From Syntrophomonadaceae bacterium (lineage in GTDB: Bacteria; Bacillota; Syntrophomonadia; Syntrophomonadales; Syntrophomonadaceae): a DNA stretch of 49,995 nt. Location: NCBI GenBank assembly GCA_012522955.1, contig JAAYJK010000068.1, positions 1 to 49,995 of the forward strand, in the 5' to 3' direction. This document shows positions 1-49,995 of the stretch, piece after piece. The notes under the pieces are model-generated. The model saw nothing but the letters and a program-made list of their open reading frames with translations. It was not told the DNA's origin and ran no database searches. Made by a program: the position numbers and the translations under genes. Positions within the stretch are counted from its first letter, which is position 1; every line of letters begins with the position of its first letter.

Positions 1-2817
1 ACCATTGTTGCCAATGGAGTAGTCCCTACCGACTGGACTCTGCAGCTCTCCGGGGCTCAGGATGAGACCGTTACCAAGGCTTATTTCGAGCAAGGCTTGG
101 CCTGCCCTTCATCAGGACATCAGGTAACCTGGACCGATGATAAGGGAACCCCCGAGGATACCAGCGATGATGAAGTCTGGGGCGGAGTACCCTTATGGCT
201 CTTGGTGGCCATGGTGGATGATGACCCGGATATTGGTGATAAACACATTAATTTCAACGATGAACTGGCCGCCGCAGGCTATGAAGTAAAAGTAATAGCC
301 GGTGATACGTGGTCAACGGTACTTGACAGTGCTGATATCGCCGGCAGTGACGCATATATTGTTGCCAATACCCTGAACGGAGACCCCCTGCCCCTTAAGA
401 CCGATGGCGGTAAAGACTGCTGGCCCCTTTATTTAAAAGGCTCGGCTATCTCGGGGGGACAGCAGGTAGGCAATATAGTCCGCATCGAGCTGTCTGGTCT
501 GCCTGAACCACCTGCGGGATGGACCCTGGATCTGATAGGGGAAATTGGCGATACCATCACACAGCAGGAATTTGAAGAAGCCTTGGCCTGCACCGGTTCC
601 GGACATTGTCAGGAATGGACTGATAATGAAGGCAAAGTTTGGTCAGGTGTGCCTCTGTGGGTGCTTCTGGGTGCGATTGATGACATTGAATCTGGCAGCC
701 ATTGGACCTTTGATGATACCCTGGCTGCCAATTACACCGTAAAGGTAACTAATGGCGATGGTGATTACTCCCAGACTTTCGCCGGTTCAGATCTAGCCAA
801 CAGCAACGATTATATCGTGGCTAATATATACGATGGGGCACCGCTGGACGAGGGTTCAGCTCCGCTGCGTCTGGTAGGTGACGGTGTTACTAAAGATGAT
901 GGCTCAGGCTCACTCGGAGGGTTAGCGGTTGGTAACATCGCCCGGATAGAAATCCTTGAACTGCAGACTCCTCCCGCAGCCGATGGCAGTTGGAACCTGG
1001 TATTGGACGGCAAGATAAGTGATGTCATTTCCCAGGCTGAATTCGAAGCCGGGCTGGGCTGTCCCAACTCAGGGCACCTGGTAGAGTGGACTGATGGAGA
1101 TGGCAATGAATGGTCGGGTATACCCCTCTGGTATTTAGCCGGTTGGGTGGACGACCGGCAGCCCCACGCTTATGACTTTAATCAGGCTGTAGCCGGTTAC
1201 AAGGTCGTGGTGAAGGCCTCAGATAACTATAGTGTTGATTTTGACAGTGCGGATATCAATCAGAGCAGTGACTATATCATTGCCAACCAATGTAATGGAA
1301 GTGCACTTGATGGTTCCTGGCCCCTACGCCTGGTAGGTGACGGTGTTGCCAATGAAGGAGCCCTAACCGGTAAAAGCGTAGGAAAAGTAGCGGAAATCAA
1401 GCTCACCTCCTTTGAGAGCGGAAGCGGGGGAGACATTCCTCAGGTCCGCATAGTCAAGTATGATGAAGATAATACCACCATTTTGGATGAAATCACCGTC
1501 GACTATCTATGGATGCAGAATGAAAGCGGACTTGACGTAATTGGTGACGGCACCACGGTATACAAATATGAAGGAATCACCAACAACGCAGCTGATATAT
1601 GGGATGCTGCTGAGACCTATCCGGGCGGGTTCAAAATTGCCAATGCGATAATGGGTACCCGGATTAAGGATCTGGTTGAACTAGTAGGCGGCATGGGAGC
1701 TGGAACTGACATAGTATTTAAAGCCAAAGACGGTTGGGAAACCAAGCTGCCCTATTCCTCCATATATACTGATCCTTCAGTGCAGGCTCGCCAGGGCGAT
1801 GCCATATTGGCCTGGTATGCTGATGGAGAATATGTCCCCGATTATAAGGATGGAATGCGTCTATTCTTTACTCCTGAGGACCAAGTCTATGGTCAATGGG
1901 ATATGCATGAGACCTTACCAGAGGCTTACTGGCACTACTATTATGGTGATGTCATGTATCCTTCCTGTGCGGGACTGTCTCCCAAGTATATTACCGAGAT
2001 CAGTGTATACTCGGTACCTGAGAGTGATTGGACCCTGAAACTGGAAGGGCAGGATATCGGTGGTTTGGTTAAGGACATAAGCAAAACCTATTTTGAATCG
2101 GCTCTTACCTGTACCATGGGTGCCAACCACAAAGCAAGCTACACTGATTCTGAAAACCAGACCTGGGGAGGCATGCCCCTGTGGTTACTGGTAGGATTCG
2201 TCGATGATGAAGACCAGCATTCGGACAATGCATTTAATGAGAGTCTGGCTCAGGCTGGGTATCAGGTGGTTCTTACCGCTGATGACGGGTATTCAGTAAC
2301 CATTGATAGTACAGAAATCGACCGCAACAATGACTACATTGTCGCCAATACGCTGAATGGACTTAATATATCAAATGATGACGATAACTGGCCCCTGCGA
2401 CTTGTGGGACCGGCTGTCAGTGGACAATTATCCATTGGCCAAATAGCAAGTATTAAGCTGCTTGCCAAAGACAACGGTAATCCGGTCTACACAGTATCGC
2501 CGGTAAGTGATGATGCTTATATTAACGGGGCTACTACAGATGGAATAAATACTATGACGGTAAAAACCGGTATATCTGGATTTAAGTATTTTACCATCAA
2601 CATTACTCCAGTAACTCCTCATGCAGGAAAGGAAACCGTGGTCTTTACCCATCTGCGAAACGGTGTTCAGCTAGGTATCAATGCTACTCGGGCTGATTTT
2701 GACACAGTGACCAGCGCTCAGGCAGGTTTCAATGTTAAGGCTGGAGATGTGATAAAAGCCTATATCGTAGATGAACTGACCAATGATTTAACCTTTAATC
2801 CCATAGTTTTGCAATAA
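1..2817 (+). CDS. Surface protein of repeated molybdopterin-oxidoreductase-like domains (5' end missing)
   Basis: The frame is open from the first base, so the true start lies upstream; 938 codons are visible. The protein is built of repeats. Four clear copies (about 40-500, 520-960, 985-1420 and 2020-2460) share the order WTLxLxG, a C-x(2-4)-GH motif, WxGxPLW, a VDD-like acidic pair, GYxVxV, YIVAN and a WPLRLVG-like strand. A divergent unit lies at about 1440-2010 and a separate beta-rich domain at the C-terminus. The pattern resembles the sulfite-oxidase-type oxidoreductase fold (PF00174 family). The Cys falls roughly where that family has its molybdenum-ligating Cys, but whether cofactor is bound is unknown. 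The composition, rich in Asp, Gly and Thr, suits an exported protein. No membrane anchor or SLH domain is seen before the stop. Neighbouring genes encode related surface proteins. Confidence 0.75.
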   Translation, partial: TIVANGVVPTDWTLQLSGAQDETVTKAYFEQGLACPSSGHQVTWTDDKGTPEDTSDDEVWGGVPLWLLVAMVDDDPDIGDKHINFNDELAAAGYEVKVIAGDTWSTVLDSADIAGSDAYIVANTLNGDPLPLKTDGGKDCWPLYLKGSAISGGQQVGNIVRIELSGLPEPPAGWTLDLIGEIGDTITQQEFEEALACTGSGHCQEWTDNEGKVWSGVPLWVLLGAIDDIESGSHWTFDDTLAANYTVKVTNGDGDYSQTFAGSDLANSNDYIVANIYDGAPLDEGSAPLRLVGDGVTKDDGSGSLGGLAVGNIARIEILELQTPPAADGSWNLVLDGKISDVISQAEFEAGLGCPNSGHLVEWTDGDGNEWSGIPLWYLAGWVDDRQPHAYDFNQAVAGYKVVVKASDNYSVDFDSADINQSSDYIIANQCNGSALDGSWPLRLVGDGVANEGALTGKSVGKVAEIKLTSFESGSGGDIPQVRIVKYDEDNTTILDEITVDYLWMQNESGLDVIGDGTTVYKYEGITNNAADIWDAAETYPGGFKIANAIMGTRIKDLVELVGGMGAGTDIVFKAKDGWETKLPYSSIYTDPSVQARQGDAILAWYADGEYVPDYKDGMRLFFTPEDQVYGQWDMHETLPEAYWHYYYGDVMYPSCAGLSPKYITEISVYSVPESDWTLKLEGQDIGGLVKDISKTYFESALTCTMGANHKASYTDSENQTWGGMPLWLLVGFVDDEDQHSDNAFNESLAQAGYQVVLTADDGYSVTIDSTEIDRNNDYIVANTLNGLNISNDDDNWPLRLVGPAVSGQLSIGQIASIKLLAKDNGNPVYTVSPVSDDAYINGATTDGINTMTVKTGISGFKYFTINITPVTPHAGKETVVFTHLRNGVQLGINATRADFDTVTSAQAGFNVKAGDVIKAYIVDELTNDLTFNPIVLQ

Positions 2818-2822
2818 GCTAA

Positions 2823-3071
2823 ATTGGATTATTAATCGGGCTGGATGGGAAATCTTCTCCCATCCCTTCCGATTATCTCCATCCAGCTTATTGGCAGGAA
2901 AAAATAATATTCAAAGGTAAACCCAGTTTGCAGGTTAAATCGATTGCTTATATCCCTGGACAGCGGGCCACAGGTGACAGCTATGTCGCTGTGGCTATTG
3001 CTGCTCATTGGTACTATTGCATTTATTGTTGCCTAGCCAATGTAATACGAAGGAAAAGGAGGCTATTCTAA
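2823..3071 (+). pseudogene. Possible remnant of a C-terminal membrane anchor
   Basis: This gap is open in one frame for about 82 codons but has no start codon. Near its end it encodes TGDSYVAVAIAA, and the frame finishes with RRKRR just before a TAA that overlaps the next ATG (TAATG). Moving to another frame at about 3006 gives IGTIAFIVA, so one indel would restore a hydrophobic segment followed by a basic tail. That layout is typical of cell-wall-sorting or membrane anchors in Firmicute surface proteins. A hairpin (GCCACAG/CTGTGGC, 2967-2995) lies inside it. It may be a relic of a deleted surface gene, or chance. Confidence 0.3.
2834..2874 (+). terminator. Hairpin after the repeat protein gene
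   Basis: An outer 6-bp stem (AATCGG/CCGATT) and an inner 8-bp stem (GGATGGGA/TCCCATCC) are separated by a 3x3 internal loop and close a 7-nt loop. It begins 17 nt after the stop codon. There is no clear T-run after it, so it may be an attenuator or RNA-stability element rather than a full intrinsic terminator. Confidence 0.45.
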
Positions 3072-6000
3072 TGACAAGGGGATGGAAATCGGAAAGGATA
3101 AAATATATTGCCCTGATTAGCATTTTGTGTTTTTGCTTAGGGGCCGGGCTTATACCTTGGGGGAATTATTCCGGCCCTGCTCTGGCTTCCCAGCTGGGAC
3201 CTGAGCAAATCATACTGAGTTGGACCGATGATCCTAGCAGTACTCAGACTATTACCTGGCTGATGTCTGATAACATAGCCGCACAACTGCAATATATGCC
3301 GGCTGCAGCTTTCAGTGGCGGTTTTGCTGCTGCCTCGGTAGTAGAAGTGCAGGGAAGGGCATTCGATAGTAATAATTATCGTTATCAAGCCAATATTTCC
3401 GGTTTAACTCCAGATACTCACTATGTTTATCGGGTGGGCAGTGATGGGGCCTGGAGCGATACCTTGTCTTTTAGAACGGCTGCGGATACCAACGAATTCA
3501 CTTTCATGTATTTGGGAGATATACAGGAAGGATACGCTGATTGGGAAAATTTGCTAGATTCTATTAACAAGAGCCATCCTCAAATCAAATTTTCTCTTGT
3601 CGGAGGGGATTTATCCAACAATAGCACTGATGAAAATGAATGGGGACAGTTCCTGGATGCAGCTTCCCCTTATTTTTCTCAAATTCCTTTCATGCCCACT
3701 TTGGGCAATCATGACGGCCTTATGTACCTGAACTTTTTCGCATTGCCGGCCAATGGTCCTGAGGGACTAAAACAGGAATTCTATTCTTTTGACTATGGAA
3801 ATGCTCATTTTGTAGTTTTAAACAGTGGCAACAACACCAATGAAGCAGCCAAACAGTGGCTGCAGGCAGACCTGCAGAGCAGCACCAAGACCTGGAAGTT
3901 TGCCATGTTCCATCATCCTGCCTATCCCGCCCTTGAGGACAATAAGACGGTTGATGAATCCATATGTGAAAACTGGGTTCCGATTCTGGAAGCAAACGGG
4001 GTAGATATGGTGTTTGTGGGCCATCAGCACCAGTATATGAGAACCTATCCCATATACCAAGGACAGATACAGGTCGATTCGGATAGCTACGGAATTGTAT
4101 ATGTGATGGGTAATGCGGGAACCAAAGTTTATGCCCCTGGCGAGGATTTCCCTTACATTGCTAGAAAAGAAGCGGGCAGTAATTACCAGCTGATAGACAT
4201 CGACGGCGATAGTATGTCCATGACTTCAATCAAGGCAAGTGGGGAACTGATTGAGACATACACCATAGATAAAAGCCTGGGAGAAATATCCATTAGCGTA
4301 AGCGGGGATGGGGTAAGCAATCCAAGTATCTTTAGTGAAGCTGATTTGTTAGCCATGGAACAAGTTCAAGCCCAATACAGTACAATCAACACCTGGCCCA
4401 GTAAAAAAATGTATGTAGCCAGTGGAGTCAGACTTGCTGATCTGTTGGAACAAGCAGGAATTACTGATGAAGCCAGGATTATCAAGGTGAAGAGCCGAGA
4501 TGGATACATTATGACCTTCACGCTTAAAGAACTGCTTACAGATACTCGCTGCTTTTATCCAGGATTAAAGGAAAACCATGAGCATTTTGGCTATATAAAT
4601 GGATCAAGTGCTGAGGCCTTGCCGGTACCAACCATTCTAGCCCTACAAAGCGCTGAAAGCACTGATTTTGCACATATGACTGATATTGAGGCCCCTTTAC
4701 TGGTTATGGGACAACGTTGGGTAAGTGAGCAGACCAACCAGGTCTTTGCAAAATATGTTAATGCTATTGAAGTGTCTACAGTCCAACCGGATAAATGGGA
4801 GAATCCAAGCTTTACCCCCACCGGGGGAGCGGTAGCCGTTGGAACCCAGGTCGAATTGAGCACTTTAGATATGGATGGGGATAATATTTATTACACCATT
4901 GATGGCAGTGATCCTGGCTATCAAAGTAATATATATAATTGGATTAAAAAACGCTGGTGGACTTCACGGCCAGATGAACTGGCAGTTATCAACCATGCCA
5001 TAGAAATCAAGAACAATATGACTATTAAAGCGGTAGCCATTGGATTTGGCAAGCTGGACAGCGATATAGTGGCCTTTGATTATCAGGTGCCACAACCGCC
5101 GGGATTAACTGCCGACAGCAGTGAAGGTGAAGTAGGGCAGAGTATAGACATTAGCTTTGTTGATGATCCGGATTGGCGGATTTCCATTAGCGATATTCTG
5201 GTCAATGAGCAATCGATCAGCGGAAAATATACGGTGGAAGCAGGAATTATCAAGATCGATGCCCAGGTATTCACCAGGGCTGGAGTTTATGAGATTAGAG
5301 TTTTGGCTCCTGGATATGCCCAGGCCAGTATTAGCCAGACCATAACCGCCCAAGTAGTACTCCAGACTCCGGCTATTGATCAGGAGTTTATCCGGGGACA
5401 GCAGCTATACATACAGGGAACAGCCCTGGGCCTATTAAACCTTAGTCTAAAAATAGTGGATCCTGAAGGCGTAGTTATTTACGGTCCCAGTCCATTAACA
5501 GTATTAGATGGAATCTTCAATAGCAGTTTTAACCTGAGTTCCACTGCCCGCACCGGCACTTATACCATGGTATTGGACTCGGATAGTTTGTTGGCTCCTA
5601 TCAGCACTAGTTTTAAGGTTAAAACCAGCAGTGGGGGCGGCCCCCTCCCTCCGGTGGAGGATATCATTCTGACTATAAGCGGGGATGGAGTTAGTGGTAC
5701 CAAAACATTTACCCTAAGTCAGCTGGAAAAAATGAATCAGTACCAGGAGGTTTATAGTGTGATCAATACCTGGCCCACTAAAAAATGGTGTGTGGGACAG
5801 GGCGTGAAAATTAGCACTTTGCTGGATCTGGCTGGAATAAAATCCAGCGCCCGTCTAATAAAGATTACCTCAGAAGATGGGTACACTACCACTCTAACTC
5901 TTGACGAACTATTGCATGATAACCGTTATTGCTTCCCCGGGTTCAAGGAGGGAGGCGGTGATGCTGATGGTCATATTCCTGGTTCTCCGGCGGGAAAGCG

Positions 6001-7420
6001 GCCGGTTGAGCCTATGATTGCTTTGATAAGTGCTGAGGGTACCGACAATTCTTCATATATGAATGACTTAAATTCCCCTTTATTTATGATGGGTCAGCGG
6101 GCGGTTACCGAACAAGTTGGAAATTTATTTGTAAAACGGGTAAGTGAAATTCAAGTCTTAAGTACTTCTCCATCTACCTGGGACAGTCCTGAGGCTGATC
6201 CAGGCAGTGGCGAGGTGGAAGCAGGCACCATGGTAAGATTAAGCAATAAGAACATGGATGACGATAAGATCTATTATACAACTGATGGCAGCACTCCCAC
6301 CCTGGACAGTCCCATGTATAACTGGATAGCCAGTCGCTGGTGGGGTTCCCGGGATGATGAACTGGACAGCATTAACCATCCTATAGAGATTAATAAGGAT
6401 ACCACCATCAAAGCCTTAACCATTGGCCCTGGAAAGAAAGACAGCAAGGTAGTTACCTTTAACTATAAGGTAAAGCAAGCCCCTAACAATACGGCTGGAA
6501 AAATAATATCCAGTCGGGATAGCACCATAAGTCTGGGCCGTGAAGCCAAGTTGGAAATCCCAGCTAATGCCTTGGCCCAGAGCGGTGAGGTGGTAGTCAC
6601 TATAAGCAAGGTGGATTTGCCTCTTGCGGTGCCCAAGGGAGTTAGATTGCTGAGCAGTGTTTTTGAATTAAAGGTGGATGGAAAAAACAGCTATAGGTTT
6701 GCTGATAAGGTAAGCTTGAACTTGAGTTTTGATCCGGCAGAGCTTAATGAGGGTGATACTCCCTGCATTTATTATTTTGATGAGGCTTTAGATCAATGGA
6801 TAAATCTGGGCGGAATAGTAAGCGGCTCTACCATTACGGTGCAGATAGACCATGTTGCCAAATTTACGATTATGGCCCGTGACAATACCCCGGGAGCCAG
6901 CCTGAGTGATATTATAGGTCACTGGGCTCAGGAAAATATTCAGCACTTGCTGGGCACCAAGGTCATTGGGGGTTATCCGGATGGCAGCTTTAAACCCGAT
7001 AAGGCCATCAGCCGAGCTGAATTCGTCACTATCCTGGTGAAGGTCTTCCCCATGGATAGTCAGGAGGGGCAAGCCTTCATGGATACCGCAGATCACTGGG
7101 CGAGAGAATACATTGCCACTGCCGTAGGCAACGGCGTAGTCAGTGGTTATAATGAAAACAGCTTTGGTCCCGATGACCTGCTCACTCGGGAACAGATGGC
7201 GGTAATGATCTATAATGCAAGTCAAATCTCGGGGCTGACCGATGAGATGCAGTTTACCGATAAATACCAGATATCCATTTGGGCTAAAGAAGCTCTGGCT
7301 GCTTTGGTAGGGCATGGAATAATTAATGGATACCCCGACAACAGTATTAAGCCTCAAGGTAAGGCCAGTCGAGCTGAAGCGGTAACTGTTATCGTAAATA
7401 CCTTAAAGCTGACGGAATAA
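3071..7420 (+). CDS. SLH-anchored metallophosphoesterase with two oxidoreductase-like/chitobiase-like cassettes
   Basis: The protein has 1449 residues. The ATG at 3071 follows AAGGAGG, and the signal peptide ends near ALA-S. Domains in order are: a fibronectin-like N-terminal domain of purple acid phosphatases; a calcineurin-type phosphoesterase with GDIQ, GGDL, GNHDG, HHP and GHQH metal-site motifs; a first cassette (about 4290-5085) of a molybdopterin-oxidoreductase-like domain plus a chitobiase C-terminal-like domain (YYTIDGSDP); a segment like the Shr hemoglobin-interacting domain (formerly DUF1533; about 5090-5350); a beta domain; a second cassette (about 5665-6475); a ZU5-like region; and three SLH domains. 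It should be exported and held on the wall by SLH contacts, hydrolysing phosphate esters outside the cell. The substrate is unknown. The cassette domains lack the Cys seen in the preceding protein, so they probably bind ligands or partners rather than catalyse. Confidence 0.85.
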   Translation: MTRGWKSERIKYIALISILCFCLGAGLIPWGNYSGPALASQLGPEQIILSWTDDPSSTQTITWLMSDNIAAQLQYMPAAAFSGGFAAASVVEVQGRAFDSNNYRYQANISGLTPDTHYVYRVGSDGAWSDTLSFRTAADTNEFTFMYLGDIQEGYADWENLLDSINKSHPQIKFSLVGGDLSNNSTDENEWGQFLDAASPYFSQIPFMPTLGNHDGLMYLNFFALPANGPEGLKQEFYSFDYGNAHFVVLNSGNNTNEAAKQWLQADLQSSTKTWKFAMFHHPAYPALEDNKTVDESICENWVPILEANGVDMVFVGHQHQYMRTYPIYQGQIQVDSDSYGIVYVMGNAGTKVYAPGEDFPYIARKEAGSNYQLIDIDGDSMSMTSIKASGELIETYTIDKSLGEISISVSGDGVSNPSIFSEADLLAMEQVQAQYSTINTWPSKKMYVASGVRLADLLEQAGITDEARIIKVKSRDGYIMTFTLKELLTDTRCFYPGLKENHEHFGYINGSSAEALPVPTILALQSAESTDFAHMTDIEAPLLVMGQRWVSEQTNQVFAKYVNAIEVSTVQPDKWENPSFTPTGGAVAVGTQVELSTLDMDGDNIYYTIDGSDPGYQSNIYNWIKKRWWTSRPDELAVINHAIEIKNNMTIKAVAIGFGKLDSDIVAFDYQVPQPPGLTADSSEGEVGQSIDISFVDDPDWRISISDILVNEQSISGKYTVEAGIIKIDAQVFTRAGVYEIRVLAPGYAQASISQTITAQVVLQTPAIDQEFIRGQQLYIQGTALGLLNLSLKIVDPEGVVIYGPSPLTVLDGIFNSSFNLSSTARTGTYTMVLDSDSLLAPISTSFKVKTSSGGGPLPPVEDIILTISGDGVSGTKTFTLSQLEKMNQYQEVYSVINTWPTKKWCVGQGVKISTLLDLAGIKSSARLIKITSEDGYTTTLTLDELLHDNRYCFPGFKEGGGDADGHIPGSPAGKRPVEPMIALISAEGTDNSSYMNDLNSPLFMMGQRAVTEQVGNLFVKRVSEIQVLSTSPSTWDSPEADPGSGEVEAGTMVRLSNKNMDDDKIYYTTDGSTPTLDSPMYNWIASRWWGSRDDELDSINHPIEINKDTTIKALTIGPGKKDSKVVTFNYKVKQAPNNTAGKIISSRDSTISLGREAKLEIPANALAQSGEVVVTISKVDLPLAVPKGVRLLSSVFELKVDGKNSYRFADKVSLNLSFDPAELNEGDTPCIYYFDEALDQWINLGGIVSGSTITVQIDHVAKFTIMARDNTPGASLSDIIGHWAQENIQHLLGTKVIGGYPDGSFKPDKAISRAEFVTILVKVFPMDSQEGQAFMDTADHWAREYIATAVGNGVVSGYNENSFGPDDLLTREQMAVMIYNASQISGLTDEMQFTDKYQISIWAKEALAALVGHGIINGYPDNSIKPQGKASRAEAVTVIVNTLKLTE

Positions 7421-7497
7421 TTGCCATCTTGCTTAAAAATATCAAGGGGTGAAGATTATTTTCAAAACCAGCAACAAAGAAGAAGCAGGGGGATGAG

Positions 7498-9117
7498 GTG
7501 AGAGTATCAGTGATAATAGCTAGAGGCAATAATGGTCGGGGTAAAAGATGGATATTGATACTAGTCTGGCTACTGAGCCTTACAGTATTTAATTTGATTA
7601 TCGCAGCTTCCAGCCGGGCTGATACCCCGTATACTTTGGAAATTATTGGTGATGGGGTAGCCAGTCCTATGACTTTTACTTTGGATCAGCTACAGGATAT
7701 AGAAGCATACCAGCGAGTTTACAGTACTATCAACACCTGGCCTAGTAAGAGATTTTATATAGGCCAGGGGGTTAGATTAAAACAAGTACTTGATTTAGCT
7801 GGAATTCAGGAAGAGGCCAAACTGATTAAGTTTTATTCTTATGATGGCTATGAAGTAAGCTTAACTGTTAAGGAATTGCTCAATGATAAACGTTACCATT
7901 TTCCTCATTTAATGGACAATAGCACTACCGATGGCAGTATTGCCGGGTCTTCTACCGATAAGCAAGAGGTGGATGCTATTTTGGCCTGGGAGAGTGCGGA
8001 GAGCAGTACAGATCCGCAGGAAATGAATGATATGAATGCCTTGTTGCTGATTTTTGGCCAACGGGCGGTAACTGAGCAAACCAATACCTTATTTTTGAAA
8101 CATGTGAACAGGATTGAGGTGCTGATGGCTGAACCGGAAAAGTGGGATAAACCCCGGGCTAGTATTAATAGTACCGAGGTGGCTATCGGCAGCCTGCTGG
8201 AATTGAGTAGCAAGGGTAATGACACTGATAAAGTTTACTACACCACCGATGGCAGTACTCCAACTATAGAAAGCCCCATATTTAATTGGAGTGCAAAACG
8301 CTGGTGGAGTCAAAGACCGGATAATTTGGACAGTATTAATAAACCAATCCCAATTAATCAGGACATAATTATCAAAGCCATTGTTATTGGTCCAGGCAAA
8401 GAAGATAGTGAGGTGATGACCTTTTCCTATAAGGTGGGAGTCCAGGATTCACCTGGACAAGATTTACCTCCAGGAGTGCCTACTGCCATCTCCCTGGACC
8501 GGGAGCACATCGATCTTAAAGTGGGGGGCAGTTTCGAATTGTATGCCAACGTAGGTCCCGATAATGCTATAGATAAAAGCATAATCTGGACATCCAGCGA
8601 TACTCGGGTGGCTACTGTTGACAAGCACGGTCTGGTTACCATGGTAGGTCCGGGTACAGCCACCATCACGGCCAAAACTCAAGCCGGGGGTCTGGAGGTT
8701 AGCTGTTCGGTCAGCAGCCAAGGGGAAAAAGCCCAGGTCCAGATTACCCAGGTCTCGGAGGATAATCCTCCCCCCGAAGAGGAAGTGGATAATTCACCAA
8801 GGGTAGCTCCAGAGGAGGTTCCCGCCCAGGAAAAACCGAGTCCGGATTTAAGTCAGGAACAACCACTACCAACCTCTAAAGGGGAAGTAGGTTCGGATCG
8901 CTTTCGCTATCTTGTAAAAAAGGTAGTGGCTGATGGTGATCAGGATTCTGCTGATCAAAGAGCAGACAACCAGGCAGCGGAATTTTCAGGCGACTATCTG
9001 CCCCTGGCTCTGGAGCAGAGAAGTTTACAGAGCCATACCTTACCTATATTTATAATTCTATTCTTTACAGGTGCATTAAAAGAGTATTGGCAATACAAGA
9101 AGGAGGCAATAAGGTGA
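7498..9117 (+). CDS. Membrane-anchored surface protein: oxidoreductase-like, chitobiase-like and BIG2 domains
   Basis: The protein has 539 residues and a GTG start behind GGGGGA. A signal segment (about residues 18-40) is followed by one copy of the shared cassette: an oxidoreductase-like domain with the INTWPSKR, DGYEVSLT and FGQRAVTEQTN signatures, then the chitobiase C-terminal-like domain (VYYTTDGSTPT, RWW). A bacterial Ig-like group 2 domain follows (about residues 320-405, WTSSD and GTATITA), then a Pro/Glu-rich linker and a C-terminal hydrophobic helix ending in KKEAIR. It is therefore probably tethered to the membrane with most of its mass outside. Its stop overlaps the start of the ExbB-like gene (GTGA), so the two are probably translationally coupled and may work together. 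No enzymatic motif is visible. Confidence 0.78.
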   Translation: MRVSVIIARGNNGRGKRWILILVWLLSLTVFNLIIAASSRADTPYTLEIIGDGVASPMTFTLDQLQDIEAYQRVYSTINTWPSKRFYIGQGVRLKQVLDLAGIQEEAKLIKFYSYDGYEVSLTVKELLNDKRYHFPHLMDNSTTDGSIAGSSTDKQEVDAILAWESAESSTDPQEMNDMNALLLIFGQRAVTEQTNTLFLKHVNRIEVLMAEPEKWDKPRASINSTEVAIGSLLELSSKGNDTDKVYYTTDGSTPTIESPIFNWSAKRWWSQRPDNLDSINKPIPINQDIIIKAIVIGPGKEDSEVMTFSYKVGVQDSPGQDLPPGVPTAISLDREHIDLKVGGSFELYANVGPDNAIDKSIIWTSSDTRVATVDKHGLVTMVGPGTATITAKTQAGGLEVSCSVSSQGEKAQVQITQVSEDNPPPEEEVDNSPRVAPEEVPAQEKPSPDLSQEQPLPTSKGEVGSDRFRYLVKKVVADGDQDSADQRADNQAAEFSGDYLPLALEQRSLQSHTLPIFIILFFTGALKEYWQYKKEAIR

Positions 9118-9767
9118 GTCTTTCTGTTTTAGCAGCTCTGGAAAACGCCATGCATGACATTTCGTCCGGCTTATTGGCACCTACCATAGCGGTATTATTA
9201 TTTTTTGTTGCTTTTGTAGTATTTGAAACCGGCAGTTTGGTAGTTGAGTACTTTAGCCAGAGGCGAAGGGCTAAGGTTAACATTCCTGCCTTGTTGGACA
9301 GTTTTAAGGGCCAGAAGGCGGAAGATATTGAAGCGAAAATTGAGCAAAGCCCATTGTTCAGACGCCAAAAAGCAGTTTTAGGTCAATTGATCAAACACCG
9401 AGATTTGACTGCTCTGTCCCATCAGGCATTGGCACGCAAGCTCTTGGCCAACGAGGAATTATATTATCTTAAAATAACCAATCGCACTGATTTAGTGGCT
9501 AGGCTAGGTCCCATGCTGGGATTGATGGCTACTTTAATTCCCCTGGGGCCGGGTCTGATTGCCATGGGGCAGGGGGATACCAAAACCTTGGCCGATGCCC
9601 TGCTTACAGCCTTTGATGCAACGGTTACCGGTTTGGCTACCGCTGGAGTGGCCTATGCCATTTCCAGACTGCGCAAGAGATGGTATGACGAATATTTGAG
9701 TTCCTTGGAGGCCTTGCTGGAAAGCTTATTGGAGGTGTTGCCCTGTGAACAGAGGATTGCGAAATAG
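9114..9767 (+). CDS. MotA/TolQ/ExbB-family proton channel
   Basis: The protein has 217 residues and starts at the GTG at 9114, behind AAGGAGG. The upstream TTG at 9087 in the same frame has no ribosome site. Three membrane segments are expected: an N-terminal one (LLAPTIAVLLFFVAFVVF), a cytoplasmic stretch, then two more in the conserved ExbB/TolQ core (ARLGPMLGLMATLIPLGPG and AFDATVTGLATAGVAYAI). The family forms pentameric inner-membrane channels that use proton flow to move a partner such as TonB, Tol or the flagellum. Here the partner is probably the DUF2149 protein, whose start lies inside this gene, and the overlapping upstream surface protein. No TonB gene is seen nearby. Confidence 0.85.
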   Translation: MSLSVLAALENAMHDISSGLLAPTIAVLLFFVAFVVFETGSLVVEYFSQRRRAKVNIPALLDSFKGQKAEDIEAKIEQSPLFRRQKAVLGQLIKHRDLTALSHQALARKLLANEELYYLKITNRTDLVARLGPMLGLMATLIPLGPGLIAMGQGDTKTLADALLTAFDATVTGLATAGVAYAISRLRKRWYDEYLSSLEALLESLLEVLPCEQRIAK

Positions 9768-10062
9768 AAGAAGATTTGGAAGCGATGACGAAGCCAATCC
9801 CCTGGAAGGGGCCATAAATATAGTGGATGCAATGTTGGTGTTTGCCTGTGGATTGATGCTGGCTCTGGTAATTCGCTGGGATGTGGACCTAAGTAAGGTA
9901 AACGATAATATAAACTTATCAAAGGGTCAGGAGATATCCCAGAATACTGATATAAGAGATGATTTGGTAGAGAGTAAGGATCAAGGAGATCTTTATGAAA
10001 AGCTGGGTACAGCTTATAAAGATCCGGCTACAGGCAAAGTTTTTATTCTTTCGGACGAATAA
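9745..10062 (+). CDS. DUF2149 protein, probable ExbD-like partner
   Basis: The protein has 105 residues. Its GTG start lies 23 bases before the end of the ExbB-like gene, so translation is probably coupled. There is a short basic N-terminus (NRRRFGSDDEANP), one membrane helix (about residues 26-44, NIVDAMLVFACGLMLALVI) and a polar C-terminal part ending in a YKDPATGKVFIL motif. The overall pattern fits DUF2149. The VDAMLVF stretch at the start of the helix resembles the IDVMLVLL stretch of ExbD/TolR, with Asp28 at the position of the proton-carrying Asp. That equivalence is my inference. It most likely completes a proton-driven motor with the preceding protein. Confidence 0.8.
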   Translation: MNRGLRNRRRFGSDDEANPLEGAINIVDAMLVFACGLMLALVIRWDVDLSKVNDNINLSKGQEISQNTDIRDDLVESKDQGDLYEKLGTAYKDPATGKVFILSDE

Positions 10063-10173
10063 AGTAAAAGTTATTCAGGACTTAAGCTTATTACAGTGAT
10101 ATGGAGAAAACTGAATTATTGGTGCATTATAAGTATTTGAATAATTGTTGTGTGGGAAAGGAGAGAATTACTA

Positions 10174-11652
10174 ATGCCAACCCTGAAAAATAAATGCTGG
10201 CGGAAATCCATGATATTAGTTATGGGCTTGTTGTTCCTGGCCAATTCCCTCAATATCCTCATGCCTGGGATGGCTGGGGCCGAGCCCTCGGAATCTTTAG
10301 AGATATTAGGAGATGGGATAAGCCAGCCCGCCTTATTTACACTGGAACAACTACAGGAGAAGGAACAGACTCAACAGGTCTACAGTGCCATTAACACCTG
10401 GCCTACCAAAAAATGGTATGTAGGAGAAGGGTTGAATCTTCGTTCCTTGCTGGATTCAGTGGGAATGAAAGAAGAAGCCAAGCTGATTCGTTTTTACTCC
10501 AATGATGGATATTCCATGACCCTTACGGTCAAAGAACTATTCGAAGATCAACGCTATTGTTTTCCCCATTTCATGGATAATAACGTTAGTGATGGAGGGG
10601 GGAATATTGTAGGTTCTCCCGACGAGGCAGAACCGGTGGAAGCTATTATAGCTCTCAAAAGTGTGGAGGGAAGTAATAATCCCAAATATATGAACGACCT
10701 CAATTCACTCTTGCTGATGATGGGTCAAAGAGCGGTTAGCGAACAAACCGGCAATCTGTTTGTAAAGTATTTATATAAGATTGAAGTACTTACAGAAGAA
10801 CCGGAGCAGTGGGATAAGCCCGATGCCAATCCCGAGCCTGGAGCAGTAGAGGCTGGAACTATGGTGGCACTAAGTAATGCTCATATGGATGATGATAAAA
10901 TCTATTATACCACTGACGGAAGTATTCCCACTATCAACAGTTCCATGTATAATTGGATTGCCCGGCGTTGGTGGTCAACTCGGGCCGATGTTCTAGGAGT
11001 ATACAATCATCCCATTGGTCCCCTTTATGAAGATACGGTAATCACAGCCATTACCATAGGACCGGGTAAGACAGACAGTGAGGTGGTAAGCTTCCATTAC
11101 ACGGTTTTACCTGCAGGTTACGAGGGAGATATTGTTTTAAATGACATAAACCAGCATTGGGCTGAAAACAAGATTCGGGAACTGGTCAAGGCTGGCGCTA
11201 TCGGAGGTTATCCGGACAATAGTTTTAAACCCAATAACACCATTACCCGGGCCGAATTTGCTACCATCCTGGTGAAGACTCTGGGCTTGGAAATAGGGAA
11301 GGGACAGGTTTTTAGTGATACTTCCGGACACTGGGCCCGGGACTACATAGCAGCAGCCAATCACCATAAAATAGTAGCAGGATATAGTGATAGGGAATTT
11401 GGCCCAGACCATTTCATTACCAGGGAGCAAATGGCGGTGATGATTACCAGAGCAGCCCAATTGGAAACGGTTAGTGCAACCACTAGCTTTGCCGACAATG
11501 ACAGTATATCAAGTTGGGCAGTTGAAGCCATATCCCTGTGTAGCGGTCAGGGAATTATGAAAGGATATCCAGACAACACCATTAATCCCCAGGGTTATGC
11601 TACCAGAGCGGAAGCGGCAACAGTAATAGTCAATGCCAACTTGGGGAGGTAA
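10174..11652 (+). CDS. SLH-domain surface protein with oxidoreductase-like/chitobiase-like cassette
   Basis: The protein has 492 residues. The ATG at 10174 follows AAAGGAGAG; the GTG at 10150 in frame has no such site. A signal peptide ends near MAGAEP. Next comes a single cassette: an oxidoreductase-like domain (INTWPTKKW, DGYSMTLT, MGQRAVSEQTGNLF) and a chitobiase C-terminal-like domain (IYYTTDGSIPT, RRWW, GPGKTDSEV). Three SLH domains fill the C-terminus (about 11130-11640). It should be secreted and bound non-covalently to the wall. It is close in sequence to the second cassette of the large phosphoesterase, which points to recent duplication. It lies 112 bases after the DUF2149 gene and 7 bases before the lipoprotein gene. 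Confidence 0.8.
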   Translation: MPTLKNKCWRKSMILVMGLLFLANSLNILMPGMAGAEPSESLEILGDGISQPALFTLEQLQEKEQTQQVYSAINTWPTKKWYVGEGLNLRSLLDSVGMKEEAKLIRFYSNDGYSMTLTVKELFEDQRYCFPHFMDNNVSDGGGNIVGSPDEAEPVEAIIALKSVEGSNNPKYMNDLNSLLLMMGQRAVSEQTGNLFVKYLYKIEVLTEEPEQWDKPDANPEPGAVEAGTMVALSNAHMDDDKIYYTTDGSIPTINSSMYNWIARRWWSTRADVLGVYNHPIGPLYEDTVITAITIGPGKTDSEVVSFHYTVLPAGYEGDIVLNDINQHWAENKIRELVKAGAIGGYPDNSFKPNNTITRAEFATILVKTLGLEIGKGQVFSDTSGHWARDYIAAANHHKIVAGYSDREFGPDHFITREQMAVMITRAAQLETVSATTSFADNDSISSWAVEAISLCSGQGIMKGYPDNTINPQGYATRAEAATVIVNANLGR

Positions 11653-11659
11653 GAAGACT

Positions 11660-12556
11660 ATGGATTCCATCAAGGACAGGCTTAGAAAGATAGAAATATT
11701 GGTGACGCTGCTTTTGCTGGGGGGCCTTATGGTTTTTTGCGGTTGCAGCCAGGAGAAGCATTTAAAGGGGGTACAACCGGAGTTTACCCCGGGCCATTTG
11801 ACTATTATGGGAAATGGAGTAGAAGTGGAAAAGATATTCTCCCTGGAGGAGCTAAAGAATAAAAAGGAAGCTCAGAGGAGTGAAGCTTATTCCATGCTCA
11901 ATGACTGGCCCAGCCCCAGGATTATTGTTGGCAAAGGTATCACAGTATCTGCTTTGTTGGAGGAGGCTGGAATTAAGCCTGAAGCTAAAGCTATTAAGGT
12001 ATGGGCTGCTGATGGATATAATACTACCCTTACCCGGGAACAACTATTTGAAAAACGTTATTATTATCCAGCTTTGCTTGAGGGTAGTGAGGAAGGGGCT
12101 AAGGAAGTTACCGCCATATTAGCCTGGGAATATGGAGAAGGCATCGATGATTTGAGCCAGACTCGTCCTGGCCCACTATGCCTGCTCTTGGGGCAGAAGG
12201 GATTGAAGAACACCATTGCTCCCGCCTGTGTGAAAGATGTGGTAACCCTGGAGGTAGTAAAAGAAGCACCGGGTTGTTGGGATGAAGTTCATGCTGATCC
12301 TTCGGCAGGCCAAGTAGAAGCGGGTACTGAGGTTTTTTTGCTTCATTCCCAACCGGATAAGGTAAAGATATACTATACTATAGACGGGAGTGTTCCAGAT
12401 GAGCGGAGTATATTATATAATCCTAGTACCAGCTATTTTCAACCAGAGCTGACCAAAGCTATAATTATTAATGAATCCCTGATCATCAAAACCATCGCGA
12501 TTGGTTTGGGCAAAGAGAATAGCCAGGTATCAAGCTTTGCTTACCAGGTGGAATAA
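11660..12556 (+). CDS. Lipoprotein with oxidoreductase-like/chitobiase-like cassette
   Basis: The protein has 298 residues. The ATG at 11660 follows GGGGAGG, which overlaps the end of the preceding gene. The N-terminus has a hydrophobic segment ending in MVFCGCSQ, which reads as a lipobox although the -3 position is not ideal. The mature part is one whole cassette: an oxidoreductase-like domain (ILAWEYGEG, LLLGQKG) followed by a shortened chitobiase-like domain (IYYTIDGSVPD). It is the most divergent copy and lacks the RWW motif of the others. As a lipid-anchored version of the wall-bound paralogs next door, it could pass a ligand or make contact between wall and membrane. That role is inferred only from the context. 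Confidence 0.75.
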   Translation: MDSIKDRLRKIEILVTLLLLGGLMVFCGCSQEKHLKGVQPEFTPGHLTIMGNGVEVEKIFSLEELKNKKEAQRSEAYSMLNDWPSPRIIVGKGITVSALLEEAGIKPEAKAIKVWAADGYNTTLTREQLFEKRYYYPALLEGSEEGAKEVTAILAWEYGEGIDDLSQTRPGPLCLLLGQKGLKNTIAPACVKDVVTLEVVKEAPGCWDEVHADPSAGQVEAGTEVFLLHSQPDKVKIYYTIDGSVPDERSILYNPSTSYFQPELTKAIIINESLIIKTIAIGLGKENSQVSSFAYQVE

Positions 12557-12600
12557 TCCGTCTGCTATGCCGAAAAATATTTTGAAAGAGTGAAATAATC

Positions 12601-13830
12601 TTGGACCCAATAAAGACTATACGAGTTGCAGAAAAAGTGTTAGCTGAGAAGTTCGCCCAATTGGAAGAAACAGCCTATCTCAATCAGGTTAAGGTTTTAC
12701 AAGCATTTCAGGAAAACCAGGTGAGAGATTATCATTTTCATACTTCTTCTTCCGGCTATGGATATAATGATTTAGGACGAGAGGTGCTGGAAAATATCTA
12801 CGCCCAAGTATTCTCAGCGCCCAGTGCCCTGCTTAGACCCCAGATAGTTTCAGGCACCCATGCTATTTCAGCCTGTTTGTTCGGTATCTTAAGGCCGGGA
12901 GATGAGTTGATTGCACTGAATGGACCTCCATATGATACCTTGGCCGGAATTATTAAAGATTTGCCCGGCTCCCTGACCAGCCGGAATATAAAATACCAGG
13001 AAATACCACTGGATGAGGAAGGCAAGCCCAACTTACAGGCTATCCAGCACTGCCTGTCAGCTCAAAGCAGGATGGTTATGCTGCAAAGATCTCGGGGTTA
13101 CAGCCTGCAGCCGGCATTGACGGTTCAGGATATTGAAGAATTAGTGAATCTGGTTAAGAGCATTAATCCAGATATTATTGTTTTTGTTGACAACTGCTAT
13201 GGTGAATTTGTGCAGGATTTGGAACCCTTGGACAAGGGGGCTGATCTTATAGCCGGGTCTTTGATCAAGAACCCGGGGGGAGGAATGGCTCCAACTGGAG
13301 GCTATATATGCGGCCGCAGTGACTTGGTAGAGCAGGTATCCTGGCAGATTACTGCTCCAGGTTTGGGTAAAGAACTAGGGGCTGGTCTGGTAGATAAACG
13401 CTGGTTTTACCAGGGACTGTTTATTGCTCCCCACACTGTATTACAGGCTTTGAAGGGAGCCATCCTTTTGGCTTATCTACTTGAACAGCAAGGATATAAG
13501 GTATCTCCCCGTTGGGATGAAACCCGCGGTGACATTGTACAAGCCGTTATTTTTGACGATTCCCTGCAGGTCCTTGAATTTTGCCAGGTGGTACAGAATT
13601 CATCCCCAGTGGATTGTGATGTCCGCCTGGAATATGGCCAATTGCCAGGGTATAAAGACGGTATTGTTATGGCTGCCGGTACTTTTGTGCAGGGATCATC
13701 CATCGAACTTTCCTGTGATGCTCCCAGGCGCAGTCCCTACTGTGCCTACTTGCAGGGAGGGCTGAGCTATGAACATATAAGATATGCGGCGGTACAGATT
13801 TTAAATATGATCAACGAACAGAGATTCTAG
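12601..13830 (+). CDS. ynbB: Methionine gamma-lyase-family PLP protein (YnbB-like)
   Basis: The protein has 409 residues and a TTG start with a weak GAAAGAG site. The sequence fits the PF06838 group, often annotated as aluminium resistance protein or methionine gamma-lyase family: YGYNDLGRE, the SGTHAIS helix, the long VDNCYGEF strand and SLIKNPGGG, which holds the probable PLP lysine. The fold is that of Cys/Met-metabolism enzymes; the physiological reaction is poorly established. In Bacillus subtilis, from memory, ynbB sits just before glnR and glnA. Here glnA is two genes downstream with DUF456 in place of glnR, so the neighbourhood is partly conserved. Confidence 0.85.
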   Translation: MDPIKTIRVAEKVLAEKFAQLEETAYLNQVKVLQAFQENQVRDYHFHTSSSGYGYNDLGREVLENIYAQVFSAPSALLRPQIVSGTHAISACLFGILRPGDELIALNGPPYDTLAGIIKDLPGSLTSRNIKYQEIPLDEEGKPNLQAIQHCLSAQSRMVMLQRSRGYSLQPALTVQDIEELVNLVKSINPDIIVFVDNCYGEFVQDLEPLDKGADLIAGSLIKNPGGGMAPTGGYICGRSDLVEQVSWQITAPGLGKELGAGLVDKRWFYQGLFIAPHTVLQALKGAILLAYLLEQQGYKVSPRWDETRGDIVQAVIFDDSLQVLEFCQVVQNSSPVDCDVRLEYGQLPGYKDGIVMAAGTFVQGSSIELSCDAPRRSPYCAYLQGGLSYEHIRYAAVQILNMINEQRF

Positions 13831-13847
13831 ACAAGGAGGCGGGGAAC

Positions 13848-14333
13848 ATGGCATCGAATGTTATTATGCTGATAGTGGTATTTTCATTGATTTTGGTGGG
13901 TATAGTCGGCACCATGGTTCCACTGGTACCCGGAATACCATTGATATTTATTTCCATTGCCGCTTATGGTTGGTACGAAGGGTTTCAGCAAATTACTCCC
14001 AAATATCTGGTTATTATTGGGGCCATAACTGTGCTGTCGGTTATCATAGACTACCTATCTACCTCTTTGGGTGCCAAATATACGGGATCGAGTAAAAAGG
14101 GAATTTGGGGTGCCTTTTTAGGTACCTTCTTAGGGGTTATATTTTTTCCTCCCCTGGGAATACTGCTGGGTCCTTGGTTGGGAGCCTTTATCGGAGAATA
14201 CATCGAATTACAGGATGTTGGGGCAGCCATTAAGACTGGCTTCGGAACTGTACTGGGACTATTTTCGGGCATGATTTTCAACCTTATTCTAGCCTTGATT
14301 ATGCTAATTTCTTTCCTTATCATAATCATTTAG
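13848..14333 (+). CDS. DUF456 membrane protein
   Basis: The protein has 161 residues; the ATG follows AAGGAGG by a few bases. It is nearly all hydrophobic, with several Gly-rich membrane segments. GTMVPLVPGIPLIF near the N-terminus and the LGPWLGAFIGE stretch are characteristic of DUF456. The function is unknown. It lies 17 bases after the YnbB-like gene and 71 before glnA, so all three could be cotranscribed. Confidence 0.8.
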   Translation: MASNVIMLIVVFSLILVGIVGTMVPLVPGIPLIFISIAAYGWYEGFQQITPKYLVIIGAITVLSVIIDYLSTSLGAKYTGSSKKGIWGAFLGTFLGVIFFPPLGILLGPWLGAFIGEYIELQDVGAAIKTGFGTVLGLFSGMIFNLILALIMLISFLIIII

Positions 14334-14404
14334 AAAACAATCTTAATTGCTATGATTGTATTATTATGTTAATCTGGGTTAGTTGAAAAACTGGAGGTTT
14401 GTTT

Positions 14405-15733
14405 ATGGATAGAGAAACTATATACCGAATTGTAAGAGAAAACAACGTGAAATTCATCAGGCTCCAATTTACCGATATTCTTGGAGTAATGAAAAGCGTA
14501 TCTATTACCAGTGAACAGTTGGATAAGGCCTTGGACGGTGATTTAATGTTTGATGGGTCTTCCATTGAAGGTTTTGTTCGTATTGAGGAGTCAGATATGT
14601 ATTTGAAGCCAGACCTAAATACATTTCTGGTCTTGCCCTGGAAAAGTCCAAGTTCCGATGGCAGGACGGCCAGGTTAATCTGCAATATTTATGATTCCAA
14701 TGAACAGCCTTTTATCGGTTCTCCCCGTTATGCTTTGCAAAAGGCACTGGCTGAAGCCTCTGAATTAGGCTATTCCATGATGGTGGGACCCGAACCTGAA
14801 TTCTTCATGTTCCAACTGGATGAAAGTGGACAGCCTACCTTGAAAACCAATGATAAGGCCAGCTACTTTGACCTGCCGCCGGTAGATATGGGTGAAGACG
14901 CCCGCCGGGACATGGTGGAAACCCTATCCAGTATGGGATATGAGATCGAAGCAGCGCATCATGAAGTAGCTCCGGGTCAGCATGAAATAGATTTTAAATA
15001 CCAGGATGCCATAACCACTGCTGATAGCATTGTTACTTTCCGCATAGTGGTACGAACTGTAGCCCAAAAGCATGGACTTCATGCTACCTTTATGCCCAAG
15101 CCTATTTTTGGCATTAATGGCAGTGGCATGCACCTGCACATTTCCCTGTTCAAGGATGGAGAAAACGCTTTCTATGATTCCACCCGGGAAGATGGATTGA
15201 GCGATGTCTGCCGGCATTTTATTGCCGGAGTTATTAAACACGCCAAAGCCATATGTGCCATAACCAGCCCTACGGTTAATTCATATAAACGCCTGGTACC
15301 TGGTTATGAGGCACCGGTTCATATTGCTTGGTCCTACCGGAATAGGAGTCCGTTAATTAGAATACCTGCTCGTCGCGGTATAGGTACTCGGATAGAGTTG
15401 AGAAGTCCTGATCCTACCTGTAACCCTTATTTAGGTATGGCAGTGATACTTAAGGCTGGTTTGGAAGGGATAAAAAATCAATTATTACCACCAGGGCCGG
15501 TGGAACAGAATATCTACGAAATGGAATTGGCGGAAAGAAAGCAAAGCCATATAGATTCATTGCCCGAGAACTTATACGAAGCTATCAACGAGCTGGCTAA
15601 GGATAAAACCATTCAAGAGGCTTTGGGAGATCATATATATACTCTGTTCAGTCGGGCCAAAATCAAGGAATGGGAAAACTATAGTGCCCGGGTTTATGAT
15701 TGGGAGATCAGTGAGTACTTGGAGAAGTTTTAA
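14405..15733 (+). CDS. glnA: Glutamine synthetase, type I
   Basis: The protein has 442 residues, the usual length for the short (GSI-alpha) form of Gram-positives. The ATG at 14405 is well placed after GGAGG; the in-frame TTG two codons earlier is too close to that site. It makes glutamine from glutamate, ammonia and ATP as a cytosolic dodecamer. Visible motifs are DGSSIEGFVRIEESDM, GPEPEFFMF, HHEVAPGQHEID, NGSGMHLH and the C-terminal YDWE. The adenylylation loop insert of the beta form is absent, so control is more likely by feedback inhibition. No GlnR-type site was recognised upstream. Confidence 0.96.
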   Translation: MDRETIYRIVRENNVKFIRLQFTDILGVMKSVSITSEQLDKALDGDLMFDGSSIEGFVRIEESDMYLKPDLNTFLVLPWKSPSSDGRTARLICNIYDSNEQPFIGSPRYALQKALAEASELGYSMMVGPEPEFFMFQLDESGQPTLKTNDKASYFDLPPVDMGEDARRDMVETLSSMGYEIEAAHHEVAPGQHEIDFKYQDAITTADSIVTFRIVVRTVAQKHGLHATFMPKPIFGINGSGMHLHISLFKDGENAFYDSTREDGLSDVCRHFIAGVIKHAKAICAITSPTVNSYKRLVPGYEAPVHIAWSYRNRSPLIRIPARRGIGTRIELRSPDPTCNPYLGMAVILKAGLEGIKNQLLPPGPVEQNIYEMELAERKQSHIDSLPENLYEAINELAKDKTIQEALGDHIYTLFSRAKIKEWENYSARVYDWEISEYLEKF

Positions 15734-15850
15734 TTCAAGAAAAAGTTCATAGCAATGAATTCTTAAGCCTTCAAGCACAAGCCATGGACCAGTTTACTCT
15801 AAGGGTGGAATGGCGTGGCATAGGAGGCGTGGAACTTAAATCAGGAAAAC

Positions 15851-15880
15851 AGGGGTCTGGATGCTTAAATCCAGACCCCT
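15851..15880. terminator. Bidirectional terminator between glnA and lexA
   Basis: This is a perfect 12-bp stem (AGGGGTCTGGAT and its complement) with a 6-nt loop. It lies 5 bases beyond the lexA stop, and on the minus strand it is followed by GTTTTCC. On the plus strand, glnA ends 117 bases before it and the tail is TTATAATT. It can serve both converging genes. Confidence 0.75.
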
Positions 15881-15885
15881 TATAA

Positions 15886-16503
15886 TTAGAACCTCCTTAG
15901 TAGTCCGGCGGCTTTACCGGCAATCCGAGCCTCACTAACAAAGATAGAAGTCATAGCAGGGTTTTCTGGTCTTAACTCAATACCCGTAGCTCTTTGATAG
16001 AAGCGTTTTACCGTGGCCTCATCTTCTATTATGGCTACTACGATTTCCCCGTTATTAGCCTGATGCTGCTGTCTGACTATTAAATAATCACCATCCATTA
16101 TACCGGCCTCGATCATACTGTCACCGTTTACCCGCAATATGAAATGGCTACCGCTACCAATCAATTCAGCTGGCAATGGAAGATATTCCTCAATGTTCTG
16201 TTCGGCCAGTATAGGTGCGCCGGCCGCCACATTTCCCACTAGGGGCAGAAAGATAGTCTCGCTGGTCTGCAGCTCACCCTCTCCATCAACTGGGATAATG
16301 GCCCGGGGTTTGGTAGGATCTTTCTTTAAATACCCCTTTTCTTCTAGCTGAACCAGGTGATTATGCACAGTGGAACTAGAACGAAGTCCTACCGCTTGGC
16401 CTATTTCCCGAACCGAAGGAGGATATCCCGATATACGAATTTTCTCTTTTATATAGTTTAAAATCTGTTTTTGTCGATCTGTAAGAGTGGTTTTTGGGGG
16501 CAT
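15886..16503 (-). CDS. lexA: LexA repressor
   Basis: The protein has 205 residues, the normal length. The start at 16503 has a GGAGGT site; a longer in-frame reading is possible but has no site. An N-terminal winged helix (SGYPPSVREIGQAVGLRS) is followed by the self-cleavage site Ala94-Gly95 and the catalytic pair Ser129 (NGDSM) and Lys166 (ATVKRF). It represses SOS genes until RecA filaments trigger its cleavage. An SOS box overlaps its own promoter, so it should be autoregulated. The TtcA-like gene on the same strand ends 75 bases before the start codon. Confidence 0.96.
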   Translation of the reverse strand: MPPKTTLTDRQKQILNYIKEKIRISGYPPSVREIGQAVGLRSSSTVHNHLVQLEEKGYLKKDPTKPRAIIPVDGEGELQTSETIFLPLVGNVAAGAPILAEQNIEEYLPLPAELIGSGSHFILRVNGDSMIEAGIMDGDYLIVRQQHQANNGEIVVAIIEDEATVKRFYQRATGIELRPENPAMTSIFVSEARIAGKAAGLLRRF

Positions 16504-16556
16504 ATTTTTTACCTCCACTATAATTTGGATAAAATTATACCACAATTAAGCAGATA

Positions 16557-16570
16557 AAAACACATGTTCG
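16557..16570 (-). promoter_or_regulatory. LexA (SOS) box at the lexA promoter
   Basis: Read on the minus strand the site is CGAACATGTGTTTT, matching 13 of 14 positions of the Gram-positive SOS consensus CGAACRNRYGTTYC. About 17 bases further on is TATAAT (16539-16534), preceded by TGG, an extended -10. The box covers the -35 region, a standard layout for repression. Confidence 0.8.
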
Positions 16571-16578
16571 ATAAATAA

Positions 16579-17316
16579 TCAAGGCTGGGGAGCTTTGGAC
16601 CAAAAACATTCCGGATTGACGTTTTCTATGGAACCCAGCAGTTTGCGCCGAGCTCCAGGAAACTTCTGATCGATTTCCTCCAGTAGAGACGCGACTTGAT
16701 CTCTTTTGGTATTGCCATCAGCCGGGCAGGATTTATCAATTATAGGTATGTTTATTAATTGCCCCAGAAGGGTAATATCACGCTCGCTTATATAAATCAT
16801 GGGTCTGATTACAGTTAAATCAATACGATCTAAATAGGTACTGGGTTTGAAAACATTGTAATGCCCTTCAAACAGTAGAGATATAAATAGGGTATTTACT
16901 ACATCATCGGCATGATGTCCCAGGGCCAGCTTGTTGCAGCCCAAGCTTTTTGCGGTTCTGTTTAAGGCTCCCCGGCGCAGATGGGAGCAAAGGGAACAGG
17001 GGTTTTTTTCCTTACGGTAATCGAACACTACCTGGCCAATATTGGTCCGCTCGATATGAAGTTGGGTTCCGTGGGCCTGGCAGTAATCCCGGATCGCTGC
17101 AGTGTCAATTTTCCAACCCAGGTCCAACAGGATAGGGTGCATAGTGAAGTCCAGGGGAGTGTATTTTTTCAACAACTGCAAGAGATAGAGCATTAGCAGA
17201 CTGTCTTTGCCTCCGGATATGCCAACTGCAATACGATCATTGTTTTCTATTAAATTGTAGTTCAAGCTGGCGTTTCTGAGCTGTCTGAATACCAACTTGG
17301 TCCGGCGATTTTGCAT
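16579..17316 (-). CDS. TtcA-family PP-loop tRNA-thiolation-type ATPase
   Basis: The protein has 245 residues. SGGKDS near residue 35 is the PP-loop that activates a target base by adenylylation. NPCSLCSHLRRGAL gives a CxxC pair, and GHHADD the second nucleotide-site motif. A further Cys (DKSCPADG) lies near the C-terminus. This layout matches TtcA-type enzymes, which thiolate cytidine 32 of tRNA using an iron-sulfur cluster; substrate assignment is uncertain in Firmicutes. GGGAGAT precedes the ATG. It ends just upstream of the lexA operator. Confidence 0.82.
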   Translation of the reverse strand: MQNRRTKLVFRQLRNASLNYNLIENNDRIAVGISGGKDSLLMLYLLQLLKKYTPLDFTMHPILLDLGWKIDTAAIRDYCQAHGTQLHIERTNIGQVVFDYRKEKNPCSLCSHLRRGALNRTAKSLGCNKLALGHHADDVVNTLFISLLFEGHYNVFKPSTYLDRIDLTVIRPMIYISERDITLLGQLINIPIIDKSCPADGNTKRDQVASLLEEIDQKFPGARRKLLGSIENVNPECFWSKAPQP

Positions 17317-17357
17317 ATACCTGATCTCCCATCATCTATTTGTCTAGTTCACCAACT

Positions 17358-17387
17358 ATTATATCAAGCTACAGCTTATATGCTCAA
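17358..17387 (-). promoter_or_regulatory. Likely promoter of the TtcA-like gene
   Basis: On the minus strand TTGAGC and TATAAT are separated by 18 bases, and TGA precedes the -10 (extended -10). The -10 lies about 40 bases from the start codon. Confidence 0.5.
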
Positions 17388-17446
17388 CTTTCAAACTCTA
17401 CTAGGGAGCATTACTCAGGCCTAAAACCGGGGATTTCAATTTACTC

Positions 17447-17620
17447 CCATGATTAGGGAACACAAGCGAGTATGAAAATTTGGGGCTATGCCCGACGGGC
17501 GGTCAAAGACCGCCCTACATATGCCCGCCTGAAATCTATATTTAACGGTGCGAGTCTGTAGGGGCCACCTGTGGTCGCCCGCAATGACCACTAATTTTTC
17601 TGCGGATAATTCATTTTCGT
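17447..17620 (+). repeat. Dispersed two-hairpin repeat element, copy 1
   Basis: This fills most of the 434-base gap before the carboxypeptidase gene. It holds two hairpins: GGGCGGTC-AAA-GACCGCCC (17497-17515) and GGGCCACC-TGT-GGTCGCCC (17563-17580, one mismatch). An inverted copy lies at 41350-41522, and similarity continues outside the hairpins. No coding potential or transposase is visible, so it is a MITE- or REP-like sequence. Confidence 0.8.
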
Positions 17621-17750
17621 TTGCAAGAGCCCTTAATATCTATTGCCGATTTAATGGCATTATTGTAAAATTATTTAGGTTAGGCTTGCAGTTCAAGATT
17701 TCACAACAAATAAAAAGGAACACATTTTTTTGCTAATAGGGGTTGAATAG

Positions 17751-19037
17751 ATGCCATTAGTACCCAAAAAATACCTGACTCATATACTGCTAATTGTGCT
17801 TTTTAGTGCATCCTTTCTTCTGCCCATACAAAACCATGCTCTTGCAGTTTCCAACCAACCGCAGGTACAGGGCCAGGCTGTAATATTGATGGACTTCCAT
17901 TCTGGTCGCATCTTGTATGCCAAAAATATTAACCAGAATATGCCTCCCGCCAGTGTAACCAAGATAATGACCGCCTTGTTGGTGACAGAAAACGGTGATC
18001 TGGATCAGGTGGTGGAAATAAGCCCCTATGCTGCCAGCACTAGGGAGAGTGGGCTCTATTTGCAAGCGGGAGAAAAAATGACTCGCCGCCAGCTACTTTA
18101 TGCCTGCATGCTGCCTTCCGCCAATGATGCCTCAGTGGCTCTGGCTGAGAGTGTCTCAGGTCAGGAAGAGGATTTTGTTGAGCTTATGAACCAGCGGGCA
18201 GCTGAATTAGGTCTGGAGGATACCCACTTTTGCAATCCTCATGGATTACATGAAAGTGATCATTATACCACTGCTTACGATCTGGCCTGCTTGAGTCGGG
18301 TTGCTATGCAGGATCCTACTTTTAGAGAAATTGTCAGTACCTCCAACATAGTCATACCAGGACCGCCTAAGGAAGAGGACCGCAGTATATGGAATCAAAA
18401 TCGCCTGTTATACCGTTATGACAGAGCTGTGGGAATAAAAACCGGATTTACCCATCAAGCGGGCAATTGTGTAGTAGGGGCCGCCCAGAAAAACGGGATG
18501 CTCTTGATTGCCGTCAGCCTTAATTCTCCGTCTGTTTATCAGGACTTAATGAATATGCTGGACTACGGTTTTTCCAACTATCACTTGGTGGAATTGGAGC
18601 CCAGTAAAGAGACCCTCTTGGTAAAAGTTAAGGGTGGAATAGAGAATAAGTTGTCGTTAGAACCAGAACAGCAGCTATTAATCGCTGCCATGGACGGTGA
18701 AGAATCTGAATTAAGCTGTGAATTTCTTCCGGTCGCGGAGGTTAGAGCTCCGGTTAACCAAGGCGATGTGCTTGGTCTAGCTACTATATATCTAGAAAAC
18801 CAGGAAATCGCTTCTATTAAACTGGTGGCCGCCAGTTCAGTTGAGGCTCGGGTATCTGGGTTAATGTCAATTGCATCTGGGATAGCAGGTATATATAAAT
18901 GGGCCTTATTTATCTTACTACTCTATTGGATAGGGAAGAGGCAAAAAAGCCAGGAAGTATTAAAAACCATTCTCAGGCCTATTGTACTAAGCATCATGAA
19001 AAGGCGTACCACCCGGAACAACTCGTTAAGGCAATGA
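17751..19037 (+). CDS. D-alanyl-D-alanine carboxypeptidase (DacF-like)
   Basis: The protein has 428 residues, the usual size for low-molecular-weight penicillin-binding proteins of the PBP5 type. It has a signal peptide (about residues 9-33) and all three active-site motifs: Ser68-Val-Thr-Lys71, Ser123-Ala-Asn125 and Lys230-Thr-Gly. After the catalytic domain comes a beta domain, and a hydrophobic helix near the C-terminus (ALFILLLYW) anchors it to the membrane. It trims the terminal D-Ala from peptidoglycan stem peptides outside the cell. The ATG follows AGGGG. It stands alone, between the dispersed repeat and a terminator. Confidence 0.92.
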   Translation: MPLVPKKYLTHILLIVLFSASFLLPIQNHALAVSNQPQVQGQAVILMDFHSGRILYAKNINQNMPPASVTKIMTALLVTENGDLDQVVEISPYAASTRESGLYLQAGEKMTRRQLLYACMLPSANDASVALAESVSGQEEDFVELMNQRAAELGLEDTHFCNPHGLHESDHYTTAYDLACLSRVAMQDPTFREIVSTSNIVIPGPPKEEDRSIWNQNRLLYRYDRAVGIKTGFTHQAGNCVVGAAQKNGMLLIAVSLNSPSVYQDLMNMLDYGFSNYHLVELEPSKETLLVKVKGGIENKLSLEPEQQLLIAAMDGEESELSCEFLPVAEVRAPVNQGDVLGLATIYLENQEIASIKLVAASSVEARVSGLMSIASGIAGIYKWALFILLLYWIGKRQKSQEVLKTILRPIVLSIMKRRTTRNNSLRQ

Positions 19038-19093
19038 GGAATCAGGTATAGGCATGGAAGTAAGGCAGGGAGAAAAATATGGGGGAGCAATAA

Positions 19094-19116
19094 GGGTGTC
19101 GAAGAAGTCGACACCC
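19094..19116. terminator. Hairpin between converging genes
   Basis: A 9-bp perfect stem (GGGTGTCGA/TCGACACCC) with a 5-nt loop lies between the ends of the carboxypeptidase and GlcF-like genes. The plus-strand tail is CGATTTAGTTT; the minus tail is not T-rich. Confidence 0.6.
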
Positions 19117-19125
19117 CGATTTAGT

Positions 19126-20406
19126 TTAAAGACTTTTATAATAACGACTTAGCAACTCAACAGGATGCAGTACTTCTACCTGCCAATTATGCCTTCGGCA
19201 GCCGTAATTCAATTGCATCATGCAGCTAGGACAGCAGGTAGCCAGCACCTGAGCTGTCGTAGCCATAGCATTATCCATCTTCTTATCCAAAATTTTCATG
19301 GACATTTCATAATGAGTGGTACTGTAAGTACCGGAACCGCCGCAGCAAGTGTTGGCTCCTTTCATTTCTATTAACTCCACCCCCGGTATTCTTCTCAGCA
19401 ACTCCCGAGGTTGCTCCTTAATCAACTGGGCATTGGCCAGGTGACAGGGGTCATGATAAGTAACCCGTACTTTGGAAGCCTGTTCATTCTCAGGCAATCT
19501 AATATCCAGCACCTCAACCAGGAATACGGTGAGATCTATAACCTTATCCGCCAAAGCCATTGCCTCATCCTCTATTTTTAGGCCAGAAAAGAGAAACTCC
19601 ATGTTCTTGCGGGATAAGGCTGAGGAGCAGGAAGCACAATCAGTAACAATATAATCAAAGTTATAGGAATTAAAGAGTTTTATATTGTGAACTCCCAATT
19701 TCTGAGCGGTTTCCATTTTGCCGTTGGCAATGTGGGGTAGTCCGCAGCATTTCATTTCCCGGGGAATTATTACCTCACAGCCGTTGCGGGTTAATACCTC
19801 AACAGTTGCTTGGGCCACCTGGGGATTAAACAGGTCGGTACCACAGCCTAGAAAATAGCCCACCGTGTATTTCTTTTTCCCTTGGGCCGGGTTTAGTTCC
19901 TGCAAAAGGCTGCGGGCGGGCCTGGACGGTATATTATCCATCATTTGTTCGGCTTCCTTAAGGTCCCCAGGCAAAATTTTGGTTAAGCCGGTTTTACGAG
20001 CCAAAGTCTGAAGTCCCATTTTTTGAGCAGCACTCATAAGCCGGGCCGAAGAACGCAACATAGCCGGTTTGGTCCAAAGGGTTTCAAACAACAATTCCTT
20101 GCCTGCATTGGGGTTTTGCTCGTATATATAGGAACGAGCAGCCGCATTTAACTCATGTATATCAATACCAGAAGGACAATTGACAGAACAGTTCTCACAT
20201 AACAGGCACTGACTTAATCTATCGTATACTTCCGGGCTGGTCGGGACCTGACCATCCCTGAGCATTTGTACCATAAAAACATGACCCCTGGGCGCAACGG
20301 TCTCAATGCCTACCTCAGCAAAAACCGGACATACACTGCGGCACTTACCACAACGGACACACTTCATTAATTGCTCTTTAACCGGCGGCAAATTTTTGAA
20401 ATCCAT
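19126..20406 (-). CDS. glcF: GlcF-type iron-sulfur subunit of 2-hydroxyacid dehydrogenase
   Basis: The protein has 426 residues. Two 4Fe-4S motifs at the N-terminus (CVRCGKCRSVCP and CLLCENCSVNCP) are followed by two CCG domains (FLGCG with MKCCGLPH, and DPCHLAN with NTCCGGSGTY). This is the plan of the glycolate/lactate oxidase iron-sulfur subunit and relatives of heterodisulfide reductase subunit B/D. It would take electrons from the flavin subunit encoded 17 bases upstream and pass them to a membrane or soluble carrier. The start is close to the previous stop and the pair clearly form an operon. No electron-transfer flavoprotein genes lie beside it. Confidence 0.85.
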   Translation of the reverse strand: MDFKNLPPVKEQLMKCVRCGKCRSVCPVFAEVGIETVAPRGHVFMVQMLRDGQVPTSPEVYDRLSQCLLCENCSVNCPSGIDIHELNAAARSYIYEQNPNAGKELLFETLWTKPAMLRSSARLMSAAQKMGLQTLARKTGLTKILPGDLKEAEQMMDNIPSRPARSLLQELNPAQGKKKYTVGYFLGCGTDLFNPQVAQATVEVLTRNGCEVIIPREMKCCGLPHIANGKMETAQKLGVHNIKLFNSYNFDYIVTDCASCSSALSRKNMEFLFSGLKIEDEAMALADKVIDLTVFLVEVLDIRLPENEQASKVRVTYHDPCHLANAQLIKEQPRELLRRIPGVELIEMKGANTCCGGSGTYSTTHYEMSMKILDKKMDNAMATTAQVLATCCPSCMMQLNYGCRRHNWQVEVLHPVELLSRYYKSL

Positions 20407-20423
20407 AAGTTTACCTCACTAAC

Positions 20424-21824
20424 CTAAAAGACTTTACCGGGATTCATTATTCCGGCAGGATCAAAAGCCTCTTTGATTTTACGCATATATTCCACCGCCG
20501 GACCATGTTCCAATTCTGCATAACCCCTTCTAACAGCGCCAACACCATGTTCTCCGGTAGTTGATCCATTCATTTCAATAGCCAGCAAATGTACTTCATG
20601 CACAAACTTCATTACTTTTTCCACTTCTTCGGGTATCTCCGGATTTATTACCGGGGCCGTATGCACATTGCCGTCTCCTATATGGCCATAGTTGACTATT
20701 TGGATGCTGTGCTTGTCTGCCAGTTTACGCAAGGCCCGCAAGGTGTCGGCCACCCGGGAAATGGGAACACTAATGTCTTCTCCAGCAAAAATTCGGCTGC
20801 CGTCCGGACGAACTCTGGCTGAGGCAGCGGCAGTAACGCTCCGGCCCTCCCATAGTTGGGCCATGCGCTGAGGTTCGGTTGCCCATTCTACTGAGCGAGC
20901 CCTGCGTCCAGCCACTTCCTGAATCACCTGGCCTTCGAATTCTACACTGGGAGGATTTCCGTCAACCTCAAAAAGCAGAATCGCTTCAGCATCAGGCAGT
21001 TTAATTTCAGGCTTAAAATCATTTACCGCCATAATAGCTGAACTATCCAGTATTTCAATTCCCGAAGGCAAAATTCCCGCCTGGTAGACCTCCATAACAG
21101 TGGCCGGGGCATCATCCAGGCGGTCAAAAACGGCCATGGCAATTCCTCGAGCTCTAGGTTTGGGGAAACATCTCAGCCTGATTTTGGTCACCACTCCCAG
21201 AATGCCTTCCGAGCCCACCATCAACTTGGTCAGATTAATTCCGGATACATTTTTTATACAGCGGGCCTTCATACCGCCGGTAACTATAACTTCACCGTTG
21301 GGCATAACGACTTCCAAACCCAGTATATAGGGTTCAGTAGCCCAATATTTTACTGCCCGCAGACCTGAGGCATTGTTGGCCACCATTCCTCCCACTGTGC
21401 ACATCTTACTGCTGCCGGGATCGGGGGGAAAGAACAGGTTGAATCGGGCCAGTTCATCGTTTAGCTCAGCATGGATCACTCCAGGACTAACGATTACCTG
21501 CATATTTTTAGCATCGATTTCTATTATCTCTTTCCAGGTGGACAGATCTAAAACTATCCCTCCCTGTACAGCTATACATCCTCCTGTTTCACCGGTACCG
21601 GCTCCTCGGGGAATAATATTTATCCGGTTCTGATAAGCATAGCTCACCACCTTCTGCACATCTTCCGTACATTTGGGGAATACTACAGCATCAGGCCGGG
21701 CTGGTTCCAGTTTAGTGAGAAATGAACTATCATAGGAATAATATAAGAGGTCCAGGTCTTCTGTTAAAACCTTTTCCTTACCCAAAAGTGTAATCAGATC
21801 CTGTTTTAAGTTTGAAATATTCAT
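20424..21824 (-). CDS. glcD: GlcD-type FAD-linked 2-hydroxyacid (lactate/glycolate) dehydrogenase
   Basis: The protein has 466 residues, typical for the family. The FAD-binding PCMH domain shows PRGAGTGETGG and GGMVANNASG; the FAD-oxidase C-terminal domain ends with NYGHIGDGNVH and STTGEHGVG. It oxidises a 2-hydroxyacid, probably D-lactate or glycolate, to the 2-oxoacid. GGGGGAG lies 7 bases before the ATG. The divergent LarA-type racemase 194 bases away supports a lactate-like substrate, since a racemase would let one stereospecific enzyme use both isomers. Confidence 0.87.
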   Translation of the reverse strand: MNISNLKQDLITLLGKEKVLTEDLDLLYYSYDSSFLTKLEPARPDAVVFPKCTEDVQKVVSYAYQNRINIIPRGAGTGETGGCIAVQGGIVLDLSTWKEIIEIDAKNMQVIVSPGVIHAELNDELARFNLFFPPDPGSSKMCTVGGMVANNASGLRAVKYWATEPYILGLEVVMPNGEVIVTGGMKARCIKNVSGINLTKLMVGSEGILGVVTKIRLRCFPKPRARGIAMAVFDRLDDAPATVMEVYQAGILPSGIEILDSSAIMAVNDFKPEIKLPDAEAILLFEVDGNPPSVEFEGQVIQEVAGRRARSVEWATEPQRMAQLWEGRSVTAAASARVRPDGSRIFAGEDISVPISRVADTLRALRKLADKHSIQIVNYGHIGDGNVHTAPVINPEIPEEVEKVMKFVHEVHLLAIEMNGSTTGEHGVGAVRRGYAELEHGPAVEYMRKIKEAFDPAGIMNPGKVF

Positions 21825-21871
21825 ATTTTCTCCCCCTTATGGGTTTTTGTTTGCAATTAAAACCATTGCTA

Positions 21872-21880
21872 ATTATAACA
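21872..21880 (-). promoter_or_regulatory. Extended -10 promoter candidate for glcDF
   Basis: Minus-strand TGTTATAAT lies about 48 bases from the glcD start. No good -35 is visible, which an extended -10 can tolerate. Confidence 0.4.
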
Positions 21881-22018
21881 TAAAGCATATTAGTAGTTAG
21901 ATAGGAAATTTTAGCTTCCCTTGGCCAGGGTTGATTTAAAGCAGCAGGAGCAATAAACTATAATAAATTCGCATAAATACCAGCCATAAGTTTTATTAAG
22001 CACAGGAGTTGGATAGAT

Positions 22019-23284
22019 ATGATTATTAATATGTCCTATGGAGACCAAGAGTTGGCCCTGGAACTGCCGGAAGAGCAGCTAGTACAAATTGTTCAGCCAC
22101 CACTCCCGAGTCCATCTCGGGGCAGCAGGCAGATATTGGAGGAGGCCTTTAAACATCCCATAGGTTCACATAACCTGGCCCAAATAGTGCGGGCGAAAAA
22201 AGCCCGGCGAGTGGTTATCGTGGTTAATGACATTACCCGACCTACTCCTTATGAATTAATACTACACCCGCTGTTTATGGAACTGGAGGAAGCTGGCATA
22301 CAGGCCCAGGATATCACGCTTTTGGTAGCTTTGGGAATACATCGGCCTCATACCCAGGAAGAAAATATCTCTATATTCTCGGAGGAGATATGTAAGCGAT
22401 ATAGAATCGAAAACCATGATTGTGATAATAATCTGGTATCATTGGGGTATTTAAGTAATGGCATGGAGCTGATTATCAATAAAACAGCAGCCGAGGCGGA
22501 CTTGCTGATTACCACCGGTTTGGTTAATTTGCACTATTTTGCAGGCTATTCCGGAGGTCGAAAATCCATACTGCCTGGCATAGCGGGACGGAAACTAATC
22601 GAAGCCAACCATCAGATGATGGGGGATGAAAGAGCCTGCCTGGGCAACTACCGCAACAACCCGGTAAGCGATATTATGGTAGAAGCCGCCCGTAGAGTGG
22701 GAGTGGATTACATAATAAATGTAGTGACCGCTGGCAGGGATGAGATTCTATATGCCAGCACCGGCGACATATATGAGGCCTGGTTGTCCTGTGTAAAATA
22801 TTGTGAAAAACATAATGTGGTGGAGATTGAACAGCAGGCAGATATAGTTATTGCCAGCTGTGGGGGTTATCCCAAGGATATAAGCATGTATCAGGCTCAA
22901 AAAGCCCTGGACTCAGCCTCCCTGGCCGTAAAACCGGGGGGTACTATCATACTGCTGGCTGAGTGTAGGGAGGGAATGGGAGAAGAGACTTTTCAGGAGT
23001 GGATTATGCAGGCTTCTGTTCCCCAAGATATTATTAATCGTTTCAATAGCTGTTTTGAACTGGGTGGACACAAGGCTTATGCCATTTGCCGTACTATAAA
23101 CCAAGCCGATATAATACTCATTAGCAGTCTTAAACCCAGTCTGGTGGAAAAGATGTTTATGCACTATGCTAAGAGCACGGAAGAAGCCTTAGAAATAGCT
23201 TACCAAAAACATGGGGACCATCCCTTAGTGATTGTTATGCCCGAGGCCAGTAAAACAGGAATCCGGATGCTGGACTGGGAATAA
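22019..23284 (+). CDS. larA: LarA-family nickel-pincer 2-hydroxyacid racemase
   Basis: The protein has 421 residues, the family length. The catalytic set of LarA is present: His108 (GIHRPHT), His172 (LHYFAG), Lys182 (GGRKS) and His198 (EANH). These correspond within two residues to His108, His174, Lys184 and His200 of the Lactobacillus enzyme. The enzyme uses a nickel-pincer nucleotide made by LarB, LarC and LarE, none of which is in this window. Many LarA relatives act on 2-hydroxyacids other than lactate, so the substrate is not certain. AGGAG precedes the ATG; a second ATG four codons on is possible. The gene is divergent from glcDF. Confidence 0.85.
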   Translation: MIINMSYGDQELALELPEEQLVQIVQPPLPSPSRGSRQILEEAFKHPIGSHNLAQIVRAKKARRVVIVVNDITRPTPYELILHPLFMELEEAGIQAQDITLLVALGIHRPHTQEENISIFSEEICKRYRIENHDCDNNLVSLGYLSNGMELIINKTAAEADLLITTGLVNLHYFAGYSGGRKSILPGIAGRKLIEANHQMMGDERACLGNYRNNPVSDIMVEAARRVGVDYIINVVTAGRDEILYASTGDIYEAWLSCVKYCEKHNVVEIEQQADIVIASCGGYPKDISMYQAQKALDSASLAVKPGGTIILLAECREGMGEETFQEWIMQASVPQDIINRFNSCFELGGHKAYAICRTINQADIILISSLKPSLVEKMFMHYAKSTEEALEIAYQKHGDHPLVIVMPEASKTGIRMLDWE

Positions 23285-23337
23285 AGTCCAGGCAGGTAAA
23301 ATAGAATAAAGATATATAAATAAATAGGAGATAATAA

Positions 23338-24237
23338 ATGTTTGCCAAGCTTTATGATTTTCTAACCCCGGAACAGATACAGTTTAATGCTGATATGAAA
23401 CAGCATACTTCCTTCAAGATAGGCGGACCGGCCGATATCCTGGTTTTGCCCGCTTGTATCACTGATCTTGTCAAAATACTGGAGTTTTGCCGGGAGAAGC
23501 CTTTTCCCTATGTATTATTGGGACAAGGAAGCAATGTCTTGGTTAGGGATAAAGGAATTCGGGGTATGGTTATTAAACTGGGGGATGCACTTAAACAGTT
23601 TTCCATATCAGGTGGAGAAATATATGCTGAAGCCGGGATAAGTTTGTCCAAACTGGCTCGGGAGGCAGCCGAACATAGCTTGAGCGGCCTGGAGTTTGCT
23701 GAAGGAATACCCGGCAGCCTAGGCGGAGCTTTGGCCATGAATGCTGGAGCCTACCAGGGAGAGATGAAGGATGTGGTTCACCAAGTAATAGGCCTGGATG
23801 GGGCCGGTAATTACAAGATGTTTAATAAGGTAGAAAGTCAATTTGGATATCGTAGCAGTATTTTTCAAGACGGGGCCTATATAGTAGTGGCTGCCCGACT
23901 GCATTTGAAACCTGGCCAGCGTGATCAAATCCTTTCTACCATGCAGAATTTGGCCCAGCAACGCCAGGAAAAGCAACCTTTAGAATACCCCAGTGCTGGA
24001 AGTACTTTTAGGCGGCCGCCCGGTTTTTATGTAGGACCTCTTATTGAAGGACTGGGTCTCAAGGGTTTTTCCATCGGCGGAGCCCAAGTATCTATTAAAC
24101 ATGCGGGGTTTATTATTAATAAAGGGCAGGCTTCGGCCCAAGACGTAATTGATTTAATACGCCATATACAGCAACTGGTCAGGGAGCAACATGGAGTAGA
24201 GTTAAAACCGGAAATAAAAATACTGGGAGAGGAGTAA
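23338..24237 (+). CDS. murB: UDP-N-acetylenolpyruvoylglucosamine reductase MurB
   Basis: The protein has 299 residues and follows AGGAG. It is the FAD enzyme that reduces UDP-GlcNAc-enolpyruvate to UDP-MurNAc in cytosolic peptidoglycan synthesis. Motifs include HTSFKIGGPAD, LGQGSNVL, GIPGSLGGALAMNAGAY, YRSSIF (tyrosine of the type II form) and the SAGSTFRRP loop with the catalytic serine. The final Glu region (ELKPEIKILG) is intact. It stands apart from other mur genes, as often in Clostridia. Confidence 0.96.
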   Translation: MFAKLYDFLTPEQIQFNADMKQHTSFKIGGPADILVLPACITDLVKILEFCREKPFPYVLLGQGSNVLVRDKGIRGMVIKLGDALKQFSISGGEIYAEAGISLSKLAREAAEHSLSGLEFAEGIPGSLGGALAMNAGAYQGEMKDVVHQVIGLDGAGNYKMFNKVESQFGYRSSIFQDGAYIVVAARLHLKPGQRDQILSTMQNLAQQRQEKQPLEYPSAGSTFRRPPGFYVGPLIEGLGLKGFSIGGAQVSIKHAGFIINKGQASAQDVIDLIRHIQQLVREQHGVELKPEIKILGEE

Positions 24238-24296
24238 AGCCCGGCTAAAGTTAAGGTAAAAGCCATGGCTTTTCATCTTATAGAGGGGCTGAATTA

Positions 24297-26036
24297 ATGA
24301 AAGTACTATTAGCAACCTTTAACGCCAGGTATACTCATTCCTCACTGGCTTTGGCGTATTTACAGGAAGCCTGCCGCGACTATCGCTGGGAGCTTATAAA
24401 GCGGGAGTTTACTATTAACGATAATCTGCCTTCGGTATTGGCAGAAATCTATCGTATCCGCCCCCGGGTATTGTGTTTTTCATCTTATATCTGGAATATC
24501 CGCCAGATTGTAGAATTGTGCAATGATTACAAGCAGCTGGATGCGAATTGCATAATTGTTTTAGGGGGGCCGGAGGTATCTTTTGACAGCAAACAATTTC
24601 TATCGGACCATCCGGCCATAGATATCATAGTTCGGGGAGAAGGAGAAATAACCCTGAAGGAACTGCTGCTTCATATTTACGAGGGCAGTTCGTATACTGA
24701 AGTAAAGGGCATCAGCTTTCGTTTTCAGGAACAGTTGCTTATAAATGACGCCGCTCCCTTAATTCATGATCTAATACTTTTGCCTAAGGCCTATACGAGT
24801 GATATGTCTTTTTACCAGAACAAGCTGGTATATTACGAAAGTTCCCGGGGCTGTCCCTTTAATTGCAGTTATTGTATGTCTTCTACATTAAAAGGAGTTC
24901 GATATCTCCCCCTGGACCGGGTTAAAGAGGATTTAAGTTTTCTTATCAGGCAGGGGGTAAAGAAAATCAAATTTGTGGACCGAACTTTTAATAGCAATGA
25001 AAAGCGAGCATTACAGATTATGCAATTTGTTTTGGATGAAATAGGGGAAGAGAGAAATACCTCTTTCCATTTCGAAATCTGCGCTGATTTATTCTCCGAA
25101 GACGCTATGGCTTTCATAGAGCAAGTCCCAGCCGGGGTTTTTGACTTTGAAATCGGGGTACAGTCTACTTGCCCTCTGGCTTTACAAGCCGTCAATCGGA
25201 ATAATAACTGGGAAGGCCTGGCTGCCAATATCAGAAAAATTAAAGCATCTGGCAATATTCATCTGCATCTTGATTTAATTGCCGGACTTCCGTTTGAGGA
25301 TTACGGACGTTTTGGAAAATCATTTAACCAGGTATTTGAGCTGCAAGCTGATGTAATTCAACTGGGTTTTCTCAAATTGCTGAAGGGTTCGCGTATCTAT
25401 CAGGAAAAAGACCAATATGGGTACAAATTCCAACAGCTGGCTCCATACCAGGTGCTGGCCAATGATTTTATGGATTATCAGGATTTATGCATATTGCAGG
25501 ATATAGAAGAACTGGTGGAGCAGTATTATAACTCCGGTATTTTTACATACTCCATAGGCTATTTAGTAAATAAGATTTACCAGGGCAATGCCTTCCAAGC
25601 CATGGAAGACTACTCCCTATACCTGCGCCCTAAAGGATGGTATGACCGTCCACAGGCCCGTGATGCTCTTTATGCCTGTTTAGCCCGGTTTATTGAAGAA
25701 AAACACCCAGCTTGCTATGATCTGGCTAATGAGTGGTTAAAATATGATTATTTGCTCAATAACCGGGTATACAAGGTGCCAGATTCCTTGCCCCGCTATA
25801 GACCCGAACAAGCCCAACAAAAAATCAACTCCTTATTAGGGGATAAAGAATTTGTTAAAAAGCATCTACCCGAGATGTACGGAAAGAGTTTAAGAGAGTT
25901 GAAAAAGTATGTATACTTGGAATACTTGAATTTAAATCAGAGTTCAAGCCAGGCCAAGGGGACTTATCATCCGGTGCTGTTCCTTTATGGGCCGGGTAAG
26001 CAAAAAGCTTATAAAAGCATTATGATCCAAGATTAA
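24297..26036 (+). CDS. B12-binding radical SAM protein with DUF4080-like C-terminus
   Basis: The protein has 579 residues. The N-terminus is a cobalamin-binding Rossmann domain (ARYTHSSLALAYL, LGGPEVSFD). The radical SAM core has Cys186, Cys190 and Cys193 in RGCPFNCSYC, followed by a TIM-barrel region. The long helical C-terminus fits DUF4080. The substrate is not known; class B enzymes of this sort often methylate unactivated carbons or modify RNA. The ATG is 59 bases after murB, with a weak AGGGG site. Confidence 0.85.
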   Translation: MKVLLATFNARYTHSSLALAYLQEACRDYRWELIKREFTINDNLPSVLAEIYRIRPRVLCFSSYIWNIRQIVELCNDYKQLDANCIIVLGGPEVSFDSKQFLSDHPAIDIIVRGEGEITLKELLLHIYEGSSYTEVKGISFRFQEQLLINDAAPLIHDLILLPKAYTSDMSFYQNKLVYYESSRGCPFNCSYCMSSTLKGVRYLPLDRVKEDLSFLIRQGVKKIKFVDRTFNSNEKRALQIMQFVLDEIGEERNTSFHFEICADLFSEDAMAFIEQVPAGVFDFEIGVQSTCPLALQAVNRNNNWEGLAANIRKIKASGNIHLHLDLIAGLPFEDYGRFGKSFNQVFELQADVIQLGFLKLLKGSRIYQEKDQYGYKFQQLAPYQVLANDFMDYQDLCILQDIEELVEQYYNSGIFTYSIGYLVNKIYQGNAFQAMEDYSLYLRPKGWYDRPQARDALYACLARFIEEKHPACYDLANEWLKYDYLLNNRVYKVPDSLPRYRPEQAQQKINSLLGDKEFVKKHLPEMYGKSLRELKKYVYLEYLNLNQSSSQAKGTYHPVLFLYGPGKQKAYKSIMIQD

Positions 26037-26088
26037 GGGATCAGCCTAGAATGATAATGGTAACAGCGATAGGGGGAAGGAATATCTA

Positions 26089-26216
26089 TTATCCCTGGAG
26101 ATGGCAGTGGCTAGAGTCAAAGGCCAGGTCAGTATTGGCTTAAACTGTCTGGGATTAACTAAATATACTTGCCAATATTGATTCTCCTGCGAAAAGTTAT
26201 ATTTCGCTGGGTTATG
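26089..26216 (+). other. Cys-rich reading-frame fragment interrupted by TGA
   Basis: This frame, in the 274-base gap before the sensor kinase, reads GLNCLGLTKYTCQY, then TGA (26179), then FSCEKLYFAGL and a stop at about 26216. The Cys spacing looks like a metal-binding motif. No ribosome site is clear at the ATG at 26101. It may be a decayed gene end or chance. AGTATTGGC/GCCAATATT form an inverted repeat across it. Confidence 0.2.
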
Positions 26217-26217
26217 A

Positions 26218-26237
26218 TGTTATACTATACGGTATAA
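26218..26237 (+). promoter_or_regulatory. Promoter/palindrome candidate for the sensor kinase gene
   Basis: TGTTATACT is an extended -10 beginning at 26218, and TTATAC/GTATAA form an inverted repeat (26220-26237) that overlaps it. It lies about 75 bases before the chosen start. Confidence 0.35.
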
Positions 26238-26310
26238 TGACCATATATGACGAATATTGTTTATAATTATCACAGTAATTCAAGTGATAGATTTCAGGGG
26301 ATGGTGGCAA

Positions 26311-29300
26311 ATGAAGCAAATTCAAACTGGTTTTGATCTGAGTTATGAGCTAAATAACTATATTAGAATAGACAATTATATATGCCATATTTTTCAATCC
26401 GAAGAGGAAGCTTATGGGGCAGCCAACACGATGATAGAAGGAGCTGTAAAACAGGGGAGAAAAGCTATTTTCTTTTCTCCCAATCTAAAGAAATCTGCTG
26501 TTAAAGGAGAAATGCAAGACCTCAGCTATTTTGAGGCTATGCAAAATCAAGGTCATTTAATAATTAAGGAGATTAAGCTCTTTAGCTTATTGACTGATAT
26601 TGAAAATCATCTTAGTAAGAGCCAGATCCCTGAAGGTGAGGAAGCACCTTATCTGATTCTTGACCTAAGTAAGGTCAATCATAGTGAGTTCTCCCGACTT
26701 TCATTATTTGATCAGTTGGCCACTCTAAATGGGTATTTGCATACTCGCTATAAGACTTCCTTGTTGCTGCAGGTCAATGCTAGGGAATTGCCTCCCATCA
26801 GGCAACAAATGCTAGTTTCCCTGTATCCCACCTATATTCTCTATGGAAAAATAAAAAGCAACGGCTTGTACAAAGGAGCCTCTACGCAAAAGGGCAAAGC
26901 AAAGGTTCAAAACAGTCAGGGAGTTAGTAGTATTCATAGACTTGATTTGCCTACCTATGAAAGTGATGCCAGAGGAGAGATCGTCTATTGCAATGATTCC
27001 TTTGCTGAGTTAATTGGGTATAGCGCAGAAGAAATCCTCTCCAGCAATGAGCTTGATATAGTAGCGGGCAGAAAGGAATTGTTTCCAGTTATAAATACTC
27101 GCCAGCTCAAATTATCGGATGCACCACTGGATTTATGCTATTTTCAAACTTCCTATGCCAGACCGGATGGCTCCACGATTATTACCGATGAAATAATCTG
27201 TTCCCTGCAGTTGCAGGATCAGCAATATACCAACTACCATTTAATAAGGTTTTCAGAGAGGGAACCAGACAGCTATTACATGCTCATGCATAATAATAAT
27301 TATCACTACCACCGCTTGTTTAATACGGCTAATGCTGCTGTTATTTTGCTAGATCCACTCCGGGCTGTTGATGGCAGCATCTGTGACGCCCAGATTATGG
27401 AATTAAGTCAATCAGTTTCTGGATTGATTAATACATCAGGAAGCAATCTTTGTGACCATACGATTACTGATTTAAACTGCCGTAAAAGTGACTTATGGTT
27501 AAGAGCTATCAATACGGTTGTAGAAAACGGTGGTCAGGCCTATTTTGAATTCTATGAACCAGTTAACGATAAATACCTGGATGTTATGATCTTTAATCCT
27601 GTCTCAGGCCCCCTGACTGCTCTAGTATCTGATGTAAGCCAGGTGAAAAGAATTGAAGAACGCTTTCAACAACAAATCGTTTTCCTGGAAAACATTCTGG
27701 ACGGGATACCTACCCCGGTTTTTTATCGGGATACCTTTGGCCGGTTCCAATTTGCCAACAAAGCTTTTGGCATCGCTATAGGACTTGCCCGCCATGATAT
27801 ACTCGGTCAATCACTGTTTACAGTCCTTCCCGAAGACTTGGCTTCAAAATACCGAGCCATGGACCTGGACTTGCTTACCAATGCGGGTATTCAGACCTAT
27901 GAGTGGGAATTTCAGCATGCCAACGGCAACCGCTATGACGTTATTTTCAACAAGGCCCCACTTTCCAATTCGCTTGAAAAGTTTATCGGGGTAGTGGGAA
28001 CCTTCATTGATATAACTAAACGCAAAGAGGCCCAGGAAGCTTTAAGGCTGAGCGAAGAAAAATTCAGAGGGATCTTCCGTCAATCTCCTATTGGAATTGC
28101 GGTTTATAATCCCGAAGGACAGTTAGTTGATGTAAATATGGCCATGACCAATATATTAGGTATAGAAGGTATTGCTGATGTAAGGCACTTTAATCTATTT
28201 GCAGATAGAAATTTTAAGCATGGAGATGAAAATATACTTAATAAGATGGCCATTTTAAGCTACGAAGAAGAGTTGGATTTTGACAAAATACGAAAGCTTA
28301 ATGCATATAAGACCAATAAAACAGGTAAATCATTTATCAAGTATTTTATAAGCCCACTAAGGTATCCAGATGGAAGTATTGAGGGATTTTTGGTACAGAT
28401 TCAGGATATTACCGAACAGAAAAAAGCCGCTGAGGCTTTACAGGCCAGTGAAGCCAAATTGCGGCGGCTGACTGATAATATGATCGATATGATCGGCCAG
28501 GTGAATATAGCCGGGGACTATGAATACATAACTCCTTCCTGTCACAGCATGTTGGGTTACGAGGTAGAGGAAATGTTGGGGCGTTCTTTTTATGAATTTG
28601 TGCATCCCCAGGACCTGGAAAAGGTCAAGGAGCATTTCACCAGTGCCTTCAGATCCAAAACCTTTTCTAAATTCGATTATCGTTACCTTAGTAAAGATGA
28701 AAGCTATATATATGTGGAAACAGTAGTCAATATCATATTTGACAGGAAAGGCAGAATATATGGAGCCGTTCTGGTAAGTCGTGACATATCCGACCGTAAA
28801 CGCATGGAAAGCGAATTGTCTCGCCTGGATCGCTTGAAAACGGTGGGGGAAATGGCTGCCGGTTTAGGACACGAAATACGCAATCCAATGACTACGGTAA
28901 GGGGATTTTTGCAGATGCTGGGTAATAATTCGGAATTCAAGGATTATCAAGAGGTATTCGATCTGATGATTGAAGAACTGGATGACGCTAATAGCATTAT
29001 TTCCGAATTTTTATCCCTGGCCAAGGATAAACCGCTATACTCTGAGCAGGGAAATCTAAATGATATCCTTATGGCCATATATCCACTCATATCTGCCGAT
29101 GCCATCAAATCTGACAAAGAAGTAAAAATGGAGTTAAAGAATATACCTGATTTGATGCTGGACTCCAAAGAGATAAGACAACTCATATTTAATATGACTC
29201 GTAATGGGCTGGAATCCATGCAGGCCGGAGAGGCATTAACCATTAAGACCTATCAAGAGTATGATATGGTGGTCTTGCAGATTCAAGATCAGGGTTGCGG

Positions 29301-29472
29301 TATTCAGGATGAAATATTGGATAATTTAGGGACTCCCTTTTATACTACCAAAGATATGGGGGTAGGCTTAGGCCTTCCTATTTGTTTTAATATCGCTGCT
29401 CGTCATAATGCAAGTATTGATGTTAACACCTCTCCTCAGGGTACTACCTTCTGGATTAAATTTCGTTTGTAG
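26311..29472 (+). CDS. Multi-PAS sensor histidine kinase with MEDS-like N-terminal domain
   Basis: The protein has 1053 residues from the ATG at 26311 (AGGGG ten bases before). The first ~190 residues (ICHIFQSEEEA and a DLSKV strand) resemble the MEDS sensory domain; this is a moderate call. Then come about five PAS regions, clearest at the VFYRDTFGRFQFANKAF, GIAVYNPEGQLVDVN and YEYITPSCHSMLGYE stretches. The kinase part has phospho-acceptor His854 (GHEIRNPM), an N-box (NMTRNGLES), DQGCGI, FYTTK and GVGLGL. No membrane segment is seen, so it is probably cytosolic and senses a small molecule or redox state. The kinase core resembles sporulation kinases of the KinA/KinE type. No response regulator is adjacent. 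Confidence 0.87.
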   Translation: MKQIQTGFDLSYELNNYIRIDNYICHIFQSEEEAYGAANTMIEGAVKQGRKAIFFSPNLKKSAVKGEMQDLSYFEAMQNQGHLIIKEIKLFSLLTDIENHLSKSQIPEGEEAPYLILDLSKVNHSEFSRLSLFDQLATLNGYLHTRYKTSLLLQVNARELPPIRQQMLVSLYPTYILYGKIKSNGLYKGASTQKGKAKVQNSQGVSSIHRLDLPTYESDARGEIVYCNDSFAELIGYSAEEILSSNELDIVAGRKELFPVINTRQLKLSDAPLDLCYFQTSYARPDGSTIITDEIICSLQLQDQQYTNYHLIRFSEREPDSYYMLMHNNNYHYHRLFNTANAAVILLDPLRAVDGSICDAQIMELSQSVSGLINTSGSNLCDHTITDLNCRKSDLWLRAINTVVENGGQAYFEFYEPVNDKYLDVMIFNPVSGPLTALVSDVSQVKRIEERFQQQIVFLENILDGIPTPVFYRDTFGRFQFANKAFGIAIGLARHDILGQSLFTVLPEDLASKYRAMDLDLLTNAGIQTYEWEFQHANGNRYDVIFNKAPLSNSLEKFIGVVGTFIDITKRKEAQEALRLSEEKFRGIFRQSPIGIAVYNPEGQLVDVNMAMTNILGIEGIADVRHFNLFADRNFKHGDENILNKMAILSYEEELDFDKIRKLNAYKTNKTGKSFIKYFISPLRYPDGSIEGFLVQIQDITEQKKAAEALQASEAKLRRLTDNMIDMIGQVNIAGDYEYITPSCHSMLGYEVEEMLGRSFYEFVHPQDLEKVKEHFTSAFRSKTFSKFDYRYLSKDESYIYVETVVNIIFDRKGRIYGAVLVSRDISDRKRMESELSRLDRLKTVGEMAAGLGHEIRNPMTTVRGFLQMLGNNSEFKDYQEVFDLMIEELDDANSIISEFLSLAKDKPLYSEQGNLNDILMAIYPLISADAIKSDKEVKMELKNIPDLMLDSKEIRQLIFNMTRNGLESMQAGEALTIKTYQEYDMVVLQIQDQGCGIQDEILDNLGTPFYTTKDMGVGLGLPICFNIAARHNASIDVNTSPQGTTFWIKFRL

Positions 29473-29658
29473 TTGGTGTTGCCCCGGGAAATCTGGACCA
29501 CAGATATTTATGCATCAAAATCGGCGAAATGTAACTTTTCCCAGGGGAATCATAATTCATCAATGCTGGAGCCTGTCCACCTATTAACTGGAGCTTAATT
29601 ACCAAGTCCATTTATGGTATATATCAGGTATAATAGAGCCAGGATGAACTGATAAAAT

Positions 29659-30465
29659 ATGGGGCAAACAGGAGTATGGGCTTTGGATTTTAATGAGTTT
29701 GATGATAACAAAGAAGTTTCTTTGGAATCCCAGGATCTGGAGGATAGTGAATCTTATAAAAGGAACCCAGCTTATAAAATATTAGCAGGAATAGTACTGC
29801 TAATATTTGTGTTTATATCTCTTCCCCAGCTCCACTTACTGTTCAATGGGAGTATGGATTTTCTAAAGAACCGGGTCACCCTGCAGGATAATGCTGTATT
29901 AACTCCTGCATTGTCTGCAGTAGTGTGGATAGAAGCCTATAGCGAGGATGGGGTAAGCTCCACTGCTCGTACCGGTACAGGTTTTAATGTATCCCCCTAC
30001 GGGCTGATAGTAAGCAACAAACATATTATCGAGAAAGCTAGAAGCATTAAGGTTGAATTCGAAGATGGTCAGGTATTCTACAGCAGCAAGATAAATTATG
30101 CGGAAAATGCAGATATAGCCTGGATCAGGCTGGAGGCAGCAGGATTGCCCCATATTGCTCTCAGTAAGAATAATCCGCTACCGGCAGCAGGAGATAAAGT
30201 ATCGGTTATCGGGAACCCGCGCGGCTTAAAGCATATTATTCTGCAGGGCCCCTTGCTGGGTTATTACTCGGTACAGGAAATTCCTGTTATCCTTCTGGAC
30301 ATAGATTGTCAGCCGGGAAACAGCGGCAGTCCAGTTATTAATGCCGAGGGAGAAGTGGTGGGGATGGTTTATGCGGTTACCAGAGCAGGGGAAGATAAGA
30401 GCCAGACTAACCAAACCCTGGCCTATCCCCTGAGCTATTTTTTTGATTATTTACCGCTGGATTGA
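29659..30465 (+). CDS. Membrane-anchored trypsin-like serine protease
   Basis: The protein has 268 residues. An acidic cytosolic N-terminus of about 38 residues is followed by one membrane helix (about 40-60) and then a trypsin-fold domain outside the cell. The catalytic triad is complete: His122 (SNKHII), Asp152 (ENADIAW) and Ser222 (PGNSGSP). Unlike most HtrA/DegP proteins it has no C-terminal PDZ domain. The start is chosen by reading frame; only AGGA is seen upstream. A role in envelope protein quality control is possible. It is apparently a single gene. Confidence 0.85.
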   Translation: MGQTGVWALDFNEFDDNKEVSLESQDLEDSESYKRNPAYKILAGIVLLIFVFISLPQLHLLFNGSMDFLKNRVTLQDNAVLTPALSAVVWIEAYSEDGVSSTARTGTGFNVSPYGLIVSNKHIIEKARSIKVEFEDGQVFYSSKINYAENADIAWIRLEAAGLPHIALSKNNPLPAAGDKVSVIGNPRGLKHIILQGPLLGYYSVQEIPVILLDIDCQPGNSGSPVINAEGEVVGMVYAVTRAGEDKSQTNQTLAYPLSYFFDYLPLD

Positions 30466-30516
30466 ATGCGAGATACAATACTCTTAATACCAAGATATAG
30501 ATAGGGGAGAGGTTTA

Positions 30517-31686
30517 ATGATTAATGAAGGCATTAATAGCAGAACAGAAAAGATATCCTCTTTTATTGTCATGGATGTGTTGGAAGAAGCCAAACAGATG
30601 GAAGCACAAGGCCGGGATATAATTCACCTGGAAATTGGTGAGCCTGACTTCGATACCCCGGAACCCATCATAGAAAGTGCTCTAACCGCTATAAAAGGGC
30701 AGGATACTCATTATACCCATAGTTTGGGTAAAATAGAGCTAAGGGAAGAGATTGCTAGCTACTATTTCAGAAAATATGGAGTGGAGATATCTCCGGAACA
30801 AATTGTTGTTACTTCAGGCACTTCCCCTGCCTTATTGTTGATATTATCTGTACTGCTAAACCGGGCAGACGAGATAATTCTTTCTGATCCCTACTACTCC
30901 TGTTATCCAAATTTCATTAATTACTTGGAAGGTAAGCCGGTATTGGTTCCGGTTATGGAAGAAGATAATTTTCAATATCGCTTGGAAGATGTTAAGAAAG
31001 CCATCAGCAGCAGAACCCGAGCCATTATGTGCAATTCTCCAGCCAATCCCACCGGCACAGTCATGTCGGCAGAGGAATTAAGGCAATTGGCTGGTTTGGG
31101 TCATACCATTGTTGCGGACGAAATCTATCATGGCTTGGTCTATGAGGGAGAAGAGCACAGTATTCTGGAGTTTGCCGACAAAGCATTTGTGGTAAACGGC
31201 TTTTCCAAGTTGTATGCTATGACTGGATGGAGGCTGGGTTACGTGATTGTTCCCCCCTCATATCTGAAAACAATCCAGAAACTACAACAAAATTTGTTCA
31301 TATGCGCTTCATCCTTTTCTCAAACAGCGGCCATTGCAGCCTTAAAATACTGTGACCCTCATGTGCTGCAAATGAAAGAAATATATAATCAGAGAAGGAA
31401 ATACCTGCTGAAAAGACTGGAAAGGGCGGGTATCAAATGCCAGGCAGAACCCACTGGAGCTTTTTATATCTTGGCCAATGTTAAGAAATATACCCAGGAT
31501 TCTTATAACTTTGCTTTTAATATACTGAAACAAGCCGGAGTAGCAGTTGCTCCTGGTATCGATTTTGGATCTAACTGTGAAGGATATTTAAGAATTTCTT
31601 ATGCTAATTCATTAGACAACATTGAAGAAGGGATGAACCGCCTGGAAGCCTTTTTAGCCCAATGGGAGCAAGAATCAACCCCATAA
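30517..31686 (+). CDS. Class I/II PLP-dependent aminotransferase
   Basis: The protein has 389 residues and starts at an ATG after GGGGAGAGG. The fold-type I pattern is clear: GEPDFDTP, SGTSPAL, NSPANPTG, ADEIYHGL, PLP lysine Lys231 in FSKLYAMTGWRLGY, and a C-terminal Arg in YLRISYA. It belongs with the aspartate/aromatic aminotransferase group (AspC/PatA-like), so an amino acid and 2-oxoglutarate are likely substrates. The exact one cannot be read from sequence. A strong terminator follows. Confidence 0.9.
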   Translation: MINEGINSRTEKISSFIVMDVLEEAKQMEAQGRDIIHLEIGEPDFDTPEPIIESALTAIKGQDTHYTHSLGKIELREEIASYYFRKYGVEISPEQIVVTSGTSPALLLILSVLLNRADEIILSDPYYSCYPNFINYLEGKPVLVPVMEEDNFQYRLEDVKKAISSRTRAIMCNSPANPTGTVMSAEELRQLAGLGHTIVADEIYHGLVYEGEEHSILEFADKAFVVNGFSKLYAMTGWRLGYVIVPPSYLKTIQKLQQNLFICASSFSQTAAIAALKYCDPHVLQMKEIYNQRRKYLLKRLERAGIKCQAEPTGAFYILANVKKYTQDSYNFAFNILKQAGVAVAPGIDFGSNCEGYLRISYANSLDNIEEGMNRLEAFLAQWEQESTP

Positions 31687-31761
31687 AATGGAAAAAACCA
31701 GGTTGCAGCATGCCCAACAAATGTTTAGACAGAATATAGAGTCCTTGAAAATAGAGGCACC

Positions 31762-31794
31762 AAAGACTAAACATTTGTTTAGTCTTTTTTTTTT
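31762..31794 (+). terminator. Strong intrinsic terminator after the aminotransferase gene
   Basis: A perfect 11-bp stem (AAAGACTAAAC/GTTTAGTCTTT) closes a 4-nt loop and runs into ten T residues, then an 8-G tract. It lies between converging genes. Confidence 0.92.
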
Positions 31795-31825
31795 GGGGGG
31801 GGAGATTTCAACCATTTTTAAGCAT

Positions 31826-32419
31826 TTAGCATGTGGATTTAATACAGCCAATTATAATTTCCACATAGTGAGATCTCACTTCATCATGAGCAGAGTCGAA
31901 ATTATTTAAGGCTATGGAACGGTTAGCTACCAGAATAGGAAAGGCCATGCTACCCATCATCTGCATAATTCTCATTTCTATCATGCATTCAGTATCCTCC
32001 GGTTTCATTTGCCTGATAGTGTTTTTAATTAATGCATAGCCTTCAGCTTGAATAAAAGATTCATATTCTCCACTGAGTCCATAATCGGTAATAGATTGCA
32101 TAACGTAGTTTTTTATTACATCGGGATATCTGCTTATAATACTGGCATAGGCATGGAGGAAGGTTCTTAATCGATCTTCAACGTCCATATCAGGTTGTTT
32201 TAGTACATTAAAGGTATTTATCAGCTGTTGGGTAATATTGTGTAAGGCTTCGTTAACCAATTGTTCTTTACTGCCAAAGTGATAATTAACAGCGGCCACA
32301 TTAACCTCGGCCAAAGAAGCTATTTTCCTGATGGTTATCTTGTGAAAACCTTCACTGGCTATGATTTTTAATGCTGCTCCAATTATTCGCTTTTTAGTAC
32401 TGCTATACTCGTTCTGCAT
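31826..32419 (-). CDS. TetR-family transcriptional regulator
   Basis: The protein has 197 residues from the ATG at 32419; a longer in-frame reading would run through its own operator and promoter, so it is rejected. The N-terminal helix-turn-helix is typical (GFHKITIRKIASLAEVNVAAVNYHFGSKEQL). The C-terminal ligand domain is about 130 residues and resembles the CecR/YbiH type. It is divergent from the dehydratase activase gene. Operator-like palindromes sit just downstream of both promoters, so it probably represses itself and that gene, releasing on an acyl-CoA or related ligand (inference). Confidence 0.88.
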   Translation of the reverse strand: MQNEYSSTKKRIIGAALKIIASEGFHKITIRKIASLAEVNVAAVNYHFGSKEQLVNEALHNITQQLINTFNVLKQPDMDVEDRLRTFLHAYASIISRYPDVIKNYVMQSITDYGLSGEYESFIQAEGYALIKNTIRQMKPEDTECMIEMRIMQMMGSMAFPILVANRSIALNNFDSAHDEVRSHYVEIIIGCIKSTC

Positions 32420-32465
32420 AATTGTGCACTCGTTTCTAAAAAGATATATGAATCTGAGGTTTAAA

Positions 32466-32486
32466 GTTTTAAACACTGCTTTAAAC
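32466..32486 (-). promoter_or_regulatory. TetR operator 1
   Basis: The site is an imperfect palindrome around AAACACTG with GTTT and AAAC ends. It lies directly after the -10 of the tetR promoter on the minus strand, which reads TTGACC (32515-32510), 17 bases, TATGAT (32492-32487). It shares AAACACTG with operator 2. Confidence 0.6.
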
Positions 32487-32530
32487 ATCATATATAAAAT
32501 TTACTATTTGGTCAATTATTGAACATATAA

Positions 32531-32559
32531 TTGACAAAGTATAAAATATAAAATACTAT
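32531..32559 (+). promoter_or_regulatory. Promoter of the dehydratase activase gene
   Basis: A perfect TTGACA and TACTAT are separated by 17 bases, in an AT-rich tract. Confidence 0.65.
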
Positions 32560-32569
32560 ATAAGCATAA

Positions 32570-32586
32570 TTCAAACACTGTTTGAA
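32570..32586 (+). promoter_or_regulatory. TetR operator 2
   Basis: TTCAAAC-ACT-GTTTGAA is a perfect 7+7 palindrome. It begins 11 bases after the -10 and covers the expected transcription start. Confidence 0.7.
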
Positions 32587-32626
32587 ATTATTGTGCTATA
32601 TTAAAGGAGGAAGCAGCTTTTTAGCT

Positions 32627-35600
32627 GTGAAATATATGGACGATTTGCTTCACCTCGGTTTGGATGTTGGTTCAACTACGGTTAAGATAGTAATTCTTGA
32701 TGAGGTCGAATCCATCCTATACTGTAAATATCAACGCCACTATTCAGATATCAAAGTAACCGTCGCTAGTATGCTGGAGGAAGTTCAGCTTTTGTATCCC
32801 AATAGAACTGCAACCATGATGGTTACTGGTTCTGGTGGCTTATCCGCCTCTAAAATATTAGAGGCTAGTTTTATTCAGGAAGTCATTGCTTGTTCTCAGG
32901 CCATTGAAAAATACCTGCCTCATACGGATGTGGCCATAGAATTGGGTGGAGAAGATGCCAAGATAACTTTTTATGATGCGGGCGGAACCATTGACCAACG
33001 AATGAACGGTACCTGCGCTGGAGGTACCGGTGCCTTTATTGATCAAATGGCGGCTATACTGAAGACCGACGCAGAAGGTTTAAATCAAATGGCCCGTGAA
33101 CACCGTACCATATATCCCATCGCTGCTCGTTGCGGAGTATTCGCTAAAACTGATATTCAGCCCCTGTTAAATGAAGGGGCTTCAAAAGAAGATATTGCTG
33201 CCTCCATATTTCAATCGGTAGTGAACCAGACCATTGGTGGTCTGGCTTGCGGTAAATCCATTCGGGGATACGTGGCCTTTTTGGGTGGACCTTTATATTT
33301 TCTGTCTGAGTTGAGAAAGAGGTTTATGGAGACTCTTAAGCTGGATGAGGAACATGCCCTATTTCCCGAAAATGCTCAATACTATGTCGCCATAGGTGCT
33401 GCTCTGGCTTCCAAGAGTGAAGGAACCTTTAATATTAGCCAACTGGTACATAAACTACATAACTTGGGTCCTATAAGCCTAGACGGCGTTCGTCGGCTGG
33501 AACCATTGTTTAGCGACATTGACCAATTGGAACGGTTTAAAGCCAGGCATGACCAGTACCAGGCGACGAGGGGAAATCTGGCCGAATTCGAAGGCGATTG
33601 TTTTCTGGGCATTGATGCCGGTTCTACAACTACCAAGGCAGCTTTAATCGATAATAAGGGCCGACTTCTTTACTCCTATTATGCTAGTAATGAGGGGAGT
33701 CCATTAACCAGTACTATGAAGTTGCTGCAGGACATGTATCAACAAATGCCAGCCGCAGCAACAATTAGGAATTCCACCGTTACTGGATATGGAGAGTCTT
33801 TGATTAAATCGGCCTTTGGAGTTGATTTGGGCGAAGTTGAGACTATAGCTCATTATCGGGCTGCAGATTATTTTCTGCCTGGGGTTGAGTTTATTCTAGA
33901 TATCGGTGGGCAGGATATGAAGTGCCTGAAAATTAAAAACGGTACTATTGACAGTATTATACTGAATGAGGCTTGCTCCTCGGGATGCGGTTCCTTTATT
34001 GAAACTTTTGCCCAATCCCTGAATATTGAGGTAGGAGAATTTGCCCAAAATGCCTTAATGGCAGAGAATCCAGTGGACCTGGGAACCCGCTGTACAGTAT
34101 TTATGAATTCAATGGTGAAACAAGCTCAAAAAGAGGGAGCATCCATAGGAGACATATCGGCTGGCCTGTCCTATTCAGTGATTAAAAACGCCTTGTTTAA
34201 AGTAATAAAACTGAGAAACACCGATCAAATGGGAAACAAAATAGTGGTTCAGGGGGGCACTTTCCTCAATGACGCTATTCTCAAGAGCTTTGAGAATATT
34301 ATAGGACGGGAAGTAATTAGGCCTAATATAGCTGGTATCATGGGGGCCTATGGGGCAGCTTTGATTGCCCGGCAAAATCATTCTTCCCATCAAGATAGTA
34401 CTTTGATCGATAATGATGCTTTGGCAGAATTTAGCTTCGAAACCAGCATGGATCGGTGCCAGGGTTGTTTAAACAACTGTCTGCTTACCATTAATAAGTT
34501 CAGTGACGGCAGGTCCTATATATCAGGGAATCGTTGTGAAAAGGGAGCTGGTTTGGAGCGTAAAAGCAGCAGCCTGCCCAACCTTTATGAATATAAATTG
34601 AAGCGATTAAACAATTATATTCCTTTAAAGCAGAAAGAAGCTTATCGGGGTACTATAGGAATTCCCATGGCCTTAAACATGTATGAGAATTATCCGTTTT
34701 GGTTTACTTTTTTTACTAGGCTGGGTTTTAGGGTAGAAAGATCACCTCGTTCATCCAAACAGATATATGAACTGGGTCTGGAAACCATACCCTCAGAATC
34801 AGTATGCTATCCGGGCAAAATGGTGCATGGACATATAATGGCCCTGATTAACAAGGGAATAAAGACTATTTTCCATCCCTCTATTATTTATGAGAAAAAG
34901 GAAATAGAGGAAGCCAGCAATAGCTTCAATTGCCCCATAGTGATTTCGTACCCGGAAGTTATCAAGAATAATATGGATATATTAAGGGAAAAGGGAATCA
35001 GGTATATAAATCCCTTTTTGCCTTACGAAAATAAAGAGCGCTTGATACAGAGGCTTTACGAAGAGTTGGCCGAATTCCAGATCAAGAAGGGAGAAATTGC
35101 GGCGGCAGTTGAAGCGGCCTGGGAAGAAGAAGCCTCTGTCCGTTCCGACATTCGCAAACAAGGTGAAGAAACTCTGCGCTTTCTGGAAAGAAACCAACAG
35201 AAGGGAATAGTTTTGGCCGGTCGTCCCTATCATATAGATCCGGAAATTAATCATGGCATACCAGGATTAATAAACTCCATGGGATTTGCGGTATTGACAG
35301 AAGACTCTATTTCCCATCTGGGGAAGGTTAATCGCCCTCTCAGGGTAGTGGATCAATGGATGTACCATTCCAGATTATATGCAGCCGCTACTTATGTGGC
35401 GGGCAGCGAGACATTGGAATTAATTCAGCTCAACTCATTCGGCTGTGGTTTAGATGCGGTCACTACTGATCAGGTAGAAGAGATACTTAATGCAGCCGAT
35501 AAAATATATACTTGTTTGAAGATTGATGAAGGCAGCAATCTGGGTTCGGTCAGAATTAGAATTAGGTCCCTAGTGGCAGCTATGGAAGAGCGTGACCGAA

Positions 35601-36952
35601 TGGGGTTAAAACCCAAATTTCAACCGGCAGTTCAGAACCGGATTCCCTTCACTGAAGAGATGCGCAGCCGGCATACTATTCTTTGTCCTCAAATGTCACC
35701 CATACACTTTGAACTGGCTAGGGATCTTTTTGCCTCCGAAGGATACAACATAGTAGTCTTGCCTTCGGTAGATAAAAATGCTGTTGACGAAGGACTCAAA
35801 TACGTGAACAATGATGCCTGTTATCCTTCCATAATTGTCGTAGGTCAACTTATTGAAGCTTTAAAATCTGGACAATATGATTTAAACAACACCTCGGTAA
35901 TAATATCCCAAACCGGGGGAGGCTGTAGAGCAACTAATTACATTGCCTTTTTACGTAAGGCCATGAAGGATGCAGGAATGGAAAACATACCGGTTATATC
36001 AGCCAATATTACCGGTATGGAATCCAACCCTGGGTTTAAAATTACCGCCTCCTTGTTCAAGAAGGTTACCATGGGTGTAATCTACGGGGATCTGCTCATG
36101 CGAGTACTCTATAGGGTTAGGCCTTATGAAAAGATACCGGGGTCAGCTAATTTACTGTTCAAAAAATGGATGAGTCTGTGCAAGAAACAGCTGACCATAG
36201 GTGATTCCTATACCTTTCGGAAATACATAAAACAGATAATAAGAGAATTTGACCAGCTGGAAATAAGGGATATACGGAAGCCCAGGGTAGGTATTGTAGG
36301 GGAAATACTGGTTAAATACCATCCTACTGCCAATAACAATGTGGTTAGTCTTGTGGAAAGTGAAGGAGCTGAGGCGGTAGTACCAGATTTATTGGATTTC
36401 TTTACCTTCTGTGCTTATGATATGATATACCGCCATCGGTATTTAGCTGGCACCTTTAAAAATAAGCTCTTGGGAATGTTGTTCATCAAGTATTTTGATA
36501 ATTGTCGGCGGGAAATGATTAAGTCCCTGCAACGCAGCCAGAGATTTGAAGCCCCTTGTTCCATCTACCAGCTGGCCCAGAAAGCTTCTCGAGTAGTTTC
36601 CCTGGGCAATCATACCGGGGAAGGTTGGCTGCTAACAGCAGAAATGATAGAGCTCATAGAGATGGATGTACCCAATATTATTTGTATGCAGCCTTTTGCC
36701 TGTCTGCCCAATCATGTTACCGGCAAAGGAATGATCAAGGAATTAAAACGTCAATATCCTCAGGCCAATATTGCAGCTATAGATTATGACCCAGGTGCCA
36801 GTGAGGTCAACCAGTTGAATCGGATAAAACTAATGTTGTCAGTGGCATTTAAAAATCTTCAGTCTTCGGAAAATACGGTAGTAATTGACAAGATTGCTTC
36901 TTCCATACCAAGAGATAATATTCTGCCCAAGAAGGAAAAGCAATTGGGCTAA
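32627..36952 (+). CDS. Acyl-CoA dehydratase activase-related protein (two ASKHA ATPase domains plus HgdB-like part)
   Basis: The protein has about 1441 residues. Two BadF/BcrA-type ATPase domains lie in tandem: the first with [16 protein letters not shown] and [11 protein letters not shown], the second with [18 protein letters not shown] and [14 protein letters not shown]2229-like region and a 2-hydroxyacyl-CoA dehydratase-like region follow (COG3581-type, with NNDACYP and QTGGGC). Such fusions are thought to use ATP and a 4Fe-4S cluster to inject electrons into a dehydratase, but their real substrates are mostly unknown. The start is uncertain: GTG 32627 or ATG 32636. A possible AGCT-TTTT-AGCT hairpin fills the gap between AGGAGG and the GTG. 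The gene is divergent from tetR and probably controlled by it. Confidence 0.87.
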
Positions 36953-36998
36953 GGATTTATAAAGCTGTGGAAGCGGCTGAGTGCAGGGGGTAAAGGGT

Positions 36999-37517
36999 AT
37001 GAAAAAACTACTGAGCACCTTATCGGTGTTCTTTCTATTAATAGGTATAGGATCAGGCTGCCAACAGCTAGATAAGCACAATAACATTCCGGCCCCGGAA
37101 CAGGGTGCCCAAGCCAGGGTGCAGTTATACTATGGGGATGTAGGCAACCAGCAGTTCCAAATTGAGGAGCGGGAAATCATATTTCCTCCTGACCAGGATA
37201 GATACAGTATTTTATTGCAAGAGTTAATCAAAGGTACAGATAATACTGAATATCGCAATAACATAGATCCCCATACGGTAGTCTATGGTAATATGAAGCA
37301 AAATAGCGATTTGATTGTGAACTTGAGTCAAGACTTCAACCGCTTCGGGGGCAGTATTCAGGAAATTATAGCGGTAGGCTCCATAGTCAATACCCTAAAC
37401 ACTTTTGATCCGGAGATCAAACGTGTAAAGATTCTGGTGGAAGGAGAAGAATTAATTGGTCCCAGCGGAAATCCCCGGGGGTTTATGGAACCCATGAGAG
37501 ACAATTCCAATAATTGA
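36999..37517 (+). CDS. GerMN-domain lipoprotein
   Basis: The protein has 172 residues; the ATG follows AGGGGG. A lipoprotein signal ends in GSGCQQ. The rest is a GerMN domain (VQLYYGD, LIKGT, LNLSQDF-like VNLSQDF, NTLNTF, VKILVEGEEL). In spore formers GerM supports engulfment and germination structures; single-domain lipoprotein relatives occur widely and have no settled role. It follows the activase gene by 46 bases and could share its transcript, though a functional link is not evident. Confidence 0.82.
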   Translation: MKKLLSTLSVFFLLIGIGSGCQQLDKHNNIPAPEQGAQARVQLYYGDVGNQQFQIEEREIIFPPDQDRYSILLQELIKGTDNTEYRNNIDPHTVVYGNMKQNSDLIVNLSQDFNRFGGSIQEIIAVGSIVNTLNTFDPEIKRVKILVEGEELIGPSGNPRGFMEPMRDNSNN

Positions 37518-37565
37518 AGCTTAAAGCGATGAGGTACGGGGGACTTCCTTACAACTCAGGAGTGC

Positions 37566-38062
37566 AGCTGAAACAATGGTGGTTTCTAAGGCTTCTGGCA
37601 GTGCAGTTTTTTCCGCCGCCCTTTATATGGTGTTGGCTCGGGATCTGGGTAAAACCTTATCCTCTATGGAAATAACCGGTTATCAAGTTCTGTATGGTAC
37701 GGCTCTCTTTGCTCTGTTCTTTTTCTATTATCTGCCCCAGGTACAATGAGCTCAGGTTAGTCTGCAGTCCTATGGAGCCATAGTTTTCTGTCCCTGTTGT
37801 GCACTATTGGAGGTTTTTAGCCTATAATTTTGCTCTTACCAGAATCGAAGCTTCCCGGGCCTCAATTTTTATCAATGGGGTCCCCGTAGTAACAGCAGTA
37901 GGAGCCTGGTTTATACTTGGTGAGAAACTCACTTTGCTACAGATGGGGGGAGGAGCCCTGGTGCTCTTAGCGGTTTTTATCAGCAGTATCCCAACCAAAT
38001 CCAAGGCATACTCCCATCAGGAACAAGTTCTTAATTGTACTTTTCGGCCATTTGAGAGATAA
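37566..38062 (+). pseudogene. Broken DMT (EamA) family permease, C-terminal half only
   Basis: The reading frames together spell the second EamA domain: LYMVLARDLGKTLSSMEITGYQ, a membrane stretch, then GGF-LAYNFALTRIEASRAS and VPVVTAVGAWFILGEKLTL. A TGA at 37747 replaces a Trp-like position, and two T-runs (37784-37787 and 37814-37818) each appear one base short, giving frameshifts. The first half of the gene is missing. It is a decaying remnant of a metabolite exporter; the last open part (37799-38062) is not a real gene. Confidence 0.85.
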
Positions 38063-38207
38063 TAATTAAGGCCGTTTAGAGGACTATTATCCCTCGACGT
38101 CCCTCGAGACCTAAATCGCAATTCTTTTATATTCCCCTTTTGTCTCCGAAAAGGCTATAAAATACTGCGTATCGGTTAAATATAAAGAAAAAAAGGAGAT
38201 CTGAAGA

Positions 38208-39638
38208 TTGAACAGTTTTCGTGAATTAAGCTTGTCTCAACCAATAATGCAAGCTATTAACAGTATGGGGTTTGAAGAACCAACTCCCATTCAAGCTGAA
38301 ACCATTCCCATAGCCCTTATGGGCAGAGATTTAATAGGCCGAGCCCAGACCGGTACCGGTAAAACTGCTGCTTATGGCATACCGTTGGTCCATAGTTGTG
38401 ATCCCCATCTAGAGTCTATTCAGGGCCTAGTAATAACCCCTACTCGTGAACTGGCTATACAAGTGGCTGAGGAACTCAATAGGATTGGACAGTATAAACA
38501 GGTTAAATCGCTGCCTATCTATGGAGGACAGGAGATTGAGCGACAAATCAGAGCCCTGCGCAAAAGACCCAGTATTATTGTGGGTACTCCCGGCCGACTG
38601 CTGGATCACCTGAGAAGAAAAACCATACGACTGCCGCAGGTTAAATTGATGGTATTGGATGAAGCCGATGAAATGCTGAATATGGGATTTATTGATGACA
38701 TTGAAGCCATATGGCAGCAAATGCCGGATGATAGACAGAACCTTTTGTTTTCCGCTACTATTCCTATTCATATTCAGACTTTGGCGGCCAAATTCATGAG
38801 AAACCCGGAAATAATTCATATTGCTCCCCGGGAAGTTACCGTAGCCAATATAGAGCAGGAATATATCGAAACGCCTGAAAAACAGAAACTAGATGTATTA
38901 TGTCGCCTGCTGGACATTCAGAACCCTGAACTGTCTATGGTTTTTGGCCGCACAAGACGTCGAGTGGATGAATTGGCAGAGGCTTTAAGTGAACGGGGTT
39001 ATTCAGCGGAAGGGATTCACGGTGATTTAAGCCAGAATCGTCGGGATACCATAATGAAAAAATTCCGCTCAGGAGAAACTGAAGTATTGGTGGCAACCGA
39101 TGTAGCAGCTCGAGGGTTGGACATCAGTGGCATAACCCATATCTATAATTTTGACATACCTCAGGATCCTGAGAGCTATGTACATCGAATTGGGAGAACA
39201 GGTCGGGCTGGTGAAAGTGGATTGGCTATTACTCTAGTCACTCCTCGTGAAATAGCTCATCTAAGATCAATTGAACAACTTACCCGGCAGCAGATAAAAA
39301 GACAACCTATTCCAACCGTAAAAGAAGCCTTGGCCGGGATCCAGCATATGGCAGTGGAAAGTCTGTTGCGGGTAGTGGAAAAGGAGGATTTCTCTCCATA
39401 TCAGAATCTGGCTGAGAGTCTTTTGGAAGAATACGATTCAGTCACCCTTTTATCCGCAGCTTTAAAAATGCTGACCAAAGAACCAGAGAACAAGAACTTT
39501 AAGGAACTATCGGAAGCTCCTCCTATAAAAATCAAGAAGGCCGTACAGCCCAATTACCATTCAAAGAGTGACTGGGCTGGCAAAAAATCCAGTACGGGCA
39601 AAAAATATCCAAAAAAACCCAAACGACCCCAGGCTTAA
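38208..39638 (+). CDS. DEAD-box RNA helicase (CshA/DeaD type)
   Basis: The protein has 476 residues and a TTG start placed nine bases after AAGGAG. All helicase motifs are intact: Q motif ([10 protein letters not shown]), [41 protein letters not shown] and [10 protein letters not shown]. The C-terminal tail is Lys/Pro-rich, likely for RNA binding. It unwinds short RNA duplexes during ribosome assembly or mRNA decay and is often cold-induced; the long AT-rich leader would suit this but no cold-box was identified. Confidence 0.94.
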
Positions 39639-39715
39639 ACCTAAAATGATTCAGCCTTCCCTTTTAGGTCCCCGTATCCCTAGTGCAGGGGTCCTGATCT
39701 GGATAAAACATAATA

Positions 39716-39773
39716 CCCCGGCCTATAAGACCATAATACTAAAGCTGAATTAGATATGGCCGGGGAGCTCTGT
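39716..39773 (+). terminator. Possible terminator of the helicase gene
   Basis: TACCCCGGCC and GGCCGGGGAG form an 8-bp GC-rich stem with a long (34-nt) loop, and a TGTTTTT tail follows. The large loop weakens the call. Confidence 0.45.
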
Positions 39774-39814
39774 TTTTACTCTGGGTTGAATAATCAACTA
39801 AAATATATTTGGGT

Positions 39815-40225
39815 TTACCGGCCTCTTTTTCTTTTTTTGGGCTTGGAGAAGCTTAGTTTTTTTATTTTGGCAAAGGGCATGTAGTATTCCTTTAATTCAC
39901 TAGGAGTAAAACGTTGAGCCGCTATTAGTCTGGCATCTGCATCCAGGCCCCACACAGATACTAATGCGGCTTCCTCTCTATCAACCTGAATTTGTATTTC
40001 AAATTCTTTTAGCAAATCTACTTCGAAACTCTTGAAATCCGCACTTAATGGCGAAATTGTCAGGATTTCGCTGGATACCTGGGATTTGCTTCCGTCTAAG
40101 TTGTAAAGGGTAGCGGTAGCAGTTAAAGAATTGGTGGGGCTATTATTTAAAATTTTTACCATTACACTTAACGCCGGATTGCTAACGGCATTTTCCACTG
40201 GACCGGTGGTAAATAATTTAGCCAT
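39815..40225 (-). CDS. Small beta-rich protein of unknown function
   Basis: The protein has 136 residues and an AAGGGAG site before the ATG. It begins MAKLFTTGPVENAVSNP without a signal peptide. The body alternates hydrophobic and polar residues like a beta-sandwich (SVMVKILNN, TATATLYNLDG, AALVSVWGLDADARLIAAQRF). The C-terminus is very basic (KPKKRKRGR). From memory, similar proteins occur in spore formers, but I cannot name a family. A spore-surface or DNA-associated role is a guess. It is a single gene converging on the helicase. Confidence 0.65.
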   Translation of the reverse strand: MAKLFTTGPVENAVSNPALSVMVKILNNSPTNSLTATATLYNLDGSKSQVSSEILTISPLSADFKSFEVDLLKEFEIQIQVDREEAALVSVWGLDADARLIAAQRFTPSELKEYYMPFAKIKKLSFSKPKKRKRGR

Positions 40226-40337
40226 GTCATTCTCCCTTCGATTTGTATATATTGTTATTTATTCAGTTCAAAAACAATATATTACTTTACATTGCTCACC
40301 TAATTTCATTTAATGAGACTCTTGCATATTAGCTCCG

Positions 40338-40551
40338 CCACAGAAAAAGTGGATAAACGGTCTGCCACCGATAATGTCAGTAAAGGTTCTATCGACCGAT
40401 AATGTAGTAACGATGTGGTACCCACAATGTGAGTAAACGGTCTGATGACCCACAATGTAGTAACGATTTGGCACCCACAAAGTGGGTAAAGGGTCTGGTG
40501 ACCGACAATGTACTAACGGTCTGTGAACGAGAAAGTGGGTAAAGGGTTTGT
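40338..40551 (+). repeat. Degenerate tandem repeat of ~27-bp units
   Basis: About eight units of 25-30 bases share the pattern CCCACAATGTGAGTAAACGGTCTG. Two alternating unit types (GAGTAAACGGTCTG and GTAGTAACGATTTGG) give a ~53-bp higher-order period. It is part of the 506-base gap before the XRE gene and runs directly into a dispersed-repeat hairpin. There are no unique spacers, so it is not CRISPR. Confidence 0.8.
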
Positions 40552-40577
40552 AGGGGCGACCTGTGGTCGCCCGCAGG
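40546..40577 (+). repeat. Half copy of the dispersed hairpin element
   Basis: GGGCGACC-TGT-GGTCGCCC is a perfect 8-bp hairpin, with GTAGG before and GC after as in the full element. Only the second hairpin is present. Confidence 0.75.
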
Positions 40578-40640
40578 CGAAGTTATATTGACTTAATACA
40601 TTATTGGATAAATATGTACTGCAGAAATCTGATGAAATAA

Positions 40641-40711
40641 AAGAATCAAAATGTAAAGTGCGCTTGACATTTTGATTCTTAGGTATATAATAAATGTAAA
40701 GCATGCTTTAC
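40641..40711 (+). promoter_or_regulatory. XRE promoter with 40-bp palindrome and two operators
   Basis: TTGACA (40664-40669) and TATAAT (40686-40691) are 16 bases apart, a strong sigma-A promoter. Positions 40641-40680 form an inverted repeat with perfect 14-base arms (AAGAATCAAAATGT) around a 12-base centre that includes the start of the -35. GTAAAGTGCGCTTGAC (40653-40668) and the perfect palindrome GTAAAGCATGCTTTAC (40696-40711) share GTAAAG-N4-CTTKAC, so they look like two operators for the adjacent regulator. Confidence 0.75.
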
Positions 40712-40731
40712 CTTATATAAGGAGGGAGTTT

Positions 40732-40932
40732 ATGCGCAACCTATTAGCAGAACTACGATCCAAACACCATATGACTCAGGAGGAACTAGCTATAAAGGCC
40801 GGGGTTTCAAGACAGACTATTATATCTCTAGAAAGGGGTAAATACAATCCCTCTTTGCAATTGGCTTATAAATTAGCCAGAATATTTGAAATGTCTATTG
40901 AGGAGATTTTTATTATGGAGGAGGTTGATTAA
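40732..40932 (+). CDS. XRE-family helix-turn-helix regulator
   Basis: The protein has 66 residues; the ATG at 40732 follows AAGGAGGGAG. An in-frame upstream ATG at 40672 lies inside the promoter and is rejected. The protein is only the helix-turn-helix domain (MTQEELAIKAGVSRQTIISLERGKYNPSLQLAYKLA). Such short regulators act as dimers and commonly control a small membrane protein encoded next to them; here that is the DUF2178 gene two bases on. The paired palindromes upstream suggest autorepression. Confidence 0.9.
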   Translation: MRNLLAELRSKHHMTQEELAIKAGVSRQTIISLERGKYNPSLQLAYKLARIFEMSIEEIFIMEEVD

Positions 40933-40934
40933 CA

Positions 40935-41327
40935 ATGAAGAATAATAAAGCAGCTTTTTATATTATTGTTTTACTACTAATAGCATTGGGCAGTTATATT
41001 ATCAGTACCGGTGATATAGGCATGGGGGTGGGACTGATAGCAGGAGCCCTGGGAGTCTTTGCCCTCAAGTTTATTCAACATCGGAAAATAGCCCAGTTAG
41101 CCCAAAAGGGCATAGTATCCCATGATGAACGGTCATTGTATCTGAGCTCCAAAGCTGCCCTGGCTGCAGTCAGAATATACATCCTGATCCTGGCTTTATT
41201 GGTACTGGCAGGAAGCGTTTTTGATCCCGGCTGGCCCCTTACCCCTTGGGACCTGATCGGTATTCTCATGGCCCTGATGGTGTTTTTATGGATAGGATTT
41301 TACTATTACTATAATCGAGTCGAATAG
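40935..41327 (+). CDS. DUF2178 membrane protein
   Basis: The protein has 130 residues and begins two bases after the regulator gene. There are two membrane segments at the N-terminus (FYIIVLLLIALGSYII and GVGLIAGALGVFAL), then a cytosolic loop containing the HDERSLYLSSKAA motif typical of DUF2178, then two more segments. The function is unknown. XRE/DUF2178 pairs are common in Firmicutes and archaea. Confidence 0.78.
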   Translation: MKNNKAAFYIIVLLLIALGSYIISTGDIGMGVGLIAGALGVFALKFIQHRKIAQLAQKGIVSHDERSLYLSSKAALAAVRIYILILALLVLAGSVFDPGWPLTPWDLIGILMALMVFLWIGFYYYYNRVE

Positions 41328-41349
41328 TTATTATTTATAGATTTCACAC

Positions 41350-41522
41350 GAGAATGAATTAACCACCGAAAAATTGGTTATTCTTGCGGGCGACCACAGG
41401 TCACCCCTACAGACTCGACCGTTAATATGGATCTCAGGCGGGCATATGTCGGGGCGGTTTTTGACCGCCAGCTAGGTATAGCTCAAAATGTTCATACTGG
41501 ATTGTGTTCCCGGATCATGGTG
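41350..41522 (-). repeat. Dispersed two-hairpin repeat element, copy 2 (inverted)
   Basis: On the minus strand this matches 17447-17620 along nearly its whole length, including the order of the two hairpins, a central ACATATGCCCGCCTGA block and TTAACGGT/CGAGTCTGTAGGGG. Hairpin arms are slightly decayed. It fills most of the 335-base gap before topB. Confidence 0.8.
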
Positions 41523-41586
41523 GTTGATTAGTAATAAGGTCCGTGACTGGAGTAGCAGGGGCAGGGGAGGGAAGTGGCTAATCTTC

Positions 41587-41608
41587 AAGGCTATGATATA
41601 ATAGCCTT
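41587..41608 (+). promoter_or_regulatory. Palindrome over the topB promoter
   Basis: AAGGCTAT-GATATA-ATAGCCTT has perfect 8-base arms. TATAAT (41597-41602), preceded by TGA, lies inside it, so a bound protein would block the -10. It is about 60 bases before the start codon. Confidence 0.5.
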
Positions 41609-41662
41609 AAGGGTCAGCCGTTAGCAATAGAAACTTAAACCGTCAGTAAGTGAGGTAGGAAA

Positions 41663-43756
41663 ATGAAATCGCTGGTAATAGCAGAAAAACCTAGTGTGGC
41701 CCGGGAGATAGCCCGGGTCTTAAACTGTAATAATAAAAATCATGGATATATAGAGGGCTCAAAATATGTGGTAACCTGGGCCCTGGGTCATCTGGTAACT
41801 CTGGCTGAACCAGAGGACTATGATCAGAAATTGAAACAATGGCGCATGGAGGATTTGCCCATGCTGCCGGATAAGATGAAGCTTAAAGTAATCCGCCAGA
41901 CTTCTAAACAGTATCAGGTAGTAAAGAAACTCCTGCATCGTTCAGATATTGATGAACTGATTATTGCTACCGATGCTGGACGGGAGGGAGAACTGGTCGC
42001 CCGCTGGATTATTGTTCAAGCCAAATGCCATAAGCCCTTTAAACGTTTGTGGATATCCTCTCAGACCGATAGTGCTATCCAGGAGGGTTTCAAGAACCTT
42101 AAACCAGGAAGCAATTATAATAAACTGTACGATGCTGCTGTATGCAGGGCCGAGGCAGATTGGGTGGTGGGCTTGAATGTCACCCGGGCTCTCTCCTGCA
42201 AGCATAACGCCCAGCTCAACGCCGGGCGGGTGCAAACTCCCACCCTGGCTATGGTAGTGCAGAGGGAGAGAGAAATCCAGGAATTCAAACCCCAACCCTA
42301 TTGGACCGTAAGGGCAGATTTTGGTGATTACTATGGGGATTGGCGGGATAGCCAAGGGCAGAGTCGTATCTTTGATCAGGAAAAGGCCCGGCAGATTGCG
42401 GACCGGGTTCAGGGGCAGCAGGCCAGAATTGAGGATATTCGTACCGAGCGCAAGAATGAAGCGCCCCCCCTATTATATGATTTAACGGAGCTGCAGCGAG
42501 ATGCCAACCGAAGGCTGAATTTTTCGGCTCAAAAGACCTTATCAGTGTTGCAGAGGCTCTACGAACAGCATAAGCTTGTCACCTATCCGCGAACTGATTC
42601 TCGTTATTTAAGTAGCGATATTGTGCCAACTCTAAAGGGCAGACTTCAGGGTATAGCCACTGGCCCCTATCAGGCTATGATAGAACCCATTGTTTCGAAG
42701 CCATTAAATCCCGGTTCCCGTTTTGTCGACAATAAAAAAGTCAGCGATCATCATGCCATAATTCCCACCGGAGAGAAGCTAAAGCTCAGTGAGCTATCCT
42801 TGGAAGAAAAGGGATTGTTTGATTTAATCTCCCGACGCTTCATTGCTATGTTCTATCCCCCGTATAGCTATGAAAAGACTACCATAAGCACCCTGGTCAA
42901 TTCAGAGCGCTTTTATTCCCGAGGCCGGGTGGTGAAGGCAAAGGGTTGGAAAGCAGTAACGCAGCTGTGGGAGGAAAAGGATACTCGTAGTAAGGAAATT
43001 CTGCCTGAGCAAAGCCTCAAACTTCAAGAACGGGGCAGTATCAAAGGGGTAAAAAGCTGTAATATTAACCGAGCTATGACATCACCCCCGCCCCGTTATA
43101 CTGAAGCTTCAATACTAACCGCCATGGAAAATCCAGGCAAGTTCATCCAGGATAAAAAGCTGCGGGAATCTATAAGTGGGAGCGGTTTGGGCACCCCGGC
43201 TACGCGAGCCGAAATTATTGAAAAACTAATAAGCAGCTTCTATATGGAGCGTAAGGGAAAGCAGCTGGTACCTACCTCCAAGGCCAGGCAGCTGATAGAA
43301 CTGGCTCCTGAATCTTTGACATCTCCGGTATTGACCGCTCAATGGGAAGAGCAGCTCAACCTTATAGCCCGAGGCAATAGCAGTCGAAAGCAATTTATGG
43401 AGAGCATAAAAAGCAGTGCCCGGCAGATGATTAAGGATATTAAAGAAGACCAAAGTGAATATAAACCGGACAATGTAAGTAGAAAAAAATGCCCTGCCTG
43501 CGGTAAAAACATGCTCCTGGTGCAGGGGAAAAAGGGTAAAATGTTGGTATGCCAGGATAGGAGCTGCGGTCATCGCCAACCCGAAAAAGCACAAGAAGGT
43601 GACATTTTTAAAAAGAATAGACAGCAGGATCGGGTAAATCAGAGGCTTCTAAAAAAGTACAGCGATGATGGGGAATTCGGCAGCAATCTGGGAGAAATAT
43701 TAAAAGCTGCTCTGGAAGAAAAATCCAGGAAAACCCAGAATGAAAAGCAGCAGTAG
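41663..43756 (+). CDS. topB: DNA topoisomerase III (TopB)
   Basis: The protein has 697 residues, typical of Firmicute TopB. The Toprim domain opens with IAEKPSVAREIARVL and continues to ATDAGREGELVAR. The type IA core has the catalytic Tyr308 in TYPRTDSRYL and a GLGTPATRAEII motif. One C-terminal zinc ribbon (CPACGKNML and CQDRSCGH) is present, followed by a charged tail. It relaxes or decatenates DNA by passing single strands. The ATG has AGGT-AGGA upstream. Confidence 0.95.
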   Translation: MKSLVIAEKPSVAREIARVLNCNNKNHGYIEGSKYVVTWALGHLVTLAEPEDYDQKLKQWRMEDLPMLPDKMKLKVIRQTSKQYQVVKKLLHRSDIDELIIATDAGREGELVARWIIVQAKCHKPFKRLWISSQTDSAIQEGFKNLKPGSNYNKLYDAAVCRAEADWVVGLNVTRALSCKHNAQLNAGRVQTPTLAMVVQREREIQEFKPQPYWTVRADFGDYYGDWRDSQGQSRIFDQEKARQIADRVQGQQARIEDIRTERKNEAPPLLYDLTELQRDANRRLNFSAQKTLSVLQRLYEQHKLVTYPRTDSRYLSSDIVPTLKGRLQGIATGPYQAMIEPIVSKPLNPGSRFVDNKKVSDHHAIIPTGEKLKLSELSLEEKGLFDLISRRFIAMFYPPYSYEKTTISTLVNSERFYSRGRVVKAKGWKAVTQLWEEKDTRSKEILPEQSLKLQERGSIKGVKSCNINRAMTSPPPRYTEASILTAMENPGKFIQDKKLRESISGSGLGTPATRAEIIEKLISSFYMERKGKQLVPTSKARQLIELAPESLTSPVLTAQWEEQLNLIARGNSSRKQFMESIKSSARQMIKDIKEDQSEYKPDNVSRKKCPACGKNMLLVQGKKGKMLVCQDRSCGHRQPEKAQEGDIFKKNRQQDRVNQRLLKKYSDDGEFGSNLGEILKAALEEKSRKTQNEKQQ

Positions 43757-43861
43757 ATTGATCAGCGGTTGAAACGATACAAGAATGATTCGCCTAGGGA
43801 AACCCCAGCAAAAAAAGGTTTGGATACAGAACAAATTTAGTATTAATGGGAGGCAAAGTTC

Positions 43862-45805
43862 ATGGCCAATTTAGAACACTTACTGCAGGAAATTAAAATT
43901 AAATCCATGCTATTAAAAAATAGGGTAGTAATGCCGCCTATGGGTACTGGCCTGGGCCAACGGGATGGCACGGTCAGCGAAGCTACCCTGGCCTACTTTA
44001 AAAGAAGAGTAAAAAGTGGTGCCGGACTATACATTACGGAAATATCTTCAGTACATACCCAGGGCAGTGTTAGCCCCAGTGCTCTTAGAATATATGATGA
44101 TAGCTACATTACTGGTCTAAGCCAGCTGGTTAAAATAGCTCATAAAGAGGATGCTAAAATTGCCATTCAGCTTCATCATGCAGGAAGAGAGAGTTTCTAT
44201 CAACTAAAACGAGGAGAAGCCATGGCCCCCTCAGCCATTGCCAGCTATGTGTTTGGTGGTTCACCCAAAGCTATGAGGCGGGAGGATATTGAAGAAGTTA
44301 TCCAGGCTTTTGGGAGTGCAGCCAGAAGGGCTGTCGAGGCTGGCTTCGATGCCGTAGAACTTCATGCTGCTCATGGCTACCTCTTGCACCAGTTTCTATC
44401 CATACATTCCAACCAGAGAGAGGATGAGTATGGGGGAAATATGCAAAACCGGGCTCGTTTCATCCTGGAATGTATTCAGGCCGTGCGAGCTCAGGTAGGC
44501 CAGGATTTTCCTATCTCCTTGCGTATTTCAGCGGAGGAAGTGATAAAAAATGGTTACAGCATCGAAGAAATGCAGGAAATCGCACCCAAATTTGTCAAGG
44601 CTGGGGTGGATATAATCCATGCTTCTTTCGGCACCCATGGAAGTCCAGGTGGTATCATCCAGGCCCCCATCGAATATGCCCAGGGGTTTAATGTGCATCT
44701 GGCTCGTAAGATTAAAGAAAAAGTAGAGATTCCTGTAATCGGGGTAGGCAGGTTCACGGATCCTGTAATTATGAATGAAGTCATAAAAAGAGGGGATGCA
44801 GACCTGATCGCAGTAGGCAGGCAGCATCTGGCTGACCCTGACTTCCTCAATAATGCAATAGCCGGTCATCCAGAACGGACTTTCCAATGTCTGGCCTGTA
44901 ATCAAGGTTGTATTGAAAGGTTAATTTATGAGGGTAAGTCTGTGCGATGCGCAATTAATCCCGAAACCGGGCAGGAGTTGTACTATCCCTCCCAGCCGGC
45001 GGCAGAGAAACGCCAGGTGTGGATAATCGGGGGCGGGCCGGCAGGTTTGACTGCTGCAGCTGAGGCGGCTCGATTAGGACATCAGGTTACTCTGTTGGAA
45101 AAAGAAAAGCAGCTAGGAGGGCAGGTTATTATTGCTGCTCAAGCTCCCTATAAAGGAGCCTATGCGGACTGGATCGACCAGCTAAAAGATAGAGCCTTGC
45201 GCTACGGAGCCAGGATAAAAACCGGGATAGAAGTCAGTGAAAGCATGATTGTGGAGGGAAAACCAGAAGTGCTGATCTTGGCCAGTGGAGCCAAACAAAT
45301 AATACCCTCCCTGGAAGGCATAGAGATGCCATCCGTAATCGATGCCTGGAGTATATTGAAAGGAGAAAAGGCAGTAGGTAAAAATGTAGTAGTAGTTGGG
45401 GGCGGGCTAACCGGTATGGAAACAGCCGACTATCTGATCCAGCACGGAGTTAAAAGTTTGGTGCTGGTGGATCAATTACCCAAGTCTCCTATTAATCCTC
45501 TTACCGCCCATGGCAATATGTTGAATTATCGCTTAAAAAAGGCCAAGGGCCAATTTATGTTTAATACCCAGCTAAGCCGGATTAAGCAAAATTCTGTAGA
45601 ACTGATCCAGGATGGGCAAAACCATTTGTTGTCACCGGTGGATCAGGTAGTAATAGCCATCGGGGCTCAGGCTCAAAACAGTCTGGAGCCATTTCTGGCC
45701 CAATCCGGAATCGACTACTATGTGGTGGGAGATGCGGCTGAGCCCAGAAGGATTATCGAAGCTGTAGAGGAAGGAGCCAGGGCGGCCTGGAATATTTCCG
45801 GCTAA
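43862..45805 (+). CDS. 2,4-dienoyl-CoA reductase/enoate reductase-like flavoenzyme
   Basis: The protein has 647 residues. The N-terminal FMN-binding TIM barrel (old yellow enzyme family) shows RVVMPPMGTG, HHAGRES and HAAHGYLLHQFLS with a catalytic-type His/Tyr. A 4Fe-4S motif (CLACNQGC...RCAINP) joins it to FAD/NAD(P) domains (IIGGGPAGLTAA and VVVGGGLTGMETADYL). The family includes FadH, BaiCD and clostridial enoate reductases, which reduce C=C bonds of enoates or dienoyl-CoAs. A role in fatty-acid metabolism would fit a syntrophic fatty-acid degrader but the substrate is not shown. GGGAGG precedes the ATG. Confidence 0.9.
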   Translation: MANLEHLLQEIKIKSMLLKNRVVMPPMGTGLGQRDGTVSEATLAYFKRRVKSGAGLYITEISSVHTQGSVSPSALRIYDDSYITGLSQLVKIAHKEDAKIAIQLHHAGRESFYQLKRGEAMAPSAIASYVFGGSPKAMRREDIEEVIQAFGSAARRAVEAGFDAVELHAAHGYLLHQFLSIHSNQREDEYGGNMQNRARFILECIQAVRAQVGQDFPISLRISAEEVIKNGYSIEEMQEIAPKFVKAGVDIIHASFGTHGSPGGIIQAPIEYAQGFNVHLARKIKEKVEIPVIGVGRFTDPVIMNEVIKRGDADLIAVGRQHLADPDFLNNAIAGHPERTFQCLACNQGCIERLIYEGKSVRCAINPETGQELYYPSQPAAEKRQVWIIGGGPAGLTAAAEAARLGHQVTLLEKEKQLGGQVIIAAQAPYKGAYADWIDQLKDRALRYGARIKTGIEVSESMIVEGKPEVLILASGAKQIIPSLEGIEMPSVIDAWSILKGEKAVGKNVVVVGGGLTGMETADYLIQHGVKSLVLVDQLPKSPINPLTAHGNMLNYRLKKAKGQFMFNTQLSRIKQNSVELIQDGQNHLLSPVDQVVIAIGAQAQNSLEPFLAQSGIDYYVVGDAAEPRRIIEAVEEGARAAWNISG

Positions 45806-45878
45806 AAAATGATGAGCGGACCAAGTGGATGATGTAAATTTAGCAAGATAAGGTGTGAGCAGGATAGCCCTATAAATG

Positions 45879-45887
45879 TGGTATAAT
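45879..45887 (+). promoter_or_regulatory. Extended -10 promoter candidate
   Basis: TGGTATAAT lies about 140 bases before the next gene, giving a long leader. It is the same extended -10 as at lexA. Confidence 0.4.
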
Positions 45888-46030
45888 AACAAAGAGAGAG
45901 TTTGATTTTACTTCTTGCCTGAAGCTAGAGCATTCTAAAACCTTCCTTCATTGTTGTTAAAACAATCTTTCTATCGCTAGCACAATTACCATCGTTCAAC
46001 TTTCAAGAGAATATATTAGGGGGCTATTGT

Positions 46031-46381
46031 ATGACTGGATTTGTTTACTATACCATTCTTTGCCGGATGATCAAAAAATATCAATCCCAGGGTTATGAGA
46101 TAGTAACGGGCAAACATCCCGATTATCCTGATGATATTGATCACCTGCTGCACAGTTATCGTCCTGATCTGGTTGCTCATCGGAATGGGTCTTATTTAAT
46201 TTGCGATGTGGAAACCGTTGAAACCATAGACATGAATGAGACCATTAAACATTGGGAACTTATATCTAATAGCAAATATTCCTTGGACGTAGCCCTTCCA
46301 ATCAATTGCTATGAACATGCCCGATCAGTGGCCCAAAAGCATCAGATTCAAGTTTTGAACTGGTGGAAGGTATTGATATGA
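46031..46381 (+). CDS. Small protein with PD-(D/E)xK nuclease-like core
   Basis: The protein has 116 residues and an AGGGGG site before the ATG. A central YRPDLVAHRNGSYLICDVETVET stretch looks like the beta-hairpin of restriction-endonuclease-like folds, in which Asp and Glu bind metal. However the usual Lys is replaced by Thr (ExT), so it may be inactive or a variant. An N-terminal helix (ILCRMIKKYQSQGYEIV) fits the same fold. No partner is visible; a terminator follows. Confidence 0.55.
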   Translation: MTGFVYYTILCRMIKKYQSQGYEIVTGKHPDYPDDIDHLLHSYRPDLVAHRNGSYLICDVETVETIDMNETIKHWELISNSKYSLDVALPINCYEHARSVAQKHQIQVLNWWKVLI

Positions 46382-46440
46382 TCTTACTGCCAGGGAATTG
46401 ATAACTGTCCCCGCATGATTTAATGAAGGGATATTTGCGA

Positions 46441-46467
46441 AACCTCGGTTGATACCGGGGTTTTTTT
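46441..46467 (+). terminator. Intrinsic terminator
   Basis: AACCTCGGT-TGAT-ACCGGGGTT is a 9-bp stem with one G-T pair, running into seven T residues. Confidence 0.88.
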
Positions 46468-46598
46468 AATCGATCAGAAGTATGGCTTGGGCTGAAAATT
46501 AATTATTGATTCCCAAGAATGGTAAGATCTGTCATAATAGGATTAAGCTATAGGAGAATAGCAAGCTAATTATGCTTTTTGGAAAGGAGACTGGCAGT

Positions 46599-47255
46599 AT
46601 GGATGCACCAGATCTTAGATCAAAAGCAAAGCTTCCAGTAGTCATCATATACCTTTTCTTTCTAGCTATCCTATCCTTCTTGCTGATTTTAATGGTTATT
46701 AAGGAGAAACCAGTTAATCAAGATCTAGTTTATTCCCTGGAACTGGTAGAAGATTCTTCCACTGCAGATGCTATTATATACACCTGGCAGGTAGTGATCG
46801 AGGAACCAGTTCGAACTAAAGACCTAAGGTACTTGGCAGAGAAAATGATTCATGAAGCTCAAGCTGGCCCGAGTTTTAATGGGCTGGAAATATTGATCTA
46901 TGATTATCCTGAATATATTGGCTATGGATATACCATAGCCAGGATAATATTTGCTCCCCAGGGTAATATAAGTCAGGCTAATACCGTCAAAGCTGGAGAT
47001 TATAAGCAAATGTCCATACAATGGGATTTGAGGCAAAAAATATGGGAAAAACGACTCGGCCGGGAGCAGGTGTTGGTGTGGAAGGCTTGGCAGGACTATT
47101 ACAGAGAAGAGTCAAGGGGGGGAAAGATAGCTGATAAAAGCTCCATTGACGAAATAGTGGCGGATAAATATGGCCTGGAACCGACCCAGGTATATGATAT
47201 CAGGTTAAAACAAGAGTACTGGAGATATGCCAATTTTGATTATCTTACTAGATAA
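46599..47255 (+). CDS. Membrane-anchored protein of unknown function
   Basis: The protein has 218 residues from the ATG at 46599, which follows AAAGGAGA; the ATG at 46572 in frame has no site. A short cytosolic N-terminus is followed by one membrane helix (VVIIYLFFLAILSFLLILMVI) and about 180 residues outside. The outer part begins with a small alpha/beta unit (ADAIIYTWQVVIEEP, EILIYDYPEY) and ends with a charged helical region (DEIVADKYGLEPTQVYDI). I do not recognise a family. It lies 85 bases before the next small lipoprotein gene. Confidence 0.7.
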   Translation: MDAPDLRSKAKLPVVIIYLFFLAILSFLLILMVIKEKPVNQDLVYSLELVEDSSTADAIIYTWQVVIEEPVRTKDLRYLAEKMIHEAQAGPSFNGLEILIYDYPEYIGYGYTIARIIFAPQGNISQANTVKAGDYKQMSIQWDLRQKIWEKRLGREQVLVWKAWQDYYREESRGGKIADKSSIDEIVADKYGLEPTQVYDIRLKQEYWRYANFDYLTR

Positions 47256-47340
47256 TCCCTGGATTTAAGTGAAAGGCAGCAGAGGTGTTAGCGTAATCAT
47301 TAGTAATCAGAATTATCCGTATGAGAAAGGGGTTTGTATA

Positions 47341-47730
47341 ATGGTAAAAGTAAGATGGCTGGCAGGTCTTTTAATTATCCTCCTATGCACCTGGGTGGTG
47401 GGGTGCAACAACAGCAATGAACCCACAGGCGAGCAGCAGCCCCCGGGACAGAATCAAAGCGCTCCCATAGAGAATGATGAATCAGAGGATTTGCTTACCG
47501 ATTCCGGTACTTTTACAGGCCGGATTGATGACTTATCCATTGAAATTAAGATTAGCGGAGTACCGGAGGATAACGAGAATGCCTATCGGGCCTTTGAACT
47601 CAGTGAGCAACTGAGAGAAGATTTCGATTCGCTGGGTTTTGAAACTGGGGATCAGGTAATTTTTGAGTATAAACCAGGATCAGAAGGCAGGCGGGGAGTT
47701 ATTATGGAAATTAGTAAGCACGAAAACTAA
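47341..47730 (+). CDS. Small lipoprotein of unknown function
   Basis: The protein has 129 residues from the ATG at 47341, behind AAAGGGG. The lipobox WVVGC is good. A low-complexity Gln/Pro/Asn linker precedes a compact domain (SGTFTGRIDDLSIEIKISG, GDQVIFEYKPG) that looks like a small beta-barrel of about 70 residues. It is probably tethered on the outer face of the membrane. It may be cotranscribed with the preceding membrane protein. Confidence 0.72.
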   Translation: MVKVRWLAGLLIILLCTWVVGCNNSNEPTGEQQPPGQNQSAPIENDESEDLLTDSGTFTGRIDDLSIEIKISGVPEDNENAYRAFELSEQLREDFDSLGFETGDQVIFEYKPGSEGRRGVIMEISKHEN

Positions 47731-47761
47731 GGGAGCAAGGGGGGACGCTTCTCCCGTTTCC

Positions 47762-47969
47762 TTGACTAATGATAATATAATAATTTAATATAATATTAAG
47801 TCAATAGACAGGAGAAATGTATGTCGGAGTCTGTTATCAATTAACCTTAAGCTGAATATGGCAAGTCCAACAGGGAAAGCAAGTCTAGCAGTGGCTTAAC
47901 TTTGTTATGCCCGGGACTGGTTATTTGAGAACACGGATATAGGCATATATTGATCCTGGCAAAGATACT
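47762..47969 (+). other. Possible short untranslated transcript before mutS2
   Basis: The 464-base gap before the MutS2 gene starts with TTGACT and AT-rich sequence containing TATAAT (47789). An inverted TTGACT/AGTCAA pair flanks the AT tract. AGGAG followed by very short frames (12 or 7 codons) lies at 47810-47860, and the stretch ends in a terminator at 47970. A small RNA or leader is possible; I could not match it to a known RNA family. Confidence 0.3.
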
Positions 47970-48000
47970 ATGCCGTGCTTATCGCACGGCATTTTCATTT
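47970..48000 (+). terminator. Intrinsic terminator
   Basis: ATGCCGTGC-TTATC-GCACGGCAT is a perfect 9-bp stem followed by TTTCATTT. It is 240 bases after the nearest upstream gene. The 194 bases from here to mutS2 show nothing else clear. Confidence 0.75.
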
Positions 48001-48194
48001 CATAGCTGATGTAAATTCTTGGCAACGCCAGGCGAAACATGGCCTTGGTAGTCAGTTTCATTATCATAACTGATATGGGAAGTCCCTCTTGACTTTAATT
48101 CCCCCAGGAGGCAATCCGTTCATCCAAATAACATCCATTTTGAGCTTAAGAAACCAATTTAATCCCAGTTAGAATAAACAAGGAGGCTCAAATA

Positions 48195-49995
48195 ATGAAG
48201 CATTATGTGATGGAAGTACTGGAATATGCCAAGGTAAAAGAAGAAATCAAAAACTATGTGGTATCCCATGCCGCTAAAATAATAGTCGACCAGCTGGAGC
48301 CCATGATGGATTTAAATAAAATAGAGCATAAAATGAATGAAACTACTGAGGCCAGAAGAATACTGGAGCTAAATTCCAGCATTCCGTTATCCGCACTGGA
48401 AAATATTGATTTAAAATCACTGGTGATTGAAGGAAGGGTTATGAACTCGGAGGAATTAAGCTCCATCAAGGTTATGCTATTTCAGGTTGGAAGGCTTAAG
48501 AAGTTCATGACTTCAATGCAGACTATTGCTCCCACCATATCTTCTTATGCCCTTTCCATGTTTGAATTGTCCGGGCTCTACGATGAACTAGAGCGATGTC
48601 TGGGCAACGGAAGGGTCGAAGATAACGCCAGCCCGGAATTGAGCAGGTTGAGAAAAAAGATTAGGGTGAATGAAGAGAGGATAAAACAGAAGCTTAATAA
48701 CATAATTGCTTCAACTAATTATTCCCCTTATATTCAGGAAGCTATTGTTACCAGCAGAAATGGCAGATTTGTTATCCCGGTGAAAAAGGAATATCGTAAA
48801 CATTTGCCCGGAAAGGTCCTGGATGTATCATCCAGCGGATCCACCCTGTATATAGAACCAGCAGCCATTGCCGGCTACCAGGAAGAGCTGGATATCCTGA
48901 TAATGCAGGAAGCCCAGGAAGTATGGAATATTCTAAACAGTCTTACTGAGATGGTTCGGATGAACCAGCAGGAGCTATCCATCAATATAGAGGCCATGCT
49001 GCACTATGATTTTGTTTTCGCGCGGGCTAAATACAGTCAAGCAATTAAGGGGCGGGCAGTCAAAGTCAATAAGCGTAATATGGTGAATATCAAGGGCGGT
49101 CGCCATCCTCTGCTGGGTCATAAGGCAGTACCTTTGGATTTTCATATTGGTCAAGATTACCGGGCCTTGGTCATTACCGGCCCTAATACCGGAGGGAAGA
49201 CCGTGACCCTGAAAACGGTGGGACTGCTTACTTTAATGGTTCAGTCCGGTCTGCATGTGCCGGTGGAGGCTGGCAGTGAATTTGCCGTTTTTGATTCTAT
49301 CCTGGTGGATATCGGTGACGGGCAGAGCATTGAACAATCCTTGAGCACTTTCTCCTCTCATGTGAAAAACATTGTCAATATTATTAATCACTCAGGTTCC
49401 GATTCACTGGTTATCATGGATGAGATAGGCGCAGGTACTGAACCAGCCGAGGGGATGGGCTTTGCAATCGCAGTACTGGAAGAAGTATTCCGAAAAGGGG
49501 CTACTATTGTAGCGTCAACCCATATCAGTGAGATTAAGCAATTCGCCGCCTCCAGCCCAGAATTTGAAAACGCCTGTATGGAGTTTAATCTGGAAACCCT
49601 GCAGCCCCTTTATAAACTCAAAATCGGGCAGGCCGGAGCCAGCAATGCATTCTTAATAGCTTTAAGGTTGGGAGTAGATGGGAGAATCATTGAAAGGGCC
49701 CATGAGATAACCTATAAAGAAAAGAAAACTTATAAGGCTCCCGATTTCCCCGGGCAGGAAATCCCGGCAAGCAAGTCAGATCCGGATAACGAGGAAAAGG
49801 ACCTGCCTTTAACTCCCAGGACCCCCAAAAAGCCTGTGAAGAAGAAAGAAAATAGATTTAACAAAGGCGACTGTGTTTTTATCAGTACCATGCAGCGATT
49901 CGGTATAGTCTATGAACCTGAAAACAGCCGGGGAGAAGTGGTAGTAATGGTAATGAAAAAGAAATATAAAATAAACCACAAAAGACTAACCCTGC
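48195..49995 (+). CDS. MutS2-like ATPase, short-arm form (3' end missing)
   Basis: The visible part is 600 residues, open to the window edge. The ATG follows AGGAGG. The MutS core and clamp (SRNGRFVIPVKKEYR, VLDVSSSGSTLYIEP) lead to the ATPase with Walker A GPNTGGKT, the DGQSIEQSLSTFSSH signature, Walker B VIMDEIGAGTEP and STHISEI. In known MutS2 a long coiled coil follows (HEITY region); here it is replaced by about 45 Pro/Lys-rich residues, then a KOW-like segment (KGDCVFISTMQRFGIVYEP). A Smr nuclease domain may lie beyond the edge. MutS2 proteins act in recombination control or ribosome rescue rather than mismatch repair. Confidence 0.88.
   Translation, partial: MKHYVMEVLEYAKVKEEIKNYVVSHAAKIIVDQLEPMMDLNKIEHKMNETTEARRILELNSSIPLSALENIDLKSLVIEGRVMNSEELSSIKVMLFQVGRLKKFMTSMQTIAPTISSYALSMFELSGLYDELERCLGNGRVEDNASPELSRLRKKIRVNEERIKQKLNNIIASTNYSPYIQEAIVTSRNGRFVIPVKKEYRKHLPGKVLDVSSSGSTLYIEPAAIAGYQEELDILIMQEAQEVWNILNSLTEMVRMNQQELSINIEAMLHYDFVFARAKYSQAIKGRAVKVNKRNMVNIKGGRHPLLGHKAVPLDFHIGQDYRALVITGPNTGGKTVTLKTVGLLTLMVQSGLHVPVEAGSEFAVFDSILVDIGDGQSIEQSLSTFSSHVKNIVNIINHSGSDSLVIMDEIGAGTEPAEGMGFAIAVLEEVFRKGATIVASTHISEIKQFAASSPEFENACMEFNLETLQPLYKLKIGQAGASNAFLIALRLGVDGRIIERAHEITYKEKKTYKAPDFPGQEIPASKSDPDNEEKDLPLTPRTPKKPVKKKENRFNKGDCVFISTMQRFGIVYEPENSRGEVVVMVMKKKYKINHKRLTL

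Follow-up and report, generated by a model that had tools for sequence, protein, structure and literature searches.

Which task could require one and the same two-domain module to be placed at the S-layer, on a lipid anchor and on a membrane helix, beside a pair of ExbB/ExbD-like membrane proteins? The question is raised by the start of the window, the whole 49,995-nucleotide stretch of Syntrophomonadaceae DNA analyzed here, which is contig C17 of its genome from base 1. Pfam matches and open reading frame coordinates placed a run of seven genes at positions 1-12556, all seven present and all on the plus strand. Gene 1 (1..2817), thereby cut by the contig start and missing its 5′ end, encodes the C-terminal part of a large surface protein, aligning to residues 1585-2503 of a 2503-residue orthologue with 74% identity. 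It matched PF00174 (E 1.6e-15) and has four sulfite-oxidase-type (REP) domains (about 25-522, 508-984, 979-1440 and 2014-2499), which matched the REP model, itself built from these repeats, at E 6e-71 or better. These are the repeats of a related fold that an earlier note, made from the letters alone, had seen in a fifth gene.

The module proper, hereafter the cassette (PF00174 plus PF13287/PF13290), occurs five times in four of the seven genes, as the earlier note had stated; its copies are 34-53% identical pairwise (BLAST, E 1e-37 to 1e-108), and the alignment agrees. Gene 2 (3071..7420) encodes a purple-acid-phosphatase-like phosphoesterase, cassette A (4295-5089), Shr-like_HID and MG2-like domains, cassette B (5669-6472) and three SLH repeats (6905-7381); its likely start at 3071 follows from a ribosome-binding site, the open frame reaching upstream to 3008. 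The phosphoesterase and the Shr-like_HID domain were left out of the earlier note, which also proposed no function. The other three genes have one cassette each. Gene 3 (7498..9117) combines a signal peptide, its cassette (7636-8436), a Big_2 domain and a C-terminal membrane helix, with a tail motif that is the same in orthologues; in the window's copy this helix is moderately hydrophobic and falls under the threshold of the hydropathy scan. Gene 6 (10174..11652) has a signal peptide, a cassette (10297-11106) and three SLH repeats (11140-11619). Gene 7 (11660..12556; likely start again from a ribosome-binding site, with the frame open upstream to 11633) encodes a lipoprotein with an FCGC lipobox and a cassette (11798-12550). 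Of the motifs listed in the earlier note as shared, gene 7 has LNDWP in place of INTWP and is without RWW. Nor does each copy have a different anchor: a terminal set of three SLH repeats is common to genes 2 and 6, and the modes of attachment number three (SLH, membrane helix and lipid) rather than the four claimed. SLH proteins are common in this host, whose genome holds 53 SLH repeats.

The cassette was modeled with high confidence (pLDDT 96.4), bearing out the expectation of a common fold. The predicted structure superposed on the molybdopterin domain of SoxCD (Z 14.4, 1.8 Å over 123 residues) and on PruR with neopterin (7rkb; Z 13.3); the predicted REP structure gave Z 15.3 with sulfite oxidase and 13.2 with PruR. 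Both domains are thus predicted to have the molybdopterin-domain fold of sulfite oxidase, which is also that of PruR. The kinship of cassette and REP rests on these structure models, their profiles aligning weakly over 32 columns. No cysteine, and so no Mo ligand of that kind, is conserved among the 46 aligned cassettes, and for this reason we rejected the reading of cassettes as sulfite oxidase enzymes. The related lipid- and membrane-anchored proteins likewise have no conserved cysteine outside the lipobox. In REP repeats, Cys33 and His39 are invariant (16/16), and the cysteine aligns, with a weak score, on the MsrP cysteine, i.e. the Mo-ligand position. PruR, also without a Mo-ligating cysteine, binds pterins (PMC13259868).

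Genes 4 and 5 would form the motor. Gene 4 (9114..9767), whose likely GTG start (9114, from a ribosome-binding site) overlaps the gene 3 stop in GTGA (9114-9117), encodes a MotA/TolQ/ExbB-family membrane protein. Its PF01618 match (E 2e-7) was over the cut-off, it aligned to TolQ (E 1e-4) and ExbB (E 1e-3), and more than 50 positions are invariant across 13 sequences. Gene 5 (9745..10062; DUF2149, PF09919, E 2e-9) encodes an ExbD-like protein with one membrane helix and an Asp28 that is invariant in 13 sequences. This residue falls on the helix aspartate of ExbD (IVDAMLV/FIDVMLV), with a weak hhalign score (E 0.03). The Pfam scan of the window gave no ExbD match for gene 5, and a sequence search of the PDB with DUF2149 gave one match, at chance level. 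The same MotA/TolQ/ExbB plus DUF2149 pair occurs in heme hmu operons, where the membrane gradient is said to power import of a metal cofactor (PMC10434189, PMC12583661). In a Desulfovirgula locus (L169), the place of gene 3 is taken by a CobN-like protein whose membrane tail is the same; Pfam found no CobN-like HmuS beside the motor in the window. Cobalamin or heme was weighed as ligand on account of the hmu motor and of a cobalamin riboswitch in one locus (L030), and was rejected: Rfam scans found no cobalamin riboswitch in 29 further motor loci, where the Moco class dominated.

The genes co-occur in many relatives; with the common predicted fold of the cassettes, neither of the two results that the earlier note named as refuting its proposal was obtained. 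Across Firmicutes, the succession of a cassette gene encoding a C-terminal helix, an ExbB-like gene and a DUF2149 gene is conserved; in 66 of 76 instances the cassette gene lies immediately 5′ of the motor gene. This overlapping, conserved triple upholds the earlier proposal of one surface machine insofar as the genes form one system and not a set of unrelated adhesins; a physical complex stays putative. Around the triple stand further SLH- or lipid-anchored cassette genes and an importer. In Syntrophomonas and Pelotomaculum this importer is of the ECF type, its S-component belonging to PF09819 (YkoE-type); in gut clostridia it is a FecCD system (with binding protein). The window holds no ECF subunits (S, A, A′ or T); full sets occur in relatives and on another contig of the same genome, C57, which reads riboswitch-cassette-FMN_bind-ApbE-ECF-MobB in one run with S, two ATPases and T. 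A third contig, C39 (L031), has cassette, motor and ECF as one run, with S, A, A′ and a T gene truncated where the contig stops. In L037 the S-component is fused to a single sulfite-oxidase-type domain. FMN_bind, ApbE, Fer4_5 and DUF4405 genes lie beside several clusters. Among anaerobes reliant on tungsten enzymes, both syntrophic and gut-dwelling, the system is widespread, and a tungsten AOR is encoded in 12 gut loci.

The most telling evidence comes from loci other than the window. Moco riboswitches (RF01055) were matched 42 times in 25 of 80 loci, always on the strand of the cluster (42/42), and 38 belong to the P3-less, or tungsten, class. Forty of these riboswitches have genes downstream, and in 37 of those cases a cassette, a related domain or an ECF S-component is encoded within the first two. 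Already in 2008, P3-less riboswitches of S. wolfei were found before two genes called putative sulfite oxidases (Regulski; PMC2408646). Formate dehydrogenases and Moco synthesis genes are under the same riboswitch, and TupABC-like transporters, so named by sequence resemblance and gene order, are under the same class. When terminator competition was used to look for ON or OFF control, the terminator could almost always form beside the bound aptamer, whether the gene behind it was of the cassette, transport or formate dehydrogenase kind. The window itself yielded no riboswitch match; the front of its cluster is cut at the contig end. Contig C37, a piece likely to lie upstream, carries a Moco/Tuco (tungsten-cofactor) riboswitch, and the missing front probably lies there behind it; this link is by homology, with the middle part missing, and neither C37 nor C52 was found to overlap the start of the window directly.

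Six system-bearing genomes, all MAGs, have AOR while MoaA, MoaC, MoeA and MoaE were not detected, making them apparent auxotrophs. In G441, read nearly whole, gene absence is weak evidence, as this genome is clearly incomplete (14 of 20 tRNA types). MoaC is present in 22 of 30 host genomes tested, and the source genome has both MoaA and MoaC; import would therefore be supplementary.

Together, the riboswitches, the ECF and FecCD importers and the fold's pterin-binding relatives point towards acquisition of a cofactor or metal. The explanation that we consider just probable on balance is a Moco/Tuco-regulated surface relay with a proton-driven motor, by which monoderm anaerobes acquire the Mo/W pterin cofactor, its pterin or its metal. 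Sulfite-oxidase-fold domains without the conserved metal-ligating cysteine, sitting at S-layer, lipid and membrane-helix depths, would capture a Mo/W-pterin compound, most likely cofactor or molybdopterin freed from dead cells, and hand it inward. The gene 4 and gene 5 products, in a coupling with the membrane-anchored cassette of gene 3, might use the proton motive force for transfer or release, and an importer would complete the crossing, either ECF with a PF09819 S-component (here on C39 and C57) or FecCD with its binding protein. Counting against this explanation are the lack of a riboswitch match in the window, the presence of MoaC in most hosts, the weakness of gene absence in an incomplete MAG, the shared control of formate dehydrogenases and Moco synthesis genes, and the PruR site, described as not large enough to hold Moco (PMC13259868).

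An alternative that we regard as unlikely keeps relay and motor and makes the ligand molybdate or tungstate, or a complex thereof. It fits the TupABC-like transporters under the shared riboswitch class and the retention of MoaC by most hosts. FecCD-type importers, moreover, can carry molybdate or tungstate (MolBC). On the other hand, the fold is a pterin-holding one, a dedicated TupABC-like system is already in place under its own riboswitch (L084), five cassettes and a motor would be costly for a soluble oxyanion, and the six AOR-bearing genomes have no detected Moa/Moe genes. Less likely again is a surface redox machine, in which Moco/Tuco-loaded sulfite-oxidase-type proteins would serve extracellular electron transfer or surface oxidation. 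The lack of a conserved cysteine in cassettes and related anchored proteins speaks against this, as do the motor and importers, which it leaves unexplained; the flavin genes, moreover, are missing from many loci, the window included. In its favor are the FMN_bind, ApbE, Fer4_5 and DUF4405 neighbors of several clusters, the invariant REP cysteine and the name given to the two S. wolfei genes (PMC2408646). PruR-like pterin sensing at the surface, with the motor serving another purpose, seems very improbable even though the nearest folds that lack the cysteine include PruR, in that importers are the recurrent partners and no conserved signaling partner gene stood out in the loci. Least credible of all are unrelated S-layer adhesins sharing a domain by chance beside a MotA/ExbB gene, for which the many SLH repeats of the genome might speak and which the overlapping triple and the strand-biased riboswitches contradict.

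Cells are generally regarded as making their own Mo/W cofactor, and no import route for it was described in the literature searched. The cluster is a concrete, testable candidate for such a route. More tentatively, and with somewhat less confidence than in the acquisition relay itself, we suggest that it could be the first importer of a molybdopterin-type (W/Mo) cofactor, a Ton-like, proton-driven surface uptake system in cells without an outer membrane, with sulfite-oxidase-fold domains turned into a surface relay. DUF2149/ExbB would then be a general motor with different cofactor clients, CobN bringing tetrapyrroles and cassettes Mo/W pterins. If true, this would account for the 2008 exception of P3-less S. 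wolfei riboswitches before sulfite-oxidase-like genes (PMC2408646), suggest a role for the uncharacterized DUF2149/ExbB pair beyond heme operons, and illustrate a way for monoderm cells to exploit a Ton-like motor.

Known systems resemble the cluster in parts. The hmuYRSTUV operon of Bacteroidota has the same membrane-protein pair, which there serves a TonB-dependent receptor and HmuS, a CobN-like dechelatase; in the present cluster, from a monoderm, its clients would be the cassette proteins. In the Isd/NEAT heme relay of Gram-positive bacteria, one binding domain is repeated on wall, lipid and membrane proteins ahead of an importer. The present system likewise repeats a domain across these levels and would end in an importer; it differs in fold and ligand, in anchoring by SLH instead of sortase, and in its added, putatively proton-driven motor. 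Pfam matched no NEAT domain in the window, and NCBIfam matches to 'NEAT' proteins fell on or beside SLH repeats. PruR shares with cassettes the sulfite-oxidase fold, the absent cysteine and secretion, pterin binding being PruR's own feature; unlike them, it is a single-domain periplasmic signaling partner of DcpA in Proteobacteria, without SLH or importer. With TonB-ExbB-ExbD and Tol-Pal the cluster has in common the alignment of gene 4 to TolQ/ExbB and, putatively, the ExbD register of the gene 5 aspartate (weak score), but no TonB/TolA-like protein or outer-membrane receptor was present among the genes scanned in the window and the flanking genes examined, and cells of this type lack an outer membrane. 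Sulfite oxidase and MsrP have the same molybdopterin-domain fold, which full sulfite oxidases likewise combine with an Ig-like domain, and differ from cassettes in their Mo-ligating cysteine. Lastly, the PF09819 ECF transporters encoded with cassettes in relatives and on C39 and C57 have the S-component, two ATPases and T of their type, but here the S-component adjoins or is fused to a sulfite-oxidase-type domain and stands under a Moco/Tuco riboswitch.

The seven genes of the cluster all lie on one strand, spanning positions 1-12556 of the window. Pfam domains PF00174 (Oxidored_molyb) and PF13287/PF13290 were found in genes 2 (twice), 3, 6 and 7, with PF00174 taken alone falling below its cut-off for genes 6 and 7; these domains and the 34-53% pairwise identity among the copies bear out the claim of an earlier note that four genes carry five copies of one cassette. 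The motifs listed in that note are common to the five copies, with variation in gene 7, and the further gene in which it saw repeats of a related fold is gene 1, which has four. Genes 2 and 6 are anchored by three SLH repeats each, gene 3 by a C-terminal helix, and gene 7 by a lipobox. Gene 2 also encodes a purple-acid-phosphatase-like phosphoesterase (3500-4036), possibly for removing phosphate from pterin or another ligand; similar phosphoesterase genes are free-standing in other loci.

Structure prediction upheld the sulfite-oxidase-type fold. In the AlphaFold2 cassette model from 46 aligned cassettes (pLDDT 96.4), residues 1-165 resemble the pterin-binding protein PruR (Z 13.3) and, among relatives of sulfite oxidase, the molybdopterin domain (for SoxCD, Z 14.4 and 1.8 Å across 123 residues); residues 168-267 match Ig/chitobiase-type domains. 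The model of the gene 1 repeat (REP; pLDDT 85) likewise matched sulfite oxidase (Z 15.3) and PruR (Z 13.2). Cys33 and His39 are invariant in REP repeats, and a weak profile alignment pairs this Cys with the one that ligates Mo in E. coli MsrP. No conserved Cys was found across the 46 cassettes, all of which have the Asn33 of the INTWP motif. PruR reportedly has no such Cys and binds pterins, and its site is considered too small for Moco (PMC13259868).

Gene 4 belongs to PF01618 and aligned with TolQ (E 1e-4) and ExbB (E 1e-3). Gene 5 (DUF2149) has one helix bearing an invariant Asp, which falls in line with the ExbD helix (IVDAMLVFACGLMLAL / FIDVMLVLLIIFMVAA) at a weak alignment score. Genes 3 and 4 overlap by GTGA at 9114-9117, and genes 4 and 5 by 23 bases (9745-9767). 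In Desulfovirgula thermocuniculi (locus L169), the place of gene 3, directly 5' of the ExbB/DUF2149 pair, is occupied by a CobN/Mg-chelatase-like protein with a gene 3-type C-terminal membrane tail (5005-6465), as though the motor's clients were exchangeable. Another locus (L030 of genome G047, 10364-12401) has a cobalamin riboswitch and a membrane-protein gene, followed by the pair.

Consistent with the earlier note's view of these genes as one unit, they co-occur in other genomes. DUF2149 was found in 13 of 61 relatives, counting a second host-genome copy on contig C39, and in 34 of 398 genomes across the phylum. Close relatives by name (Syntrophomonadaceae MAGs, Syntrophomonas) repeat the order cassette-ExbB-DUF2149, flanked by SLH and lipid cassettes. 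Scanning named genomes yielded 80 loci, whose hosts range from Syntrophomonas, Pelotomaculum, Desulfoscipio, Petroclostridium and Dethiobacter to gut Mogibacterium; a cassette gene stands directly 5' of gene 4 in 66 of the 76 cases with an upstream frame, and gene 5 comes next in 64.

Rfam placed the Moco/tungsten riboswitch RF01055 5' of cassette clusters in four loci (L035, L036, L038, L039). The host genome has 11 such riboswitches, S. wolfei 14, and genome G044 19, some of them 5' of apparent formate dehydrogenase, Moco synthesis and tungstate transport genes—names that come from sequence resemblance, only some being Pfam-tested. A model built from 30 riboswitches gave 42 matches in 25 of the 80 loci, every one on the cluster strand; at host-genome density, about 5 would be expected in 1.26 Mb counting both strands, tandem copies not being independent. 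Genes lie downstream of 40 of these riboswitches, and in 37 of the 40 cases a cassette, related domain or S-component is found within the first two. Judged by length, P3 is absent in 38 of the 42. Regulski et al. (2008) linked the P3-less class to the tungsten cofactor and listed as an exception two P3-less S. wolfei RNAs before 'sulphite oxidase' genes (PMC2408646), which are presumably the cassette and REP genes. Elsewhere, at 6509-8237 of L125 (G003), three tandem P3-bearing Moco riboswitches precede an SLH-cassette run, with two more, divergently, before a transporter operon. In L043 (G020), DUF2149 and the following cassette gene are separated by a c-di-GMP-I riboswitch (1252-1336, minus strand).

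No riboswitch was found in the window, which begins at the first base of contig C17 in a 2.53-Mb host genome of 137 contigs. Gene 1 covers residues 1585-2503 of a 2503-residue orthologue (74%), and a gene truncated where host contig C37 stops, 3' of a P3-less riboswitch and SLH gene, covers residues 1-351 (68%). Because both align to the same orthologue, the contigs probably hold two ends of one gene, on sequence grounds; no sequence overlap between them was found.

S-components occur in 15 of the 80 loci. On host contig C39 (L031), cassette, ExbB and DUF2149 are followed directly by a PF09819-type S-component, two ATPases and a T-component that the contig end truncates; Pfam was applied to close homologues in L032. 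On host contig C57 (L078) a riboswitch is followed by a cassette gene, related domains, FMN_bind, DUF4405 and ApbE, and then by an S-component, a membrane-anchored single sulfite-oxidase-type domain, two ATPases, a T-component and MobB. In S. wolfei (L036/L118) a single stretch holds the cassettes, the motor, the flavin genes and the ECF set, and L037 encodes a fusion of the S-component with one sulfite-oxidase-type domain. Gut loci have FecCD, an ATPase and a Peripla_BP_2 protein in lieu of the S-component. Cassettes are accompanied by FMN_bind, ApbE and iron-sulfur or cytochrome-type membrane genes in L036 (592-4893) and L078 (2547-4899); a surface reductive step may be involved.

MoaC is present in the host and in 22 of 30 genomes bearing other loci; MoaA was also undetected in 7 of the 8 genomes that have no MoaC. 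Six MoaC/MoaA-less genomes (those of L183, L185, L191, L196, L197 and L199) also have no MoeA or MoaE, and each has 1-4 tungsten AOR matches. MoaE (PF02391) is uninformative, because it was undetected even in the nearly complete host genome (99.85%), which has MoaA and MoaC; it was also undetected in 10 of 11 other genomes tested. MAG gaps may explain part of the Moa/Moe absence: a nearly whole read of genome G441 turned up only 14 of 20 tRNA types, and several marker genes are missing from it. Absence of Moa/Moe genes with AOR kept favors cofactor import, short of proof.

Judging by fold and anchors, the cassettes would capture the ligand at S-layer, lipid and membrane level. Gene overlap and ExbB/ExbD resemblance suggest that genes 3-5 would power transfer, while linkage and fusion point to import through ECF or FecCD; the riboswitches would place the system under control of cofactor level. 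Literature searches of open-access papers found none describing the cluster itself, any route for importing molybdopterin, or a Moco riboswitch controlling an ECF or S-layer system. The parts are of known kinds; the combination and proposed ligand are not. The ExbB/DUF2149-type pair of genes 4 and 5 also occurs in the heme (hmu) operons of Bacteroidota (PMC10434189) and is said there to draw on the membrane gradient to import heme (PMC12583661).
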